From an uncultured Lachnospiraceae bacterium (GTDB lineage Bacteria > Bacillota > Clostridia > Lachnospirales > Lachnospiraceae): a stretch of 64,000 nucleotides of DNA. The stretch lies in NCBI GenBank assembly GCA_947589055.1, contig CANPZL010000009.1:1-64000 (forward strand), in the 5' to 3' direction. A model generated the notes under the pieces. That model had not been told where the DNA came from, did no database searches, and was given only the letters and a program-made list of their open reading frames with translations. Position 1 is the first letter of the stretch. Every line of letters begins with the position of its first letter. The translations under genes and the position numbers were made by a program. This document shows positions 1 to 64,000 of this stretch, piece after piece.

Positions 1-1302
1 GATGGGCTTGCTACATTGCTTGAGAAATCGGATGAACTGGTGGAGGGAATCGATCAGCTTGCTGCCGGAGCGGAGAGTCTCAAAAACGGGGCTGGCAGTC
101 TGGATGCAGGAGCAGCCGAACTTCAAAGCGGAGCTACGCAGTTAAGCGAAGGACTGAACACCCTTGTGTCGAACAACGACACCTTAAACGGCGGGGCCAA
201 GCAGGTGTTTGACACGCTGCTCTCCACGGCGAACACCCAGCTTGCAGCTGCAGGACTGGACGTCCCGACCCTGACAACTGGAAATTATGCAGAAGTTTTG
301 AACGGGGTTATTGCGTCGCTGGACGAAAACGCCGTATATGAGCAGGCACTGAACCAAGTAACAGCAGCCGTGGAAGCGCAGAGAGACGTGATTACACAGC
401 AGGTCACGGCGGCCGTTCAGGAGGAAGTTACCGCACAGGTCACAGCAGCCGTCAAAGAGGATGTGACATTGCAGGTGACCGAAGGTGTTCGGAATACCGT
501 AGCAGAGCAGATCATTCAGTCTGTTTTACAGATGGATAAAGCGTCTTATGATGCCGATGTTGCCGCCGGTCGGATAGATCAAGGGACACAGGAGCAAATC
601 GAAGCTGAGATAGATCAGCAGATGCAGTCAGCGCAGATACTCCAGCAGATTCAGACGGAGGCAGACAAGCAAATGTCTTCCCAGCCGATTCAGGATACCG
701 TTGCCGCAAATGTGAACAAACAAATGCAAAGCGACGCCATCAAGCAGACAATCGCACAGCAGACAGAACTGCAGATTCAGAAGATTATTTCGGGACAAAT
801 GGCTTCTGACGAGGTGCAGGCACAGCTTGCCGCCGCTGCGGAGGGCGCAAAATCGGTCATTGCACTCAAATCATCCCTCGACAGTTATAATGCCTTTTAT
901 CTCGGCCTGCAAAGCTATACGGCTGGTGTAGCTGATGCGGCGGCAGGAGCCGGAACCTTGAAGGCCGGAACGGATGACTTGAAGGCCGGCACTTCCGAGC
1001 TTGCTGCCGGAGCCTCGCAGCTTTACGATGGAATCCTTACACTGAAAAACGGAACGCCGGCTCTGGTCGATGGAATCACCCAGCTTCGTGACGGCGCCAT
1101 GCAGCTTTCCGATGGATTAAAAGAATTAAATGAGCAGGGCATCCAAAAGCTGGTGGATGCGGTGGACGGTGATCTCGGCAGCTTGGTTACCAGATTCCGT
1201 GCGACAAGAGATGTGTCCCTGCACTATAAGAATTTTGCAGGCGCAAGTGAGGATATGGACGGTCAGGTAAAATTCATTTATCGGACGGATGCAGTTGAAT
1301 AA
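1..1302 (+). CDS. C-terminal part of a heptad-repeat membrane-associated protein (MMPL or YhgE/Pip type), 5' end outside window
   Basis: The frame is open from base 1, so the true start lies upstream and only about 433 residues are visible. Both ends carry X-X-X-Leu-X-X-Gly heptads (for example LAAGAESL near residue 25 and LKAGTDDL near 320). They enclose a Gln/Ala/Val-rich, coiled-coil-like middle in which a roughly 12-residue unit built on QVTAAV recurs around residues 115-170. No membrane segment is visible, and the protein ends in a short tail ending FIYRTDAVE. Heptads of this kind occur in the extracytoplasmic parts of Gram-positive MMPL/RND-like transporters and YhgE/Pip proteins. Ending without a membrane helix favours the MMPL-type C-terminus, but the domain that would decide is off the window. 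Confidence 0.55.
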   Translation, partial: DGLATLLEKSDELVEGIDQLAAGAESLKNGAGSLDAGAAELQSGATQLSEGLNTLVSNNDTLNGGAKQVFDTLLSTANTQLAAAGLDVPTLTTGNYAEVLNGVIASLDENAVYEQALNQVTAAVEAQRDVITQQVTAAVQEEVTAQVTAAVKEDVTLQVTEGVRNTVAEQIIQSVLQMDKASYDADVAAGRIDQGTQEQIEAEIDQQMQSAQILQQIQTEADKQMSSQPIQDTVAANVNKQMQSDAIKQTIAQQTELQIQKIISGQMASDEVQAQLAAAAEGAKSVIALKSSLDSYNAFYLGLQSYTAGVADAAAGAGTLKAGTDDLKAGTSELAAGASQLYDGILTLKNGTPALVDGITQLRDGAMQLSDGLKELNEQGIQKLVDAVDGDLGSLVTRFRATRDVSLHYKNFAGASEDMDGQVKFIYRTDAVE

Positions 1303-1395
1303 ACTGACCTTCAATAAATCAACCAGCGGAAACGAGAAACTCACAGAACACAGGTTGAACTAACACTATAATCATACAAGCAGAAAGGAATATAA

Positions 1396-1554
1396 AAAGA
1401 TGAATATTTTGATCTGATAATTGACAGCGGAGCGTTATTTGTATGGTTCTTCCACTATATGCCAGTAGGCAACGACGCGGCGCTGGAACTGCTGCCCACA
1501 CCTGAGCAGAGGGAAAAGATGTACCGCTGTACCCGCGAATACCGTGAAACCAAT
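1396..1554 (+). pseudogene. Fragment of a radical-SAM family enzyme
   Basis: Frame 1 reads about 53 codons without a stop. It contains the strings FVWFFHYMPVGND and LLPTPEQREKMY, which I recognise as the interior of a family of radical-SAM proteins of Firmicutes. A stop at 1393-1395 closes the frame upstream. Downstream the similarity ends at YRET, just before a perfect hairpin at 1561-1610. No CxxxCxxC cluster motif, start codon or ribosome site is present, so this is an internal relic of a longer gene and not a small gene. The open frame continuing to 1707 is most likely chance. The family assignment rests on motif memory only. Confidence 0.5.
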
Positions 1555-1560
1555 AAAATC

Positions 1561-1610
1561 AATAATCCACATCTGACACACTCAAGATTATGTGTCAGAT
1601 GTGGATTATT
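1561..1610. repeat. Perfect 20-bp inverted repeat with 10-nt loop
   Basis: Bases 1561-1580 and 1591-1610 are exact reverse complements, separated by 10 nt. The stem contains CCACATCTGACACA. There is no U-tract after it, so it is not a standard terminator. It begins a few bases after the radical-SAM fragment stops matching, so it may mark the end of an inserted or deleted segment or be a small hairpin element. Confidence 0.8.
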
Positions 1611-1671
1611 TGCACCCGAAACCGTCAGCCGACTATTGATAGGTTCGATTAGTTCCTTATCACTATCAAGC

Positions 1672-1703
1672 CAAGGCTTTCGGAGATTTTTCCGGAAGCC
1701 TTG
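1672..1703. terminator. Hairpin with 13-bp stem (one mismatch)
   Basis: CAAGGCTTTCGGA (1672-1684) pairs with TCCGGAAGCCTTG (1691-1703) with one mismatch and a 6-nt loop. Only a short T run follows, so termination is possible but not clear. The flanking bases 1303-1395 and 1704-1852 show nothing else recognisable. Confidence 0.4.
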
Positions 1704-1900
1704 TTAGCGTAGTAAATTCTGTAAGGTTTTAATTTTGTTATCACCGACAGGGAAAGTGCAGGATCAAGAAATTGCCGGCATAAATAATAAGAAATGTAAG
1801 ACAGCCAGTTGCCTCATCTTATGTTTTAATAGTAAATACAACTGGAAGATGATATAATCAAACCAATTAAAATAGATAAAAGATTTTGGGAGAAACACGA

Positions 1901-2356
1901 ATGGATTTTATTAGGACAGACGGTAAAAATAAAGATTTTATAGAAAACTGTAGATTCCTTGACATGGATTTGGAGAGACGGGTCGGGAAAGTAATAAAAC
2001 GGGATAAATACCGCAAATACAATCAACTGGATGAAATCAAAGAAGCGATTGTTGTGTATGAAGATGGCAAGGCCATCGGCGGAGGTGCGCTTAGGAGATA
2101 TGATGATGAAAATATAGAATTGAAAAGAGTATTTGTGCATCCGGAGTATCAGGGCCGAGGGATAGGGAGTAAACTTGTTTCCTTATTGGTGGATTGGGCA
2201 ATAGAATTGGGATATAAGAGGATCATTCTTGAAACAGGAGAACTTCTAGTCCAGTCTTGTGCTGTTTATAAAAAATTGGGGTTTGAAATCATTCCAAACT
2301 ATGGTCCGTATGCAGATATGCCGGAATCATTGTGTATGGCGAAGGAACTGCAATGA
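1901..2356 (+). CDS. GNAT family N-acetyltransferase
   Basis: This 151-residue protein has the GNAT core. The acetyl-CoA pyrophosphate-binding loop reads [15 protein letters not shown] (about residues 84-98), preceded by a beta strand (IELKRVFV) and followed by the helix and strand [13 protein letters not shown] and the usual C-terminal [10 protein letters not shown]. Such enzymes transfer an acetyl group from acetyl-CoA to an amine; the substrate cannot be read. I chose ATG 1901 over the in-frame TTG at 1886 because GGGAGA at about 1889-1894 is well spaced from 1901. A -10-like TATAAT lies at 1853-1858. The stop overlaps the ATG of a 26-codon frame. The gene sits among remnants and may be mobile accessory DNA. 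Confidence 0.88.
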
Positions 2357-2433
2357 AAGATACAGACTATATAAAGAAAGCAGCAGAAACCAAGAATCCC
2401 CGCAAATTCCGGTCCCTTGACAGCGATCGTTGA
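2353..2433 (+). CDS. Possible 26-residue ORF coupled to the acetyltransferase
   Basis: An ATG overlaps the acetyltransferase stop codon (ATGA) and opens a 26-codon, Lys/Arg-rich frame. The overlap is typical of translational coupling, but the product is not recognised and the frame could equally be a decayed gene start. A second short frame follows directly at 2434-2487, which suggests relics. The rest of 2434-2632 holds only the terminator below. Confidence 0.22.
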
Positions 2434-2479
2434 ATGATTGGATTTTGTGAATTATTAGAAAAAATACAGCGAATGCAAG

Positions 2480-2508
2480 GCTCCTGAATGAACATTCGGG
2501 GGCCTTTT
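2480..2508 (+). terminator. Rho-independent terminator after the acetyltransferase
   Basis: GCTCCTGAAT (2480-2489) pairs with ATTCGGGGGC (2494-2503), allowing G-U pairs, around a 4-nt loop. CTTTTT follows. Confidence 0.75.
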
Positions 2509-2632
2509 TGGCTCCTTCGGGGATTGATAAAGTAGGAGAGATATTGTACAATATTGATATAGTGATTTCTAAAACTGCTACAGAGAAAGCGCTTAGAGAT
2601 TACCATTATATTATACCAATGAGAAGGGTGAT

Positions 2633-4561
2633 ATGATGAAAGCTAAAAAAATAATTTATCTGATGATAGTTTTACTCTGCCTTAGCAGTTGTACGCCGCA
2701 CAACACGGAACCATCAGATGGAGATAAAATAATCGTTACCATGCTGTATACCAGTGATCTGCCCAACTTGGAAAAGCTTGTGGAAACCACATACACCAAT
2801 ATCGACCTTCAGATTGAAAAGAATGCAGCAGGGACGATTGATGGCGAAATGGAACGTCGTCTGCGCAATGGACACGGCAGCGATATTGTTGTATCCACCC
2901 TTGCAACCGGTGATGTACTGAATTATCTTGCGGATCTGAGTGCGGATGAATATATTTCGGCATATCAATCCGGTATCATGCACAAGACCGCCAAAGACGG
3001 AAAAAATCTGTTTATCCCACTGCCGGCACAATATTACGGATATATCTATAATGTCACGCTGGCACGTGAAAACGATTTACCGATTCCTACAACACAGGAT
3101 GAACTGCTTACAATGCTTGAAAAAGCAAAAGAGGGTCATATTGGTGCAGATGAAAACGGTTTTGTTTTTGCCGTAAACGGTACGCCTGCCACTACTGCTG
3201 TTTTTGCCATTGCAACCAAGATTCCGGATTTTTTCGGGCTTTCGGATGGTATCAAGTGGCTGGATGACTTAAAAAACGGGGAAGCTTCGTTCAGTGGCTC
3301 GCTGGAAACGTGTCTTGATCTGCCGCTGGAAATGATTGATAAGGGATACATGAACCCGCTGCCGTTTGCTGCGGTTTCCAACAGTGAGCCCATCCTTGAA
3401 AAAATGAGCAACCGAGAAATGCTGGTGGCGTTTGATAATGTTACGATGCTGGATAATATTCGCAAGAACAGCAGTGATGAATTTGATATGTTGCCGATGC
3501 TCAGCAGCGAGGACAATCCTGTATGGACGGTTTCTACGCCGACGGCATTTCTTGGTATTAACAAAGTGCTTACCGAAGATGGCAATGAAGCCCGGCTGGA
3601 TGCCTGCCGGAAAATACTTGGTCTCCTGTCTACTCCCGAAGGTCAGGACGCCTTTATGATGGATAATGGAGCGGCCTATTCATATCTTGTGGATTATATT
3701 CCCGCCTCGGATAACGTTCCCGATGGAATAAAAGACTGTATTGAAAACGGTTATAACTACAATATCTCGATATCCAACGATTTTATGCGATACTTCGGTA
3801 ATTGTTGCAATACCGTATTATGCGGACAGACGGATATTGCATCTGCCTTTGCTGAAATAGATGAATATATGCAAGAGGGCGGCACTCAAAATGCCAAACT
3901 GATTGGGACAATCAGCCATGATATGATCGTTGAAAACTACAATGTGCGTCTGGAAGAGACTGCCATTGGGAACCTGATCTCCGATGCAGTCCGAGAGATA
4001 ACCGGTGCAGATATTGCCGTGGTAAACGGAGGCTCTATCAGAGGAAGTCTTTATGAAGGCGATATTTACAGCTACGATCTGGATTATGTCTGCCCGTATC
4101 AGAATCATATAATAGTGCTGGAAGTGAATGCGGATGTCATAAGGAGTATGCTTTCAAACGGCTTATCAGCCATGGTACGCGATGTCGAGATACCGGGAGG
4201 CAGATTCCTGAATGTTTCCGGGTTAAAATATACCTTTACCCCGCCCACCGGCGACTCCCCGGCACAGCTTGTTGATGTGACGCTCCCGGATGGTTCGCCG
4301 CTTGATGAAAATGCGGTATATACGATTGCCGTAACGGATTACATGGCAGGCAGCAGCGGATATTTCGACAATAACGGCGACGGCTTCACTATGCTGAATG
4401 TTTACAGCAGTGATTTCCCGAAAGCTGAAAATGTGGAGCTTGTCCGTGAAACGGAATATACTCTTCACAGTATACTGGAAGAATATATCATCAGTCATAA
4501 CGATGAAGAAATAGCATCGCAGGTTGAAGGAAGGATCACATTGGTGAATGAAAATGAGTGA
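2633..4561 (+). CDS. Lipoprotein: extracellular solute-binding domain fused to a 5'-nucleotidase C-terminal domain
   Basis: The N-terminus is a lipoprotein signal with Cys20 in LSSC. Residues about 30-420 resemble a family-1 periplasmic solute-binding protein (IIVTMLYTSDLPNLEKLV at the start; LPAQYYGYIYN and ACRKILGLLSTPEGQDAF later). Residues about 430-610 are a 5'-nucleotidase C-terminal domain: ETAIGNLISDAV, VVNGGSIRG near 463, GGRFLNVSGLKYTF, and DYMAGSSGYF matching the nucleotide-stacking segment. The metallophosphoesterase domain that normally precedes this is absent, so hydrolysis is not expected and ligand binding is more likely. The 3' end overlaps the next gene, a membrane histidine kinase, by 14 bases. 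The pair is probably a surface sensor and its kinase, and a nucleotide or nucleoside ligand is my inference. The start is an ATG pair after GAGAAGGGTG. Confidence 0.8.
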   Translation: MMKAKKIIYLMIVLLCLSSCTPHNTEPSDGDKIIVTMLYTSDLPNLEKLVETTYTNIDLQIEKNAAGTIDGEMERRLRNGHGSDIVVSTLATGDVLNYLADLSADEYISAYQSGIMHKTAKDGKNLFIPLPAQYYGYIYNVTLARENDLPIPTTQDELLTMLEKAKEGHIGADENGFVFAVNGTPATTAVFAIATKIPDFFGLSDGIKWLDDLKNGEASFSGSLETCLDLPLEMIDKGYMNPLPFAAVSNSEPILEKMSNREMLVAFDNVTMLDNIRKNSSDEFDMLPMLSSEDNPVWTVSTPTAFLGINKVLTEDGNEARLDACRKILGLLSTPEGQDAFMMDNGAAYSYLVDYIPASDNVPDGIKDCIENGYNYNISISNDFMRYFGNCCNTVLCGQTDIASAFAEIDEYMQEGGTQNAKLIGTISHDMIVENYNVRLEETAIGNLISDAVREITGADIAVVNGGSIRGSLYEGDIYSYDLDYVCPYQNHIIVLEVNADVIRSMLSNGLSAMVRDVEIPGGRFLNVSGLKYTFTPPTGDSPAQLVDVTLPDGSPLDENAVYTIAVTDYMAGSSGYFDNNGDGFTMLNVYSSDFPKAENVELVRETEYTLHSILEEYIISHNDEEIASQVEGRITLVNENE

Positions 4562-6767
4562 AAATCATAGCAAAAAGATTTCACACAGGCGGTTTTATGC
4601 CGTGCTGATTCTGGCAATCGTGCTGGTATGCCTGCTGGTAAACTGGCTGATCAATGCGGCGTCAGGGATCACGTCCGGTTTTACGAAAGATATGAATACC
4701 ATGTATCTGCGGGAAATGACGAATTTAACGCAGGCGAACTTCAAATCGGGGCTTTCCATGAGGTACAGCGGATTAAAGGCCGTGGCAGAAAGTGTCAATG
4801 ATGAGGATATGGAAAGCTTGGAAGCGATGGAAAGGTTCATAACCGATGCCGAGCAGAACAATGACTTTGAATTTATGGCGTTTATTGACGAGAACGGTTT
4901 CTATTACAGCAGCGACGGAAAGCGCCCCGCAGCCTCTAAGCTCAGTTTTCTGGCTGAATTGCTCAGTGGTGAGGATGAACTTATCTCTTATAATGAAACA
5001 TTTTCGGATGATAATATGATCGTCCTCGGTACACAAATATCGCCGATACACTTTGATGGAGCGGATATCATTGCAATTATCGCAGGATTTACAGCGGACT
5101 CTATTGGACAACACCTGTTTCTGCGCAGTGCCGACGGACAGACCAATGCGAGTATCGTTACCGGAGACGGTAGCTTTATTGTTTATAATACCTTTTTCTC
5201 CGATCTTCCGCAAGGTAGTAATGTTATCTCCAAATTCAAAGAATACGCCGAATTTGATGAGGGCTTTTCTGTGGAACAGATGGAGGATGATTTTAAAAAC
5301 CACAATGCCGGCATGGTGATATTCAAAGCTGTCGGTGTCCATATGTGTATGTATTATTCGCCTATAGAAGGCACGGATTGGTATATGCTCATGGAAGTGC
5401 CTTATGAGGTCGTTGACGAAATGACCGAGGATCTGAGCAGGCGTCTCAACAGGAATGCGATCACCATGATGGCGTCCGTGATGCTGATGATATTGATCAT
5501 TTTTTTCATTTATTTCATGAATCTGAGAGCCCACTCAAAACAGCTGGAGGCTGCCCGTGAATCAGCTGAACAGGCACAGAAAGCCGCCGAACAGGCAAGT
5601 CTTGCCAAAAGCGAATTCTTAAGCCGCATGAGCCACGAAATACGAACGCCCATGAATGGTATTATCGGCATGACAGAAATCGCCCGCCAGAATACGGACA
5701 ATCCCGGAAAGGTGGATGACTGTCTGAAAAAAGTATCGCTTTCATCAAAGCATCTGATGCTGCTTATCAATGATGTACTGGATATGTCAAAGATTGAAAG
5801 TGGAAAGATACAGCTCAAAAACGAGCTTTTCGACTTGCGTCTCTTTCTTGAGAATATTGAAAATATCTATAGCGTACAGGCAGAAGAAAAGGGAATTGAC
5901 TTCCAAATTTCATTATTTGGCAGGATTGACGAATTTATCGGGGGCGATTCCCTGCGCCTTAATCAGATACTTACAAATCTTCTCTCAAATGCTTTTAAGT
6001 TCACTCCGAAAGGCGGCAGGATCGTTCTGGCCGTCAGTGAACTGAAGCATGAGGAAGATCGTATCTTGCTGCGGTTTTCGGTCAAAGATACAGGTATGGG
6101 CATAAAAGAGGAAAATCTTGAAAAGATATTTGAGGCATTTGAACAGGAAAATGCCGAAATCAGTCATAAATACGGTGGAACAGGTCTTGGACTGTCAATC
6201 GTCCGCAAATTTTCCGAGCTTATGGGCGGCAGTGTCACAGTACGCAGTGAATATGGCAAAGGCTCGGAATTTGAAGTCAGTCTGCCATTCACCGTAACCG
6301 AAAATTCTCACATGATAGAATGGAAAATGGACAGGTCCCCGGATAAAAGGACCGTCGAAAGAAAAACTTATGATTTCAAGGGAAGACATATTTTACTTGC
6401 TGAGGATAACGAGCTGAACCGTGAAATTGCTATAGAGCTGCTTGGAACAGTCACGGGTGCGATGATCGACGAAGCCGAGAACGGACAAAAAGCAGTTGAA
6501 CTTTTTGCGGAAAGTAAATTGAACTACTACGACCTTATCCTTATGGATATTCAGATGCCGCAGATGGACGGCTTTGAAGCGACCAGAAGGATACGTGCAA
6601 TGGAACGCCCTGATGCTGCGTCAGTACCTATCTTTGCAATGACTGCCAATGCATTTGCCGAGGATGAGGAAAAAAGCCGGCAGGCGGGCATGAATGCACA
6701 TCTTTCCAAACCCCTTGAGATTTCCGCAGTACTTGCAGCGATGAATGAAATACTGAATCATGATTGA
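4548..6767 (+). CDS. Hybrid sensor histidine kinase/response regulator
   Basis: The 739-residue protein has TM1 at about 16-38, an extracytoplasmic sensor of about 260 residues that may be Cache-like, and TM2 at about 303-326. A short coiled linker (ESAEQAQKAAEQASLAKSE) leads to a HisKA domain with His363 in MSHEIRTPMNG. The ATPase domain carries NQILTNLLSNAFKF, DTGMGIKEENL and GGTGLGLSI. A fused receiver follows from about 615 with acidic EDN, phosphoacceptor Asp667 in LILMDIQMPQMDG and a C-terminal Lys in LSKP. There is no Hpt or output domain in the protein, and no partner regulator is adjacent, so the output path is not visible. It is translationally coupled to the solute-binding lipoprotein, which probably supplies the signal. 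Confidence 0.92.
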   Translation: MKMSENHSKKISHRRFYAVLILAIVLVCLLVNWLINAASGITSGFTKDMNTMYLREMTNLTQANFKSGLSMRYSGLKAVAESVNDEDMESLEAMERFITDAEQNNDFEFMAFIDENGFYYSSDGKRPAASKLSFLAELLSGEDELISYNETFSDDNMIVLGTQISPIHFDGADIIAIIAGFTADSIGQHLFLRSADGQTNASIVTGDGSFIVYNTFFSDLPQGSNVISKFKEYAEFDEGFSVEQMEDDFKNHNAGMVIFKAVGVHMCMYYSPIEGTDWYMLMEVPYEVVDEMTEDLSRRLNRNAITMMASVMLMILIIFFIYFMNLRAHSKQLEAARESAEQAQKAAEQASLAKSEFLSRMSHEIRTPMNGIIGMTEIARQNTDNPGKVDDCLKKVSLSSKHLMLLINDVLDMSKIESGKIQLKNELFDLRLFLENIENIYSVQAEEKGIDFQISLFGRIDEFIGGDSLRLNQILTNLLSNAFKFTPKGGRIVLAVSELKHEEDRILLRFSVKDTGMGIKEENLEKIFEAFEQENAEISHKYGGTGLGLSIVRKFSELMGGSVTVRSEYGKGSEFEVSLPFTVTENSHMIEWKMDRSPDKRTVERKTYDFKGRHILLAEDNELNREIAIELLGTVTGAMIDEAENGQKAVELFAESKLNYYDLILMDIQMPQMDGFEATRRIRAMERPDAASVPIFAMTANAFAEDEEKSRQAGMNAHLSKPLEISAVLAAMNEILNHD

Positions 6768-6808
6768 AACATTTGCGTCATGGAATGATTAGTATAAGCG
6801 TATGAATG

Positions 6809-6839
6809 GGGCTTTCCGAGAAAGCGGAAGGCCCTTTTT
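6809..6839 (+). terminator. Rho-independent terminator of the sensor operon
   Basis: GGGCTTTCCG (6809-6818) pairs with CGGAAGGCCC (6825-6834) around a 6-nt loop and is followed by TTTTT. Confidence 0.88.
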
Positions 6840-7006
6840 AATGGTGGAATATAAGGAATCTTATACTTATGATCCATGTAAAAATATAAAAAAGAAATCT
6901 TCACCGGACAAACTTGTCTACTCAGAAAATATATCATTTTCTCACTTTCTGTCGTGTTAAATACCAAAGATTAAACCTATGTTGTTAAGGAAAGGAGGAG
7001 CCGAGA

Positions 7007-7576
7007 TTGGATCAGAAAAAAATAGGAAGTTTTTTGAAAGCGCTTCGAAAAGAAAAAGGGATTACGCAGGAGCAGTTTGCAGAAGAGCTAAATGTGTCCG
7101 GAAGGACAGTATCCCGCTGGGAGACCGGAAGCAATATGCCGGATATTAGTTTATTGGTAGATATTGCGGAGTTTTTTGATGTAAGTATTCCAGAGATCAT
7201 AAACGGAGAAAGGAAAAGTGAGAGTATGGAAAAAGAAGTAAAAGAAGTCGCAGAGGTATTATCGGATTATGCGGAAAAAGAGAAAGCAAGGTTATTAAAA
7301 AGAGTAAGGATCATAAGTATTGTTGGCCTTATTTCATTGATTGCAGGTTTGATTATGGGATCGGCTGTTCCGAATTCTATAATACCGATCTATGCGTTTG
7401 TGAACGGATTGTGTTTTGGAATTTCAATCGGTGCCTTGCTTGTTATGGTTTTATATACAACAGGGATTCTTGCAAAAATCAGAGAAAAATTTTCAAAGCA
7501 AATGAAGATCATAGCGATTGTAAGCTCTGTGATCGTGGCACTTGCGTTAATTGCGGTATGGTTGTTGAACGTATAG
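7007..7576 (+). CDS. XRE-family HTH regulator with C-terminal membrane helices
   Basis: Residues about 5-60 form an XRE helix-turn-helix (KALRKEKGITQEQFAEELN, then SGRTVSRWETG). Residues about 65-100 form a charged linker, and three hydrophobic segments follow at about 102-122, 127-150 and 166-188. Membrane-tethered XRE proteins of this layout are common in Clostridia, but their signals are mostly unknown. The start is TTG 7007, eight bases after a strong AAAGGAGG at 6991-6998, and no ATG fits better. No partner gene is adjacent; a terminator follows at 7596, so it appears monocistronic. The target genes cannot be read from the window. Confidence 0.85.
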   Translation: MDQKKIGSFLKALRKEKGITQEQFAEELNVSGRTVSRWETGSNMPDISLLVDIAEFFDVSIPEIINGERKSESMEKEVKEVAEVLSDYAEKEKARLLKRVRIISIVGLISLIAGLIMGSAVPNSIIPIYAFVNGLCFGISIGALLVMVLYTTGILAKIREKFSKQMKIIAIVSSVIVALALIAVWLLNV

Positions 7577-7595
7577 ATATGTAAGAGGAATTATA

Positions 7596-7642
7596 AGAGC
7601 CGATGATTTGTGTGCTTTCAAAAAGTCATCGGCTCTGCTTTT
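7596..7642 (+). terminator. Rho-independent terminator after the XRE gene
   Basis: AGAGCCGATGA (7596-7606) pairs exactly with TCATCGGCTCT (7626-7636). TGCTTTT follows. Confidence 0.82.
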
Positions 7643-7751
7643 CAAACGTCTGGCTTTTAACGGGCGTCTGTAATGCTATCGTATCATAAATTCTTGTAAA
7701 ATAAGCGTTATGCTAATATCTATATAGTTTATAAAAGAAAGGATACGAGTT

Positions 7752-7862
7752 ATGTTCTGGAAACAGATCGATCTACAGTTAAAAAAGGTTACACATTATC
7801 TTCTTAACGATTTTATTCTTATGTTAAGGAGATTTTTTATGTTGAGCGAAAAAAACAAGTAA
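7752..7862 (+). CDS. Possible 36-residue small protein
   Basis: This short frame has its own expression signals. A possible promoter is TTGTAA (7694-7699), 17 nt, TATCTA (7717-7722), and a GAAAGGAT ribosome site lies just before the ATG. The product mixes aromatic and basic residues (ends RRFFMLSEKNK) and is not recognised. It could be a small membrane-active peptide or the start of a decayed gene, since the following 160 bases have no open frame. Confidence 0.25.
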   Translation: MFWKQIDLQLKKVTHYLLNDFILMLRRFFMLSEKNK

Positions 7863-8022
7863 CGGGATTATATTTATCATCTGTATTGGAAAATTTGTCT
7901 TTGACAGGTGCTTGGGTGGCGTTTTGTTTTCCGGCTGGTAGCAGGTGGGCAGTGTTGTCTTGTGGTTACAGGAAAGATTTAGATGGCTTTGCGGGAACGA
8001 ACACCATGAATGCTCCGGTTTC
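7863..8022. other. Intergenic stretch without a recognised gene
   Basis: Neither strand gives a frame with a ribosome site and recognisable product. Together with the small ORF before it, this could be the remains of a deleted gene, but I cannot name one. Confidence 0.4.
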
Positions 8023-8052
8023 TTGACAAAAAGGTCGTTTGTATGCTATGCT
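8023..8052 (+). promoter_or_regulatory. Sigma-A promoter of the CxxC protein gene
   Basis: TTGACA (8023-8028), an 18-nt spacer, then TATGCT (8047-8052). The operator palindrome begins seven bases downstream, over the expected start of transcription. Confidence 0.7.
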
Positions 8053-8058
8053 TCTTGT

Positions 8059-8076
8059 AGTTAGATAAAACTAACT
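8059..8076. promoter_or_regulatory. 18-bp palindromic operator, same motif as at the feo locus
   Basis: AGTTAGATAAAACTAACT has 6-bp arms AGTTAG/CTAACT around 6 nt. Three more copies of the pattern RGTTAG-N6-CTAACY precede feoA and feoB at 28022, 28056 and 28625. TTAG...CTAA half-sites are typical of DtxR/IdeR-type iron repressors. Its place over the start of transcription suggests repression. Confidence 0.72.
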
Positions 8077-8137
8077 TAAAAAGGGGCTTAATTGGGAGTA
8101 TGACAGATCATGAAGTGATTGTTTAGGAGGAATAAGA

Positions 8138-8383
8138 ATGAAAAGGATAACAGTAAAGATTGATGGAATGATGTGCGGTATGTGTGAAAGTCATATCAAT
8201 GACACGATTCGCAGGGAATTTCCGGTTAAAAAGGTTACCTCCTCCCATAGAAAAGGGGAAACGGTCATTTTAACAAAGGAGGATATTCGTGAGGAACAGC
8301 TCCGTGCCGCCATTGATAAAACAGGCTATCAGGTACTGGCTGTGAGCAAAGAAGACTATGAGAAAAAGGGATTGTTCCGGTAA
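8138..8383 (+). CDS. Heavy-metal-associated (HMA) CxxC domain protein
   Basis: The 81-residue protein is a single ferredoxin-like HMA domain. The metal site reads GMMCGMCESH (about residues 10-19), the MxCxxC motif of copper chaperones and P-type ATPase N-domains. No ATPase or other copper gene is nearby. The promoter instead carries the palindrome found before feoA and feoB, so the gene probably responds to the same iron-type regulator. The product may handle a metal during iron limitation or be an accessory to Feo; this is inference. The ribosome site TAGGAGGAAT is strong. No terminator is evident before the next promoter at 8415. Confidence 0.85.
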   Translation: MKRITVKIDGMMCGMCESHINDTIRREFPVKKVTSSHRKGETVILTKEDIREEQLRAAIDKTGYQVLAVSKEDYEKKGLFR

Positions 8384-8414
8384 TGCATGCTTTTGTGTTA
8401 CATTTATATTTTCT

Positions 8415-8443
8415 TTGCATAAGTCATTTTATCAAGTTATAAT
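8415..8443 (+). promoter_or_regulatory. Sigma-A promoter for the MFS exporter leader
   Basis: TTGCAT (8415-8420), 17 nt, TATAAT (8438-8443). It lies about 240 bases before the exporter start, so the transcript would carry a long leader. Confidence 0.7.
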
Positions 8444-8483
8444 AAGATTACAACAAATAAAATCATACGGGAGGGGACATAGT

Positions 8484-8591
8484 ATGTTATGTCATATGGA
8501 TATTGATTTAAGCGGCAAGCTCTGTACAAGGTCTGTTTGTAGGGCAATACTTGTACAGAGGTATCATGGCATGATAGGATTTTCTGCATAA
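8484..8591 (+). CDS. Possible 35-residue leader peptide upstream of the MFS exporter
   Basis: An ATG at 8484 follows GGGAGGGG at a proper distance and opens a 35-codon frame. An 11-bp inverted repeat lies inside it, CTCTGTACAAG (8520-8530) against CTTGTACAGAG (8550-8560). A translated short frame overlapping a strong dyad in a long exporter leader is the arrangement of ribosome-stalling attenuators for antibiotic resistance genes. The peptide itself is not recognised. It could also be a chance frame. Confidence 0.35.
   Translation: MLCHMDIDLSGKLCTRSVCRAILVQRYHGMIGFSA
8520..8560 (+). promoter_or_regulatory. 11-bp inverted repeat in the MFS leader
   Basis: The arms CTCTGTACAAG and CTTGTACAGAG are exact complements with a 19-nt loop. 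TTGTAC recurs at 8636-8641, which would allow an alternative pairing. No U-tract follows directly. Confidence 0.55.
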
Positions 8592-8681
8592 GGTCTTAGG
8601 ACTGAGAATCCACCCTGCGATTGCCCGCATCGGATTTTGTACTTATAGCAATAGAATAAAATACTATAAGGAGATAATTCG

Positions 8682-9971
8682 ATGAATAAAAATTTTAAAA
8701 CTTATATTTTGTTTTGGTTAAGTCAGGCAGTATCCCAGATGGGAAGCCAGATGACAAGCTTCGCTCTTATATTATGGGCATATGAGCAGAGCAATTCTGC
8801 GATGACAGTTTCACTGATGTCTTTTTTTAACTATATACCGTATATTCTGGTGAGTATTGTAGCCGGAGCATTTGTAGACAGTCATAAAAAGAAAAATGTG
8901 ATGCTGGCAGCCGATTTGTTTGCTGCGGTATGTTCTGTAGCGGTGCTTCTGCTAAGCACCTTTCACTTCCTGCAAATGTATCACATCTATATCGTTAATT
9001 TTGTGATTGGACTGATGAATGCATTTCAAAACCCGGCTTCAGCGGTAGCAGTCGGGAAAATGGTGCCAAAAGAGAAGCTAGCGCAAGCAAGTGGTATGAA
9101 CGCATTTTCAAGTAACCTGGTCTTAGTGCTTGCGCCGGTATGTGCGGCCGCTCTGTATGCAGTGGGAGGCTTGCCGGTGATATTGTGCATCGATCTTTAT
9201 AGCTTTGCTATAGCCTTTGTCGTTCTGGTATGCATACGGATTCCAGAGGATGAGCCGGTAAAGGCTGATAATAAGGCGATTTTTGCAGGCTGTGCAGAGG
9301 GCTTTGATTACCTGAAGCATAACAAAGCGATTTTTATTATAATCATTACGATGGCGCTTTTGAACTTCTTTTCCCGGCTGACCTATGAAAACATCTTGAA
9401 TCCTATGCTCCTGGCAAGAAGCGGCAATGATTCCTTTGTGCTTGGGTTCGTGAATGCGGTCATGGGAATCGGTGGGATTATCGGCGGACTTTTCGTTGCC
9501 ACCGGTAAATTTGGAAAAAACAGTGTGGGAATGATTTATTTTTCTGCCATGCTTTCTTTTCTGCTGGGTGATTTGATGATGGGGCTTGGGCAAAATGTAA
9601 TTATCTGGTCCTTTGCAGGGCTTATGGCGAGCCTGCCCATTCCGTTTATCAATGCGGGGCAGAACCTGATCTTTTATGATACGGTTCCGCCAGAAATGCA
9701 GGGACGTATTTTTTCCGCCAGAAATGCCATTCAGTTTTGTACGATCCCGATCGGGATCCTGCTGGGCGGGGCATTGGCAGACTATGTATTGGAACCGTTT
9801 ATGTTGACGGATAACCCTGTGACCCAAGTCCTCCATGCATTGGTTGGAGAAGGAGCCGGAGCCGGTATGGGAGTTATGTTCTTATGTACCGGTATTTTGG
9901 GTAGTCTTTTCAGCTTTCTTTTTTATCGCAAAGTAAAAAGGATACTAAAATCGGGAAAAAATCAGGCGTAA
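8682..9971 (+). CDS. MFS transporter, drug-efflux type
   Basis: The 429-residue protein has about 12 membrane helices with an MFS A-type loop around residues 66-75 (DSHKKKNVM) and a long central loop near 190-205. Its start (FKTYILFWLSQAVSQMGS) and the AFQNPA-VGKMVPKEKLAQASGMNAFSSN segment resemble the MFS-3 enterobactin-exporter/Mef-like group, which exports antibiotics and other small molecules from the cytoplasm. The substrate cannot be read. The ribosome site AAGGAGAT is strong and a long structured leader precedes it, suggesting inducible expression. It ends before a bidirectional hairpin. Confidence 0.85.
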   Translation: MNKNFKTYILFWLSQAVSQMGSQMTSFALILWAYEQSNSAMTVSLMSFFNYIPYILVSIVAGAFVDSHKKKNVMLAADLFAAVCSVAVLLLSTFHFLQMYHIYIVNFVIGLMNAFQNPASAVAVGKMVPKEKLAQASGMNAFSSNLVLVLAPVCAAALYAVGGLPVILCIDLYSFAIAFVVLVCIRIPEDEPVKADNKAIFAGCAEGFDYLKHNKAIFIIIITMALLNFFSRLTYENILNPMLLARSGNDSFVLGFVNAVMGIGGIIGGLFVATGKFGKNSVGMIYFSAMLSFLLGDLMMGLGQNVIIWSFAGLMASLPIPFINAGQNLIFYDTVPPEMQGRIFSARNAIQFCTIPIGILLGGALADYVLEPFMLTDNPVTQVLHALVGEGAGAGMGVMFLCTGILGSLFSFLFYRKVKRILKSGKNQA

Positions 9972-10000
9972 ACGAAAAAGGACAACATATATGAATCCGG

Positions 10001-10039
10001 AAAGGGAATGCTTAGTGCTTCGGCATGAGCATTCCCTTT
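10001..10039. terminator. Bidirectional terminator between convergent MFS and ABC permease genes
   Basis: AAAGGGAATGCT (10001-10012) pairs with AGCATTCCCTTT (10028-10039). The loop can extend the stem onto a TTCG tetraloop. A and T runs flank both sides. Confidence 0.85.
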
Positions 10040-10046
10040 TATACGT

Positions 10047-11258
10047 TTATGCTTTTTGTCTTTTTGCCCAACAGCTGACAGTAAACGGAAGGCAGGTGAG
10101 TCCGATTAAAACCGGAACAGTGATCAGTAAATACGGCGACCAGATATACGCTCCGAAGATATGAAAAGTATTCGTCCGAAAAATATCGGCGCTGTTTCCA
10201 ACTAATGGAATCAAATCCAGCATCTTCTGTATTTCATATGGAAGATACTTGGTAATGATCAAGGGAGTATATATCACCGCAAGACTAAGTAATAAAGCTG
10301 ATACATTATTTTTTACAGCAGAAGATATAAGCATAACGATCCCTGTAAACCCGATGATGCCCAGCAGTAAAAACACATATTCGTATATTTCTGCCTGTAA
10401 CATATTCATGGGTGCAATGGCAGTCAGCTTAACTATTTGTATTGGCATATTCCACCCCGTAACTCCGAGGAAAAGAAGCTGGGATACGATATTGCCAGCG
10501 GATAACAGGAGATATAGTTCCAATGCGAACGCAAATCCGGTGAGGATTTTTGCACAGGCAACCGTTTTCCAGCCATGCCTTGTTGTTAATACCAATGCAC
10601 TGGTATTGTTACGCCATTCTCCTGCAAACAGCGAGGATAATACGATGGAAAGAAACAATGCCAATACGGAACCCAAGTCTGGAATTACGTCGCCAAGAAG
10701 GGTAGCCCATCCTTGACTCCATTCATAATGAAAGGGTGTTTTAACGGATTCGTTTATTCGTAGCAGATAGTCTTTTTCTTGTCCTGTCTGACCGTTATTT
10801 TCTAAAAAGCTTTCAATCGCCTGCTGCCTTCTCTCATAAAGACCGGTTACTTTTTCTGAATCAACATAACTTATTATAATTTTATAGATGTCTGTATCCT
10901 TAAGCTCAGGCCACAATAACGATAAGTAGTTATCAATCGTCTGCCAATCCGTTATATCAGATGCCTGTTCTATGTCGGCAGCTTCTATTTTCTGATAATC
11001 GTTGATTATTTCCTGCAATGTTTCATCGGTCAGCTCGCCCCCAAATGAGCGGGAATACGCCTGCCTGTTCCGTATCATGGAATATCCGTCAAAATGATTT
11101 CCAAACGCACTTGTATGGTTATCAGAGCTTCCAAAGGTAAACCATTGGTAAGAAAGTATGCTTCCAAATACTACTATGTAAATAAAACATAACATCACGC
11201 TGATTTTCGTGCTTCGTTTCCGCCATAGTTTTTTATGCTCCAGTAAAAACAGCTCCAT
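10047..11258 (-). CDS. ABC transporter permease (ABC-2 type)
   Basis: The 403-residue membrane protein starts with a charged N-terminus (LEHKKLWRKRSTKIS) and TM1 at about 17-38. A large extracytoplasmic loop of roughly 150 residues follows, then about five more helices (LGSVLALFLSIVLSSLFAGEW at about 195 onward). The segment GEWRNNTSALVLTTRHGWK is the ABC-2 permease pattern, as in BcrB- and NatB-like subunits. It lies one base after the stop of the ATPase gene, so the two form one exporter. It is the last gene of the sigma-factor operon. The cargo is unknown; envelope stress or peptide export would fit the operon. Confidence 0.82.
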   Translation of the reverse strand: MELFLLEHKKLWRKRSTKISVMLCFIYIVVFGSILSYQWFTFGSSDNHTSAFGNHFDGYSMIRNRQAYSRSFGGELTDETLQEIINDYQKIEAADIEQASDITDWQTIDNYLSLLWPELKDTDIYKIIISYVDSEKVTGLYERRQQAIESFLENNGQTGQEKDYLLRINESVKTPFHYEWSQGWATLLGDVIPDLGSVLALFLSIVLSSLFAGEWRNNTSALVLTTRHGWKTVACAKILTGFAFALELYLLLSAGNIVSQLLFLGVTGWNMPIQIVKLTAIAPMNMLQAEIYEYVFLLLGIIGFTGIVMLISSAVKNNVSALLLSLAVIYTPLIITKYLPYEIQKMLDLIPLVGNSADIFRTNTFHIFGAYIWSPYLLITVPVLIGLTCLPFTVSCWAKRQKA

Positions 11259-11259
11259 T

Positions 11260-12135
11260 TTACATCACTCCTTCCTTTGTAGGGAAATAATACAGATATA
11301 AGTCTTCCAATGTAGGCTCACAGAGGACCGCACCCTCGTCAGGTTTTGTATCGGAAAGGATACGCAGTATGATTTGGCTTCCTTCATGTCTTAGGTTCGT
11401 GATCGTAGCTTTTGCCTGCCATATTTTGGTATCTTCCGGCTGTATCATAAGTTCCCATACCTTTCCTTCCATCTGTCTTGTCAGATCCGGCACCGTCCCT
11501 TGCAGCAGGATTTTTCCGCTTTTCATAAGAAGGACGTCATCTGCGATCATTTCAATATCAGAAACGATATGAGTGGATAAGATCACGATCTTGTCTCCGG
11601 CGTAATCCGCAAGAAGATTTCGAAAACGAACTCGTTCCTTCGGGTCCAAACCGGCGGTAGGTTCGTCTAAGATCAAGATTTCCGGGGAATTAAGCAAGGC
11701 TTGTGCAATTCCGATCCTTTGTTTCATACCGCCGGAATAGGTTTTGATTTTTTTATCAGTAACCTCCGTTAATCCGACCAGCTCTAGTAATTCAACCGCC
11801 CGTTTTTTGGCGATTTTTTTAGGTATTCCTTTAAGTGCGGCAATATATAATAAGAATTCCATTGCCGTATAGTTCGGATAATATCCGAAATCCTGTGGCA
11901 GATAGCCTAATAGATTTCTGTATGCTGCCCCCATGCCGGTGATTTCTTTTCCGTTTAAAAATACCTCGCCGGAGGTCGGTTCTAAGATGGCACAAAGCAT
12001 ACGCATGAGAGAAGTTTTTCCGGCACCGTTTGCACCCAGCAGTCCATGCACACCCGTTCCCAATTCTGCGCTTACACGGTCCACTGCTGCTTTCCTTCCA
12101 TATTGCTTGGTTAAGCGGTCAAGCGATAGTTCCAT
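11260..12135 (-). CDS. ABC transporter ATP-binding protein
   Basis: The 291-residue ATPase has Walker A GANGAGKTS (about residues 36-44), the signature YSGGMKQRIGIAQAL, Walker B EILILDEPTAGLD and a switch His in LSTHIV. The C-terminal part is the short extension usual for ABC-2 exporters. I chose ATG 12135 rather than the longer frame from 12195. It is preceded by AAGGAGAC and matches the usual family start MELSLDRLTKQYG. The start lies inside the 3' end of the upstream membrane protein gene, which implies coupling. Confidence 0.92.
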   Translation of the reverse strand: MELSLDRLTKQYGRKAAVDRVSAELGTGVHGLLGANGAGKTSLMRMLCAILEPTSGEVFLNGKEITGMGAAYRNLLGYLPQDFGYYPNYTAMEFLLYIAALKGIPKKIAKKRAVELLELVGLTEVTDKKIKTYSGGMKQRIGIAQALLNSPEILILDEPTAGLDPKERVRFRNLLADYAGDKIVILSTHIVSDIEMIADDVLLMKSGKILLQGTVPDLTRQMEGKVWELMIQPEDTKIWQAKATITNLRHEGSQIILRILSDTKPDEGAVLCEPTLEDLYLYYFPTKEGVM

Positions 12136-12880
12136 ATATGTCTCCTTCCTTTCCTTTCTTGATAATAAAAAGAAACTCTCTGATATAAAAAACAATAAAG
12201 ATCAAAAAGGCTGCAACCCAGATGCCGAATGCGGATAGTTCGTATAACCAAGGCAGAACCTTTGCTAAGATCCCCCAGCCGATACAGAAAGCAAACGAAA
12301 CCGACGTACAGGTAACAATACGTTTCTTACTGCATACACGAAACGAATGCAGCAGGACAGTCATGCAGATCAGATAGGGAACCAGACAATATAAAACCAG
12401 TTCCTTAAGTTCCCTGCCGGAGTGCTGAAAGAAGTATAAAAAGTATAACAGGACTGCCATGCAGGTCAGATTAGCCAGACTGATCAAAATAAACTTGGCA
12501 AGTATGAGCTGCGTGGCAGACGACCTTGTTGCGGCTTCCAGCTCGTTCATTTTGTAATACTGGCTTTTCAATAGAACGGGGAGGGCGGCCAGTACAAAGA
12601 GGGAGATAAAAACCGGCAGGAATTGTAGGGGGTCTGTTAAACCGGAAGTTATCAGGCAAACCAGAAACAGGGTAAGAACCTGCAAGGAAACGATCGTACT
12701 CCCTTCGAATCGAAGAACGTCAAATAGTAACCGGAGAAAACCGGTTCTTGGTTCGTTTGTGGTTTCCGAATATCCTTGTACCAAATCGGTACAAAGTGCA
12801 ATGGTTTTTTCCTTCTGTAAAGCGGGGAATTCTGTTTGCAGGGAATCCTGTAAAAACATCTTAAGCGCTTTCATGTTCAT
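12119..12880 (-). CDS. Six-helix membrane protein of a sigma-factor operon
   Basis: The 253-residue protein has a cytoplasmic N-terminus of about 60 residues and then about six membrane helices (starting IVSLQVLTLFLVCLITSG). No catalytic motif is visible. It overlaps the sigma-factor gene upstream (20 bases) and the ATPase gene downstream (17 bases), so all are co-translated. By position it could hold the sigma factor as an anti-sigma protein, or be a second permease-like subunit of the ABC exporter. It lacks the Zn-binding anti-sigma motif. I cannot decide between these. Confidence 0.7.
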   Translation of the reverse strand: MNMKALKMFLQDSLQTEFPALQKEKTIALCTDLVQGYSETTNEPRTGFLRLLFDVLRFEGSTIVSLQVLTLFLVCLITSGLTDPLQFLPVFISLFVLAALPVLLKSQYYKMNELEAATRSSATQLILAKFILISLANLTCMAVLLYFLYFFQHSGRELKELVLYCLVPYLICMTVLLHSFRVCSKKRIVTCTSVSFAFCIGWGILAKVLPWLYELSAFGIWVAAFLIFIVFYIREFLFIIKKGKEGDIYGTIA

Positions 12881-13385
12881 TGCGTATCTCCTTTCTCATA
12901 ATTTTTAATGCGTTCCGAACCCGGCTTTGGGCTGTCCGAATCTTACAGTTCATGACCTTGGCGATCTCATAAAAGGTAAGCTGTTCGCCAAACCGCAAAA
13001 GAACCGCTTCCCGTTGCGTAGGGGATAAAAGATTTAAGAGATAGGATACTTCCAATCGGTTTTCTGCCTGTTGGAGTTCGTCGGTACAGGACTTTACTGT
13101 TTCAATAGTCTCTATGGGACTGCATACATTTTTTCTGCCTGCATCTATGCATATATGATTTGCGATCGTATACAGATAGGCCTTAAATTTTCGTTTCCCC
13201 TTATAAGTCAGCAGATTCTGGAACAGCTTATAAAAGGTCTCCTGTGTCAGATCCTCTGCTGTTTCCATGTCAGGACAATGCCATCTGCAATAGCGTAAAA
13301 CAGAAGCATAGTAACGATTGATCAATTCCTCTGCGCAGGCTTTGTCTCCAAGCAGGATCTGCCGGACTAATTCGTCATCGTTCAA
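12861..13385 (-). CDS. ECF-type RNA polymerase sigma factor
   Basis: The 174-residue protein has region 2 (YYASVLRYCRWHCPDMETAEDLTQETFYKLFQNL) and region 4 (LSPTQREAVLLRFGEQLTFYEIAKVM with helix-turn-helix to about residue 150), with no region 3 or 1.1, as in ECF sigma factors. DAEDLTQ-type wording (ETAEDLTQETF) is the core-binding helix. The start is TTG 13385 behind AAAGGAG. It is first in an operon with a membrane protein and an ABC exporter, which it may control. The start region on this strand is AT-rich (a TATATA-type -10). Confidence 0.9.
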   Translation of the reverse strand: MNDDELVRQILLGDKACAEELINRYYASVLRYCRWHCPDMETAEDLTQETFYKLFQNLLTYKGKRKFKAYLYTIANHICIDAGRKNVCSPIETIETVKSCTDELQQAENRLEVSYLLNLLSPTQREAVLLRFGEQLTFYEIAKVMNCKIRTAQSRVRNALKIMRKEIRNEHESA

Positions 13386-13607
13386 GTGGTTTGGCTCCTT
13401 TCCATTTGATCAGCTCCTATATATAATAACGATTTTTCACCTGAAAATGATCAAAAAAGTTTTATGGAATATGTAACCGCCCTGCAAAATGAACGGTGAC
13501 TGGAATATTATTACAATTCTGTCACAGTCTTTCCGGGTATACGGTTTTTTGCTATAATAAAATAATAAGGGTTTTGTAGCTGCTATGACATGGAAGAGAG
13601 GAAGCAA

Positions 13608-14282
13608 GTGACACGGATATTATTAGTAGAAGATGATAAAAGCATTGTCGCAAATTTAACGGAATTTCTGACCTCTGAGGGCTACCGGGTAAAAAGTACC
13701 TCCGGACAATCTGAAACGCTGACGCTTTTGGAGGAGGAAAGATTTGATCTTGTGCTGCTTGACATTTCCCTATCGGACGGAAACGGATTTTCGGTCTGTT
13801 CGGCAGTCAAATCTACCTATGGCATTCCGGTTATTTTCCTTACTGCGTCCGGTGATGAATATAGTACGGTCACAGGATTTGAATTGGGGGCGGATGATTA
13901 TATTGCCAAACCGTTCCGGCCACGGGAGCTGGTGACGAGGATTAAAAATATCCTAAGACTGACCAAGGGAACAGGCTCGGTTATGACGCTTGGAGATGTG
14001 ACCGTAGATACGGTAAAAGGAACGGTCAGCAAAAACGGAAAGGATTTATATTTATCCGCATTGGAATATCGTTTATTTTTGGTGTTCCTGAATAATCGTG
14101 GTGCCATTCTTTCAAGGTCTCAGCTTCTGGAGGCAATATGGGATATTGCAGGCGAATTTGTAAATGATAACACCCTGACGGTGTATATTAAGCGGCTGCG
14201 GGAAAAGATCGAGGACGATCCGCAGAATCCCGCCATGATAAAAACCGTTCGTGGACTTGGGTATAAGGTTGATATAGAATGA
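13608..14282 (+). CDS. OmpR/PhoB-family response regulator (BceR-like)
   Basis: The receiver domain has EDDK near the N-terminus, phosphoacceptor Asp52 in LVLLDISLSDG, Thr in LTASG and Lys in AKPF. A winged-helix output domain follows (about 130-224, ending GLGYKVD). I prefer GTG 13608 (MTRILLVEDD, behind GAGAGGAAG) over the ATG at 13590, which has no ribosome site. A TTTCCG-17-TATAAT promoter is possible just upstream. The stop overlaps the kinase start (ATGA). Position before a sensor-poor kinase and an FtsX-type ABC exporter marks this as a peptide-antibiotic response module. Confidence 0.9.
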   Translation: MTRILLVEDDKSIVANLTEFLTSEGYRVKSTSGQSETLTLLEEERFDLVLLDISLSDGNGFSVCSAVKSTYGIPVIFLTASGDEYSTVTGFELGADDYIAKPFRPRELVTRIKNILRLTKGTGSVMTLGDVTVDTVKGTVSKNGKDLYLSALEYRLFLVFLNNRGAILSRSQLLEAIWDIAGEFVNDNTLTVYIKRLREKIEDDPQNPAMIKTVRGLGYKVDIE

Positions 14283-15280
14283 AATTATTAAGAAATTCCG
14301 AGGTAAGAAAAACACTGTTGGTATATAGCGTCGTTTCAATTTCCGTGACAGGCATTGCATGGATATGGGATAGCCGGTTTGGGCTTCTTATGCTTGGCGT
14401 GTGCCTGATATTTTTGCTGCTATATCAGTTTGTCACATACAGGAGATATAGACGCATTTCGGAGCTGGCGTTAGAAATTGACAAAATCCTGCACGGAGAA
14501 GGACGACTTCTCATGGAAGGATATGCGGAAGGGGAACTGGCGATCCTGCAAAGTGAGATCTATAAGATGACGGTACGCCTGCGGGAACAGCAGCAGCTCC
14601 TAAAAAAAGATAAGCTCTATCTTGCGGATTCCCTCGCTGATATTTCACATCAGATTCGGACGCCGCTTACTTCTATCAATTTACTGGTATCCTTTCTTTC
14701 CGAACCGGATCTTTCAGATGAGCGAAGGAAAAAATACGCCTGCGAGCTTTATGAGCTTCTGGCACGAATCGACTGGTTGATTACCGCTTTATTGAAAATA
14801 TCCCGCTTGGATGCAGGAACCGTCAGGATGAAAACCGAGACCATATCCCTTGATAAACTGCTTCGGACCGCCATAGCGCCCCTATTGGTTCCGATGGATT
14901 TACGAAACCAGACGTTAGAGGTGTCTGCCACGGGAGAATTTACCGGTGATGTCGCTTGGACGTGCGAGGCGGTTGCAAATATTGTTAAAAACTGCATGGA
15001 GCATACGCCGGATGGCGGAAGGATCAAATTATATGCATCGGACAATCCATTGTATACGGAAATCGTCATAGCGGACAATGGAAGCGGTATTGCAAAAGAG
15101 GATTTGCCTCATATCTTTGAACGCTTTTATAAGGGGAAGGACTCCGATGAGAAAAGCTTTGGCATCGGACTTGCTTTGGCACGTATGATCATTTCTACAC
15201 AAAACGGTACGATAAAAGCGGAAAATGAAAGCCCGGTGGGAGCAAAATTTACGCTTCGTTTTTATAAGGGAATCGTGTAA
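14279..15280 (+). CDS. Intramembrane-sensing histidine kinase (BceS-like)
   Basis: The 333-residue kinase has two closely spaced N-terminal helices (about 13-31 and 36-55) with almost no extracellular loop. A dimerisation domain with His124 in ADISHQIRTPL and an ATPase domain (NIVKNCMEHTP, DNGSGIAKEDLPHIFERFYKG, GIGLALA) follow. Kinases of this shape do not bind the drug themselves but read the flux of a partner ABC transporter. The transporter is encoded 100 bases downstream. Intergenic bases 15281-15382 separate the two pairs. Confidence 0.9.
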   Translation: MKLLRNSEVRKTLLVYSVVSISVTGIAWIWDSRFGLLMLGVCLIFLLLYQFVTYRRYRRISELALEIDKILHGEGRLLMEGYAEGELAILQSEIYKMTVRLREQQQLLKKDKLYLADSLADISHQIRTPLTSINLLVSFLSEPDLSDERRKKYACELYELLARIDWLITALLKISRLDAGTVRMKTETISLDKLLRTAIAPLLVPMDLRNQTLEVSATGEFTGDVAWTCEAVANIVKNCMEHTPDGGRIKLYASDNPLYTEIVIADNGSGIAKEDLPHIFERFYKGKDSDEKSFGIGLALARMIISTQNGTIKAENESPVGAKFTLRFYKGIV

Positions 15281-15382
15281 GGAACGATTCCTTTTGGTGA
15301 CAGTTTTGTTATGCGCCAGTCACCGTCCAGTCACCTGACTGTCTTATGATTCTGTTATCAAGCATAAAAGGAGATGTGGATT

Positions 15383-16066
15383 ATGGAGATATTAAAGGTC
15401 GAGCATCTTTGTAAGACATACGGAAAAGGTGAAAATCAGGTAAAGGCGCTGAATGATGTTTCCTTTTCGGTGGATAAGGGGGAATTCGTTGCCATTATCG
15501 GTCCCTCTGGCTCTGGAAAGTCTACCTTGCTGCATATCTTAGGAGGCGTGGATAAGCCCACAAGCGGAACCGTCTATATGGACGGAAGTGATGTGTATGC
15601 TCAAAATGACGAGCAGCTTGCTATTTTCCGCCGCCGTCAGGTAGGGCTGATCTATCAGTTTTATAATCTGATTCCGGTGTTGAATGTGATCGAGAATATA
15701 ACCCTTCCCGTACTGATGGACGGCCAGAAGGTCAATGCGGAACGCCTGCATGAGCTGATAACGACCTTGAATCTGACAGGACGTGAGAATCATTTGCCGA
15801 ACCAGCTTTCCGGCGGTCAGCAGCAAAGGGTATCCATTGGAAGAGCGTTGATGAATGCGCCTGCGGTGGTGCTTGCCGACGAGCCGACCGGTAATTTGGA
15901 TTCCAAGAACAGTCAGGAGATCGTGGAGCTGTTAAAGGTATCCAACCAGAAATATAATCAAACTCTGATTATCATCACCCATGACGAAAATATCGCCTTA
16001 CAGGCAGATCGGATATTAGCCATTGAAGATGGCAGGATCCTTCGAGATGAGGTGATTCGCAGATGA
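15383..16066 (+). CDS. ABC transporter ATP-binding protein (BceA/MacB-like)
   Basis: The 227-residue ATPase has Walker A GPSGSGKST, Q-loop in YQFYNLIPVLNVIEN, signature LSGGQQQRVSIGRAL, Walker B VVLADEPTGNLD and switch THDENIA. This is the LolD/MacB/BceA group. I chose ATG 15383 because AAAGGAG (15367-15373) sits 9 nt before it; the ATG at 15374 touches the ribosome site. The stop overlaps the permease start (ATGA). It powers the FtsX-type permease that follows. Confidence 0.94.
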   Translation: MEILKVEHLCKTYGKGENQVKALNDVSFSVDKGEFVAIIGPSGSGKSTLLHILGGVDKPTSGTVYMDGSDVYAQNDEQLAIFRRRQVGLIYQFYNLIPVLNVIENITLPVLMDGQKVNAERLHELITTLNLTGRENHLPNQLSGGQQQRVSIGRALMNAPAVVLADEPTGNLDSKNSQEIVELLKVSNQKYNQTLIIITHDENIALQADRILAIEDGRILRDEVIRR

Positions 16067-18693
16067 ATGTGTTTCATAAAGTCACCCTTCAATCCCTAAA
16101 GCAAAACAAAACCCGGACAATCGTTACGATTATTGGTATTCTTTTGTCTGTGTCCATGATTTGTGCAGTCACGACGCTTACGGCAAGCACACAGGACTAT
16201 GCCCTCCGCTCTGCTATTTACACATACGGTGATTGGCATGGCAGCGAGACGGATACGGATTATGCCGCATATGAAGAAATCGCTGCTTCCGGACTGATAG
16301 AACAGGCCATTTATCTCCAGCAGATCGGTCATGCCCGCTTGCAGGGAATTACCAATGAATATAAGCCTTATCTTTATGTGGTTGGGGCTTCTGAAGGTGC
16401 AGAAAAAATACTGCCTGTCCATATCACCTCCGGCAGCTATCCGGCGTCTTCTAATGAGCTTCTTCTGCCGGAGAATCTTGCTTCCAACGGTGGGGTGTAT
16501 TATGCCATTGGTGACACTATTACGCTTAGGCTTGGCACTCGTACATTTGATGGCAAGGAAGTAAAACCGCAGGCCCCGATTTATGTTTATAATGAAGCGG
16601 GAGAAGAACAGGTGCTTGCGGAAACCCTGGAATCGCAGGAAACAAGAACCTATAAGGTAGTCGGTTTCTATGACCGGTTTCCGGGACTGATAGATGATTT
16701 TTCTTCCGCCGGCTATATGGCTGTTACGATTGCTGATGCGGTTTTGCCGGCGCATGCCTCCTATGACGTCTATTATAAAATGAAGAATGCGAAAGATATT
16801 TATGAATTCATGGAAAGCAACAACGATTCCGGACGTCTAAATACCGAGGTTTTACGCTGTTTAGGATTGTCCCGTTATGATAATTTTTCTTCCATGCTGC
16901 TTGCACTTGCCGGAATTGTGATTGCCTTGATTATGTTCGGTTCGGTTTCCTTAATCTACAATGCATTTTCCATTTCTGTATCCGAGCGGACCAGACAATT
17001 CGGACTTCTTTCCTCTGTTGGCGCCACCAAACGTCAGATTCGTAAAATGGTGCTTTTTGAAGCGGTTTCCGTTGCATTGGTCGGGATTCCGCTTGGCATC
17101 TTGGCAGGAATCGCCGGTATTGGGATTACATTGAAGCTGCTTAGCAGCAGGTTTCTTTCCGTATTCGGAAGTGACAGTCATGTTACGATGGATCTATGTA
17201 TTTCATGGAAGGCCATCTTAATCGCTGTTGCAGTGGCAGGGATTACAGTGTTGATTTCCGCATGGATTCCCTCCAAACGGGCAACAAAGGTATCCGCAGT
17301 GGAAGCCATCCGTCAGAATCCGGACATTAAAAACGGAAAACCAATTAAGACGTCAAAGCTCTCATATAAGATCTTCGGTCTGGCTGGTATGCTGGCCGGA
17401 AGACATTATAAACGAAGCAGAAAAAAATACCGGGCAACAATCTTAAGCCTTTTTATGAGTATTGTTTTGTTTGTTTCGGCGTCGGCATTTACGGAGTATC
17501 TTCAGGAATCGGTAGGCGGAGGGCTGGGGTCTGATACGTATGATCTGATCTATAGGGAATATATAGGCGGATCAAACGCTTTGGAAAATGTATCTCCTGA
17601 TGATGTGCTCGCTTTGCTGCATTCCGATCAGTATGTCACACAGGCGACGTATGTGCTTGATACGATGGTAAATTGCATGATCTCAGATCAATATCTTACG
17701 GATACGGGAGAGGAAACGGATGACGGATACGGGGAAATCTATGTATGTCTGTTTTTTATCTCAGATAATGAATTTAAGAATCTTCTGCACCAATACGATT
17801 TGAATGAAGCAACATTTATGAATCCGGAGCATCCCCTTGCCATATCCCGTGAATCCGGAGCCCACTTTGATTCGATAAAAGGAAAATTCGTTACTACAAA
17901 GCTGTTAGATACCGAAACCTTTTTTGTTACCTGTAAGATACCGGCAAAGCCGGGTGGAGAAAGTGTTTTAACGGACCGATATACGGACAAAGCCGGTAAT
18001 TTGTTTTATACCTATCCTTTATATTCCGGAAAGATGATCGAGGACTGTCCGTATTTCATACAACGGAGTACAGCGTATCTGCAGATGATCTATCCGATCA
18101 GTGTCTATGAGACCGTTGTGCCGGAATCCCTGCGGAGCGAATCTACCCATTACAATTATTATATGACCTCGGAAAATCATACGGAAAGCTATGAGTATTT
18201 GTTGCAGGCACTAAAGGATAACGATTGGCCGATTGCCGGTCTTTTTGACTATGCTGCAGTGGTGGAACAAGATCGGAATCTGATACGGATCATTCAGGTA
18301 TTTTCCTATGGCTTTATCGTGTTGATTTCCCTGATCGCCGCAGCCAATGTGTTTAATACGATCTCTACGAATATCAGCCTGCGGCGCAGAGAGTTTGCTA
18401 TGTTAAGATCAGTAGGTATGACGGAAAAAGAATTCCATAAAATGATGAATTATGAATGTGTATTATATGGACAGAAAGCGTTACTTTTTGGATTGCCGGT
18501 TTCCTGTGGCATTACATACCTGATCTATCTTGCAATCATGGAAGGCTATGAAACTACCTTTCATCTGCCGTGGGCGGCTATCGGTATCGCTGTTTTCAGT
18601 GTTTTTCTGGTGGTGTTTGTAACGATGGTATATTCAATGCGTAAGATTCGGAAGGACAATCCCATCGACGCCTTGAAAAACGAAAACCTGTAA
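16063..18693 (+). CDS. Large FtsX-family ABC permease (peptide antibiotic resistance type)
   Basis: The 876-residue protein carries two FtsX cores. The first is at about 280-430 (ALIMFGSVSLIYNAFSISVS, then ERTRQFGLLSSVGATKRQI). The second is at about 745-870 (VLISLIAAANVFNTISTNIS, then RRREFAMLRSVGMTEKEF). TM1 lies at about 18-38, followed by a roughly 230-residue extracytoplasmic region, and a second extracytoplasmic domain spans about 490-740. It is longer than BceB (about 650) and has the MacB-like duplicated layout of Clostridia. With its ATPase, kinase and regulator it forms one module, probably sensing and countering cell-wall-active peptides. Confidence 0.9.
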   Translation: MNVFHKVTLQSLKQNKTRTIVTIIGILLSVSMICAVTTLTASTQDYALRSAIYTYGDWHGSETDTDYAAYEEIAASGLIEQAIYLQQIGHARLQGITNEYKPYLYVVGASEGAEKILPVHITSGSYPASSNELLLPENLASNGGVYYAIGDTITLRLGTRTFDGKEVKPQAPIYVYNEAGEEQVLAETLESQETRTYKVVGFYDRFPGLIDDFSSAGYMAVTIADAVLPAHASYDVYYKMKNAKDIYEFMESNNDSGRLNTEVLRCLGLSRYDNFSSMLLALAGIVIALIMFGSVSLIYNAFSISVSERTRQFGLLSSVGATKRQIRKMVLFEAVSVALVGIPLGILAGIAGIGITLKLLSSRFLSVFGSDSHVTMDLCISWKAILIAVAVAGITVLISAWIPSKRATKVSAVEAIRQNPDIKNGKPIKTSKLSYKIFGLAGMLAGRHYKRSRKKYRATILSLFMSIVLFVSASAFTEYLQESVGGGLGSDTYDLIYREYIGGSNALENVSPDDVLALLHSDQYVTQATYVLDTMVNCMISDQYLTDTGEETDDGYGEIYVCLFFISDNEFKNLLHQYDLNEATFMNPEHPLAISRESGAHFDSIKGKFVTTKLLDTETFFVTCKIPAKPGGESVLTDRYTDKAGNLFYTYPLYSGKMIEDCPYFIQRSTAYLQMIYPISVYETVVPESLRSESTHYNYYMTSENHTESYEYLLQALKDNDWPIAGLFDYAAVVEQDRNLIRIIQVFSYGFIVLISLIAAANVFNTISTNISLRRREFAMLRSVGMTEKEFHKMMNYECVLYGQKALLFGLPVSCGITYLIYLAIMEGYETTFHLPWAAIGIAVFSVFLVVFVTMVYSMRKIRKDNPIDALKNENL

Positions 18694-18746
18694 GAAAACG
18701 TCTGTATCTTTGACATCGTTTCGTACCTAGTTTGCAGGAATTAAAA

Positions 18747-18775
18747 AACAGGGGCTGTTTTTTACAGCCCCTGTT
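18747..18775 (-). terminator. Strong terminator, mainly for the minus strand
   Basis: AACAGGGGCTGT (18747-18758) pairs with ACAGCCCCTGTT (18764-18775) around a T5 loop. The A run at 18742-18748 becomes the U-tract when read from the DUF4190 gene. It may also stop the permease transcript. Confidence 0.85.
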
Positions 18776-18802
18776 GTCATATCCATGGTTTCTATCGGAA
18801 GA

Positions 18803-19108
18803 TTAGCTGTTCATGCTATTCATGACCATAGCAACACCTAAAACGGAATTGATGATCGTTACAACCAGACATAGAGCGGATAAAATGATACCAATGATCG
18901 CAAATACCTTTCCGCCTTTTTTGATTCCAATACAACCAAGAATGATTCCGACAATGCTGACCGGATACCCGAACAGCGGAAGACACCATGCAATAAGACC
19001 GCAAAGTCCCAAAACAAAGGAAGCGATGGACATACCCTTCTTTTCTTCCGGCACGCTTACTTCATTTGAGGTATCCGTGGTGTAATCATTATTAAACTCA
19101 TCACTCAT
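18803..19108 (-). CDS. DUF4190-type small membrane protein
   Basis: The 101-residue protein has an acidic, Thr-rich N-terminus of about 25 residues and two or three hydrophobic segments: MSIASFVLGLCGLIAWCLPLFGYPVSIVGIILG, then GKVFAIIGIILSALCLVVTIINSVLG. The K-G-x-x-IAS-x-VLG-x-x-G start is the DUF4190 pattern. Function is unknown. It is monocistronic, with a strong terminator directly after the stop. Confidence 0.78.
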   Translation of the reverse strand: MSDEFNNDYTTDTSNEVSVPEEKKGMSIASFVLGLCGLIAWCLPLFGYPVSIVGIILGCIGIKKGGKVFAIIGIILSALCLVVTIINSVLGVAMVMNSMNS

Positions 19109-19251
19109 TACTTCTACTCCTCCATCGTTAATATAAATATAACTTAATATTATCGTAGAGTCTGCATATTGTCAAATAATATTTTGTTTTTCATTGCGCA
19201 AAGATGAGCTTGGCTGTCGGCACGGGATTCCTGCACATGAGAATGAAACCT

Positions 19252-20556
19252 TCAGGCTCCCTGTAACATTGCCAACAGTTCATCATAATTCTTTTCCGTA
19301 GTGATGGGCATATATTCGCCGGCACTGTAAGATGCCGCTTCTTCCTCCGATATTATTTCATCATCAAGGTAGGTGACAGTACCGATATTCTCCGTAGTTG
19401 GATTACCGAGAGAATCCGTTTCATCTTCGTCAACGACACCGTTTCCATTCCGGTCGTCATACATATAAGTCGTCAGCATCGTAGATGACTCCAGTTCATA
19501 CTGTTCATTGACGGTCATATATATGGTATGGCACACGCATCCTGCAAAATCGTTATCACAGCACATCAAACTGTTGCTTTTCGGGCAGTATTGATAACCG
19601 GTGTTCCCAAAGGCGCCATAAGCGACATTATCCATTATATAGTACAATGCTCCGTCATGAAAAGTAAACAGGGTCACGTAATATCCCGGAACCCCCACCG
19701 CCAGCTCCGGTATATCGTCTTCGTCAATATAAATCAGGTCAAAGCCTATCGTTTCAAATTTCTTTCCATAATCATCAGCTTCCCCCGACCAGTGATTGAC
19801 ATAACTTATCTGATACAGCCTGCACATATGAAGATATGCTTCTTTGTAATCGGAAAATTCTCCGTTTTTTATACCCTTCGTCAGATAATCAGCTATCGCT
19901 TCCGCTGACATGAGCTCCGGCTTAGAGGGGAGTAACGATGTTATGTTTTCAGACAAAAAAGGATTGGAAGAAAAATATCGATGCAGATCGTCCGCATCGG
20001 ATTTAAAACCATAAAATACGGCCGCCTCGGCCTTTCCGTTGCAGGTGGCTATAACGATGATGTCGGTGCATCCGTCATAATTTACATCTGTGAATGCAAC
20101 ATCCTCCAGACGCTCGAAGCTTTTATCCTCCGAATCATTCCAATCATGCTTGGCTATCTTATGATCGAGGATTTTCCCGTCCTGAAGGATATACATGGCA
20201 AAATTCGGCTCTTCATCCGTATACAGCATGGGAACAAATAGCACGGTTCCTTCGTATTGGCTAAGTTCTGCTTCACAGACCCATTCATAAATACACGCAC
20301 TGTTTTTGCCAAAGATGTTCCGGATCTCTGCATCGGTAATCCATTCGGACCCTGCTTCCGATCCCCCGTATCCGGAAGCCTCCGTCAAAGCAGAATCATG
20401 ACTGGGATTCTTCTCCTTGAGAGCTTTACTGTCTGGATTTTCTTCGCCGGCTTCATGAATCGGCTCCGCCCTCTGTCCGCAGGCGGCAAGCATACCAAAA
20501 GAGAAAAGCAGCAGCATAATGAAACAAACCGATTTTTTTAAATCCGTATGACGCAT
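19252..20556 (-). CDS. Secreted lipoprotein with VCBS/EF-hand-like acidic repeats
   Basis: The 434-residue protein has a lipoprotein signal (Cys26 in LAAC). Acidic motifs resemble calcium-binding FG-GAP/EF-hand loops: FTDVNYDGCTDIIVIA near residue 155, LIYIDEDDIPELAVG near 275, and DDRNGNGVVDEDETD near 375. A similar LxYIDxDxxPELA segment is common in Lachnospiraceae surface proteins of unknown role. It has its own GGAGGG ribosome site and no operon partner. Bases 19109-19251 show no clear terminator. Confidence 0.72.
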   Translation of the reverse strand: MRHTDLKKSVCFIMLLLFSFGMLAACGQRAEPIHEAGEENPDSKALKEKNPSHDSALTEASGYGGSEAGSEWITDAEIRNIFGKNSACIYEWVCEAELSQYEGTVLFVPMLYTDEEPNFAMYILQDGKILDHKIAKHDWNDSEDKSFERLEDVAFTDVNYDGCTDIIVIATCNGKAEAAVFYGFKSDADDLHRYFSSNPFLSENITSLLPSKPELMSAEAIADYLTKGIKNGEFSDYKEAYLHMCRLYQISYVNHWSGEADDYGKKFETIGFDLIYIDEDDIPELAVGVPGYYVTLFTFHDGALYYIMDNVAYGAFGNTGYQYCPKSNSLMCCDNDFAGCVCHTIYMTVNEQYELESSTMLTTYMYDDRNGNGVVDEDETDSLGNPTTENIGTVTYLDDEIISEEEAASYSAGEYMPITTEKNYDELLAMLQGA

Positions 20557-20692
20557 AAAAAGCCCTCCTTTTTTACTATGACAATATCATAGCATATGAA
20601 GATAAGGGCCGCAATCGCAGACGGATTTTTTTGAATTTTATTTCTCTTTTCTTCTTATTGCGTTTGTCGCAGTCTCCAATAACAGGAAAATT

Positions 20693-20723
20693 TGAATAGA
20701 GTTTGAAATCCTCACACATACTA
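20693..20723 (+). promoter_or_regulatory. Sigma-G-like promoter of the germination operon
   Basis: TGAATA (20693-20698), an 18-nt spacer, then CATACTA (20717-20723). Both boxes match the Bacillus subtilis sigma-G consensus. It lies 70 bases before the GerA-type gene, which is a forespore gene in other spore formers. Confidence 0.65.
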
Positions 20724-20792
20724 AGGGAAACGTACAGACGGTTGATAACGATCCGGCAGAAAATATCCGTATGGAAGATGTGAGGAAACGAA

Positions 20793-22304
20793 ATGAAAGA
20801 AATCTACAATGATAAAAATGAAATTACGATTCCGTTTCATAAAAGCCTGAAAGAGAATATCCGGTCAATAGAAACCATATTTCAGGACTGTGATGATGTC
20901 GTTAAAAAAGAATTCCAATTAAATCGGGCAGAACAGACGATTCCGGCCTATATGGTCTATCTGGACGGTCTGACTAATAATGACATGTTGCAGGATAACG
21001 TCATAACGCCATTGCAGCGCTACCGGTTTACGGAAAAAGAAGATGTGTTTCAGGCGTTTTTCCACAGTGAGATCGATATGGTGGATTTAAAGGAGGAAAC
21101 TTCCTTCAGCAATGCGGTGAACAGCGTCATGAAAGGGGATACGATCCTTCTGATCGACGGTTATGATAAGGCAATCGTTATAGCCTCAAAGAAGCTGCCG
21201 GTAAGAAGCATACAGGAATCCGAGACAGAGGCGGTTATGCGGGGGCCGAGGGACAGCTTTAACGAAAGCCTGCGGGTATGTACCGCTTTGATTCGCAGGA
21301 GGATCAAGGATCCTAAGTGTAAGATTGTACAGGATACTTTCGGGGAACGTTCCAAAACGGATTATGCACTGGTTTATATGGAGGATCTGGTGCCGGAAGG
21401 ACTGGTAGACCGGGTAAAGGATCAGCTTGCCGCATATGAAACGGACGCCATTTATGACAGCGGTATGTTGGAGCATTTTATGAATAAAAAATGGTATTCG
21501 CCTTTTCCGATCATACAAAGTACGGAACGTCCGGATAAGGCGGCTTCTTCAGTATTAGAGGGCAGAGTAGCGATCATCGTAGATAATTCACCGGAGGTTC
21601 TGCTGCTTCCGGCTACCTTTAACACGTTTTTTCAGGCTTCCGATGATTACTATACCCAGTGGTCGGTGGCGACGTTTGCACGGATACTGCGGTATATCGC
21701 TTCCATACTGGCAATCGGTCTGCCCGGCTTCTATATTGCGATTACCAGTTTTCATCTGGAAATGCTCCCTACGGAAATGCTTCTGGCGATTGCCGAGGCT
21801 CGGAGTAATATAACCTTTCCCGTTGTGCTGGAGGTCCTGCTGATGGAACTGGAATTTGAACTATTGCGGGAAGCAGGGATCCGCCTTCCCGGCCCTATGG
21901 GTAATACCATTGGTATCGTCGGCGGTCTGATCGTAGGACAGGCGGCGGTAGAGGCAGGACTGGTCAGTACCATTGTGGTGATTATCGTAGCGTTAGCGGC
22001 ATTGGCATCGTTTACCATACCCAACGAAAGCTTTGCTTCCGCATATCGCCTGCTGAAATTTTTCCTGATCGCAGTCAGTGCCATTTGGGGGTTATATGGC
22101 TTTGTTTTAGGAATGCTGGTTCTTGCAATTCATTTATCCGGACTTACCAGCTATGGCGTACCGTATATGGTTCCTGCGGTTTCGACTGCAGAGGGACGTT
22201 ATGAAAGCAAAAAAGACTTTATTATGCGGCTGCCTATTTATTTGATGAAAAAAAGGCCGGTCTTTACCAAAGCCGGACAGCGAACCCGTATGCGGCGGCA
22301 GTAA
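20793..22304 (+). CDS. Spore germination receptor A subunit (GerA/GerKA family)
   Basis: The 503-residue protein has the GerA-family layout. A cytoplasmic N-domain runs to about residue 290 (FQDCDDVVKKEF, then MYLDGL-like MVYLDGLTNNDM and GRVAIIVDNSPEVLLLPATFNTFFQ). A membrane domain with about five helices follows (FYIAITSFHLEMLPTEMLLAIAEAR, EAGIRLPGPMGNTIGIVGGLIVGQAAV). It acts in the spore inner membrane with B and C subunits to sense germinants. The B and C genes follow at 22353 and 23482. A sigma-G-like promoter precedes the operon. The germinant cannot be read. Confidence 0.93.
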   Translation: MKEIYNDKNEITIPFHKSLKENIRSIETIFQDCDDVVKKEFQLNRAEQTIPAYMVYLDGLTNNDMLQDNVITPLQRYRFTEKEDVFQAFFHSEIDMVDLKEETSFSNAVNSVMKGDTILLIDGYDKAIVIASKKLPVRSIQESETEAVMRGPRDSFNESLRVCTALIRRRIKDPKCKIVQDTFGERSKTDYALVYMEDLVPEGLVDRVKDQLAAYETDAIYDSGMLEHFMNKKWYSPFPIIQSTERPDKAASSVLEGRVAIIVDNSPEVLLLPATFNTFFQASDDYYTQWSVATFARILRYIASILAIGLPGFYIAITSFHLEMLPTEMLLAIAEARSNITFPVVLEVLLMELEFELLREAGIRLPGPMGNTIGIVGGLIVGQAAVEAGLVSTIVVIIVALAALASFTIPNESFASAYRLLKFFLIAVSAIWGLYGFVLGMLVLAIHLSGLTSYGVPYMVPAVSTAEGRYESKKDFIMRLPIYLMKKRPVFTKAGQRTRMRRQ

Positions 22305-22352
22305 ACGGGAATCCATCCGTCAGAAAAGAACGAAAACATGGAGGGCAGGAAA

Positions 22353-23459
22353 ATGGAAGAAACACAATATCGTATATCGCCTCGTCAGCTTCAACGTATG
22401 ATAATCTTAGAGACAGGCACCATCGGTTGTCTGATGGCGGCGGCATGGTCCGGTGTGCAGAACGGGATTCTGGTTGTGATGCTGAGTATAATCGGAAGTC
22501 TGTTTTATGGAGGTTTGCTCATGGCGATCGGAAGGGCGGGCGGCGGTTTTTTTGCAATTACGGAACGTTCGCTGCCCGGTCTGCTCTGGCGGCTGGTCTG
22601 GCTGATCTATGTCGTTCGGTTTGCAATCCGGGGCGCATGGATCCTCTCTTATCTGGAATTGTTGATTCAGGAAACATTATTGGAAGGCTCCCGTTGGATG
22701 ATCATACTTCCGCTTTTGATCGTATGTGGATATGCGTCGTTACGGAGATTAGAAGGCAGGGCAAGATTTGTGGAACTGCTATTCTGGTGGGTAGTGATCC
22801 CGTTGGTAGTGTTGTTCCTGATCGGGCTTTGGAAAGCGGATCTAAAGAGTTTGATGCCGGAACCTCAGGTCAGTCTCAGCGAGCTTCTTGTGGGCGAGTA
22901 CCGCTTAATGGCATTGTTTCTCCCATTGGAATTTTTGTTATTCCGTATGTCCGCATTGGAGGGAAGAGGACTTAAGATCTGGTACAGCGGTATGAAAGGG
23001 ATTCTTCTTTCCGGCTTGTGGCTGCTGCTGGTTTATGTAGTGACAGTAGGGATCATCGGTATCAACTGGAGCCGTGAAACTCTGTTGGGCGTTACAGATG
23101 CGATGGAGCTGATTTCCATAAAAGGCGGCGGTCTGGAGCGGCTGGACATTCTGATGATATTATTCTGGCTGATTGGAGGGGTTATCACATTAAGCGCATA
23201 TCTGTTTCAGGGGCAGCAGCTTTTGCGCAGAACCTGCTCTGTATTCGGTTCCGGTGTAGCGGCAGGCTGTATGCTCTTACTGGTTCTTATAATCTATCTT
23301 TGTATTGCAGATTCCGAGGCGTGGTCGGACTGGTATCTTGAATATGCCTGCCGGATTGATCTGCCGGTGTCGGTTGGACTTCCGGTCCTGCTCTGGTGCC
23401 TGTATCGGTTACGGAAGCCTCGTCCAAAACAACATGCAGCAGAAGCAGGATCAGAATAA
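22353..23459 (+). CDS. Spore germination receptor B subunit (GerB family, APC-like permease)
   Basis: The 368-residue protein has about ten membrane helices and begins YRISPRQLQRMIILETGTIG, the GerB/APC transporter pattern. In GerA-type receptors this subunit holds the amino acid or nucleoside germinant site. I chose ATG 22353 because GGAGG lies 8 nt before it; the ATG at 22338 is inside the ribosome site region. It is 48 bases after the A subunit and 22 bases before the C subunit. Confidence 0.88.
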   Translation: MEETQYRISPRQLQRMIILETGTIGCLMAAAWSGVQNGILVVMLSIIGSLFYGGLLMAIGRAGGGFFAITERSLPGLLWRLVWLIYVVRFAIRGAWILSYLELLIQETLLEGSRWMIILPLLIVCGYASLRRLEGRARFVELLFWWVVIPLVVLFLIGLWKADLKSLMPEPQVSLSELLVGEYRLMALFLPLEFLLFRMSALEGRGLKIWYSGMKGILLSGLWLLLVYVVTVGIIGINWSRETLLGVTDAMELISIKGGGLERLDILMILFWLIGGVITLSAYLFQGQQLLRRTCSVFGSGVAAGCMLLLVLIIYLCIADSEAWSDWYLEYACRIDLPVSVGLPVLLWCLYRLRKPRPKQHAAEAGSE

Positions 23460-23481
23460 TGGAAAGGAGAAACGATAGAAA

Positions 23482-24072
23482 ATGAACGGGAAAAAAAGAG
23501 TGAAAGATTGGATTGCCAAAGGTCTGCTTTCCGTATTGTTAGTGGGAACGGTATCCGGCTGTACTTCTCAGGCGGCACTGGAGGATAGAACTTATGTGGA
23601 AAGCCTGCATATCACGCCGGAGGGAGAAGCCTATCGGTTTCAATGTATCTTGGCTTATATGGATTCCCAGTCTTTGGAACAATTAAAAGCCGGATTGGAT
23701 GGTGCGGTAACAAGTGAGGAAACGAAGGAAGGGCAAGACAGTGGAAAAAAGGATTCCATGACAGGCAATGCTGCGCCCGCTGAAAACAGTCCGTCGGAAG
23801 AGATCAACGAATATACAGCAGTAGCAAACGATATAGAGGATTTTAATGAAGAATATTACCGGATAACAGGAAGCAACTTCGACTATTCCCATTTGCAGGG
23901 GATTTATCTGGATTCCCGGCTGTACCGCCCGGAGCTGGCAGAGGATATATTGGAAGAGATACGGGAAGAGACCCAGGTGGTTTTATCCACTCCGATCTAT
24001 GAAGAAGGCGTAGACATCGGGGATCAGAGGGAGGAAACCATAGGGGACTGGTTAAAGGAAACCAGAGGATAA
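23482..24072 (+). CDS. Short germination lipoprotein (GerC N-domain only)
   Basis: The 196-residue lipoprotein has Cys27 in VSGC. The N-terminal half of a Ger(x)C protein is visible: LEDRTYVESLHITPEGEAYRFQC, then after a polar, low-complexity linker (about 75-110) DIEDFNEEYYRITGSNFDYSHLQGIYL, corresponding to the SHLK-x-III stretch. GerC proteins are usually about 350-400 residues with further domains, which are absent here. The stop is clean and the next gene follows after 67 bases, so the short form seems real and not a frameshift. It should anchor to the outer face of the spore inner membrane. Confidence 0.75.
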   Translation: MNGKKRVKDWIAKGLLSVLLVGTVSGCTSQAALEDRTYVESLHITPEGEAYRFQCILAYMDSQSLEQLKAGLDGAVTSEETKEGQDSGKKDSMTGNAAPAENSPSEEINEYTAVANDIEDFNEEYYRITGSNFDYSHLQGIYLDSRLYRPELAEDILEEIREETQVVLSTPIYEEGVDIGDQREETIGDWLKETRG

Positions 24073-24085
24073 ACCATTGACGGCG

Positions 24086-24113
24086 GAATAGCTTTCCTGA
24101 AAATGGAAATAAT
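24086..24113 (+). promoter_or_regulatory. Sigma-F-like promoter before spoIIR
   Basis: GAATA (24086-24090), 14 nt, GGAAATAAT (24105-24113), fitting the GGNNANANT -10 of sigma-F. The same arrangement precedes the spoIIQ-like gene at 47113. In Bacillus subtilis spoIIR is a sigma-F gene. Confidence 0.45.
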
Positions 24114-24130
24114 CTCCATAAGAAATGGAG
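24114..24130 (+). promoter_or_regulatory. Hairpin that could mask the spoIIR ribosome site
   Basis: CTCCAT (24114-24119) pairs with ATGGAG (24125-24130), and GGAG is the core of the ribosome site for ATG 24140. Confidence 0.4.
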
Positions 24131-24139
24131 GTTAGAGTA

Positions 24140-24874
24140 ATGAATATTTATAAAACGGCAATTTCTGCACTGGTTCTGGCACCGATCATCGGCGGTATCA
24201 GTGTAGGTATGCTAAAACAGTATAACAGCATGAAAGAAAAGGCGGAAGGACTGGCAGCCTATTCCCAGGAAAGTATGGCGGAATTAGAAGCTATGATGAA
24301 CGGTGAAGAATGGCAGGAATCGGATATAGATTGGCTTTCTGATACAACAGTAGCCAAAGAGGTGATCCGGTTTCATGTAAGAGCCAATTCGGATTCGGAG
24401 GAGGATCAAGCATTAAAGCTTCTGGTACGAGATGCGATTCTGGAAGAAATGTCACAAAAATTAAACGGTGCAGATTCCAGAGAAGAAGCAAGATCGATTC
24501 TGGAATCCAGTTTATCAGACATAGAAAAAATAGGAAAACAGGTTATACGGGAAGCCGGTTATGACTATGAGATTCATGCGTATTTGACAAAGGAGGAATT
24601 CCCTATAAAGGAATATGGTGATCTGCGGTTTCCGGCAGGGGAATACGAGGCGCTTCGGGTTGACATTGGCAAAAAGGACGGAGCAAACTGGTGGTGTGTG
24701 ATGTATCCCGGACTTTGCTTTATCGATGCAGCCGGCGGGGTCGTAGCGGAAGACGGTAAGGAAGAACTGCGGCGGCTGTTGACGGAAGAGGAATACGAAG
24801 AACTGTTGATACATCCGGAAGAAGATACGCAGATACAGTATCGCAGTCTGCTTTGGGACTGGTTTTGTCAATAG
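24140..24874 (+). CDS. spoIIR: Stage II sporulation protein R
   Basis: The 244-residue protein has an N-terminal membrane/signal segment (about 5-24), a variable stretch, and then the SpoIIR core: VIRFHVRANSDSEEDQALKLLVRDAILEEM near residue 75-105 and FPAGEYEALRVDIGKKDGANWWCVMYPGLCF near 170-200. In Bacillus SpoIIR is made in the forespore, secreted across the septum and triggers SpoIIGA to process pro-sigma-E. I chose ATG 24140 with TGGAGGT ahead of it rather than the ATG at 24125, which lies in the ribosome site. A sigma-F-like promoter and a masking hairpin precede it. Confidence 0.9.
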   Translation: MNIYKTAISALVLAPIIGGISVGMLKQYNSMKEKAEGLAAYSQESMAELEAMMNGEEWQESDIDWLSDTTVAKEVIRFHVRANSDSEEDQALKLLVRDAILEEMSQKLNGADSREEARSILESSLSDIEKIGKQVIREAGYDYEIHAYLTKEEFPIKEYGDLRFPAGEYEALRVDIGKKDGANWWCVMYPGLCFIDAAGGVVAEDGKEELRRLLTEEEYEELLIHPEEDTQIQYRSLLWDWFCQ

Positions 24875-24881
24875 GCGGTTC

Positions 24882-24910
24882 TTTACATCCGAAAAAAGAT
24901 AGGCTATAAT
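24882..24910 (+). promoter_or_regulatory. Sigma-A promoter of the ddl-murI operon
   Basis: TTTACA (24882-24887), 17 nt, TATAAT (24905-24910), about 95 bases before the ddl start. Confidence 0.72.
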
Positions 24911-25005
24911 AATTCTTGAAAAATCAGCCGGTATAAGGCGATGGTTTGTGAAATTTTTTCCGGAAATGAATACTATAAAGAGAAAAGAAATAAAAGGATA
25001 CGTAC

Positions 25006-26076
25006 ATGGACAAAAAAACCATTGTCGTGTTGTTTGGAGGCCGGTCCTCCGAACATGAAATATCCTGCAAGTCCGCAGTTACGATCTTACAGGCCATCGA
25101 TCCGGCGGAATATGATAGTAAGATAGTGGGGATCACCAGAGACGGCCATTGGATTTTGGTGAATGCCATGGAAGACATTGTAAACGGAAGCTGGGAGAAG
25201 GGAACCGTTACGGCGGTCCTTTCACCGGATTGTACCCGGAAGGAGCTGATATGCCGGGAAGCGGAAGCATATTGGCATATTCCGGTGGATGTGGTATTTC
25301 CGGTACTGCACGGACGAAATGGCGAGGACGGAACGGTACAGGGACTGTTGGAGCTGGCAGGGCTGCCCTATGTGGGCTGCGGTCTGATGGCTTCCGCACT
25401 AGGTATGGATAAACTGTATGCAAAGCAGATAGTCGGGCTTCTGGGTATTGCACAGGCAGCGTATGTTCCGGTGCAAAAGGAAGCGCTGGCACAGATGGAT
25501 CTTGTAGTGGCGAAAATAGAGAGCCGGCTTTCCTATCCGGTATTTGTCAAACCGGCGAATGCAGGCTCGTCCAGAGGCATCTCAAAGGCGCATAACCGAG
25601 AGGAATTGGAAGCGGCGCTTCTGGAAGCAGCTAATCATGATGAACGACTGCTGGCAGAGGAAACGATTGTAGGAAGAGAATTGGAATGTGCAGTTCTGGG
25701 CGGTAAGGAAGCGAAAGCCTCCGGTATCGGGGAAATCATAACCGCAACGGAATTTTATGATTATGATTCTAAGTATACGGATACGAATTCCCGGACGGTA
25801 ATCGACCCGGAGCTTCCGGCAGGGATTGCAGATAAGATAAGAGAGGCGGCAGTTGCTGTCTTTCATGCGTTAAACGGGTACGGTCTGGCACGGGTGGATT
25901 TCTTTTTGGAAGAGAAAAGGAACCGGATTGTTTTTAATGAGATCAATACACTGCCCGGCTTTACCAATATCAGTATGTATCCTATGTTGTGGAAAGCACA
26001 GGGAATGGATATTCACAAGTTGGTAGCCAGACAGATTGAATTGGCATACGAGAGAAGAAAGCAGGGGAGAATATGA
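25006..26076 (+). CDS. ddl: D-alanine--D-alanine ligase
   Basis: This 356-residue ATP-grasp enzyme joins two D-Ala for peptidoglycan precursors in the cytoplasm. The N-domain motif VVLFGGRSSEHEIS and VFPVLHGRNGEDGTVQG are present. The central domain has YPVFVKPANAGSSRGIS, and the end has the metal-binding FNEINTLPGFT. The omega-loop reads EFYDYDSKY, with the Tyr typical of D-Ala-D-Ala enzymes and not the His of VanA-type D-Ala-D-Lac ligases. It is first in a run with murI (ATGA overlap), a DUF1934 gene and a methyltransferase. Confidence 0.94.
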   Translation: MDKKTIVVLFGGRSSEHEISCKSAVTILQAIDPAEYDSKIVGITRDGHWILVNAMEDIVNGSWEKGTVTAVLSPDCTRKELICREAEAYWHIPVDVVFPVLHGRNGEDGTVQGLLELAGLPYVGCGLMASALGMDKLYAKQIVGLLGIAQAAYVPVQKEALAQMDLVVAKIESRLSYPVFVKPANAGSSRGISKAHNREELEAALLEAANHDERLLAEETIVGRELECAVLGGKEAKASGIGEIITATEFYDYDSKYTDTNSRTVIDPELPAGIADKIREAAVAVFHALNGYGLARVDFFLEEKRNRIVFNEINTLPGFTNISMYPMLWKAQGMDIHKLVARQIELAYERRKQGRI

Positions 26077-26882
26077 ATACAGAATCACCCATTGGGGTTT
26101 TTGACTCCGGTGTAGGCGGACTGACCGTAGTAAAGGAAATCATGCGGCAGCTGCCCGGCGAAAATATGGTATATTTCGGGGATACCGCACGGGTACCGTA
26201 TGGATCCAAATCTAAGAATACGGTATTGAAATATTCCAGACAGATTGTACAGTTTCTTCAGACGAAAGAGATCAAGGCGATTGTCGTTGCCTGTAATACC
26301 GCCAGTGCATTGGCACTGGATGAAATCAAACGGGAGGTAGCCATTCCGATCATAGGGGTGGTGGAGCCGGGAGCCAGAATGGCGGCAGAAAGTACGAAAA
26401 CCAATAGTATTGGTATAATCGGAACGGAAAGCACGATCAAAAGCGGTATCTATTCAAAGTTTCTGCGGAATATCAATCCGGAAATCACTGTTGTCTCCAG
26501 AGCCTGTCCCCTTTTTGTGCCTTTGGTGGAGGAAGGACTGCTGGAAGATCGGATCACAGACGATGTGATCGAACGCTATCTTCATGAAATGAAAGAATAC
26601 GGGATCGACGCTCTGATTCTTGGCTGTACCCATTACCCGTTGATTCGGAATGCCATCAAGCGATATATGGGCGGAGAAGTACATCTGGTGAATCCGGCAT
26701 ATGAAACCGCCAAAAGTCTGAAGCTCCTGTTAGCCGAACAGGGACTTTTAAACCAATCGGGAAACAGCGCCATGTATGAATATTATGTCAGTGACGGAGT
26801 GGATAAGTTCAGTACTTTTGCGGCGAAGGTACTGCCCTGCCATGTAGAACCGGCAGTGGTGGTTGATATTGAAAGCTATTGA
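26073..26882 (+). CDS. murI: Glutamate racemase
   Basis: The 269-residue enzyme makes D-glutamate for peptidoglycan. It starts with IGVFDSGVGGLTV, has FGDTARVPYG, and holds both catalytic cysteines: Cys74 in VACNTASA and Cys185 in LGCTHYP. Its start overlaps the ddl stop, so two wall-precursor enzymes are made together. Confidence 0.95.
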   Translation: MNTESPIGVFDSGVGGLTVVKEIMRQLPGENMVYFGDTARVPYGSKSKNTVLKYSRQIVQFLQTKEIKAIVVACNTASALALDEIKREVAIPIIGVVEPGARMAAESTKTNSIGIIGTESTIKSGIYSKFLRNINPEITVVSRACPLFVPLVEEGLLEDRITDDVIERYLHEMKEYGIDALILGCTHYPLIRNAIKRYMGGEVHLVNPAYETAKSLKLLLAEQGLLNQSGNSAMYEYYVSDGVDKFSTFAAKVLPCHVEPAVVVDIESY

Positions 26883-26894
26883 TGGGGAACCAAA

Positions 26895-27314
26895 ATGACA
26901 AAACAAGTATTAGTATCAATGATTGGCAGTCAGATGATAAACATGGAAACTGACAGCATCGAACTGGTAACGGTAGCAAATTACTATAAGCGGGGCGGAC
27001 ATCATTTCCTGATCTATGAAGAAATGCCGGAGGGAGAGGATTCCATAGTAAAAAACACCCTTCGTTTTGATGAGACCTTTTTTGAAATGACAAAAAAGGG
27101 AGGAGTAAATGCACAGCTTTTATTTAACCCCAGTCAAAGCAATACGACTTATTACGCTACCCCGGCGGGACCTATGACGATGAATGTCACAACGATGGAC
27201 TATCAGCTGGAGGAAGAGGAAAACTATATACAGGTGTATATTAAGTATATTTTGGAAATCAATTTTACTTATTCCATGGAAAATGAAATCCTGATCCGAA
27301 TTGCACCCCAGTAA
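26895..27314 (+). CDS. DUF1934 (YwiB-like) beta-barrel protein
   Basis: The 139-residue protein fits the DUF1934 lipocalin-like family: it starts KQVLVSMIGSQ and carries IYEEMPEGEDSIVKNTLRF, MTMNVTTMDYQ and a final LEINFTYSMENEILIRI. It has no signal peptide, so it is cytoplasmic. The function of the family is not established. It lies 12 bases after murI and 21 bases before the methyltransferase, within one transcript. Confidence 0.8.
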   Translation: MTKQVLVSMIGSQMINMETDSIELVTVANYYKRGGHHFLIYEEMPEGEDSIVKNTLRFDETFFEMTKKGGVNAQLLFNPSQSNTTYYATPAGPMTMNVTTMDYQLEEEENYIQVYIKYILEINFTYSMENEILIRIAPQ

Positions 27315-27335
27315 CAGAAGAATAAGGAGCAGTCT

Positions 27336-27953
27336 ATGCTGGAATACGATTACGAAAAAATGTATGATTCCTTTTTAGGAATTGATACCAGACAGGAAGA
27401 ATGGAAAGAAGAAGGGGTTCCGGAGGAATACAACCGCTATGAGGTAACGCCCTATAATGCGTTAAGTGTGGCCTGTGAACAGCTCCGGATTAAGCCGACG
27501 GATTGTCTGGTGGATTTTGGCTGTGGGAAGGGACGGATCCTCTATTTTTTCAATAATTATTATCTGTGTAAAACCAAAGGAATCGAACAGGACGAGGGTT
27601 TGTACCGGCAGCTGGAGGATAACAAGGCGTATTATTCCGTACGCTTTAAGGACAGAGAATCCCAGATTCATTTATATAATATGAAGGCAGAAGAATATGT
27701 GATTCATAAGGAGGATAATATCTTTTATTTTTTTAATCCCTGTTCGCCGGAATTATTTGCTTCTATTTTAGAGCATATTGTATTATCCATCGAAAAACAT
27801 TTCCGCATTGTTACTTTGATTCTTTATTATGCATCGGACGAATATCTGAAGATTATCCGTGAAATGTGCTGGAAACAAAAACGCCTGATACGCCTGCCAA
27901 ACTATGCGGAAGATACCGATGAAAAAATGTTGATCTTTCAAAACCCTCTGTAA
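27336..27953 (+). CDS. Class I SAM-dependent methyltransferase
   Basis: The 205-residue protein has the SAM-binding motif I CLVDFGCGKGRILYFF (about residues 55-70) with the acidic strand end GIEQDEGLYRQ (motif II) and a motif IV-like YFFNPCSPELF. Methyl acceptor is not identifiable; FFNPCSP-type proteins are found next to cell-wall genes in Clostridia. It ends the ddl operon; the feo promoter starts 33 bases downstream. Confidence 0.8.
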   Translation: MLEYDYEKMYDSFLGIDTRQEEWKEEGVPEEYNRYEVTPYNALSVACEQLRIKPTDCLVDFGCGKGRILYFFNNYYLCKTKGIEQDEGLYRQLEDNKAYYSVRFKDRESQIHLYNMKAEEYVIHKEDNIFYFFNPCSPELFASILEHIVLSIEKHFRIVTLILYYASDEYLKIIREMCWKQKRLIRLPNYAEDTDEKMLIFQNPL

Positions 27954-27985
27954 TAGAAGGAATCTATTTTTTTGATAAAAGGTAC

Positions 27986-28014
27986 TTGACAATTTCATTC
28001 GGAACTTGTATGAT
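27986..28014 (+). promoter_or_regulatory. Sigma-A promoter of the feo operon
   Basis: Near-consensus TTGACA (27986-27991), 17 nt, TATGAT (28009-28014). Confidence 0.85.
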
Positions 28015-28021
28015 AACAGTG

Positions 28022-28039
28022 GGTTAGCTAAGGCTAACT
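28022..28039. promoter_or_regulatory. Feo operator 1
   Basis: GGTTAGCTAAGGCTAACT, the RGTTAG-N6-CTAACY palindrome, placed over the expected transcription start. Confidence 0.75.
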
Positions 28040-28055
28040 ATATTTTAGACCTATT

Positions 28056-28073
28056 GGTTAGTGTATGCTAACC
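28056..28073. promoter_or_regulatory. Feo operator 2
   Basis: GGTTAGTGTATGCTAACC, a perfect-arm copy centred 34 bp from operator 1, in the feoA leader. Confidence 0.75.
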
Positions 28074-28095
28074 ACCTGATAAGGGAGGGAATGAA

Positions 28096-28335
28096 ATGAT
28101 ACCGTTATCATTTGCCGGAATCGGAGAAAAAAATATCATACGAAGAATCGGCGGAAAAGATGATGCCAGAAGGCATTTGAATAATTTGGGCTTTGTGGAG
28201 GGCAGCGAGGTAGAGATCGTAACGGAAGCCGCCGGAAACCTGATTGTCAATGTAAAGGAAAGCAGGATCGCCATCAGTAAAGAAATGGCGAATCGGATCG
28301 TGGTGGAAGGTGTTTTAGATAAGAAAGGAGCATAG
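28096..28335 (+). CDS. feoA: FeoA family protein (first copy)
   Basis: The 79-residue SH3-like protein carries the FeoA pattern: an N-terminal beta segment, RHLNNLGFVEGSEVEIV (equivalent of LxxLGfxpGxxVxv), and NLIVNVKESRIAISKEMANRIVV. FeoA modulates the FeoB ferrous iron transporter from the cytoplasm. It follows AGGGAGGG at 6 nt and precedes a second feoA by two bases. This copy is the less canonical of the two at its N-terminus. Confidence 0.88.
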   Translation: MIPLSFAGIGEKNIIRRIGGKDDARRHLNNLGFVEGSEVEIVTEAAGNLIVNVKESRIAISKEMANRIVVEGVLDKKGA

Positions 28336-28337
28336 GC

Positions 28338-28565
28338 ATGGAGACATTGAAAACAGTGAAACCCGGACAAAAGGTCAAGGTAATCAAGCTTCACGGGGAA
28401 GGTGCCGTAAAACGAAGGATCATGGATATGGGCATTACAAAGGGAAGTGAATTAACGATACGCAAGGTAGCGCCTTTGGGAGACCCCATCGAACTAACCG
28501 TGCGAAACTATGAATTATCCATTCGTAAAGCAGATGCGGAAATGATTGAAATTCAAGTCATTTAA
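28338..28565 (+). CDS. feoA: FeoA family protein (second copy)
   Basis: The 75-residue protein has the classic FeoA sequence: VKRRIMDMGITKGSELTIRKVAPLGDPIELTVRNYELSIRKADAEMIEI, including the GDPI/LR box. It probably sits on the cytoplasmic face of FeoB. The two FeoA proteins differ clearly, so they may form a hetero-complex or have different roles. A terminator-like hairpin and a third operator separate it from feoB. Confidence 0.92.
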   Translation: METLKTVKPGQKVKVIKLHGEGAVKRRIMDMGITKGSELTIRKVAPLGDPIELTVRNYELSIRKADAEMIEIQVI

Positions 28566-28586
28566 GAGAATTTTTATACAATATAA

Positions 28587-28615
28587 AAAGATTGCATTCG
28601 TGCAGTCTTTCTTTT
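28587..28615 (+). terminator. Terminator or attenuator between feoA and feoB
   Basis: AAAGATTGCA (28587-28596) pairs with TGCAGTCTTT (28601-28610) on a TTCG tetraloop, followed by CTTTT. It should stop part of the feoA transcript. Confidence 0.75.
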
Positions 28616-28624
28616 AGCAGAAAT

Positions 28625-28642
28625 GGTTAGGGAACACTAACT
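28625..28642. promoter_or_regulatory. Feo operator 3, before feoB
   Basis: GGTTAGGGAACACTAACT, same palindrome, 20 bases before the feoB start. No good promoter is visible between the terminator and this site. Confidence 0.7.
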
Positions 28643-28662
28643 TAAAATAGGAGGATGATAGT

Positions 28663-31065
28663 ATGGCAATTACCATTGCACTTGCGGGAAACCCCAATAG
28701 CGGCAAGACAACGCTGTTTAATGCATTAACCGGATCAAACCAGTTTGTTGGAAACTGGCCGGGTGTTACAGTAGAAAAGAAGGAAGGAAAATATAAGGGG
28801 GATAAGACGGTTACGATCACAGATCTTCCGGGTATTTATTCCCTGTCGCCTTATACATTAGAGGAAGTGGTAGCAAGAAATTATCTGATCAACGAAAGGC
28901 CGGACGCAATATTAAATATTATCGACGGTACGAACCTGGAACGGAATCTGTATCTTACGACCCAGCTTTTAGAACTTGGGATTCCGGTTGTAGTAGCAGT
29001 CAATATGATCGACCTTGTACGGAAGAATGGAGACAAGATAAATGTCAACCAGTTAGGGAAGTCATTGGGCTGTGAGATCGTTGAGATTTCGGCATTGAAG
29101 GAAGAGGGAATACAGAAAGCAGTGGATATAGCAATTCAGCTGGCCAATGCACACACAATACAGAATTCCCAGCACAGTTTTGAAGGAAGCGTAGAACATG
29201 CCATCGCTCATATCGAAGAGGCGGCTATACATGATCTGCCGGAGGAACAGCAGCGTTGGTATGCCATCAAACTCTTTGAACGGGATGAGAAGGTGGCGGA
29301 GCAGTTAAAGCTGACGCCGGAAGTGCTTGAACATATCGACAATGATATTAGAAAATGCGAAGAGGAATTAGATGATGATGCCGAGAGCATCATTACGAAT
29401 GAACGGTATACCTATATTGCTTCGGTTATCGGCAGCTGTTATACCAAAAAGCGAAAAGGGGAGTTAAGCGTAACGGATAAGATTGACCGTATCGTTACCA
29501 ACCGCTGGCTGGCACTTCCAATCTTCGCAATCGTAATGACATTGGTGTATTTTGTTTCCGTTACAACGGTGGGAACATGGGTAACGGATTGGACGAATGA
29601 CGGGTTATTTGGTGATGGCTGGTATCTGTTTGGAATCGGATCTTCTGCTTACAGTGAGGCAAGGCAAAGCTATGACAGGGCAGATCAGATTCTGGCAGCC
29701 TATGAGGCCGGAGAGAATGAAGTTGAAGTGGAAGACGACGAAGGGGAAGTAATAGAGACGGTAGTGTTATCTGATACAGCCGCAAGAGACGCACAGGAGA
29801 TATTGGATGCCGGTGAACCGGAAAATGCAGATTATGGCGTATGGGTACCCGGAATCCCGGTTCTGGTTGAAAATCTTCTGGTATCTATCCATTGCGCCGA
29901 TTGGTTACAGGGATTGATCTTAGATGGTATTGTAGCAGGGGTAGGAGCGGTTCTTGGCTTTGTGCCGCAGATGTTTGTATTGTTTATTTTCTTGGCATTT
30001 TTGGAATCCTGTGGCTACATGGCAAGAGTGGCATTTATTATGGATCGTATTTTCCGCAAATTTGGACTTTCCGGTAAATCCTTTATACCCATGATGATCG
30101 GAACAGGTTGCGGAGTGCCGGGGGTTATGGCAAGCCGAACCATTGAAAGCGACCGGGATCGTAAGATGACGGTTATGACGACTACCTTTATTCCCTGCGG
30201 AGCAAAGCTGCCGATCATTGCACTGATTGCAGGTGCATTGTTTGACGGTGCTTGGTGGGTAAGCCCCAGCGCATATCTGGTTGGTGTTCTTGCGATTATA
30301 GTATCCGGTATTATATTGAAGAAAACAAAGCTGTTTGCAGGCGATCCGGCACCCTTTGTAATGGAGCTTCCTGCATATCATATGCCTACGGTTGGGAATA
30401 TCCTTAGAAGTATGTGGGAGCGTGGGTGGTCATTTATCAAGAAAGCGGGTACGATCATTCTTCTTTCCTCTGTTGTTTTATGGTTCCTGATGGGCTTCGG
30501 CTGGGTAAATGGTTCCTTTGGTATGCTGGAAGCGGAACAGCTTGACAGCAGTATCCTTGCTTCCATAGGGAATGTGATCGCTCCAATCTTTACACCGTTA
30601 GGCTGGGGAGACTGGAAGATGGCAGTTGCAACGCTAACCGGTCTGATAGCAAAAGAAAATGTAGTAGGAACCTTCGGTATTTTGTTTGGATTTGCTGAAG
30701 TGGCGGAAAACGGTACGGAGATCTGGGCTTCTTTGGCAGGAAGCATATCAGCGGTTGCCGCTTATTCGTTCCTTGTGTTTAACCTCCTTTGTGCGCCCTG
30801 CTTTGCGGCAATGGGAGCGATCAAACGGGAGATGAACAACTGGAAATGGACTGCATTTGCAATCACATATCAATGTGTATTTGCATATCTGGTATCCTTG
30901 TGTATTTATCAGTTTGGAATCTTATTTACCACCGGCAGCTTTGGCGTAGGGACCGTGTTTGCGATTTTGATCCTGCTGATGTTTGGGTATCTTTTATTCC
31001 GGCCGAATCCGGAACAAAAAAAGCGGAAAAAAGAAGATAAAAAGATTTCGGAAAAGGCGGCATAA
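28663..31065 (+). CDS. feoB: Ferrous iron transporter FeoB
   Basis: The 800-residue protein has a cytoplasmic GTPase domain with G1 GNPNSGKTT (9-17), G3 DLPGIYSLSPY and G4 NMID, a helical GDI-like region, and a membrane core with two FeoB gate repeats. The core carries GYMARVAFIMDR, MIGTGCGVPGVMASRTIE, FIPCGAKLPI and LLCAPCFAAMGAIKREM. It imports Fe2+. Compared with the usual protein, an acidic insert of about 65 residues (roughly 327-395, with EVEVEDDEGEVIE) sits between the first two membrane helices, on the outside. The start follows TAGGAGGAT. Confidence 0.95.
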   Translation: MAITIALAGNPNSGKTTLFNALTGSNQFVGNWPGVTVEKKEGKYKGDKTVTITDLPGIYSLSPYTLEEVVARNYLINERPDAILNIIDGTNLERNLYLTTQLLELGIPVVVAVNMIDLVRKNGDKINVNQLGKSLGCEIVEISALKEEGIQKAVDIAIQLANAHTIQNSQHSFEGSVEHAIAHIEEAAIHDLPEEQQRWYAIKLFERDEKVAEQLKLTPEVLEHIDNDIRKCEEELDDDAESIITNERYTYIASVIGSCYTKKRKGELSVTDKIDRIVTNRWLALPIFAIVMTLVYFVSVTTVGTWVTDWTNDGLFGDGWYLFGIGSSAYSEARQSYDRADQILAAYEAGENEVEVEDDEGEVIETVVLSDTAARDAQEILDAGEPENADYGVWVPGIPVLVENLLVSIHCADWLQGLILDGIVAGVGAVLGFVPQMFVLFIFLAFLESCGYMARVAFIMDRIFRKFGLSGKSFIPMMIGTGCGVPGVMASRTIESDRDRKMTVMTTTFIPCGAKLPIIALIAGALFDGAWWVSPSAYLVGVLAIIVSGIILKKTKLFAGDPAPFVMELPAYHMPTVGNILRSMWERGWSFIKKAGTIILLSSVVLWFLMGFGWVNGSFGMLEAEQLDSSILASIGNVIAPIFTPLGWGDWKMAVATLTGLIAKENVVGTFGILFGFAEVAENGTEIWASLAGSISAVAAYSFLVFNLLCAPCFAAMGAIKREMNNWKWTAFAITYQCVFAYLVSLCIYQFGILFTTGSFGVGTVFAILILLMFGYLLFRPNPEQKKRKKEDKKISEKAA

Positions 31066-31077
31066 GGAGGCTTATTT

Positions 31078-31251
31078 ATGATAGGATTCTTAGTGCAAAA
31101 TTGGGGAACAATATTGACGGGGGCTTTTGTGATTGGCTGTATCACGCTTGCAGTCCATAATCTGCGAAAGGATAAAAAAGCAGGCCGCTCCTCTTGCGGC
31201 TGCGGATGCAGTCAATGTCCGAATGCGGGAACCTGTCACAAAATAACCTAG
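31078..31251 (+). CDS. FeoB-associated Cys-rich membrane protein
   Basis: A 57-residue protein starts at ATG 31078 behind TAAGGAGG, 12 bases after feoB. It has one membrane helix (about 9-28) and a Cys-rich tail CGCGCSQCPNAGTC. This matches the small Cys-rich partner often encoded after feoB in Firmicutes. A role in handing over iron or sensing it is suggested by position and cysteines only. Confidence 0.85.
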   Translation: MIGFLVQNWGTILTGAFVIGCITLAVHNLRKDKKAGRSSCGCGCSQCPNAGTCHKIT

Positions 31252-31292
31252 ATAAATCCTCCTTGTTAAGGATTTATGAATATCACGAAACC

Positions 31293-31343
31293 AATAAGGG
31301 ACAGCCGCTTTTGGGGATTTTCCAAAAGTAGCTGTCCCTTATT
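31293..31343. terminator. Terminator between feo operon and minus-strand operon
   Basis: AATAAGGGACAGC (31293-31305) pairs with GCTGTCCCTTATT (31331-31343), with inner pairing CTTTTGG/CCAAAAG. It serves both convergent transcripts. Confidence 0.8.
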
Positions 31344-31364
31344 GACTGCATATAGCAACCGTAA

Positions 31365-31922
31365 TTACTTGATAATCTTTTTTGCTGTTTCCCGCTGTTC
31401 TTTTGCACGCTGCTTAGCGGCCTTTTCTGCCGCCTTGTTTTTCTCGTCTTCCGCAAGGAGCTTTTGATATTCGTTTTGCTTTTTCCGAAGTTTTGCACCT
31501 AGGGAGGATTTCTTCTTATCATCAACGGGTGCGGATTTTCCTCTTACGGTTTTTGCACTGATGATGTAAATGCCGCTTACCATTGCCTTGATTTCACCTT
31601 TGGCAGGCAATTCGTCAAATACCGCATCGTCGGCGATCAGGGTCATGATCTGAGGACCGATTTTTGCTTTTACCACCGGGAGTTTGGAATTCTGGTATCG
31701 CTTCGGCGTATTTTCCATTACTACCTTTGGAAGCTTTGCATCCTTCATCTTCATATACTTTTTGTCAATTACCATCATAGTGACCGGCTGTGCGGCGGCC
31801 GCCATTTCTTCTTTCTGCGCCATCTGTTTTTTCTGCATTTTCTGTCCTGCAAAATACAGTGCGACCATGCCGCCGATTACTACAACGAGAACAATAATAG
31901 AAATGATCATCCAGGGTTCCAT
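31365..31922 (-). CDS. Membrane-anchored basic protein of unknown function
   Basis: The 185-residue protein has one N-terminal helix (about 5-25), then a Lys/Met/Gln-rich stretch (KMQKKQMAQKEEM), a folded-looking middle (VIDKKYMKMKDAKLPKVV...IMTLIADDAVFDELPAKGEIKAMVSGIYIISA) and a highly charged coiled-coil tail (from about 130) ending in Lys/Ala/Glu repeats. I do not recognise a named domain. The start is ATG 31922 with AGGAGG 8 nt upstream, not the TTG before it. It is the last gene after malQ and plsC. Confidence 0.7.
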   Translation of the reverse strand: MEPWMIISIIVLVVVIGGMVALYFAGQKMQKKQMAQKEEMAAAAQPVTMMVIDKKYMKMKDAKLPKVVMENTPKRYQNSKLPVVKAKIGPQIMTLIADDAVFDELPAKGEIKAMVSGIYIISAKTVRGKSAPVDDKKKSSLGAKLRKKQNEYQKLLAEDEKNKAAEKAAKQRAKEQRETAKKIIK

Positions 31923-31933
31923 CAATAAACCTC

Positions 31934-32683
31934 CTATTTATTTATGCTGTCTTTGTTTTTATCATATAATTCTTTTACAAAAGTCTGGGTATAAGCGCCC
32001 AGATGTTTTTTATCTTCCGGGTTTAATACGGATAAGTCAATGGGTGTGCCATAAGCGATCTTGATCGTTCCTTTCGTCAGCTTTAGTCCTGAATTGTTTT
32101 CCAGACAATTATCCGTTCCAAGAATTGCTGCGGGAACGACAGGTACATTTGATTTAGTTGCTATCTTCAGGCTGCCATCCTTAAATTCTCTCATTTCATC
32201 ACTCTGGCTTCGGGTGCCCTCCGGACAGATTGACATGGAACAGCCTGCTTTGATATGTTCAACCCCTTCGTTTGTGCTTGCAATAGCCGCTTTGATATTG
32301 GTTCGGTCAAGAAACACGCAGCCAATATCACTCATCCACAGCCCCAGCAGAGGCACTTTCTTTAGTTCTGTTTTTGCAACAAAGCCTACCGGTACGCCTG
32401 CTGTGACCTGAAGAAGCAGAATATCCAGATTGCTCCTATGGTTGCTGACAAACAAAACAGGGGTGTCTGTTGGAATGTTTTCCGTTCCCACTGCCTCACA
32501 CTGGATTCCGGCAAGCCATAAAACCGTAGAAAATGCCCAACGGATGACCTTATGAGAAGCCCGGTATTTCGTCATGGGCTTTTTCTTTCCGATCAGCCAC
32601 AGCACCAGATGGAGCGGCATGGAAAGAATCAGAAACAGGACTACAAATAAAAGGGTTATGATCGTTCTGAAGTTCGTTTTCAT
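31934..32683 (-). CDS. plsC: 1-acyl-sn-glycerol-3-phosphate acyltransferase (PlsC)
   Basis: The 249-residue protein has an N-terminal helix (about 8-31) and the acyltransferase motifs NHRSNLD (HX4D, catalytic), FLDRTN and CPEGTRSQS. It makes phosphatidic acid from lysophosphatidic acid at the cytoplasmic membrane. It lies 15 bases after malQ and 11 bases before the basic membrane protein, in the same transcript. Confidence 0.92.
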   Translation of the reverse strand: MKTNFRTIITLLFVVLFLILSMPLHLVLWLIGKKKPMTKYRASHKVIRWAFSTVLWLAGIQCEAVGTENIPTDTPVLFVSNHRSNLDILLLQVTAGVPVGFVAKTELKKVPLLGLWMSDIGCVFLDRTNIKAAIASTNEGVEHIKAGCSMSICPEGTRSQSDEMREFKDGSLKIATKSNVPVVPAAILGTDNCLENNSGLKLTKGTIKIAYGTPIDLSVLNPEDKKHLGAYTQTFVKELYDKNKDSINK

Positions 32684-32698
32684 ACGGTGCGGATCCTC

Positions 32699-34231
32699 CT
32701 ATCTGCCGTATAACTTGGCTGTTTCATACAATCGGGCGGCTAACTGCTCCGTCAGATCGTTAGCGGTAAAACGCCAGCTCCAGTTTCCGTCTGCCACGCC
32801 CGGAGTATTCAGTCTTGCCCAAGAGTCCAGACAAAGAACGTCCTGCATGGGAACGATCGCCATATTTGCCACGGAAGCAAAGCAGGAACGGATCAGGATC
32901 CAGCAGATGTCATTACCGTTGGTGCTGTAGTAACGACGGAGCTTATCTCTGGAGGCTTCGAATGCCTTCTGATACCAGCCAAGCGTGGTATCGTTGTCAT
33001 GGGTTCCGGTATAGCAGACACAGTTTCTTGTAAAGTTATGGGGAAGAAAATGGTTTTCCTCCGGATTTTCAAATGCAAATTGCAGGATTTTCATGCCGGG
33101 CAGGCTGAATTTATCCCGAAGCGCTACGACGGAATCGTCGATCTCACCAAGATCCTCGGCGATGATCGGCAGATTATAGCCGAGGGTTGCCTCCAGTGTT
33201 GTAAAGAAATTGACACCGGGAGCCGATTCCCATTTTCCGTTGACAGCAGTTTCATCGCCAAAAGGAACCGCCCAGTATTTGTCGAATCCCCGGAAATGAT
33301 CAATACGCAGAAAATCCGTCAGCGTCAGTTGATAGCGGATACGGTCGATCCACCACTGATAGCCGGTCTTGGTATGATTTTTCCAGTTATATAAAGGATT
33401 GCCCCATAGCTGTCCGGTAGAGCTGAAGTAATCCGGCGGTACGCCGGCAACCACGGTAGGATAGCCTTTGGAATCCAGCTTGAACAGACTTGGATTGCGC
33501 CATACGTCGACACTGTCCCATGCGACGAAAATGGGAATATCGCCTACGATTTTGATCCCCTTTTCATTTGCATAAGTCTTTAATGCAGACCAGTCGTGAT
33601 AAAACAGGAACTGAATGAACATATAATAGCCCATTTCTTCCTTGAGCTGTGCGATCCATTTTATGCGCTGCTTTGCAGTAGGCCGCTTTAGGGAATCCTC
33701 CCACTGATACCAGGGAGCGCCCTGATGATAATCTTTCCCTGCCATAAACAAGGCGTAATCCTCCAGCCAGAAGGTATCCCGGCAGAACGTTTCATAGTCT
33801 TCCATGAGGGAAGGATTTCCGGTAAAATCATCGGCTATCGCTTCATCACGAAAACGATCATAGGCAAGGTGCAAAAGAGAAGTCTTGAATTCGATCAAGG
33901 CACCATAATCAATCTTAACGGGATTCCATTGAGGCATTTCGTTAAAATCACTGTCATATAACAAATGTACCTGTTTTAAAAAGTCAAGGCTGATAATCAG
34001 GGGCTGACCGGCAAACGATGAAAAAGGCTGATAAGGGGAATCCCCGAATCCGGTATGTCCCAAAGGCAGAACCTGCCACAGATTTAATCCGGATTTTGCA
34101 AGAAAGTCAATAAACTGATAGGCACCGTTCCCCAGATCACCGATTCCGTATGGACTGGGAAAGGAGGTTGGATGTACTAGGATTCCGGCATATTTTTCAA
34201 TAGGTGCTTCTGCTCCGGTTATATTAGTCAT
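32699..34231 (-). CDS. malQ: 4-alpha-glucanotransferase (amylomaltase, GH77)
   Basis: The 510-residue protein begins YAGILVHPTSFPSPYGIGDLG and carries the GH77 motifs LPLGHTGFGDSPYQPFS, DIPIFVAWDSVDVW, LRIDHFRGFDKYWAVP (nucleophile Asp), AEDLGEI (acid/base Glu) and GTHDNDTT. It moves alpha-1,4-glucan segments in maltodextrin and glycogen use. It pairs functionally with the glycogen phosphorylase gene at 40552. It is first in a minus-strand operon with plsC. Confidence 0.95.
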   Translation of the reverse strand: MTNITGAEAPIEKYAGILVHPTSFPSPYGIGDLGNGAYQFIDFLAKSGLNLWQVLPLGHTGFGDSPYQPFSSFAGQPLIISLDFLKQVHLLYDSDFNEMPQWNPVKIDYGALIEFKTSLLHLAYDRFRDEAIADDFTGNPSLMEDYETFCRDTFWLEDYALFMAGKDYHQGAPWYQWEDSLKRPTAKQRIKWIAQLKEEMGYYMFIQFLFYHDWSALKTYANEKGIKIVGDIPIFVAWDSVDVWRNPSLFKLDSKGYPTVVAGVPPDYFSSTGQLWGNPLYNWKNHTKTGYQWWIDRIRYQLTLTDFLRIDHFRGFDKYWAVPFGDETAVNGKWESAPGVNFFTTLEATLGYNLPIIAEDLGEIDDSVVALRDKFSLPGMKILQFAFENPEENHFLPHNFTRNCVCYTGTHDNDTTLGWYQKAFEASRDKLRRYYSTNGNDICWILIRSCFASVANMAIVPMQDVLCLDSWARLNTPGVADGNWSWRFTANDLTEQLAARLYETAKLYGR

Positions 34232-34452
34232 AAGACGCTCCTCCTCGTTTGTTCATTCGTCATAACTGATATATTATACCTGTAAATCAATGAAAAAACA
34301 ATATGAAAACATCGCAAAATAGTCCGAAATCAAATATATGGAGCAAGATAATGGTAGAAAAGGTGAAAATTATGAAATTTTCATTGTTTTTTAAAAACGA
34401 ATATGCTAGTATAGGCGTGTAGGTATTCATATTAGTTAGGAGGATATGTATT

Positions 34453-34719
34453 ATGGATTCAAAAATGGCAAGAATATTTTGTTTTATTCCGATTGGACAG
34501 CTTATTTTCTGGTTAATTGCGTTGCTTGCTTACCAGGATAAAAGCGAGATCGGTTCCAGCTTGACACAGGGGCTGATTTTAATTTTGATCAACCTTGTCC
34601 CGATGGTGGGAACGCTGGTTTGTATCATCTTTGATATTATTGCGATCGTTAAGATTTCCCAGACAGGTGAAGATCCGGAATTACCAATTATCGGCGGCTT
34701 GAATTGGTTTTCAAAATAA
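34453..34719 (+). CDS. Small membrane protein, Tic20/DUF4870-like
   Basis: The 88-residue protein has two hydrophobic segments (about 8-26 and 38-66) with a short loop, ending GGLNWFSK. The spacing and the final PELPIIGG resemble the next gene's C-terminus (KELPIIGKFHLL), so the two are distant relatives. Function is unknown. The ribosome site AGGAGGAT lies before the ATG and a terminator follows. Confidence 0.68.
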   Translation: MDSKMARIFCFIPIGQLIFWLIALLAYQDKSEIGSSLTQGLILILINLVPMVGTLVCIIFDIIAIVKISQTGEDPELPIIGGLNWFSK

Positions 34720-34741
34720 GATTCTTGTAAAGGATACATAT

Positions 34742-34768
34742 AAGGCGGAGCAGATATTGCTTCGCCTT
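34742..34768 (+). terminator. Hairpin after the small membrane protein gene
   Basis: AAGGCGGAGCA (34742-34752) pairs with TGCTTCGCCTT (34758-34768), one G-U. The U-tract is weak. Confidence 0.6.
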
Positions 34769-34858
34769 TATCTGCTTGTTATGAGCATGCGTAAAAAGAC
34801 ATTATGATTACATATAATAGTTTGGAGTAAAATGTAAACAATAAAAGGGAGGATTTTT

Positions 34859-35248
34859 ATGAATGAATTTTTGAATACGAGAGAAATTCCGGTGGATCCG
34901 GCGGATGTGAATGCCAATAAGGCGGTAAGCATTTTAGCGTACATAGGAATTTTATTTCTGATTCCGTTATTTGCAGCTAAAGATTCCCCGTTTGCCAAGT
35001 TTCATGCCAATCAGGGACTGGTTGCATTTTTGGCTGGTCTTGCTTTGAATGCGGCTAACGGACTGATCTGTACGCTTCTGGGGGTTATGCAAGTTGGGTT
35101 TCTTGCTGCTTTGGTAGGACCGTTGATCGGTCTGGTAACGCTTGCGATCATGGTACTTGGGATTGTCAACGTAGCACAGGGAAAGGCTAAGGAATTGCCA
35201 ATCATCGGGAAATTCCATTTGCTGGACAGTGAAAATAATGAACAGTAG
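34859..35248 (+). CDS. DUF4870/Tic20-like membrane protein
   Basis: The 129-residue protein has a polar N-terminus and about four hydrophobic segments (VSILAYIGILFLIPLF; FHANQGLVAFLAG; LICTLLGVMQVGFLAALVGPLIGLV; AIMVLGIVNVAQGK). The Y-x-x-x-L-x-x-P-x-F...KFHANQGL pattern is that of DUF4870/Tic20-like proteins. Function is unknown. GGGAGG precedes the start. The next gene follows after 24 bases. Confidence 0.75.
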   Translation: MNEFLNTREIPVDPADVNANKAVSILAYIGILFLIPLFAAKDSPFAKFHANQGLVAFLAGLALNAANGLICTLLGVMQVGFLAALVGPLIGLVTLAIMVLGIVNVAQGKAKELPIIGKFHLLDSENNEQ

Positions 35249-35272
35249 GATACGGAAGGAGTTATAACCGGA

Positions 35273-35653
35273 ATGGATAAGAAAAAGCGACCAGTAAGAA
35301 TGACCGGCGGGTTAAATCCTGCGTATATGAGTCCGAAAGAACGTCTGCAACGGGCAGAGCGTCAGGCATTGCTTGCGTGTCTGGCTTCTGCCGCAGGGTT
35401 TCCGCTGTCCTTTATCGGTTTTGGCATGATTATGGGAGTGATCGGTCTTGTCATGGGAATCCGGACGAAACGACCGGACGGTACTCGTCTGCCGGGAGCG
35501 GTTGCGGCTATGGTGATAGGAATCCTGGACATCGTAATAGCGGTTCCGGGCTGGATCGTGATTTATGGGACCTATATCAATCCCGGCTCCGAATTCGTAC
35601 AGAATCTGGTAAATGCTTTGTTTGGGATTGAAAATCTGATCCGGCTATTTTAG
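35273..35653 (+). CDS. DUF4190-like small membrane protein
   Basis: The 126-residue protein has a basic N-terminus (about 1-35), two membrane segments (LLACLASAAGFPLSFIGFGMIMGVIGLVMG and GAVAAMVIGILDIVIAVPGWIVIYG) separated by a charged loop RTKRPDGTRLP, and a short hydrophobic tail. The layout matches DUF4190-like proteins. The role is unknown. It is likely co-transcribed with the preceding Tic20-like gene. Confidence 0.65.
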   Translation: MDKKKRPVRMTGGLNPAYMSPKERLQRAERQALLACLASAAGFPLSFIGFGMIMGVIGLVMGIRTKRPDGTRLPGAVAAMVIGILDIVIAVPGWIVIYGTYINPGSEFVQNLVNALFGIENLIRLF

Positions 35654-35716
35654 GGATACCGGAAGCGGGCGGACCTTCCGATGCATCGTGCAGACAGAGG
35701 AAATGAGAGGTATGGC

Positions 35717-36382
35717 ATGAAACGTGGAATTTTATTTGATTTGGACGGAACCTTATGGGATTCCGGCAGACAGGTGGCAGAGTCGTGGAATGAAGTGTTA
35801 ATGCAACAGCCGGACGTCAACCATCGGGTATTAACGACAGAGGATATTCACAGCGTTATGGGACTTCCAATGGACGAAATCGGCAGACGGTGTTTTGCAG
35901 GCTTGCCGGAGGAACGGGTCAAGGAACTGCTAAAGGCGTGTGAATTACACGAAAATGAATACATCCGTCAGCATGGAGGCTGTCTGTTTCATGGCTTAGA
36001 GCAGGTGCTGGAAGCGTTAAAAACGGATTATGTTCTGGCAATCGTTAGTAATTGTCAGGTAGGTTATATCGAGGCTTTTTTGGAATATCATCGGTTAGGC
36101 GGTTATTTTACGGATTATGAAAGCTTTGGAAGCACGGGACTGCAAAAGGGTGATAATATCCGTCTGGTCTGCCGGCGGAACCGGCTGGATCAGGCCTTGT
36201 ATGTAGGAGATATACAGGCGGACTATGATTCTGCCTGCAAGGCGGGTATCCCGTTTATTCTTGCAGGATATGGATTCGGTCAGGTGGCGGCAAAAGTACC
36301 GGTCATTCAAAGTCTGGAAGAGCTGCCGGCAGCAGCGGCAGAGGTTTTTCGGACATATGAAAGTGCAACGGGAGAGGAATAA
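35717..36382 (+). CDS. HAD-superfamily phosphatase (phosphoglycolate phosphatase-like)
   Basis: The 221-residue enzyme has HAD motif I FDLDGTLWDSG, a helical cap, motif II (IVSNCQ), motif III Lys in LQKGDNI and motif IV YVGDIQADYDSA. It should remove phosphate from a small metabolite in the cytoplasm. I chose ATG 35717 with GAGAGG at 6 nt over the upstream ATG 35681, whose first 12 residues do not match the family. The thioesterase gene begins one base after the stop. Confidence 0.88.
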   Translation: MKRGILFDLDGTLWDSGRQVAESWNEVLMQQPDVNHRVLTTEDIHSVMGLPMDEIGRRCFAGLPEERVKELLKACELHENEYIRQHGGCLFHGLEQVLEALKTDYVLAIVSNCQVGYIEAFLEYHRLGGYFTDYESFGSTGLQKGDNIRLVCRRNRLDQALYVGDIQADYDSACKAGIPFILAGYGFGQVAAKVPVIQSLEELPAAAAEVFRTYESATGEE

Positions 36383-36383
36383 A

Positions 36384-36821
36384 ATGATTTATGAGCATGA
36401 AGCACAATATTATGAAACGGATCAGATGGGGATTATCCATCATTCCAATTATCTTCGTTGGTTTGAATCCGCCAGAATACAGTTTTTAAAGGAAATCGGC
36501 ATTGATTATGCCAAGTGTGAGGAAATGGGCTTTATCAGTCCGGTTATGGAAGTAAGCTGCACCTACAAATCTATGGTGCATTTTGGGGATACGGTACGGA
36601 TCGATACCCGGTTTGAAGAATATACCGGAGCGAAATTTTATGTAACCTACGAAGTACGGGACAAAGCAACCGGAGAGCTTCGCACAACGGGAAGAAGCAA
36701 ACATTGCTTTACAGATAAGGAAGGGAAACCGATTTCCCTGAAACGGGCGTATCCAAAGCTGCATGAGAAATTCCTGCAAGCGGTAGAGGATAATAAAAAA
36801 CAGGATTCGGTTACCACATAA
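36384..36821 (+). CDS. Acyl-CoA thioesterase, YbgC/FadM-like hot-dog fold
   Basis: The 145-residue protein starts YEHEAQYYETDQMGIIHHSNYLRWFESAR, the 4-hydroxybenzoyl-CoA thioesterase-type motif with the catalytic Asp (TDQMG). VSCTYKSMVHFGDTVRI and FYVTYEVRDKATGEL follow. It hydrolyses acyl thioesters. ATG 36384 with GGAGAGG ahead fits the family start; the open frame extends 53 codons further upstream but only through the HAD gene. Confidence 0.9.
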   Translation: MIYEHEAQYYETDQMGIIHHSNYLRWFESARIQFLKEIGIDYAKCEEMGFISPVMEVSCTYKSMVHFGDTVRIDTRFEEYTGAKFYVTYEVRDKATGELRTTGRSKHCFTDKEGKPISLKRAYPKLHEKFLQAVEDNKKQDSVTT

Positions 36822-36914
36822 AATCACAAACTGCTTCTTGACAATTTTTTTTCTCTATTGTAAGGTGTAACTGATTCCGTTTATAATAAGGAATACTAAA
36901 ATGAAAAAGAACCA

Positions 36915-37226
36915 TAAAAGGCATAGAAGGAGACAGTAGCACCTTTCAAAACGTTGCAGCGAATCGGGGACGGTGAAAGCCCGGTACAAGTATGGATCGT
37001 GTGAAGATCACTCCGGAGCCGCAGACCGAAGTACAGAAAAGAACGGACCGTTTCCATAGGAAAAGGCTGTATGGTAGGCTCTGACGCAGTTCCAGCGTTA
37101 AGGGAAACCGTGTAAAGGAATGCTGTTTTATAGTAAGCAGCAGGAAGTCAGTGAACAGTTTGCACGTATGAAATTAGGTGGTATAGCGAACACAGGAACC
37201 TTCGTCCTAATGGATGCAGGTTCCTT
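36915..37226 (+). ncRNA. T-box riboswitch, isoleucine specifier (ATC)
   Basis: A 300-base leader before ileS has the stem I and specifier pattern GAAG-ATC-ACTCCGGAG near 37005-37020. The antiterminator box AGGTGGTATAGCGAAC lies at about 37176-37191, and a terminator is formed by AGGAACC (37194-37200) with GGTTCCT (37219-37225) and TTTT after. The specifier ATC reads Ile. The box departs a little from the usual GGTGGNACCGCG. Uncharged tRNA-Ile should favour read-through into ileS. Confidence 0.9.
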
Positions 37227-37260
37227 TTGATTTTGAAGAAGAGAGGAAAGGAAGACAAGC

Positions 37261-40200
37261 ATGTACGAAAAAGTAACTACGAACCTTAACTTTGTCGAAC
37301 GGGAAGCAAAGGTGGAACAATTTTGGAAGGATAACAAAATCTTTGAGAAGAGTATAGAAGAAAAGGAGGGCTGTCCGGTCTATACTTTTTATGACGGACC
37401 GCCTACAGCGAATGGAAAGCCGCATATTGGACATGTATTGACACGGGTTATCAAGGATATGATTCCCCGGTATCAGACTATGAAGGGGCATAAGATCATC
37501 CGGAAGGCAGGCTGGGACACACATGGGCTTCCGGTTGAATTAGAGGTTGAAAAACTGTTGGGGATCGACGGAAAGGAACAGATCGAGGAATACGGACTGG
37601 AACCGTTTATCGAGAAATGCAAGGAAAGCGTATGGAAATATAAGGGAATGTGGGAAGAATTCTCTGGAAAGGTCGGTTTCTGGGCCGATATGGAGAATCC
37701 CTATGTGACTTATCATAATGATTTCATCGAATCCGAATGGTGGGCATTAAAGAAGATCTGGGAAAAGGGTCTGCTGTATAAGGGTTTTAAGATTGTGCCC
37801 TATTGTCCACGCTGCGGCACGCCGCTTTCCTCTCACGAGGTAGCTCAGGGCTACCGGGCCGTTAAGGAACGTTCTGCCGTCGTGCGGTTCCGGGTAGTCG
37901 GGGAAGACGCTTATTTTCTGGCATGGACGACGACGCCCTGGACTCTGCCTAGTAATGTTGCACTTTGTGTAAATCCGGTGGAACGGTATTGTAAGGTGAA
38001 GGCGGCGGACGGGAATGTCTATTATATGGCGGAAGCGTTACTGGATACCGTGTTAGGCAGACTGGCAACAGAGGAGGCTCCTGCCTATGAAGTGCTGGAA
38101 ACCTATGTGGGAACGGATTTGGAATATAAGGAATATGAACCCTTATTTGCAGCGGCGGCTGAACTTACGGCAAAGCAGGGAAAGAAAGGACATTATGTAA
38201 CCTGCGATTCCTATGTAACCATGAGTGACGGTACGGGTATCGTTCATATTGCGCCTGCCTTTGGTGAAGATGATGCAAAGGTAGGACGGAAATATGACCT
38301 TCCTTTTGTACAGCTGGTAAACGGGAAAGGTGAAATGACAGAAGAAACTCCCTATGCAGGAATGTTTGTAAAGAAAGCGGATCCGGTGATCCTGACAGAT
38401 TTGGATAAGCAGGGGCTGCTATTTGATGCACCGAAGTTTGAACATGATTATCCGTTCTGCTGGCGATGTGATACACCGCTGATCTATTATGCAAGGGAGT
38501 CTTGGTTCATTAAGATGACCGAAGTGCGGGAAGATTTAATAAAGAATAATAATAAAGTAAATTGGATTCCGGAAAGCATCGGAAAGGGACGCTTTGGCGA
38601 TTGGCTTGCCAATGTGCAGGACTGGGGCGTAAGCCGGAACCGTTACTGGGGTACTCCGTTAAATATCTGGGAGTGCGAGTGCGGGCATCGTCATGCTATT
38701 GGTTCGATTGCGGAGCTGAAGGAGTTATCGAAGAACTGTCCGGAGGAGATCGAGCTGCATCGCCCCTTTATCGATGCGGTAACGATTACCTGTGAGAAAT
38801 GCGGAAAGGACATGCATCGGGTGCCGGAGGTGATCGACTGCTGGTTTGATTCCGGAGCCATGCCTTTTGCACAGTGGCATTATCCGTTTGAAAATGAAGC
38901 GATTTTCCGGGAGAATTTTCCGGCGGACTTTATCAGTGAAGCGGTAGACCAGACCAGAGGCTGGTTTTATTCCCTTATGGCAATTTCCACTCTGCTCTTT
39001 GATGAAGCGCCCTATAAAAATGTAATCGTGCTTGGTCATGTGCAGGATAAAGACGGACAGAAGATGAGCAAGTCAAAGGGAAACGCCGTAGATCCGATGG
39101 AGGCGCTGCATAAATTCGGTGCAGATGCGATCCGCTGGTATTTTTACAGTAATTCCGCACCCTGGCTGCCAAATCGGTTCCATGAAGACGCTGTTATAGA
39201 AGGACAACGGAAATTTATGGGTACACTATGGAATACCTATGCATTCTATGTCCTGTATGCGGAGATCGATCAATTTAATCCCTATGAATACCGTCTGGAA
39301 TACGACAAGCTTGCGATCATGGATAAATGGCTGCTATCCAGACTGAATACGGTTATTAAAGAGGTGGATGCGAATCTGGGGGCGTATAAGATTCCGGAAA
39401 CGACTAGGGCGCTGGCGGAGTTTGTAGATGATATGAGCAACTGGTATGTCAGACGCTGCCGGGATCGGTTTTGGGCAAAGGGAATGGAGCAGGATAAGAT
39501 CAATGCGTACATGACCCTGTATACCGCATTGGTTACGGTGTGCAAGCTGTCGGCGCCTATGATTCCGTTTCTGACGGAGGATATATACCAAAACTTGGTT
39601 TGCGGATTGGATACCGACGCACCGGAAAGCATTCATCTGTGTGATTTTCCAAAGGCGGAGGACGCATATATCGATGCAAAGCTGGAGGCGTACATGGAAG
39701 AAGTGCTTCATGTAGTCGTACTGGGACGGGCAGCCCGGAACCTTGCAAATATTAAGAACCGTCAGCCTATTGCCCGTATGTTTATAAAAGCAGCAAAGGA
39801 CCTGCCGGAATTTTATATTCAGATCGTAGAGGAAGAATTAAATGTCAAAAAGGCGGAGGTACGGGAGGATGTTTCTGCATTTACTTCCTATAGCTTTAAA
39901 CCGCAGCTTCGCACCGTAGGGCCTAAGTATGGAAAACAACTGGGCGGCATAAAGAAACATCTATCCGAGGTAGATGGCAATCAGGCGATGGAAGAGTTAA
40001 AGGAAAAAGGAGCGCTTACCTTCTCGGTAGATGATGTAACGGTTTCTCTGGCAGAAGAAGATTTATTGATCGAGGTGGCACAGATGGAGGGTTATGTTTC
40101 CCAGCAGGATACCAAAGTAACCGTGGTGCTGGATACGAATCTGACGCCGGAGCTGATCGAGGAAGGCTTTGTCCGGGAAGTGGTGTCCAAGCTCCAGACT

Positions 40201-40413
40201 ATGCGGAAGGAAGCGGATTTTCAAGTGACGGATAAGATTATCGTCTATGTATCCGGCAATCAGAAGCTTGCGGATTTGATTACTGCAAATGCGGACACGA
40301 TCAAGGCGGATACTCTGGCTGATAAGATTCTTCTGAATGAAACCGGGGGCTACGGAAAGGAATGGAATATCAATGGTGAAACAGTGACGTTAGGTGTGGA
40401 ACGTCTAAGCTAG
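37261..40413 (+). CDS. ileS: Isoleucyl-tRNA synthetase, type 2
   Basis: The 1050-residue class I synthetase has HIGH at residues 55-58 and KMSKS at 601-605, a CP1 editing domain between them, and an anticodon-binding tail. Segments such as GWDTHGLPVELEVEKLLG and NPYVTYHNDFIESEWWALK are those of the type 2 (eukaryote-like) group, which usually tolerates mupirocin better than type 1. It charges tRNA-Ile in the cytoplasm. Expression is controlled by the Ile T-box upstream. It is a single-gene unit. Confidence 0.96.
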   Translation: MYEKVTTNLNFVEREAKVEQFWKDNKIFEKSIEEKEGCPVYTFYDGPPTANGKPHIGHVLTRVIKDMIPRYQTMKGHKIIRKAGWDTHGLPVELEVEKLLGIDGKEQIEEYGLEPFIEKCKESVWKYKGMWEEFSGKVGFWADMENPYVTYHNDFIESEWWALKKIWEKGLLYKGFKIVPYCPRCGTPLSSHEVAQGYRAVKERSAVVRFRVVGEDAYFLAWTTTPWTLPSNVALCVNPVERYCKVKAADGNVYYMAEALLDTVLGRLATEEAPAYEVLETYVGTDLEYKEYEPLFAAAAELTAKQGKKGHYVTCDSYVTMSDGTGIVHIAPAFGEDDAKVGRKYDLPFVQLVNGKGEMTEETPYAGMFVKKADPVILTDLDKQGLLFDAPKFEHDYPFCWRCDTPLIYYARESWFIKMTEVREDLIKNNNKVNWIPESIGKGRFGDWLANVQDWGVSRNRYWGTPLNIWECECGHRHAIGSIAELKELSKNCPEEIELHRPFIDAVTITCEKCGKDMHRVPEVIDCWFDSGAMPFAQWHYPFENEAIFRENFPADFISEAVDQTRGWFYSLMAISTLLFDEAPYKNVIVLGHVQDKDGQKMSKSKGNAVDPMEALHKFGADAIRWYFYSNSAPWLPNRFHEDAVIEGQRKFMGTLWNTYAFYVLYAEIDQFNPYEYRLEYDKLAIMDKWLLSRLNTVIKEVDANLGAYKIPETTRALAEFVDDMSNWYVRRCRDRFWAKGMEQDKINAYMTLYTALVTVCKLSAPMIPFLTEDIYQNLVCGLDTDAPESIHLCDFPKAEDAYIDAKLEAYMEEVLHVVVLGRAARNLANIKNRQPIARMFIKAAKDLPEFYIQIVEEELNVKKAEVREDVSAFTSYSFKPQLRTVGPKYGKQLGGIKKHLSEVDGNQAMEELKEKGALTFSVDDVTVSLAEEDLLIEVAQMEGYVSQQDTKVTVVLDTNLTPELIEEGFVREVVSKLQTMRKEADFQVTDKIIVYVSGNQKLADLITANADTIKADTLADKILLNETGGYGKEWNINGETVTLGVERLS

Positions 40414-40551
40414 GAAGAACGAATGGAAAGGATTCTTTCTGTAAGAATCGTGGATTGGGTATTGTAGTGTCCATTTTTTTCTGATAAAATAATAACGTGT
40501 TTTTTGATATAATGTAAGAATAGGAATGTGCTAAGGAGGCAGATTAGGGGA

Positions 40552-43008
40552 ATGAAGAAAAAGATAGACTTTGACAAGGAAGGCTTTAAGAAAGAGGTCA
40601 TAAATAACGTAAAGACCTTATACCGTAAGACGATTGATGAAGCAACCCAGCAGCAGATCTTTCAGGCGGTTGCATATGCGGTAAAGGATGATATTATTGA
40701 CCGCTGGATTGCAACTCATAAGGAATATGAGAACAGAAATGTAAAAACCGTTTACTATTTGTCCATGGAATTCCTGATGGGGCGTGCTTTGGGAAATAAC
40801 CTGATTAACCTTACTTATTATGATGAGATTAAGGAAGCGTTAGAGGAATTAGGATTTGACATCAATGTGATCGAAGATCAGGAGCCGGATGCGGCACTTG
40901 GTAACGGTGGTCTTGGACGTTTGGCTGCCTGTTTCTTGGATTCTCTTGCAACGCTTGGGTATCCTGCGTATGGCTGCGGTATCCGTTATCGTTACGGTAT
41001 GTTTAAGCAGGCGATCCGGGATGGATACCAGATTGAAAAACCGGACGATTGGCTGCGGGATGGGAATCCCTTTGAGGTACGTCGTTCCGAGTATGCCTGT
41101 GAAGTGAAATTCGGCGGCTATGTACGGGTAGAAAACCGGAATGGACAGAACTTTTTCATTCAGGAGGGCTATCAGACAATCCGTGCGGTTCCCTATGACC
41201 TGCCGGTCATCGGTTATGGAAATAACGTGGTAAATACGTTAAGGATCTGGGACGCAGAAGCCATTCAGGACTTCAATCTGGATTCCTTCGATAAGGGAGA
41301 ATATCAAAAGGCGGTAGAACAGCAGAATCTGGCAAGGACAATCGTTGAGGTATTATATCCGAATGATAATCATTATGCCGGAAAGGAACTGCGGTTAAAG
41401 CAGCAGTATTTCTTTATTTCTGCTTCCATCCAGACTGCGATTAGGAAATTCAAGGAAAATAACAAGGATTTACATGATATTCCGAAAAAAATCACATTCC
41501 AGTTAAATGATACCCATCCTACGGTAACGGTGGCCGAGTTGATGCGGATCCTTATGGATGAAGAAGGCTTGGAATGGGACGAGGCATGGGAGATCACAAC
41601 CCACACCTGTGCATATACCAACCATACCATTATGGCGGAGGCTCTTGAGAAATGGCCGATTGAGCTGTTTTCAAGACTGCTTCCCCGTATTTATCAGATC
41701 ATTGAAGAAATTAACCGCCGTTATGTGCTGGAGATCGAGAAGAAATATCCGGGAGATGCTTCTAAGGTAAAGAATATGGCAATCCTTTATGATGGACAGG
41801 TTAAGATGGCACATCTTGCCATTGCCGGTTCCTATTCCGTAAATGGCGTGGCACAGCTTCATACGGAAATCCTTAAAAAACGGGAATTAAAGGATTTCTA
41901 TGAAATGCGTCCGGAGCAGTTCAACAATAAGACCAACGGTATTACCCAGAGACGGTTCTTACTGCACGGAAATCCGCTGCTTGCAGCATGGGTAACGGAT
42001 AAGATCGGAGACGAGTGGATCACAGACTTAAGCCAGATCAGCAAGCTGAAGTTATATGTAGATGATCCGAAATGCCAGCAGGAATTCATGAATATCAAGT
42101 ATCAGAATAAGATTCGTCTGGCGAATTATATCAAGGAGCATAACGGGATTGATGTGGATCCCCGTTCGATCTTTGATGTACAGGTAAAGCGGCTCCATGA
42201 GTATAAGAGACAGCTTTTAAATATTTTACATGTTATGCATTTATATAATGAGTTAAAGGCAAATCCGGGAATGGATATGGTTCCCAGAACCTTTATTTTC
42301 GGTGCAAAGGCGGCGGCAGGCTATAAGCGTGCAAAGCTGACGATCAAGCTGATCAATTCAGTTGCCGATGTTGTTAATAATGATGAATCGATCAAGGGTA
42401 AGCTGAAAGTAGTATTTATCGAAAATTATCGGGTGTCCAATGCGGAGATCATCTTTGCTGCGGCAGATGTCAGTGAGCAGATTTCCACTGCTTCCAGAGA
42501 GGCTTCCGGTACAGGTAACATGAAGTTTATGTTAAATGGCGCCTTGACATTAGGAACTATGGACGGTGCAAACGTAGAGATCGTAGAAGAGGTTGGAATC
42601 GAAAATGCATTTATCTTCGGCTTGTCTGCGGATGAGGTTATGAAGTATGAGCGGGAAGGCGGCTATAATCCTTGGGATATTTATAATAATAATCAGGCTG
42701 TCAGAACCGTTTTGACCCAGTTGATCAATGGCTTTTATTCACCGGAGGATCCGGAATTGTTCCGGGAGCTGTATGATTCTTTAACGAAAGAGGACGTATA
42801 CTTCACATTAAAGGATTTTGATTCTTATGCGGAAGCGCATCGGCGGGTTGATGCAGCATATCGGGAAGAAGCAGCATGGGCAAGATCGGCAATGCTGAAT
42901 ACCGCTTGCTCCGGCAAATTCTCATCTGACCGTACGATTCAGGAATATGTAGATGACATTTGGAAGCTGGAAAAGGTAACGGTAAAGCTTCCAAAGGATA
43001 AGAAGTAA
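40552..43008 (+). CDS. glgP: Glycogen/starch phosphorylase
   Basis: The 818-residue GT35 enzyme releases glucose-1-phosphate from alpha-glucans. Visible motifs are YYLSMEFLMGRALGNNL, DAALGNGGLGRLAACFLDS, NDTHPTVTVAELMRIL, QVKRLHEYKRQLLN and the pyridoxal-phosphate Lys region EASGTGNMKFMLNGALTLGTMDGANVEI. ATG 40552 fits the family start; a GTG at 40528 would sit before the AAGGAGG site (40533-40539). A TATAAT (40508-40513) lies upstream. malQ is 6 kb away on the other strand, so the glycogen pathway is split. Confidence 0.95.
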   Translation: MKKKIDFDKEGFKKEVINNVKTLYRKTIDEATQQQIFQAVAYAVKDDIIDRWIATHKEYENRNVKTVYYLSMEFLMGRALGNNLINLTYYDEIKEALEELGFDINVIEDQEPDAALGNGGLGRLAACFLDSLATLGYPAYGCGIRYRYGMFKQAIRDGYQIEKPDDWLRDGNPFEVRRSEYACEVKFGGYVRVENRNGQNFFIQEGYQTIRAVPYDLPVIGYGNNVVNTLRIWDAEAIQDFNLDSFDKGEYQKAVEQQNLARTIVEVLYPNDNHYAGKELRLKQQYFFISASIQTAIRKFKENNKDLHDIPKKITFQLNDTHPTVTVAELMRILMDEEGLEWDEAWEITTHTCAYTNHTIMAEALEKWPIELFSRLLPRIYQIIEEINRRYVLEIEKKYPGDASKVKNMAILYDGQVKMAHLAIAGSYSVNGVAQLHTEILKKRELKDFYEMRPEQFNNKTNGITQRRFLLHGNPLLAAWVTDKIGDEWITDLSQISKLKLYVDDPKCQQEFMNIKYQNKIRLANYIKEHNGIDVDPRSIFDVQVKRLHEYKRQLLNILHVMHLYNELKANPGMDMVPRTFIFGAKAAAGYKRAKLTIKLINSVADVVNNDESIKGKLKVVFIENYRVSNAEIIFAAADVSEQISTASREASGTGNMKFMLNGALTLGTMDGANVEIVEEVGIENAFIFGLSADEVMKYEREGGYNPWDIYNNNQAVRTVLTQLINGFYSPEDPELFRELYDSLTKEDVYFTLKDFDSYAEAHRRVDAAYREEAAWARSAMLNTACSGKFSSDRTIQEYVDDIWKLEKVTVKLPKDKK

Positions 43009-43030
43009 TAATATTTTAGACGACACGACA

Positions 43031-43076
43031 GGGGCTGATGAGTTTGGTGGCAATCACCGGATTTATCAGCCCTTTT
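43031..43076 (+). terminator. Terminator after glgP
   Basis: GGGCTGAT (43032-43039) pairs with ATCAGCCC (43065-43072), inner GGTG/CACC pairing, then TTTT. Confidence 0.8.
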
Positions 43077-43188
43077 GGTGTGGGTTTCTTGTTTTCGGTT
43101 GTATAACCTTATGTTTTGGAGTAAAATTGCTGTAGACAATTTTGAAATGGAGTATGGACATCATTATTTTAGGAAAGAAGGTTTTTCA

Positions 43189-44535
43189 ATGCACGACCGT
43201 AAGAATATGACGGAAGGTACGCTTGGGGATAAGATCATTTTATATACGATACCGCTTGCAATAACAGGAATCCTGCAGCAGTTATTTAATGCGGCAGATA
43301 TTGCAGTGGTAGGACAATATTCCGGAAAAGATGCGATGGCAGCAGTGGGCAGCAATGCTCCTGTGATCGGCCTGCTCGTAAATCTGTTTGTTGGAATCTC
43401 CCTTGGAAGTAACGTGATCATCGCAAAAGCCATTGGACAAAAAGACGAAAAGCAGGTATCAAAAACCGTACATACCTCTATTATCGTTGCATTGCTTGGC
43501 GGTCTCCTGCTTACGATACTGGGAGAAATCTATGCTCCTAACGTGGTAAGGATGCTGGATGTTCCGGAAGAGGTGCTTCCCCTTGCGGTAAAATATCTAC
43601 GGATTTATCTGATCGGTATGCCGGTAATCCTGCTTTATAATTTTGAATCCGCTATTTTCCGAAGCTGCGGGAATACCAATATGCCCTTGATCGCATTGAT
43701 TATATCCGGTGTTTTAAATGTGATCTTCAATCTTACCTTTGTTTTAGGCTTTGGAATGGACGTGGACGGAGTTGCTATTGCAACCGTGCTTGCAAATCTG
43801 ATCAGTTCTGTGATCTTGTTTGTTTTGTTGTTGAACACCAAGCTGGTTATCCGGGTTCGATTTTCCGAGCTGCGTATCCATGGCGACGTATTGCTGAAGG
43901 TTCTAAAGATAGGGATTCCGGCAGGTGTTCAAGGTATGGTCTTTTCCTTTGCAAATATCATCGTTCAGTCGGCGGTCAACAGCTTGGGGACAACGATTAT
44001 GGCAGCCTCCTCGGCAGCATATAATCTGGAGATCTTTTCCTATTATGTTATGAATTCCTTTGGACAGGCCTGTACTACCTTTGTGGGACAAAATTATGGG
44101 GCGGGAAAAAATGACAGGTGCCGTAAAACATTAAAATTATGCCTCTTACAAAGCGCTTTCAGCACCGCTGTCTTGTGCGGCGTGATTCTTTTGTTCAGCC
44201 GGCAGCTTCTGGGAATCTTTAATTCAGATCCGGACGTCATTGCCTATGGACGGATTCGTTTGGAATACCTCTTTTTTGCCTATATCTTTAGTTTTGCACA
44301 GGAGACCCTGTCCGGTTATCTGCGAGGCTTTGGCGTGTCGTTTATTCCGGCCTTGTGTGCGATCGTGGGCATCTGCGGTGTGCGGCTGACATGGATTTTT
44401 ACGGTATTTAAGGCGGTTCCCACTTTTACTACGATCATGCAGGTTTATCCCATCAGTCTTGGTCTGACTGCGATTGTAATCCTGATCGTTACCATATTGG
44501 TAAAACCCTCTAAGCGTTTTTCGATTTCACGATAA
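43189..44535 (+). CDS. MATE family efflux transporter
   Basis: The 448-residue protein has about 12 helices and the MATE pattern: MTEGTLGDKIILYTIPLAITGILQQLFNAADIAVVG at the N-terminus, GSNAPVIGLLVNLFVGISLGSNVIIAKAIG, and the second half repeat GIPAGVQGMVFSFANIIVQSAVNSLG. It exports cationic drugs or metabolites with an ion gradient. ATG 43189 (after AGGAAAGAAGG) matches the usual family start; the open frame runs 38 codons further upstream without a ribosome site. Confidence 0.9.
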   Translation: MHDRKNMTEGTLGDKIILYTIPLAITGILQQLFNAADIAVVGQYSGKDAMAAVGSNAPVIGLLVNLFVGISLGSNVIIAKAIGQKDEKQVSKTVHTSIIVALLGGLLLTILGEIYAPNVVRMLDVPEEVLPLAVKYLRIYLIGMPVILLYNFESAIFRSCGNTNMPLIALIISGVLNVIFNLTFVLGFGMDVDGVAIATVLANLISSVILFVLLLNTKLVIRVRFSELRIHGDVLLKVLKIGIPAGVQGMVFSFANIIVQSAVNSLGTTIMAASSAAYNLEIFSYYVMNSFGQACTTFVGQNYGAGKNDRCRKTLKLCLLQSAFSTAVLCGVILLFSRQLLGIFNSDPDVIAYGRIRLEYLFFAYIFSFAQETLSGYLRGFGVSFIPALCAIVGICGVRLTWIFTVFKAVPTFTTIMQVYPISLGLTAIVILIVTILVKPSKRFSISR

Positions 44536-44588
44536 GGAAAGGCATAGATGAAATCGTCTCCGAATAAAATAAAGTAGGAGGACGAGGC

Positions 44589-45482
44589 ATGAGAGAAAAA
44601 TTAACCATCGCATTTGCTGTTATCATTTTAATGATCATGATCCCGTATCTTGGTACGATGGCACTGACCGGGACGGTGGGAGCCGGTATTACTTCGATCG
44701 AAGAATTGGATACGGGAAAAACAGTTTCTCTCGAACTAGATGGACAATATGTGGTTTTGGACGTAGAGGCGTATCTGGCAGGAATCCTTCCGGCAGCAAT
44801 GGACGGTTCCGAAGAACCGGAAACCTGGAAGGCATTGGCAGTCATTGAAAGAACCAATATATATAAACGTATGGAGGGACATGGAAATATTGACCAGAAA
44901 GATCTGGGAATGACATATCTGACCGAGGAAGAAATCCGGGAGCTTTGGGGAGAACGGAATTACGAGCCGGGTATGGAATTGGCAGAACAGGCGATTCTGG
45001 ATACTGCCGGACAGACCCTTAAATACGATGGAGAGTGGATCGATGCCCTGTATCATCGGGTAAGTCCGGGAAATACGGTGAGTGCGGAGGAACTGCTTGG
45101 GGAAGCGGTTCCCTATCTGGTATCCGTCGCCAGTAGTCAGGATATTCAGTCTAAGGACTATATGAATATTTCTACTTTATCAAAGGAGGAGATTCAGGAG
45201 CTGACGATTACGGAACAGACCGAGCATGGATATGTCCGAAAGGTAATCTGTAACGGTGAGGAACTGACCGGGGAGGAAATGCAGGAACGGTATGGTTTGA
45301 GTTCCCTGAATTTTTATGTGGAGGATATGGGAGAAGAATACAGGATTGTATGCTTGGGAAAGGGACATGGTTTGGGGCTTAGTCTGTACGGAGCGAATGA
45401 GCTGGCAGGCCAGAAAAAAACCTACGAAGCGATTCTGCAATACTATTATCCGGGTACGCAGCTTGATTCGGAATGGAAGTAG
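44589..45482 (+). CDS. spoIID: SpoIID-like protein with altered active site
   Basis: The 297-residue protein has one N-terminal helix (about 6-25) and a SpoIID domain: VEAYLAGILPAAMDGSEEPETWKALAVIERTNIYKR, LYHRVSPGNTVSAEELLGEAVPYLVSV and the closing LGKGHGLGLSLYGANELAG...ILQYYYPGTQL. SpoIID is the lytic transglycosylase of engulfment. Aligned by eye with VVAGEMP of typical SpoIID, the catalytic Glu appears to be Ala (LPAAMD), and the STSGG segment reads RVSPGN. It may be inactive or use another residue. It is followed by an L,D-transpeptidase and a SpoIIQ-like gene, which supports the engulfment role. Confidence 0.82.
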   Translation: MREKLTIAFAVIILMIMIPYLGTMALTGTVGAGITSIEELDTGKTVSLELDGQYVVLDVEAYLAGILPAAMDGSEEPETWKALAVIERTNIYKRMEGHGNIDQKDLGMTYLTEEEIRELWGERNYEPGMELAEQAILDTAGQTLKYDGEWIDALYHRVSPGNTVSAEELLGEAVPYLVSVASSQDIQSKDYMNISTLSKEEIQELTITEQTEHGYVRKVICNGEELTGEEMQERYGLSSLNFYVEDMGEEYRIVCLGKGHGLGLSLYGANELAGQKKTYEAILQYYYPGTQLDSEWK

Positions 45483-45609
45483 CGGTCAGATGAAAAGCAG
45501 GAAAGAAAGCCTTTACTTACATAGATGATAGGTGTATCATAGAAGAGATACGAATGGATAAAACGATTGAGAATCAGCACATATACCAAGAAAGACAGGA
45601 AAGCAGAGA

Positions 45610-47118
45610 ATGAAAATGGGAAAAAAGATAGGACTCACCCTGATTTGTTTGTGTATACTGACAGTACTGTGTATGGGAGGTATTTGGAAGACAGATAAAA
45701 AAAGGGACGGGCTTGATCGGATAGAAAACGAAACGCAAAATCGGGAGGCAATAAGCCAATCCGTAGAAGGTACTACAGAGATCACACAGGCGCAGGAGGC
45801 AGTCCGCATAAATGAGACTATAGAGGGAAGCCTAATGGATTTCGAGGATTATTCTCAGGCGCCGGCTAGTAATGGTTCACCGTATTATATCAAGGTAAAC
45901 CGGCTGCAAAATGTAGTTACCGTATATGCGTTGGATGAGAATGGTTATTATACGAGACCCGTTCGGGCAATGGTTTGTTCCGTAGGCATGAATGGCGGAA
46001 CACCGACGGGAACCTTTACTACAGAGGATAAGTATCCGTGGCGGTCTTTGGTCGGCGGTGTTTACGGGCAGTATGCATATCGGATCGAGGGGCATATCAT
46101 GTTTCATTCCGTTCCCTATTATACCATGAATAAGGGTGATCTGGAGAGCGAAGAATATAATAAGCTCGGAGAGGCGGCCTCTTTGGGCTGTGTTCGTTTA
46201 TCGGTCATTGATGCAAAATGGATCTATGAGAATTGTCCGGAAGGGACTTTGGTTAAGATCTATGACAGTGTGTATGCCGGACCTTTGGGCAAGCCTGTGG
46301 CGGAGCAGTTGAATCTGGAAGATGAACGCTCCGGCTGGGATCCGACGGATTTAGATGCCGCTAATCCGTGGAATGTAGAAGGAGTACGGATCGTGGGCGG
46401 TGGGAGCATGACGCTGGAACGTGGCTGTACCTATTCCCTTACGGATGGCATTCATGCGTTAGACGAGAATGGAAACGATATAACTTCACAGATGATCGTA
46501 GAGAATGATGTAAACATTATGGCGGCCGGTGATTATTCCGTTACATATCGAGTTGTTAGCGAAAGCGGAAAAGAGGCAAGTGTGACCTATCCGGTTCGGG
46601 TGATCGATACAATACCGCCGGAGCTTTCTGTGGCGGAGGGAAGGATCTTTTTGAATCATTCAGATGCGGCAGAGCATAACATAACGGATGCATTATGCCG
46701 GAACATCACGGTTCAGGATTTAGGATCTCCGTTGAGCAAGTCCTGTATCCAGATGGATCTTTCTGCACTGGAGGGGCAGACTTGCGGAAGATATTCCGTG
46801 CGGATATGGGCAGAGGATATGGCGGGAAACCGTTCAGATGAACAAACGATAACAGTCTATCTGGACAGAGAAGCACCGACCATTTCCCAGCCGGAAAAAA
46901 CGGAATTTTCAGGAGCGACGGAGGAAGAGATCCGGAAGCAGCTAGAGGCAGCGATTCCCATTCAGGATAATTACAGCGGTGTAGAACAGCGACATTTTTC
47001 ATGGGTAAAACGGGCAGATGGAACTTGTACGCTTCTGGTAACGGCAAAAGACGGTTATGGGAATGTCAGCAGTAAATTTTTTGATGATTTGATAATTTCT
47101 TGTGAATCCAATGAATAA
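45610..47118 (+). CDS. L,D-transpeptidase (YkuD) with C-terminal Ig-like domains
   Basis: The 502-residue protein has an N-terminal helix (about 6-24), a polar linker, a YkuD catalytic domain at about 90-220 (IKVNRLQNVVTVYA; HIMFHSVPYYTM; ASLGCVRLSVIDAKWIYENC with the catalytic Cys and His), and then Ig-like DUF5011-type repeats to the end (IHALDENGNDITSQM; TIPPELSV; RYSVRIWAEDMAGNRSDEQTITVYLD; TVLVTAKDGYGNVSS-type). It should make 3-3 cross-links or anchor partners in the wall. Between spoIID-like and spoIIQ-like genes, it may act at the forespore septum. Its Ig-like tail could bind other wall proteins. Confidence 0.88.
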   Translation: MKMGKKIGLTLICLCILTVLCMGGIWKTDKKRDGLDRIENETQNREAISQSVEGTTEITQAQEAVRINETIEGSLMDFEDYSQAPASNGSPYYIKVNRLQNVVTVYALDENGYYTRPVRAMVCSVGMNGGTPTGTFTTEDKYPWRSLVGGVYGQYAYRIEGHIMFHSVPYYTMNKGDLESEEYNKLGEAASLGCVRLSVIDAKWIYENCPEGTLVKIYDSVYAGPLGKPVAEQLNLEDERSGWDPTDLDAANPWNVEGVRIVGGGSMTLERGCTYSLTDGIHALDENGNDITSQMIVENDVNIMAAGDYSVTYRVVSESGKEASVTYPVRVIDTIPPELSVAEGRIFLNHSDAAEHNITDALCRNITVQDLGSPLSKSCIQMDLSALEGQTCGRYSVRIWAEDMAGNRSDEQTITVYLDREAPTISQPEKTEFSGATEEEIRKQLEAAIPIQDNYSGVEQRHFSWVKRADGTCTLLVTAKDGYGNVSSKFFDDLIISCESNE

Positions 47119-47140
47119 TTTCATTTCCTCAGGTAACACT
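47113..47140 (+). promoter_or_regulatory. Sigma-F-like promoter before the spoIIQ-like gene
   Basis: GAATA (47113-47117), 14 nt, GGTAACACT (47132-47140), the same layout as before spoIIR. It overlaps the stop codon of the transpeptidase gene. The leader would be very short. Confidence 0.42.
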
Positions 47141-47159
47141 AGTACCAGAGGTGATGAAA

Positions 47160-47987
47160 ATGAAGAAATCCGTAGCGGAATTTTTTAAGGCAAATGGATT
47201 CTACGTATCCTTTGGAGTGGGTGTGGTTGCGTTAGTGGCTGCATTGGCTGTATATAATGTGAATTCCGGCAAAGACAAGCAGCAAAATCAGGAGATAAAC
47301 CTGAATGAGCCGACGCAGGAAGAAGTTGCGAATGCAAATGCTGAGGTCACAGAGGAAATACAGAGTACAGTAGCAGATGGCGATATGGATGTGCCTATGG
47401 ATATGTGGAAGACGGATGCACAGGATGAGGCGGCAAATGATACAGAGCATGAAGATACGGACATTACGTCTACAGAAGCAGTAGCGGCTGTAGCGGAAGA
47501 AGCACCGGAGGCGGAAGAAGTGATTTCCAATGATGCTCAAAGCTTTATTCCTCTGGAGGGACTGAGCTTTGAAGGCGTGGAAGAGGTCACGATGCCGGTG
47601 CTGGGCAATACGATCCTGCCATACAGTATGGATACCACTGTATATTTCAAGACACTTGGAACCTATCGTTGCAATCCGGGAATGCTGTTGCAAGCTCCCG
47701 CAGGAACGGATGTAGTATCAATTTGGCATGGACAGGTAACGAATATTCAGGATACAAAGGAATACGGAACGGTAGTTACTGTGGATCTTGGAAGCGGGTA
47801 TCAGGTTTCATACGGACAGTTACAGGATATACGGGTAGGACTTGGTGATGAAGTATGGAACGATACGATTCTGGGAACGGTTGCAGAACCCACATCGTAT
47901 TATGAAAAGGAAGGCTCTCATTTATATCTTTCTGTGACAAAGGATGGAGAGACTATGAATCCAATGGATATTATACAAGTTGAATAG
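47160..47987 (+). CDS. spoIIQ: SpoIIQ-like LytM/M23 protein with degenerate active site
   Basis: The 275-residue protein has one N-terminal helix (about 14-34), a long acidic linker (about 40-120) and a LytM domain at about 150-270: LLQAPAGTDVVSIWHGQVTNI, YGTVVTVDLGSGYQVSYGQL, GSHLYLSV. The usual HxxxD and HxH zinc residues are not kept (the first pair reads CNPGMLL, and HLHF reads HLYL). Bacillus SpoIIQ is likewise inactive and works as a forespore partner for SpoIIIAH. I chose ATG 47160 with AGAGGTG at 6 nt. Position after spoIID-like supports the name. Confidence 0.78.
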   Translation: MKKSVAEFFKANGFYVSFGVGVVALVAALAVYNVNSGKDKQQNQEINLNEPTQEEVANANAEVTEEIQSTVADGDMDVPMDMWKTDAQDEAANDTEHEDTDITSTEAVAAVAEEAPEAEEVISNDAQSFIPLEGLSFEGVEEVTMPVLGNTILPYSMDTTVYFKTLGTYRCNPGMLLQAPAGTDVVSIWHGQVTNIQDTKEYGTVVTVDLGSGYQVSYGQLQDIRVGLGDEVWNDTILGTVAEPTSYYEKEGSHLYLSVTKDGETMNPMDIIQVE

Positions 47988-48011
47988 AATGTGAGCGGAT
48001 AAGGCTTTTTG

Positions 48012-48049
48012 AAAAAATCGCTGCTGGTATAGTGCCGCAGCGATTTTTT
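48012..48049 (+). terminator. Terminator after the spoIIQ-like gene
   Basis: AAAAAATCGCTGC (48012-48024) pairs with GCAGCGATTTTTT (48037-48049). Confidence 0.9.
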
Positions 48050-48103
48050 GTTTGCTTTGTTTTTTGCCGCCCTGTTTTGGCATAAGAAGAACGGTTTAAG
48101 TAT

Positions 48104-48132
48104 TTGCCAAATTATATATACTATAGTATACT
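48104..48132 (+). promoter_or_regulatory. Sigma-A promoter of the pseudaminic acid synthase gene
   Basis: TTGCCA (48104-48109), 17 nt, TATACT (48127-48132). Confidence 0.7.
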
Positions 48133-48211
48133 ACATATTGAAACGTTTTATTTTCCACTATGAAATCGTATTATATACTGTAAGCATTGGAATTACCAGA
48201 GGTCATAAGGA

Positions 48212-49258
48212 ATGAAAAAAGAAATTCAAATAGAAGATCATATCATTTCAGAAACCAGCCAGACATATATCATAGCAGAGATGTCCGGCAATCATAATAT
48301 GGATATAAACCGGGCAAAATCCATCATCAGGGAAGCCGCCGCTGCTGGTGCTGATGCTGTCAAAATGCAGACCTATACCGCAGATACGATTACGATCGAC
48401 TGCGATTCCGAAATTTTTCAGGCCGGCGGATTATGGAAAGGACGCACGCTCTATCAATTATACTCGGACGCCTACACTCCGTGGGAATGGCAGAAGGAAC
48501 TAAAGGAATATGCGGCGGATGTGGGAGTTGACCTGTTTTCCTCTCCTTTTGATTTGACCGCAGTGGACTTTTTAAATGATCTAAATATGCCTGCCTATAA
48601 AATTGCTTCTTTTGAGATCAATGATATACCATTTATTCGGAAAATTGCCAGATTGGGAAAACCTATTATTATGTCAACGGGCATTGCTTATCTGGAGGAT
48701 ATTGATTTAGCCCTCCGTACTTGTAAAGAGGAGGGAAACGAACAAGTAATCCTGTTAAAATGTGTTTCTGAATATCCGACCCCTTTTGATGAGATGAATT
48801 TAAGAGCGATTTCAACCCTTTCCCAAGTCTTTCATTGCCTGGTAGGACTTTCTGACCACAGTATGGGTACGGAAGCCGCTGTCGCCAGTGTGGCGTTGGG
48901 TGCGAAAGTAGTAGAAAAACATCTGACGTTACGACGGAAGGATGGGGGACCGGATGCTGCGTTTTCTATGGAGCCGGAAGAGTTTGCCGAGATGACCAGA
49001 CAAATCCGTAATATCGAAAAAGCGCTTGGCAGTGCGCAATATGCCTTGAGCGACAAACAGATAGCGGAAAGAAAGACAGCCCGCTCGTTATTTGTCGTTG
49101 AAGACATAAAAAAGGGCGAAACATTTACAGAAAAAAATGTCCGTTCCATTCGTCCAAACAATGGACTACATACAAAATATTATGAAAAAATATTAGGCCA
49201 GACAGCCAAATGTGATATAAAAAAAGGAACTCCTATGGACTGGAAATATCTAGCTTAA
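48212..49258 (+). CDS. pseI: Pseudaminic acid synthase (NeuB family)
   Basis: The 348-residue protein has the NeuB TIM barrel (YIIAEMSGNHNMDINRAKSIIREAAAAGADAVKMQTY; LFSSPFDLTAVDFL; YKIASFEINDIPFI; IMSTGIA; GLSDHS; VEKHLTL) and a C-terminal SAF domain from about 290. GGLWKGRTLYQLYSDAYTPWEW is the wording of PseI and not sialic acid synthases. It condenses a C6 sugar with phosphoenolpyruvate to give pseudaminic acid for glycoconjugates. No other gene of the pathway and no flagellin is in the window. The gene has its own promoter. Confidence 0.85.
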   Translation: MKKEIQIEDHIISETSQTYIIAEMSGNHNMDINRAKSIIREAAAAGADAVKMQTYTADTITIDCDSEIFQAGGLWKGRTLYQLYSDAYTPWEWQKELKEYAADVGVDLFSSPFDLTAVDFLNDLNMPAYKIASFEINDIPFIRKIARLGKPIIMSTGIAYLEDIDLALRTCKEEGNEQVILLKCVSEYPTPFDEMNLRAISTLSQVFHCLVGLSDHSMGTEAAVASVALGAKVVEKHLTLRRKDGGPDAAFSMEPEEFAEMTRQIRNIEKALGSAQYALSDKQIAERKTARSLFVVEDIKKGETFTEKNVRSIRPNNGLHTKYYEKILGQTAKCDIKKGTPMDWKYLA

Positions 49259-49343
49259 CTTACTACTATGTACGATCCGCAGTATGATTTTTATTTGATG
49301 CAGAAACGTCGGTGCTGACAGCAAAAGAATACGGGAGAATGAA

Positions 49344-51002
49344 ATGGAAGAAAAAGATAATATGGAAGCGATGTACATAGCGGCAGTCAGACAGCTTCGT
49401 ACAATCGTATTTGAGATAAACTACATAACGGGAAAAAATTATTGCTCACCGCTTTTTGATGAGTTTTTTGGCATTTCTACGATTCCCAGTGAAGATTTTA
49501 CTGTCAATGAGGAAACCCGTAAGATTTTGTATGAAGAAGACATAGAATTATACAAAAGCCTGTTCATAAAAAAGGATGGGGAGAGGTCAGTTATCTGCCG
49601 GTTTGTGACGAAAGAGGGAAAGATCAACTGGTATCGGGTTATCATACAGTATTTCTATGGAGAAGACGGCGGCTTGGAACGGGTGATCGGTACGATGAAG
49701 GATGTCAGTGACGAAATTCGTTCTTCGGCAGAATTGAAATATCATCAGGACTATGATATTTTGACCGGTGCGGAAAATTTTGCACGGTTCAATCAAGAAG
49801 CGGAACGCCTTCTGACTTGGGATAACGGACACCGATACGCCCTGATCGTTATGGATATTGAGAAATTTAAGGTGATAAATGATTTGTATAATATGCGTGT
49901 AGGAGATCTGGTACTTATACATATCGCAGATGTTTTGCGGGAAATGGTACGGGATCCGAATGTGTTTTGCCGTATGCACAGCGATGTCTTTTGTATCTGT
50001 AGTATGTATGAAACAAAGGGTGACATCATAAGATTTATTGAGAAATTAAAGAAGCAGATAGAAATCAACGGATTCGATTTTGAGATAAAGACTTCCTATG
50101 GCGTATACCTGCCGGAAATCGACGATTCCCTTTCTGTAAACCTGATGTGTGACAGAGCGGCTCTGGCAAAAAAGGCGATCAAGGATAATGCCATGCAGTT
50201 TTGTGCATTTTACGATGAAGAATATCGAAATGAAATCGTGAAAAATACTAGGATTGAAGGTGAAATGACAAAGGCGTTAGGCGATAAGCAGTTTGTCATG
50301 TACTTACAGCCAAAGGTGGATTTGGAAACTGGCCGCATTGTAGGTGCGGAAGCGTTGACCAGATGGCGGCATCCGCAGAACGGAATGCTGCAGCCAAATG
50401 AATTTATTCCGCTGTTTGAGAAAAACGGTTTTATCCTGCGGTTAGATGAATATATGTGGGAAGAGGCTTGTAAAGCGTTGCATGACTGGAAGCAGGCGGG
50501 AAGGCATATGATACCGGTTTCCGTAAATGTATCCCGGTATCATATTTATAATCATAACGTGGAACGGATTTTAAAAGAGCTTCTGGATAAGTATGATCTA
50601 ATGCCGGAGGCGCTTTCACTGGAAATTACCGAAACCATGTTTTTCAACAATGCGGATAAATTATATTCCATGTTGAATCGGTTAAGGGAAATGGGCTTTC
50701 GTCTGGAGGTAGATGATTTTGGCTCCGGGTATTCGTCCCTCAATATGCTGCGAGATGTTCCGGTGGATGTGCTAAAGATTGATAAGGGATTTTTGGATAG
50801 TACGTTAACATCAGAAAAAGGTAAGATCGTGATCCGGCATACGATTGCTATGGCAAAAGAGCTGCAGCTAAAGATTATTGCAGAGGGTGTTGAAACGGAA
50901 GAGCATGTAAAGTTTTTAAAGGATTCCCATTGTGATGTAGCCCAGGGCTTCTATTTTGCACAGCCAATGCCGTTAGAAGAATTTAATAAACTGGATTTTT
51001 AG
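49344..51002 (+). CDS. PAS-GGDEF(degenerate)-EAL c-di-GMP signalling protein
   Basis: The 552-residue cytoplasmic protein has a PAS domain (about 10-130), a GGDEF-type domain (about 135-290) and an EAL domain (about 305-550). The cyclase motif is lost: RMHSDVF stands where RxGGDEF is expected. The phosphodiesterase motifs are kept: EALTRW, NVSRYH, LEITETMF, DDFGSGYSSL, LKIDKGFLD and AEGVETEEH. It should hydrolyse c-di-GMP, with the degenerate domain perhaps as a GTP sensor. It is 85 bases after pseI; whether they share a transcript is unclear. Confidence 0.9.
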   Translation: MEEKDNMEAMYIAAVRQLRTIVFEINYITGKNYCSPLFDEFFGISTIPSEDFTVNEETRKILYEEDIELYKSLFIKKDGERSVICRFVTKEGKINWYRVIIQYFYGEDGGLERVIGTMKDVSDEIRSSAELKYHQDYDILTGAENFARFNQEAERLLTWDNGHRYALIVMDIEKFKVINDLYNMRVGDLVLIHIADVLREMVRDPNVFCRMHSDVFCICSMYETKGDIIRFIEKLKKQIEINGFDFEIKTSYGVYLPEIDDSLSVNLMCDRAALAKKAIKDNAMQFCAFYDEEYRNEIVKNTRIEGEMTKALGDKQFVMYLQPKVDLETGRIVGAEALTRWRHPQNGMLQPNEFIPLFEKNGFILRLDEYMWEEACKALHDWKQAGRHMIPVSVNVSRYHIYNHNVERILKELLDKYDLMPEALSLEITETMFFNNADKLYSMLNRLREMGFRLEVDDFGSGYSSLNMLRDVPVDVLKIDKGFLDSTLTSEKGKIVIRHTIAMAKELQLKIIAEGVETEEHVKFLKDSHCDVAQGFYFAQPMPLEEFNKLDF

Positions 51003-51012
51003 CAGGTATCTG

Positions 51013-51041
51013 TTGACATCAGTATATGGCTGTTGTATAGT
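51013..51041 (+). promoter_or_regulatory. Sigma-A promoter of acpP
   Basis: TTGACA (51013-51018), 17 nt, TATAGT (51036-51041). The leader of about 90 bases contains a weak dyad (GGAATGATTC...GAATGTTCC). Confidence 0.8.
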
Positions 51042-51139
51042 ACTGATTGTGCCGGGGAATGATTCGCTATGAATGTTCCTCTCTTTGAATAGGATAGCAA
51101 TAAACGAACATAATGTAAGGAAAAGGAGATAAGAAGATT

Positions 51140-51373
51140 ATGTTTGATAAGATGAGAGAAATTATTTCTGAGCAATTAGGAGCTGACGCAAATAACATAG
51201 AAATGGGAACCTCATTTAAGGATGATCTGGATGCGGATTCTCTGGATCTATTTGAACTGGTAATGGCAATCGAAGATGCTTTTAATGTAGAGATACCTGC
51301 CGATGAAGTAGGGGACTTAAATACAGTAGAAGATGTGATTGAATATTTAAAAGGACTTGGCGTGGAAGCCTAA
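51140..51373 (+). CDS. acpP: Acyl carrier protein
   Basis: The 77-residue acidic protein carries the phosphopantetheine site DADSLDLFEL with Ser34. Length, helix pattern and the ending EYLKGLGVEA fit AcpP of fatty acid synthesis. It stands alone between its own promoter and a strong terminator; no fab genes are adjacent. A separate role, such as peptide or surface-lipid synthesis, cannot be excluded. Confidence 0.93.
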   Translation: MFDKMREIISEQLGADANNIEMGTSFKDDLDADSLDLFELVMAIEDAFNVEIPADEVGDLNTVEDVIEYLKGLGVEA

Positions 51374-51413
51374 GTCTTGAATCATGAAAATAGAATAACA
51401 GAAGGAATAAAAC

Positions 51414-51450
51414 CGCCCGCCCTGCTTTTTTTGCAGGGCGGGCGATTTTT
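51414..51450. terminator. Strong bidirectional terminator
   Basis: CGCCCGCCCTGC (51414-51425) pairs exactly with GCAGGGCGGGCG (51433-51444) around a T7 loop, followed by ATTTTT. It ends acpP and probably the convergent phosphorylase gene. Confidence 0.93.
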
Positions 51451-51495
51451 CCTTTATTGAATGGTTTCTGTTCTCTAAAACAGCTTGGTTATGTA

Positions 51496-53949
51496 TCAGC
51501 CTAATACAACTTCTACGTTGTGTTCCTTACCGTCTGAAAATGCAGGAACTACGTTTCCATCAATAGCAGCTCCGTCAACGGTTACGCTCTTAACGCCCTT
51601 GCTGACATGAGAAGGATTGCTTACAGAAATGTTGTAGGTTGCATTACGGAACTGACGAATTGCTGTAAATCCGTCCCAAGCGGAAGGAATAGAAGGATCG
51701 ATCTTCAAACCATTATAGTCCGGAATGATACCTAACATATACTGGGAAACTGCAACGAAATTCCATGCTGCGGTACCGGTCAGCCAGCTGTTCTTTGCCT
51801 CGCCGAAGCGCCCCGCATCCTTACCTGCGATCATCTGCGCATATACATAAGGCTCGGTTCTGTGCAGGTCGGAAATATCCTCTAAGTAAGCCGGTGCAAT
51901 CTTGGAATAATACTCAAATGCTTTGTCGCCATGTCCTACATATGCTTCCGCACATATAATCCATGCGTTGTTGTGGCAGAAGATACCGGCATTTTCCTTA
52001 TAGCCTGCCGGATAGGTAGAGATTTCACCGTATTCAATATAGTACTTGGTAAATGCAGGATTATTTAATACAAGACCATGCTTGCAGTTCAAATACTTGT
52101 CCACACTTTCCAATGTTTTTAAGTCATAACCCTTATCTTTGCCGATTTCCGACATAACAGCAAAGCCTTGTGGTTCAATAAATATCTTGCCTTCATCATT
52201 ATCCTTGGAGCCAACCTTGCGTCCCAGGTCGTCGTAAGCACGCAGGAACCATTCTCCGTCATAACCGTGTTCAACAATGATTTCTTTCATCTTGTCGATC
52301 TCGGCCTGTGCTTTAGCGGCAGCGTCATTCATTCCCTTATACTTGCAAAGGGCAACATATTCCGGGCCGGCATAGGTAAACAGCGTTGCTACGAATAAGC
52401 TTTCTGCTACTTTGGAATATTTGTCATCTCCATACTTTGGAGAGGTCCAAGTCTGGAAGCTCTCACCCGGTGTATTTGAGAAGCAGGAAAGGTTCAGACA
52501 GTCATTCCAGTCTGCACGCATACTAAGCGGAAGTCCGTGAGGGCCTACGTTGTTTACAACCCGATAGAAGGATTGTTGTAAGTGATGCATCATAGGCTGT
52601 GCCAGCGAAGCGTCATTCCGATAAGGAACCATCTCGTCCAGAATGCTGTAATCACCGGTTTCTTTGATATATGCGGCAGTCGAAAGGATCATCCAAAGCG
52701 GATCGTCAGAGAAATCACCGCCAACTGCATCGTTTCCTTTCTTCGTCAAAGGCTGATACTGATGGAAGCAGCCGCCATCTTCAAACTGTGTAGCAGCCAG
52801 ATCTAAGATACGTTCCCTTGCCCGATCCGGAATCTGATGAACGAAGCCAAGTAAGTCTTGGTTGGAATCCCGGAATCCCATACCACGTCCGATACCGCTT
52901 TCAAAATAAGAAGCGGAGCGTGACATATTGAAGGTTACCATACATTGATACTGGTTCCAGATGTTTACCATACGGTTCATCTTGTCATCCGGTGTATTTA
53001 CGGTATATTTTGAAAGGAGGTCTGCCCAGCTTTTCTTTAATTCTGCGAGTGCAGCGTCTACCTTTTCGGCAGTATTAAACTGCTCGATCATTGCATAAGC
53101 TCTTGACTTATTCATAGTGCCGTCCGCATTGAATTTCTCTTCCTGCGGGTTCTCTACATAACCAAGGATAAATACCAGATCCTTCGTTTCTCCCGGAGCC
53201 AAGTTGATCTTTAAACAATGAGAAGCAATGGGCGACCAGCCATCTGCCTTTGAATTATTAGACCGGCCTGCCAATACAGCCTGCGGATTCTCAAATCCGT
53301 TATATAAGCCCATAAAGCTTTCCCGGTCACAGTCATATCCTTCGATTTCAGCATTTACTGTATAAAATGCGAAATGATCCCGGCGTTCTTTATATTCTGT
53401 CTTGTGGAACAGGGTAGAACCCTCAACCTCGACTTCACCGGTGTTAAAGTTCCTCTGGAAATTCGTGGAATCATCTTCTGCATTCCATAAACACCACTCT
53501 AAGAATGAAAACAGTTTGAATTCCTTTGGTGAAGTACCTTCATTCTTTAAGGATACCTTCTGAACCTCCCCTTTATAATTATTCGGTACAAAGAAAGTAA
53601 CCTCTGCTTTCAGACCGTTGCTCTTGCCGCTGATAACGGTATAGCCCATACCATGACGGCACTCATAGTATTCCAATTCTTTTTTCACCGGAGACCAGCC
53701 CGGAGACCAGATATTATCGTCCTCATTGATGTAAAAATAACGTCCGCCCATATCAACCGGAACATTGTTATAACGGTAACGGGTAATCCTTCTGAGACGT
53801 GCGTCCTTATAGAAGCTGTAACCGCCGGCGGTATTTGAAATCAGTGAGAAGAAGTCTTGATTTCCTAAGTAATTGATCCAAGGATACGGTGTCTTAGGAT
53901 TCGTGATAACGTACTCTTTGTTTTGATCGTCAAAATAACCGAATTTCAT
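51496..53949 (-). CDS. Cellobiose phosphorylase (GH94)
   Basis: The 817-residue enzyme splits cellobiose with phosphate into glucose-1-phosphate and glucose in the cytoplasm. It begins [31 protein letters not shown], the cellobiose phosphorylase start. It carries [20 protein letters not shown] and the catalytic-acid segment [11 protein letters not shown]. It lacks the large N-terminal extension of cellodextrin synthase relatives. ATG 53949 with GGGAGGT ahead replaces the open-frame start at 53997. An aldose epimerase gene lies upstream on the same strand, separated by a terminator. Confidence 0.92.
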
Positions 53950-54070
53950 GAATGTATGTACCTCCCTTTGTTCTAGCAGGTCTGCGATAGACCTCATGTA
54001 CCATCTATTATATATTATTCATGGGATAAAAACAAGAAAAAGTAGGCATAAAAAAAGCCATTTTATTATA

Positions 54071-54102
54071 TTCAGCCATGCAGTTTTTTCTGCATGGCTG
54101 AA
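54071..54102 (-). terminator. Terminator after the aldose epimerase gene
   Basis: TTCAGCCATGCAG (54071-54083) and CTGCATGGCTGAA (54090-54102) pair exactly with a 6-nt loop; the minus strand is T-rich beyond it. It separates epimerase and phosphorylase transcripts, at least partly. Confidence 0.75.
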
Positions 54103-54112
54103 GACAAAATAA

Positions 54113-55126
54113 CTAAGAAAGAACAGTATAGAAATGCTGGGTAACCGTTTTGCTTGCTCCCGGTGCCAGTTCCTCATAGCCGGTATCCTCTGGAGACAGA
54201 GGAAGATTCGGTGCATCGATCATCCACGACATCGGTTCCGGACAAAAATACCCTTTCTCTCCCCAGTCATTCCATATGATCCAGAATCGGTAATCACGTG
54301 AAACCTCATAGCGGATCTGTTTTCCGGATGCTATGTCAGAAGCAACGATACCGTAAAACGGTTTTTCGTCCATTTCGCCCATTTCGGCATAATAGACATC
54401 GTTGTTGATGATCTGCTTTACCGGAACCATGGAGCCGGTGAGATACTGCTTATCATGATTATCCAGTGGCATAAAAACACCGGTTGGAAGGCAGCGGTCA
54501 TTTAACTGCCATTTTTCACCAATGGGCACATAAAGACGCATATCCTCGCCCTTGCCATCAGAAGTAAAGGGAGCCATCATGGTGGTATGGGTACATACGC
54601 CATAGGGCATCTGAACGGAAGAGAGGTTTGTCATGGTAAAGGCATATTCCAGACCCTGCTCCGATAGCTGAAAGGTGAATTCCGCCTTAAACTTTATAGG
54701 AAGATATTGGAAATATTCATCGTTTTCATCATAAAGGTATTCCGTTTTTGCTATGGCTTTCTCTCCGGCAGTCTGAATGTCTACGACCGTGTAGGGACGT
54801 TTATGTAAAAACCCATGAATGAAATTACCCAGCTGGGTTTCGTTTACAGGCAACTGATATACCGCATCGCTGGTTTTTAACCTTCCACCGTTGAGACGGT
54901 TAGGAAGATAGAGGGAAGGAAGTCCATATACCTCCGGCGCCTGTTTTATATCTTCTATTGTAACTGAGTCATGAAAACGGAAGATCTCAATATCGTTTGT
55001 CTCATCTCGGAGCCGGATGACATTGCTTCCGATTCCCGGTGCGATCATGGCCAGATAACCACCGGCCCTTAATTCAATACAGGCTTCGCCTTTATACTTT
55101 ATATTGTTTGCACTTGTTAGATTCAT
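54113..55126 (-). CDS. Aldose 1-epimerase family protein
   Basis: The 337-residue protein has the galactose mutarotase-like beta-sandwich pattern: AGGYLAMIAPGIGSNVIRL, GLPSLYLPNRLNGGRL, LGNFIHGFLHKRPYTV (His), YAFTMTNLSSVQMPYGVCTHTTMM (catalytic His region) and WIIWNDWGEKGYFCPEPMSW (Glu). It interconverts sugar anomers, fitting the neighbouring cellobiose phosphorylase. GGGAGGT precedes the start. Intergenic bases 55127-55417 hold a TATAAT at 55308-55313 for the next plus-strand gene. Confidence 0.85.
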   Translation of the reverse strand: MNLTSANNIKYKGEACIELRAGGYLAMIAPGIGSNVIRLRDETNDIEIFRFHDSVTIEDIKQAPEVYGLPSLYLPNRLNGGRLKTSDAVYQLPVNETQLGNFIHGFLHKRPYTVVDIQTAGEKAIAKTEYLYDENDEYFQYLPIKFKAEFTFQLSEQGLEYAFTMTNLSSVQMPYGVCTHTTMMAPFTSDGKGEDMRLYVPIGEKWQLNDRCLPTGVFMPLDNHDKQYLTGSMVPVKQIINNDVYYAEMGEMDEKPFYGIVASDIASGKQIRYEVSRDYRFWIIWNDWGEKGYFCPEPMSWMIDAPNLPLSPEDTGYEELAPGASKTVTQHFYTVLS

Positions 55127-55417
55127 AGTAAAACCTCCCTTTATATTCAGGTATTGATATTGGTCATTGAGAAGTCGTGTTGAAATGTCTAGTCAAAACG
55201 AATGGAATACAACATTAGTATAACATATAATGATTGGAAAAGCACTAAAAATTAAGGGTATTTTAGAAAATATAGGATTAGGGATAGTTATTTTAAATGA
55301 AACGTGCTATAATAATTCCGCTTATTAAATGGTGAAGGTAACATACAGATAGAACAGTGGCCGCCTTATACCTCCTCAGGTGGTATGTTGTACCATTGAA
55401 AGAAAGGAAACACAAGC

Positions 55418-56335
55418 ATGTCTCTTGATTATAAGAGAAACTATAAAATAATGCTAAGGCGTCGAAAAATCATAATGATTTCTGTGATTGTAACGGTTTT
55501 TGTCTGTGCCTCGTTTGCGGTTTTGTATTTTCGATATTGGGCAGGTGAAGATCAACAGACGCAGCAGGATACAGAGCAACCCATAGAGATTTCTTCGGAA
55601 ACCACCTCTGAGATGAAGCAGACAGAAGCAACCGGCGCAAAGAAAGGGAAGGCACTTACCCGTCAGCCGATTTATTTATATACGATCGGGACTGCAAGAG
55701 TGGAATTTCAGCAGTCGACGGAACGGACATACAGATTATCGGAGGAAACCGTTTCGGATTCTTATTTTGACGATGCGTTGTTTATTGGGGATTCCCGTAC
55801 AGAAGGTTTCATGCTGTATACCAGCTTAAGTAATCTTCATGCGTATTGTTCTAAGGGCTTAAGCGTATCCCGAATCTATACGGATACGATTGTTCCCATG
55901 GAAGACGGGCGGACGGTTACTGTAATGGAAGCCCTTCAGGAACAGTCATATGCGAAAATATATATCATGTTTGGTGTTAATGAGCTGGGCTGGCCTTATG
56001 ATGATCTATTCCGGGAACAGTATTCCAAGCTGATAAAGGATATTAAGACATTGCAGCCGGACGCACTGATATATGTGCAGAATATCATACCAATCGCTGC
56101 TTCCCGTTCTGCCACCGACCCGATTTACAACAATGAAAACGTGAATCGGTTTAATGGGATTATTCAGGAGATCTGTCAGGAGCAGGCTGTGATTTATCTG
56201 GATGTTGGTTCTGCCCTGTCTGATGAAAACGGTGCCTTACCGGAAGATGCCAGTCCCGATGGGGTTCATTGTAATCGGGAATACTGCGAAGTATGGCTGG
56301 ATTATCTGCGGAATCATACATATGTATTGGAATAA
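55418..56335 (+). CDS. Membrane-anchored SGNH/GDSL hydrolase
   Basis: The 305-residue protein has one N-terminal helix (about 18-41), a polar linker and an SGNH domain with the Ser block FIGDSRTEG, block III GVNELG and the C-terminal DGVHCN with the catalytic Asp and His. Extracellular enzymes of this type often deacylate or deacetylate wall polymers. AAAGGAAACAC precedes the ATG. The DUF4358 lipoprotein gene starts 32 bases after the stop, so the two are likely co-transcribed. Confidence 0.85.
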   Translation: MSLDYKRNYKIMLRRRKIIMISVIVTVFVCASFAVLYFRYWAGEDQQTQQDTEQPIEISSETTSEMKQTEATGAKKGKALTRQPIYLYTIGTARVEFQQSTERTYRLSEETVSDSYFDDALFIGDSRTEGFMLYTSLSNLHAYCSKGLSVSRIYTDTIVPMEDGRTVTVMEALQEQSYAKIYIMFGVNELGWPYDDLFREQYSKLIKDIKTLQPDALIYVQNIIPIAASRSATDPIYNNENVNRFNGIIQEICQEQAVIYLDVGSALSDENGALPEDASPDGVHCNREYCEVWLDYLRNHTYVLE

Positions 56336-56367
56336 AGAAGAATGCATTTAAGCAAAGGAGTAAGAGA

Positions 56368-56859
56368 ATGAAAACAGTGAAAATAATAAAACAAACAAAA
56401 AGATTCATGACGTCCGTACTGCTTCTGGGTCTGGTCATGACGTTACTGGCAGGTTGTTCCTCTCAGACGGTGATCGATACAGGAGCATTGGCAGACGATC
56501 TGTATGCCGGCGTTACCTGGAAGGATCAGTTAAGCGAGATTGAATTAAATAAAGCTCTTTCCGTATATGGTATCAGTGCAGATGCCGTGGTATCCGGTAA
56601 GGTATATATGGGAACAAATGCAACAGCAGAGGAAATTGCTGTGTTAGAGGCTGCGGATGCCGAACAGGCAAAGGATGTCAAGGCAGGGGTAGAAGGAAGA
56701 ATAGAAGCGCAGTTGACTTCTTTCCAAAGCTATAATGCGGCTGAGGTTCCCAAGCTGGAGGATCCGGTACTTGAAACCAGAGGCAATTATGTGATTCTTT
56801 GCGTTTGTGATAATCATTCTGAAGCGGAGGATATTATTTCAAGCTGGTTTGAGAAGTAG
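56368..56859 (+). CDS. DUF4358 lipoprotein
   Basis: The 163-residue protein has a lipoprotein signal (LAGC, Cys near residue 29) and a DUF4358-type domain: VIDTGALADDLYAGVTWKDQLSEIE, then AEEIAVLEAADAEQAKDVKAGVEGRIEAQLTSFQSYNA, then NYVILCVCDNHSEAEDII. The family is unknown but usually lies next to SGNH hydrolase genes, as here. ATG 56368 with AAAGGAG at 6 nt is chosen over the ATG 56293 inside the hydrolase gene. Its last 26 bases overlap the convergent HD gene. Confidence 0.82.
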   Translation: MKTVKIIKQTKRFMTSVLLLGLVMTLLAGCSSQTVIDTGALADDLYAGVTWKDQLSEIELNKALSVYGISADAVVSGKVYMGTNATAEEIAVLEAADAEQAKDVKAGVEGRIEAQLTSFQSYNAAEVPKLEDPVLETRGNYVILCVCDNHSEAEDIISSWFEK

Positions 56860-57292
56860 TTGTTGAGGCTTTTGCCTGAATGTCCAGAAGGTACTGGCGT
56901 GCCTGTCTATATTTATCCATTCGTCTGGTATCCTCTATGGTAAGAAAGCTTAAGCGTTCCCGGTTCAGATTGTCGTGCAGGTCATAGAGCTTTACCTGAA
57001 GGGCAAGAGGGTTATCGGCAAGCCTGCGGATATAATCTTGATAGGGGACATGCGAGTCTCTTGTGAGAAGTCTCAATGCGTCTAAAATGGAGGGCGAAAA
57101 GCCTTCTGTTTCTAACATTTCTATGGAAATCGGAGTATCCTCGACTACATCATGCAGAACACCGCAAATCATCTCGTCTATAGTTTTGCCGGCAAGCATT
57201 ACCCGTAGAGGGTGAAGAATATATGGCTTTCCGGCTTTGTCAAGCTGGCCTCTGTGGGCCTCGACTGCGATGGCAATAGCTTTTTCCAGCAT
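56834..57292 (-). CDS. HD-domain phosphohydrolase (RelA/SpoT-hydrolase-like)
   Basis: The 152-residue protein carries the SpoT-type HD pattern: AIAIAVEAHRGQLDKAGKPYILHPLRVML, GVLHDVVEDTPISIEML (HD with EDT) and VKLYDLHDNL. No synthetase domain follows, so it is like small alarmone or nucleotide pyrophosphohydrolases. Activity on (p)ppGpp is possible but not shown. ATG 57292 with AGGAGGAT ahead is chosen; the open frame upstream lacks family similarity. The end overlaps the DUF4358 gene by 26 bases tail to tail. Confidence 0.85.
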   Translation of the reverse strand: MLEKAIAIAVEAHRGQLDKAGKPYILHPLRVMLAGKTIDEMICGVLHDVVEDTPISIEMLETEGFSPSILDALRLLTRDSHVPYQDYIRRLADNPLALQVKLYDLHDNLNRERLSFLTIEDTRRMDKYRQARQYLLDIQAKASTTTSQTSLK

Positions 57293-57360
57293 GCGTATCC
57301 TCCTGATAATATGAAAACAGAATGAATAGTTATAGATAATATCCCATATATCTGATTGCA

Positions 57361-58152
57361 TTATACAATGCATTCCAAAGGAATACAATAAAAAATCAAG
57401 GATTCTGTATTCGCTTTGGAAGCGTGATCTTGAATGATAGGAAGCGTTGCAAGTAACTCCTGCTTTAAGGGAAGAAGAATACATAAAGGGCCATTGCCGG
57501 CTTCATCAATCATCGTGATCGACTGATAGGGGATACCGTCTTGTTCAAAGTGTTCGGCTGGAAGAAATTCCACTGCGTGATTGGCATAGATTGTTAATAC
57601 GGGCGTGTCCGGCATAACAGACGTATGGACGGACGATTGCTTAGGAAGCTGTAAGGAATAGCTTAATTCCAACGGTGCAAAATAAGTGATACTGCGGTTG
57701 AGACCGTAACTAAGATACCCGTCGGGGAATAGCTGGTTGAATATATCGGTTGCCCATAACTGCTCTTGGTCGTCCAGATCATTCTTTTGAATCTGCCAAA
57801 CATAGAGCCAATGCCGGAAATCTTGTGTCGGACAGCTAAGTCTATCTGCCAAAGAGGAAGAAAGAAGAAAATAGCAGGGCTTGTCAGTGACAAATTCCAA
57901 AGTGATCTGATCGCAGTCAGCCGCATAGGAGGAATGGCAGGGATTGCTGCTATATAAATGGAACTCCAGGATAACGGGAAGCGGCTGTCCGGTCTGATGA
58001 ATCAGAGAAAGGGTTAAATCGTCGGAAGAAGAAAATGAATGACAGTAAATGTATAGGAGAAAAAGAGGAAGCCCCAATGTAAAAACCGGGATCTGAATCA
58101 GAGCATGATTCAGAGCATGGAACAGGGTATGAATCAAAGATTTTAGCGGCAT
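57361..58152 (-). CDS. Unknown membrane-anchored protein
   Basis: The 263-residue protein has one helix near the N-terminus (about 18-36, IPVFTLGLPLFLLYIYC) and then a long soluble part rich in Leu, Ser, His and Gln and poor in Lys, which differs from its neighbours. I recognise no domain. The middle has beta-like stretches (QITLEFVTDKPCYFLLS, VLTIYANHAVEF, CILLPLKQELL). The start is set at ATG 58152 after AAAGGAA; an open frame 43 codons longer has no ribosome site. It lies 68 bases before the HD gene and probably shares its transcript. Confidence 0.6.
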   Translation of the reverse strand: MPLKSLIHTLFHALNHALIQIPVFTLGLPLFLLYIYCHSFSSSDDLTLSLIHQTGQPLPVILEFHLYSSNPCHSSYAADCDQITLEFVTDKPCYFLLSSSLADRLSCPTQDFRHWLYVWQIQKNDLDDQEQLWATDIFNQLFPDGYLSYGLNRSITYFAPLELSYSLQLPKQSSVHTSVMPDTPVLTIYANHAVEFLPAEHFEQDGIPYQSITMIDEAGNGPLCILLPLKQELLATLPIIQDHASKANTESLIFYCIPLECIV

Positions 58153-58341
58153 AAGAATTCCTTTCAGATATTTTGTAAGAAATAAATCAGAAATAATAAA
58201 ATTGTTCTTAAAAATCATTTTATATACTATCGTTAGAATATCATATGAGAGAAAATAAGTAAAGTAAAAATTTACAAACAATCGCAGAACTATTTTAAAA
58301 AATGGGCATAGGATATTTTATAAGTGAAATATTAACAGGTC

Positions 58342-58472
58342 AGCAGTCGTAATATCACATAACGCACGACTGGAAACAGCCAAAGGAAAATGAATAATAT
58401 ACCAGTTCGTCGACTGCTTTGTATATAGGGAATGCACCGCAGGAGCGTCGTTTCCAAGTGCCTGTGGTGCAT
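58342..58472. other. Intergenic region with competing hairpins
   Basis: AGCAGTCG (58342-58349) can pair with CGACTGCT (58411-58418), while CAGTCGT (58344-58350) can instead pair with ACGACTG (58366-58372). A third hairpin, ATGCACCGCAGG (58432-58443) with CCTGTGGTGCAT (58461-58472), stands before the GIY-YIG start. No U-tract is seen. It may be a structured leader or a small RNA. Confidence 0.35.
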
Positions 58473-58506
58473 CGCCCGGAATATACAGTTCAGAAAGGAA
58501 ATGGAT

Positions 58507-58779
58507 ATGAATTATACATATATTTTGGAATGTAGTGATAAAAGCCTATATACAGGGTGGACGACGAATCTGGAGAAGCGGTTGAAGGCGCATAATCTGG
58601 GAACCGGTGCAAAATATACCCGGAGCAGAAGGCCCGTCAGGCTGGTTTATTATGAAGAATTTGCAACCCGGAAAGAGGCCATGAAACGGGAGTACGCCAT
58701 TAAGAAACTTTCTCGAAAAGAAAAAGAAGCACTGATTTTAAGTAAGGGGACCCCGCTGCAGGTGGAAGGAAGGAATTGA
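58507..58779 (+). CDS. GIY-YIG nuclease family protein (UPF0213-like)
   Basis: The 90-residue protein begins [28 protein letters not shown], the GIY-YIG fold in the YhbQ/SLX1-like form (Y-x-x-I then LYTGW), and ends [18 protein letters not shown]. Such single-domain proteins are DNA nucleases of unclear role. ATG 58507 with AAAGG at 8 nt is preferred; ATG 58501 is also possible. It is 9 bases before the amidase gene. Confidence 0.88.
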
Positions 58780-58788
58780 TACGATACG

Positions 58789-59520
58789 ATGAAGGATAAA
58801 AGGAGTAAAAGGGACAAAAGAATTGCGGCATTCGTCTTATTTTGTCATGCAATGCCAGTGATAGGTGCTGTTTTTGCTGTTATCGTCTCCCTTTTAATCT
58901 TGACGACAAGGAACCGGCAGGAAGAAGAAGCGGTCAAGGAAGGCGGCATTAACAACCTTTTGCAAATGCTGGATTATATTGAACCTATCGAGTCAGCGGC
59001 TGAAGAATTTCCGGAGCTGGATATTCAGGAGGATTATTTAACGGTGAATGAGTATTCCAGACCGGGAACAAAGCTTGGAAAAGTGAACCGGATCGTGATC
59101 CACTATACTGGGAATCCGGGAACTACTGCAAAAGCCAATCGGGATTATTTTGAAAGCCTGGCGGAAAATCCGGTGACCTCCGCCAGCAGTCATTTTGTGA
59201 TTGGATTGGAGGGAGAAATCATTCAATGCGTTCCGTTGAATGAGATTGCCTATGCGTCCAATAAGGCAAATACTGACAGCATCTCCATTGAATGCTGTCA
59301 CCCCGGTGAGTCTGGAGAATTTAATGTTGAAACTTATAATCAGTGCGTAGCATTAACTGCACGTCTGTGCTGTTATTATCATCTGGATCCGGAAACGGAT
59401 GTAATCCGGCATTATGATGTAACCGGAAAGGAATGTCCGATCTTTTATGTAGAACATCCGGAGGAATGGGAAATGTTTTTAGGCTTTGTAAAGGAGCAGG
59501 TGCAATCCTTAGAGGATTAG
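58789..59520 (+). CDS. N-acetylmuramoyl-L-alanine amidase (Amidase_2), membrane-anchored
   Basis: The 243-residue protein has an N-terminal helix (about 14-41) and an Amidase_2/PGRP domain. The zinc ligands are visible: His105 in IVIHYTG, His208 in IRHYDV and Cys216 in GKECP. SHFVIGLEGEIIQCVPLNEIAYAS and DSISIECCHP are the usual core strands. It cuts the amide between muramic acid and the stem peptide outside the membrane. It follows the GIY-YIG gene closely. Confidence 0.9.
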   Translation: MKDKRSKRDKRIAAFVLFCHAMPVIGAVFAVIVSLLILTTRNRQEEEAVKEGGINNLLQMLDYIEPIESAAEEFPELDIQEDYLTVNEYSRPGTKLGKVNRIVIHYTGNPGTTAKANRDYFESLAENPVTSASSHFVIGLEGEIIQCVPLNEIAYASNKANTDSISIECCHPGESGEFNVETYNQCVALTARLCCYYHLDPETDVIRHYDVTGKECPIFYVEHPEEWEMFLGFVKEQVQSLED

Positions 59521-59526
59521 GCAAAA

Positions 59527-59868
59527 TCAAAGCTTAAAGGTAATGATAACAGGTTTTTTCAGATGCTGTCCTCCTTTTGAACGAACTTTGGTCGTGATAT
59601 TAAGATGATAGGAAACGCCTTCGGCAAAAGGCTCCAGCGGTGCGACTTCTATTAGATTATTCTCTATGTCATAGCGGATATTGGTTTTTACCAATGCACC
59701 GGCTTCGTTTGTCAGGTACATATTCGTATTGTTCACTGTGGAAGGCTTCAAGGGTGTATTAAATTTCACTTTCCATATAAAACTTCCGGTCTTAAAGGCA
59801 AGGCTTTGATGAACCTTGTCATGCAGTTCCTCCGGAACATCTTCAATATTTAAATATTGTGTTGCCAT
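59527..59868 (-). CDS. Single Ig-like domain protein, apparently cytoplasmic
   Basis: The 113-residue protein lacks a signal peptide. Residues about 25-113 read as a bacterial Ig-like (SbsA-type Big_5) fold: FIWKVKFNTPLKPSTVNNTNMYLTNEAGALVKTNIRYD, then NLIEVAPLEPFAEGVSYHLNITTKV. Such domains normally sit in secreted proteins, so a free, unexported copy is unusual. ATG 59868 with GGAGGT ahead is preferred over the longer frame. It is convergent with the amidase gene, 6 bases apart. Confidence 0.65.
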   Translation of the reverse strand: MATQYLNIEDVPEELHDKVHQSLAFKTGSFIWKVKFNTPLKPSTVNNTNMYLTNEAGALVKTNIRYDIENNLIEVAPLEPFAEGVSYHLNITTKVRSKGGQHLKKPVIITFKL

Positions 59869-60059
59869 AGTAAACCTCCAAAAGTCAAATATACTCTCTG
59901 TTTTTATTATACGGATTCTTTTTGCGAAATACAACTGCAAATAAAAACGCACATAAAATAAAAAACCGCTTGCGAAACGATCGAGAAACAAGTATTCTCT
60001 ACATAGAGATTTCCGGCTGGTGAAAGAACGCTCCACCGGAAGGAAAGAAGGAAGCGACC

Positions 60060-60626
60060 ATGAATAAGATTAGTTGGAAACCGGGGAATATGCTGTATCC
60101 CCTGCCGGCTGTGCTGGTAACCTGTAGAGATAAGACCGGAGCAGATAATGTATTAACGGTAGCTTGGACTGGGACTGTATGTTCGGATCCTGCTATGCTT
60201 TATATTTCTGTCAGACCGGAGCGGTATTCCTATCCAATGATAAAGGAAACCGGTGAATTTGTAGTGAATCTGACAACGGAGGAATTGGTTCATGCAACGG
60301 ACTATTGCGGGGTTCGCTCAGGAAGAGAGGAAGATAAGTTTGCGGCTGCCGGACTGACAAAGGGAGAAGCACAGAAGATAAATGCACCGATTATTATGGA
60401 AAGTCCGGTCAATATTGAGTGCCGGGTAAAGACGGTTATGCCTTTGGGAAGTCATGATATGTTTCTTGCTGAAGTCGTGAATATTCAGGTGAGCGAGGAT
60501 TATTTAAATGAAAACGGTGCCTTTTCCTTAGCTGATGCAGGACTGCTTGCCTATTCCCACGGGCGGTATTACAGTATGGGTCAGGAGCTTGGTTCCTTTG
60601 GCTATTCTGTGCGGAAGAAGGGATAG
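60060..60626 (+). CDS. Flavin reductase family protein (FMN-binding split barrel)
   Basis: The 188-residue protein has the flavin reductase-like fold: YPLPAVLVTCRDKTGADNVLTVAWTGTVCSDPAMLYISVRPERYSY and FVVNLTTEELVHATDYCGVRSG. It binds FMN and may reduce it with NAD(P)H or act as an oxidoreductase partner. A hairpin (TTCCGG...CCGGAA) lies just upstream of the ribosome site. The shikimate kinase gene follows after 3 bases. Confidence 0.9.
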   Translation: MNKISWKPGNMLYPLPAVLVTCRDKTGADNVLTVAWTGTVCSDPAMLYISVRPERYSYPMIKETGEFVVNLTTEELVHATDYCGVRSGREEDKFAAAGLTKGEAQKINAPIIMESPVNIECRVKTVMPLGSHDMFLAEVVNIQVSEDYLNENGAFSLADAGLLAYSHGRYYSMGQELGSFGYSVRKKG

Positions 60627-60629
60627 AGG

Positions 60630-61145
60630 ATGGACAACATAATTCTGATAGGAATGCCGGGATGTGGGAAAAGTACTATTGGTGTAGTATTGGCAAAGGT
60701 GATAGGGTATGAGTTTACGGATTCTGATCTTTTGATTCAAAAGCAGGAGGGAAAGCTGCTTCGGGAACTGATTGCAGAGCGAGGGGAAGAAGGCTTTCTC
60801 AAGGTGGAAGAGAAGATAAATGCCGGATTACAGGTGGACCATCATGTGATCGCCACCGGCGGCAGCGTGGTATATGGAAAACGGGCGATGCAGCATTTTC
60901 AGGAAATCGGTACAATCGTATATTTAAAGCTCTCCTATCCAAGTATTTGCAACCGGCTGGGGAATATCCGGCGGCGTGGCGTAGTCTTGCGGGACGGACA
61001 AAGCCTGAAGGACTTATATGATGAACGAATTCCGCTGTATGAGAAATATGCGGATTGTATTGTTGACGCAGAAGGATATGGCGTTGAGGAACTGATGGAA
61101 CAGGTAGTACAGACCTTAGAACAGTATAAGGAACGATCGAAATAA
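60630..61145 (+). CDS. aroK: Shikimate kinase
   Basis: The 171-residue enzyme phosphorylates shikimate in aromatic amino acid synthesis. It has Walker A LIGMPGCGKSTIG, the shikimate-binding DSD in FTDSDLLI, ATGGSVVY in place of the common GGG, and a lid with RRGVVLRDGQSL. It is coupled to the flavin reductase gene. The trp operon begins 2 kb downstream. Confidence 0.9.
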   Translation: MDNIILIGMPGCGKSTIGVVLAKVIGYEFTDSDLLIQKQEGKLLRELIAERGEEGFLKVEEKINAGLQVDHHVIATGGSVVYGKRAMQHFQEIGTIVYLKLSYPSICNRLGNIRRRGVVLRDGQSLKDLYDERIPLYEKYADCIVDAEGYGVEELMEQVVQTLEQYKERSK

Positions 61146-61269
61146 TAATGCCCAAAAACGAATATTTTCTTGAAACCATTTATAAAATACGGTATAATCA
61201 ATATGCAGGATCCTTATAAGAATCTAATAAAAATGTAGGAAAGGAGATACCTGCAAATCAAAATTCAAA

Positions 61270-61303
61270 CCCGACTCCCCATCTCTTAGTCGGGTATTTT
61301 TTT
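61270..61303 (+). terminator. Terminator between aroK and the GH18 gene
   Basis: CCCGACT (61270-61276) pairs with AGTCGGG (61288-61294), then TATTTTTTT. Confidence 0.85.
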
Positions 61304-61317
61304 GCCCTTTTTAAGAA

Positions 61318-62451
61318 TCAAATGATCTGGAACTGTTCGGCAAGCAACAGCCAATTTCCACGGAAAAACCGCATAAGCTGCCAGTACCCCATTCCGTTTA
61401 GTTGATATTCCTTTACCAGATTGAATTTCGCCTGAAGGCTTCGGACATCTTCAAACCATACTTCGTGTTCCGTTCCGTCGGCATTATAAGTGAAGTAAGG
61501 GGACATAGCGGTTTCGTCAAATTGTATGACAGCACCGTTAGCCACTGCAATCGTGATCGCTTCGACATTTCCGATCGTCGTTGCGGCAGTGGTGCCTCGT
61601 ACATAAGGAAGCGGCCAATCATAACCATAGTTTGGAATGCCAAGATTGATTTTTTCTTTCGGGATTCGGGTAAGCGCATATTCCACCACCTGACGGACGT
61701 TGTTAATCGGAGCAACCGCAAGCGGAGGACCGTAAGTATAGCCCCATTCATAGGTCATAAGCAGTACCTCGTCTGCCGCCTCGCCCAGTAACGCATAGTC
61801 CTTTCCTTCATATAATAAACCGGGTTGATCGTCGCTGGTTTTCGGAGCAAGGGCGACTGTAACCGGATAACCCAGTGTGTGAATAGCGGTGCGTACCTCA
61901 GCAACGAAATCAGCAAAGGCGATCCTGTCCTCTGCCAATATGAATTCAAAGTCAATGTCTACCCCCTGAAACCCCTTTTGCGTCACCGTGTTTTCCAGAT
62001 TTGCAATCAGGTTTTCACGGGCAGATGCATTGTTTAATATGACAGAAATTAAATAGTTATTGAATTGCCCGCTGGCATCAAACGGGGTCAAGGTAAGAAA
62101 AGGAGCCACCTGCTTTTCTAGTGCCTGACGGATTAGAAAGGTATCGTCAATGATAGGAGGGACCAGCGTTCCGTCGGTTGTAAACCCATAGGAAAACACA
62201 GACAGACGGCTAAGATACGGTAGCGTTTCATTTAATACCCAAGCATTGATAAATGGATAGGCGTACCCGTTGACTACTGCCGGCGTAATAGTCACGGTTT
62301 CGTTAGGAATCGACAGCAGCAATGCCTGACCGATCGTAAGGGTATAGGGAAAGATCAACTGATTATTATAGATAATGGTATCTGCCGGGATTTGGTAGGC
62401 AGCAGCAATCGAAGACACCGTTTCACCGGAAGTAACAACATGAATCTGCAT
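61318..62451 (-). CDS. LysM-GH18 spore-type peptidoglycan hydrolase (YaaH/SleL-like)
   Basis: The 377-residue protein has one LysM (about 1-47, IHVVTSGETVSSIAAAYQIPADTIIYNN) and a GH18 domain with the catalytic DxxDxE motif in GVDIDFEFI. GFTTDGTLVPPIID and LMTYEWGYTYGPP are those of SleL/YaaH cortex lysins. There is no signal peptide, as for spore-coat enzymes assembled in the mother cell. It acts as N-acetylglucosaminidase on cortex fragments. The ribosome site is weak. A CATATATTA sequence upstream may belong to a sporulation promoter, but no -35 is clear. Confidence 0.88.
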   Translation of the reverse strand: MQIHVVTSGETVSSIAAAYQIPADTIIYNNQLIFPYTLTIGQALLLSIPNETVTITPAVVNGYAYPFINAWVLNETLPYLSRLSVFSYGFTTDGTLVPPIIDDTFLIRQALEKQVAPFLTLTPFDASGQFNNYLISVILNNASARENLIANLENTVTQKGFQGVDIDFEFILAEDRIAFADFVAEVRTAIHTLGYPVTVALAPKTSDDQPGLLYEGKDYALLGEAADEVLLMTYEWGYTYGPPLAVAPINNVRQVVEYALTRIPKEKINLGIPNYGYDWPLPYVRGTTAATTIGNVEAITIAVANGAVIQFDETAMSPYFTYNADGTEHEVWFEDVRSLQAKFNLVKEYQLNGMGYWQLMRFFRGNWLLLAEQFQII

Positions 62452-62554
62452 AGGAAACCGCTTTTTTCTTTTAATATATGTAGAAAGAAAAAAGAAATGA
62501 TAGAATTATCTTAAAAAAATAAATAAAAAAATATTAAAATCCAAAGGAAAGACT

Positions 62555-62582
62555 TTAACAAAAGAAAAAACTATGTTACAAT
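62555..62582 (+). promoter_or_regulatory. Probable promoter reading toward tRNA-Gly
   Basis: TTAACA (62555-62560), 16 nt, TACAAT (62577-62582). It is the only promoter-like site between the GH18 gene and the tRNA. Confidence 0.5.
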
Positions 62583-62606
62583 GTCCACGTAAGCAATGAG
62601 CTGTGC

Positions 62607-62671
62607 GTAATCAGAAAAAAGCCAGCTTGTGTTGTGCTTGCACATAAAGAAACTGGCTTTTTTCTGATTAC
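62607..62671. terminator. Long hairpin with exact 19-bp stem, terminator-like on both strands
   Basis: Bases 62607-62625 and 62653-62671 are exact reverse complements (arm contains AGAAAAAAGCCAG). The embedded A and T runs give a terminator shape in both directions. The 27-nt loop has a small TGTG/CACA hairpin. Confidence 0.8.
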
Positions 62672-62673
62672 AT

Positions 62674-62876
62674 AGGGCGAAAGCCCGTGAGCGAAAAACG
62701 AAGTTTTGCGCTGCACAGGGAAAGCAAAGGGCGAAAGCCCGTGAGCGAAAAACGAAGTTTTGCGCTGCACAGGGAAAGCAAAGGGCGAAAGCCCGTGAGC
62801 GAAAAACGAAGTTTTGCGCTGCACAGAGAAAGCAAAGGGCGAAAGCCCGTGAGCGAAAAACGAAGTTTTGCGCTGC
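62674..62876. repeat. Tandem array, 54-bp unit, about 3.8 copies
   Basis: Units begin at 62674, 62728, 62782 and 62836 (last one 41 bp). They are almost identical; one base differs in the third copy. Each unit holds GGGCGAAAGCCC (a 4-bp stem with a GAAA loop) and AAAACGAAGTTTT. The length is a multiple of three, so both strands stay open as 18-residue repeats, but no ribosome site or known domain supports a protein. Confidence 0.92.
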
Positions 62877-62884
62877 GTACTTAT

Positions 62885-62955
62885 GCAGATATAGTTCATC
62901 GGTAGAACGCTAGCTTCCCAAGCTGGAGAGGCGGGTTCGATTCCCGTTATCTGCT
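62885..62955 (+). tRNA. tRNA-Gly (anticodon CCC)
   Basis: The acceptor GCAGATA (62885-62891) pairs with TATCTGC (62948-62954), and the discriminator is T. The D-arm is GTTC...GAAC. The anticodon loop TTCCCAA is on stem CTAGC/GCTGG, and the T-arm holds GGTTCGATTCC. Anticodon CCC reads GGG (Gly). CCA is not encoded. The 54-bp repeat array ends 8 bases before its 5' end. Confidence 0.95.
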
Positions 62956-62971
62956 TTCTTTCAAAAAAGAT

Positions 62972-63000
62972 TTGACATCTATTTTCTGTAAGCGTATACT
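62972..63000 (+). promoter_or_regulatory. Sigma-A promoter of the trp leader
   Basis: TTGACA (62972-62977), 17 nt, TATACT (62995-63000). Confidence 0.85.
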
Positions 63001-63006
63001 TGCTAA

Positions 63007-63301
63007 CAGAAAACGAATACACCAATGAACAAGAAGAGTAGGCATGCCCGAAGTGCAAAGAGAATCGTAGGCGGTGAGAGTACGGTGATGGAAGGTTTGC
63101 TGAATGGACTTGGGAGGGCGGCTTGAAATCCGGCAAAGCAGAGAGCGATCTGTGAAGAGGAGAGTAGATGCCGACGGGGTTCCTGCCGTTATCAGAAGGA
63201 GACATATTTCAGTATGTTAGAGTGGGTATGAATATACCAATTTGGGTGGTACCGCAGAAGTTTAGCTTTTGTCCCTGGGAACAGTGGCAGAGGCTTTTTT
63301 A
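63007..63301 (+). ncRNA. T-box riboswitch, tryptophan specifier (TGG)
   Basis: The leader has stem I elements AGAGAATCG and GGTGAGAG, the specifier pattern GAA-TGG-ACTTGGGAGG near 63100, and the antiterminator box TTGGGTGGTACCGC (about 63241-63254). The terminator pairs AGCTTTTGTC (63264-63273) with GGCAGAGGCT (63286-63295), followed by TTTTT. The specifier reads Trp, so shortage of charged tRNA-Trp should switch on trpD and following genes. Confidence 0.92.
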
Positions 63302-63364
63302 TTTGGAAAATATTCAGTTCCATTTTAGCGGCGATTATTAAAAATCAGAAAAGGAGACGAGAAC

Positions 63365-64000
63365 ATGATTAAGGAAGCGATCAACAAATTAGTCAACAAC
63401 GAGGATTTATCTTATGACATGGCAAAGGAAGTCATGAATGAGATCATGAGCGGTGAGGCCAGTCAGGTCCATATGGGAGCCTATTTAACTGCCCTCCGTA
63501 TGAAAGGGGAAACCATTGAGGAGATTACGGCAAGCGCAGAAGGGATGCGGGAGCATTGTGTACGCCTGCTGCATGATATGGACGTACTGGAAATCGTAGG
63601 AACCGGCGGTGATGAAGCGAATTCCTTCAATATCTCCACTGCATCTTCCATTGTTGTTTCCGCTTACGGGATTCCGGTAGCAAAGCATGGTAACCGCAGC
63701 GTATCCAGTAAATGCGGTGCGGCAGATGTTTTGGAGGCATTGGGCGTTAAGATCACCATCAGTCCGGCGGAAAGCGCACAGGTGTTAAAGGAGATCGGGC
63801 TTTGCTTCATGTTTGCACAGACCTATCATAATGCAATGCGGTTTGTAGCACCGGTTCGTAAGGAAATCGGAATCCGGACCATTTTCAATATTTTAGGGCC
63901 GCTGGGAAATCCTGCCGGCGCCAGCTATCAGCTTCTGGGGGTTTATGATGAAGCATTAGTAGAACCTTTGGCAAAGGTGCTGGTAAATCTTGGAGTAAAA
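63365..64000 (+). CDS. trpD: Anthranilate phosphoribosyltransferase, 3' end outside window
   Basis: The frame starts at ATG 63365 behind AAAGGAGA and is open to the window end (212 codons). The family motifs are [52 protein letters not shown] (PRPP and anthranilate sites), [36 protein letters not shown]. It links anthranilate to PRPP in tryptophan synthesis. It is the first gene after the Trp T-box; trpE and trpG are not upstream of it. Confidence 0.95.

Follow-up and report, generated by a model that had tools for sequence, protein, structure and literature searches.

The tRNA-Gly(CCC) locus

The window (the whole 64,000-nucleotide stretch analysed here, from an uncultured Lachnospiraceae bacterium) contains a gene for tRNA-Gly(CCC), located by tRNA search at 62885..62955 on the + strand. 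The tRNA-Gly query matches twice in this genome (G000), once with anticodon CCC and once with anticodon TCC, and the copy in the window is the sole tRNA-Gly(CCC) that it finds. Downstream of the tRNA gene the window also contains a T-box leader at 63016-63279 (Rfam RF00230), which scores 95.4 bits against a cut-off of 93. A strong promoter-like site (62972-63000) precedes this leader, and an ORF at 63365, which we take by eye to be trpD-like, follows it.

Upstream of the tRNA gene, a promoter scan, for which 1.9 sites are expected by chance, detects a promoter-like site at 62555..62582 on the + strand (TTAACA-16-TACAAT, with TG before the −10 element; 10/12) and a second, weaker site at 62511-62540 (9/12). 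A preliminary description of this DNA had named the former as the only such site; the site itself is confirmed, but it is not the only one.

Directly behind the site at 62555..62582, and on the + strand throughout, lies a structured element. Its conserved 5' end, CCACGTAAGCAATGAG, occupies 62585..62600 (family consensus, YCACGWAAGCAATGAGC; the match to our covariance model, R1, begins at 62587), and spacing places a likely transcription start near 62587. There follow the 5' strand of a helix, P1 (CTGTGC, 62601..62606; predicted fold and family covariation); a long hairpin, P2, with apical GTGCTTGCAC (62607..62671; fold and covariation), in which the longest perfect stem is 19 bp (62607-62625 with 62653-62671); an invariant core, CATAGGGCGAAAGCCCGTGA, recovered by core motif search at 62671..62690 and including hairpin P3 (62675-62686); a variable hairpin, P4 (62691..62712; predicted fold); and the 3' strand of P1 (GCACAG, 62713..62718; sequence and predicted fold). 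One unit, 62587-62720, folds at −57.3 kcal/mol, as compared to −34.4 ± 3.4 kcal/mol for dinucleotide shuffles (z = −6.8), and its predicted fold is a closed four-helix structure in which P1 encloses P2, P3, and P4.

From 62674 to 62876 (+ strand), the sequence forms a tandem array of 3.8 × 54 bp (99% matches, score 399). The unit consists of P3, P4, the P1 3' strand, and a linker, with the final unit lacking the P1 strand; P3 cores begin at 62674, 62728, 62782, and 62836, and further copies of the P1 3' strand occur at 62767-62772 and 62821-62826, such that a single P1 5' strand is accompanied by three complete 3' strands. The core motif has four matches in the window (≤3 mismatches), as compared to zero expected. 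The array ends 8 bases short of the mature 5' end of the tRNA. The preliminary description had reported a perfect 19-bp hairpin between promoter and tRNA, about four 54-bp repeats, and an 8-base gap, and each of these observations holds. Its further description of the hairpin as terminator-like is not supported: the T-run lies inside the stem, paired to an A-run, and an intrinsic terminator scan of the window, which takes loops of 3-8 only, does not report the hairpin.

A family of modular structured repeats

The preliminary description had proposed a genome search for the same hairpin-plus-repeat unit elsewhere, and such copies are found. DNA matching identifies two close copies in the same genome, one (L002) before a response-regulator gene and one (L003) between two genes, and a model search of the genome yields 10 matches in total. 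Among relatives, blastn detects the element in 12/145 genomes, the genome of the window included; a core pattern detects it in 29/397 family genomes, with no matches for a reversed control pattern; and R1 matches 46/107 related genomes at E ≤ 0.01, a count in which weak matches (e.g., G036, best E 1e-5) may represent other long hairpins. A core scan of genome_contigs returns at least 117 stretches, and the titles among the 80 matches listed are those of Lachnospiraceae, of other Clostridia (Lacrimispora, Hungatella, Enterocloster, Anaerotignum), or unspecific. An exact-match search of viral_contigs for the core returns no matches, and we reject a phage origin on this basis. No family in Rfam 15 matches the element at its cut-off, and we found no description of the repeat in the literature searched, which was available in part and mostly from outside subscription journals. 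The element is one of a family of structured, modular Lachnospiraceae repeats that appears not to have been described.

We compiled a set of 130 copies, each having the 5' end and the core; the set includes related copies and some orthologous loci, and the counts below therefore describe non-independent events. Since the copies were found largely via the core, invariance of the core is by construction. The order of parts in the family is a host −10 box, the conserved 5' end, P2, P3 in the core, the variable P4, and finally the strand pairing with the element's start to close P1. In one subfamily (L326-L334, in G001, G004, and G007), the sequence upstream is AAATTATGGTTTGC-like rather than a TATAAT box, and the shared 3' region extends further. 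Another element, related to the family but separate from it, has the ends AATTCTGCTGTGC ... GCACAGCAGAATT and lies behind the response-regulator gene in G005 and G004 (L274, L275); it has two to three partial copies in G005, and its site is uninterrupted in the genome of the window.

The sequence of P2 varies freely among copies yet remains self-complementary. The 7-base P1 arm, GCNGTGC, has an exact downstream complement in 93/130 copies, and complements follow arm class (GCAGTGC, 54/75; GCCGTGC, 21/29; GCCATGC, 10/13), with eight cross-class matches; a 6-base arm has its complement downstream in 90/113 copies and upstream in 8/124. From the 93 arm-bearing copies, 70 non-redundant copies were picked and 58 were aligned. 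RNAalifold predicts 27 pairs from the 58-copy alignment, of which 21 show two-sided changes. Pairs in P2, which was left free in the covariation test, show up to four standard pair types, and many show all four Watson-Crick types; P3 was fixed by the search, and support for P1 in this alignment is inflated, members having been chosen by the P1 arm. We conclude that P1 and P2 covary strongly.

Mismatches in P2, counted in 116/130 copies after removal of the others for length or redundancy, are strongly asymmetric: GA and AG total 211, as compared to 2 for CT and TC, and GU totals 56, as compared to 32 for AC. The asymmetry indicates that folding takes place in the sense strand, whether as RNA or as single-stranded DNA. 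P2 is terminator-like in 22/130 copies, its 3' strand there having a GC-rich stretch and then a T-run. On this proportion we reject the terminator reading as a family trait, and obligatory read-through of a terminator is not supported as a property of the family.

The 54-bp repeat results from duplication of the P3-P4-P1' module, and the array is a duplicated 3' module. At least two cores are present in 22/113 copies, and at least two P1 3' strands in 29/113. The window copy has four cores, L002 has five at 53-55 bp, and L073 has six at 72 bp; the additional units would offer the lone P1 5' strand several candidate partners. We considered a protein-coding repeat, since the 54-bp unit keeps the frame open, but rejected it because the L002 array includes units spaced 53 and 55 bp apart and because base pairing is the conserved trait.

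Placement behind −10 boxes and at gene ends

In gut-type Clostridia, most copies of the element occupy a fixed position relative to promoter-like sequence. A TATAAT box with no more than one mismatch lies within 25 bases upstream of 107/128 copies, as compared to 21/128 for a control stretch, and a TATAAT-like box lies at one exact offset in 91/128 copies, where 40 other offsets average 1.7 copies and none exceeds 6. Upstream, the family consensus shows a weak TTG in the −35 position, and TRTGGTATAATGTYCACGWAAGCAATGAGC. The literature searched, in the part available, yielded no precedent for such a fixed seat behind −10 boxes. Targeting and selection after random insertion would both account for this seat. 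Given the same placement in 107/128 family members, we read the site at 62555..62582 as the tRNA gene's own putative promoter, with the element inserted just behind it. The remaining 21/128 copies have no −10 box, and their shared sequence begins after the box position. Ten of these 21 sit where an upstream reading frame ends, and in promoterless copies L012, L064, L184, L076, L081, and L185 the conserved 5' end of the element provides the stop codon of the upstream frame.

A simple ORF caller calls a downstream gene for 112/130 copies, and the gene is co-oriented with the element in 94/112, mostly starting 37-240 nt from the core. The downstream proteins, read for 92/130 copies, are of many kinds, and a ribosome-binding-like motif is present in the listed 92. 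By eye, from translations, we take the downstream genes to include pyrG-, trpS-, lepA-, folE-, adk-, and murA-like genes, transporters, regulators, and one tRNA. ARAGORN, run on 122 other loci (L002 and L003 included), places the element before a tRNA in none, and we reject the idea of a tRNA-linked element. One copy (L335, G005:C401) lies directly behind a tRNA-Gly gene, the tRNA having been recognised by eye.

Comparison with relatives indicates that the element is absent from corresponding sites. In this genome, the promoter at L002 is TAGACT-17-TAAAAT, with the element immediately behind it; G004, G005, G001, and G007 have the corresponding promoter, with the same spacing and with no such element behind it; the promoter is thus common to five species, and the element lies directly behind it only in this genome. 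L002 is the one locus at which the promoter can be shown to predate the element. At the L003 locus, six congeners (G001, G002, G004, G005, G006, and G007) are without the element, and in G006 the locus is merely a short gap between two genes. A tRNA-Gly(CCC) gene is found in six of seven other congeners, with the element upstream in 0/6; in G006, which has the neighbouring LysM gene in common with the window, the promoter lies 98 bases from that gene, as compared to 106 bases here, and the two promoters are alike in position, with sequence likeness that is not clear. The results at L002, L003, and tRNA-Gly(CCC) establish presence/absence polymorphism among related genomes.

Junctions at the compared sites are not base-exact, since the compared congeners are approximately 65-84% identical over the flanks, and no target duplication is readable there; nor was an excision product identified. 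A candidate empty site, G037/G409, was rejected, being a remnant (deletion) with both ends kept. The left end can be approached in a different manner: 74 pairs of copies with near-identical bodies (≥85%) have unrelated upstream DNA, and in these pairs identity is 0.65-0.77 in the −10 box and falls to background, approximately 0.25, upstream of about −21, a pattern that fits an element with its left end at the expected transcription start. The P1 strands constitute inverted repeats near both element ends.

These results separate two suggestions of the preliminary description. The suggestion of an insertion element is supported, with copies elsewhere in the genome and in other genera and with relatives that have no copy at the compared sites. 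The suggestion of a way to control the tRNA is not: the element precedes a tRNA at 0/122 other loci, and the downstream genes are unrelated. Relatives in which the array has no link to the tRNA had been named beforehand as one observation that would refute the proposal, and relatives and other copies show the element unlinked to the tRNA.

Nature and possible consequences of the element

Among the systems compared, the element appears to work most like BOX of S. pneumoniae, which is described (PMC3049150) as a dispersed boxA-boxB(n)-boxC repeat, in some cases co-transcribed with genes, having a folded RNA, presumed to be a non-autonomous mobile element, and having reported terminal inverted repeats and target duplications. 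By description, both are short, dispersed, modular folded repeats with fixed ends and middle modules variable in number, the family likewise being probably transcribed, and the family has the variable number of one internal module that characterises BOX, as given by its multiple cores. The differences from BOX are that the family's repeated module takes in the closing helix's 3' strand and that its copies lie at a fixed distance behind −10 boxes. Clostridiales-1 RNA (RF01699) resembles the element in host group, in having many copies per genome, and in having a long variable hairpin with a GCTTGC tip and an outer closing helix, but the core and other helices of the element differ; the window copy and L002 score 32.9 and 33 bits against a cut-off of 48, R1 scores at most 20.1 bits on 26 Clostridiales-1 loci, and we reject membership. 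Clostridiales-1 RNA itself is present in 49/145 relatives, with at least 18 matches in several, and has no match in this genome at that threshold. Correia elements and promoter-bearing MITEs are small mobile repeats near gene starts that affect expression (PMC10969869); the family likewise comprises small, apparently mobile repeats close to gene starts, but at the one testable locus, L002, the promoter appears to be the host's. The 5' leaders of aprE and ermC of B. subtilis, which stabilise mRNAs (PMC3997798), resemble the element in that the very 5' end of the mRNA is structured, a likeness that bears on function by analogy only; those leaders belong to single genes, whereas the family consists of dispersed repeats.

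We consider it probable that the feature in the window is a BOX-like modular mobile repeat, inserted at the transcription start of the tRNA gene and co-transcribed with it as a folded leader. It has a fold common to more than 100 other copies; these are placed after −10 boxes or where genes end, mostly co-oriented with the next gene, and the relatives compared are without these copies. A reading in which an extended −10 promoter is instead part of the element's own 5' end, so that the element makes promoters in the manner of Correia elements rather than landing behind them, would account for the presence of TRTGGTATAATG in copies whose further-upstream DNA is unrelated, with identity dropping off only beyond −21. 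We regard this reading as unlikely, but as deserving some weight: four element-free congeners have the same −35/−10 arrangement and spacing at L002, and the shared sequence of 21/128 copies starts after the box position. That the element is a cis-regulatory leader, riboswitch- or attenuator-like, in which a signal switches P1/P1' pairing and thereby controls the downstream gene, is consistent with a conserved fold with an invariant core in a 5' leader position, with the alternative P1 partners offered by arrays, and with the minority of P2 hairpins that are terminator-like (22/130). It is nevertheless distinctly unlikely, since the downstream proteins of the 92/130 copies are unrelated and share no common theme or pathway, as would be looked for in a riboswitch, since P2 is mostly not terminator-like, and since relatives manage without the element.

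Two other readings are more improbable still. If the copies were small-RNA genes, each with a promoter of its own and a mere bystander gene downstream, the promoter-like box in most copies, the strong fold, and the distant likeness, in the GCTTGC hairpin, to sRNA family Clostridiales-1 would be explained; against this reading are the co-orientation of 94/112 downstream genes, most of which start no more than 240 nt from the core, the ribosome-binding-like motif in the 92/130 listed, and the promoterless copies at gene ends. Highly doubtful, too, is an IS200/IS605-type single-strand element (REP/PATE-like) moved by a Y1 transposase, despite sense-strand-specific hairpins, an AT-rich left flank, and the lack of a visible target duplication at the compared sites. 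Our search for an autonomous partner covered Y1 transposases; three genomes with copies of the element (this genome, G005, and G020) have no Y1_Tnp match, nine Y1 loci of other genomes have no match to the element model around them, and a Y1 link was not found.

According to the reading as a BOX-like mobile leader, the element would spread non-autonomously and settle around +1 of promoters already in place, and the window copy would have landed between the −10 box and tRNA-Gly(CCC). It is plausible, from the fit to the family seat behind −10 boxes, that the promoter at 62555-62582 drives the tRNA through a structured leader of approximately 300 bases; RNA polymerase starting at approximately 62587 would then make a precursor with a folded leader of approximately 300 nt. 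RNase P, which generates the mature 5' ends of tRNAs by cleaving their precursors, would remove the leader, such that the tRNA is probably still made. Before protein genes, the element would act as a transferable folded 5' end that disrupts neither promoter nor ribosome-binding site; such a 5' end may protect or insulate the mRNA and, by analogy with the B. subtilis leaders, could lengthen its life. A more specific proposal, which we advance tentatively and think rather unlikely as a whole, is that the element inserts in sense either directly behind the −10 box, where RNA polymerase melts the DNA, or at the ends of genes, so becoming the folded 5' end of host transcripts without harm to promoter or ribosome-binding site, and that its own RNA might be the means by which it moves, given that the left end falls on the base expected to be transcribed first.

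With these repeats, a bacterial family common in the gut gains a structured, apparently mobile leader family absent from Rfam 15, and a shared fold is predicted at the start of many of its housekeeping transcripts. The constant seat behind −10 boxes raises the question whether the element finds promoters or whether only promoter-proximal copies survive.
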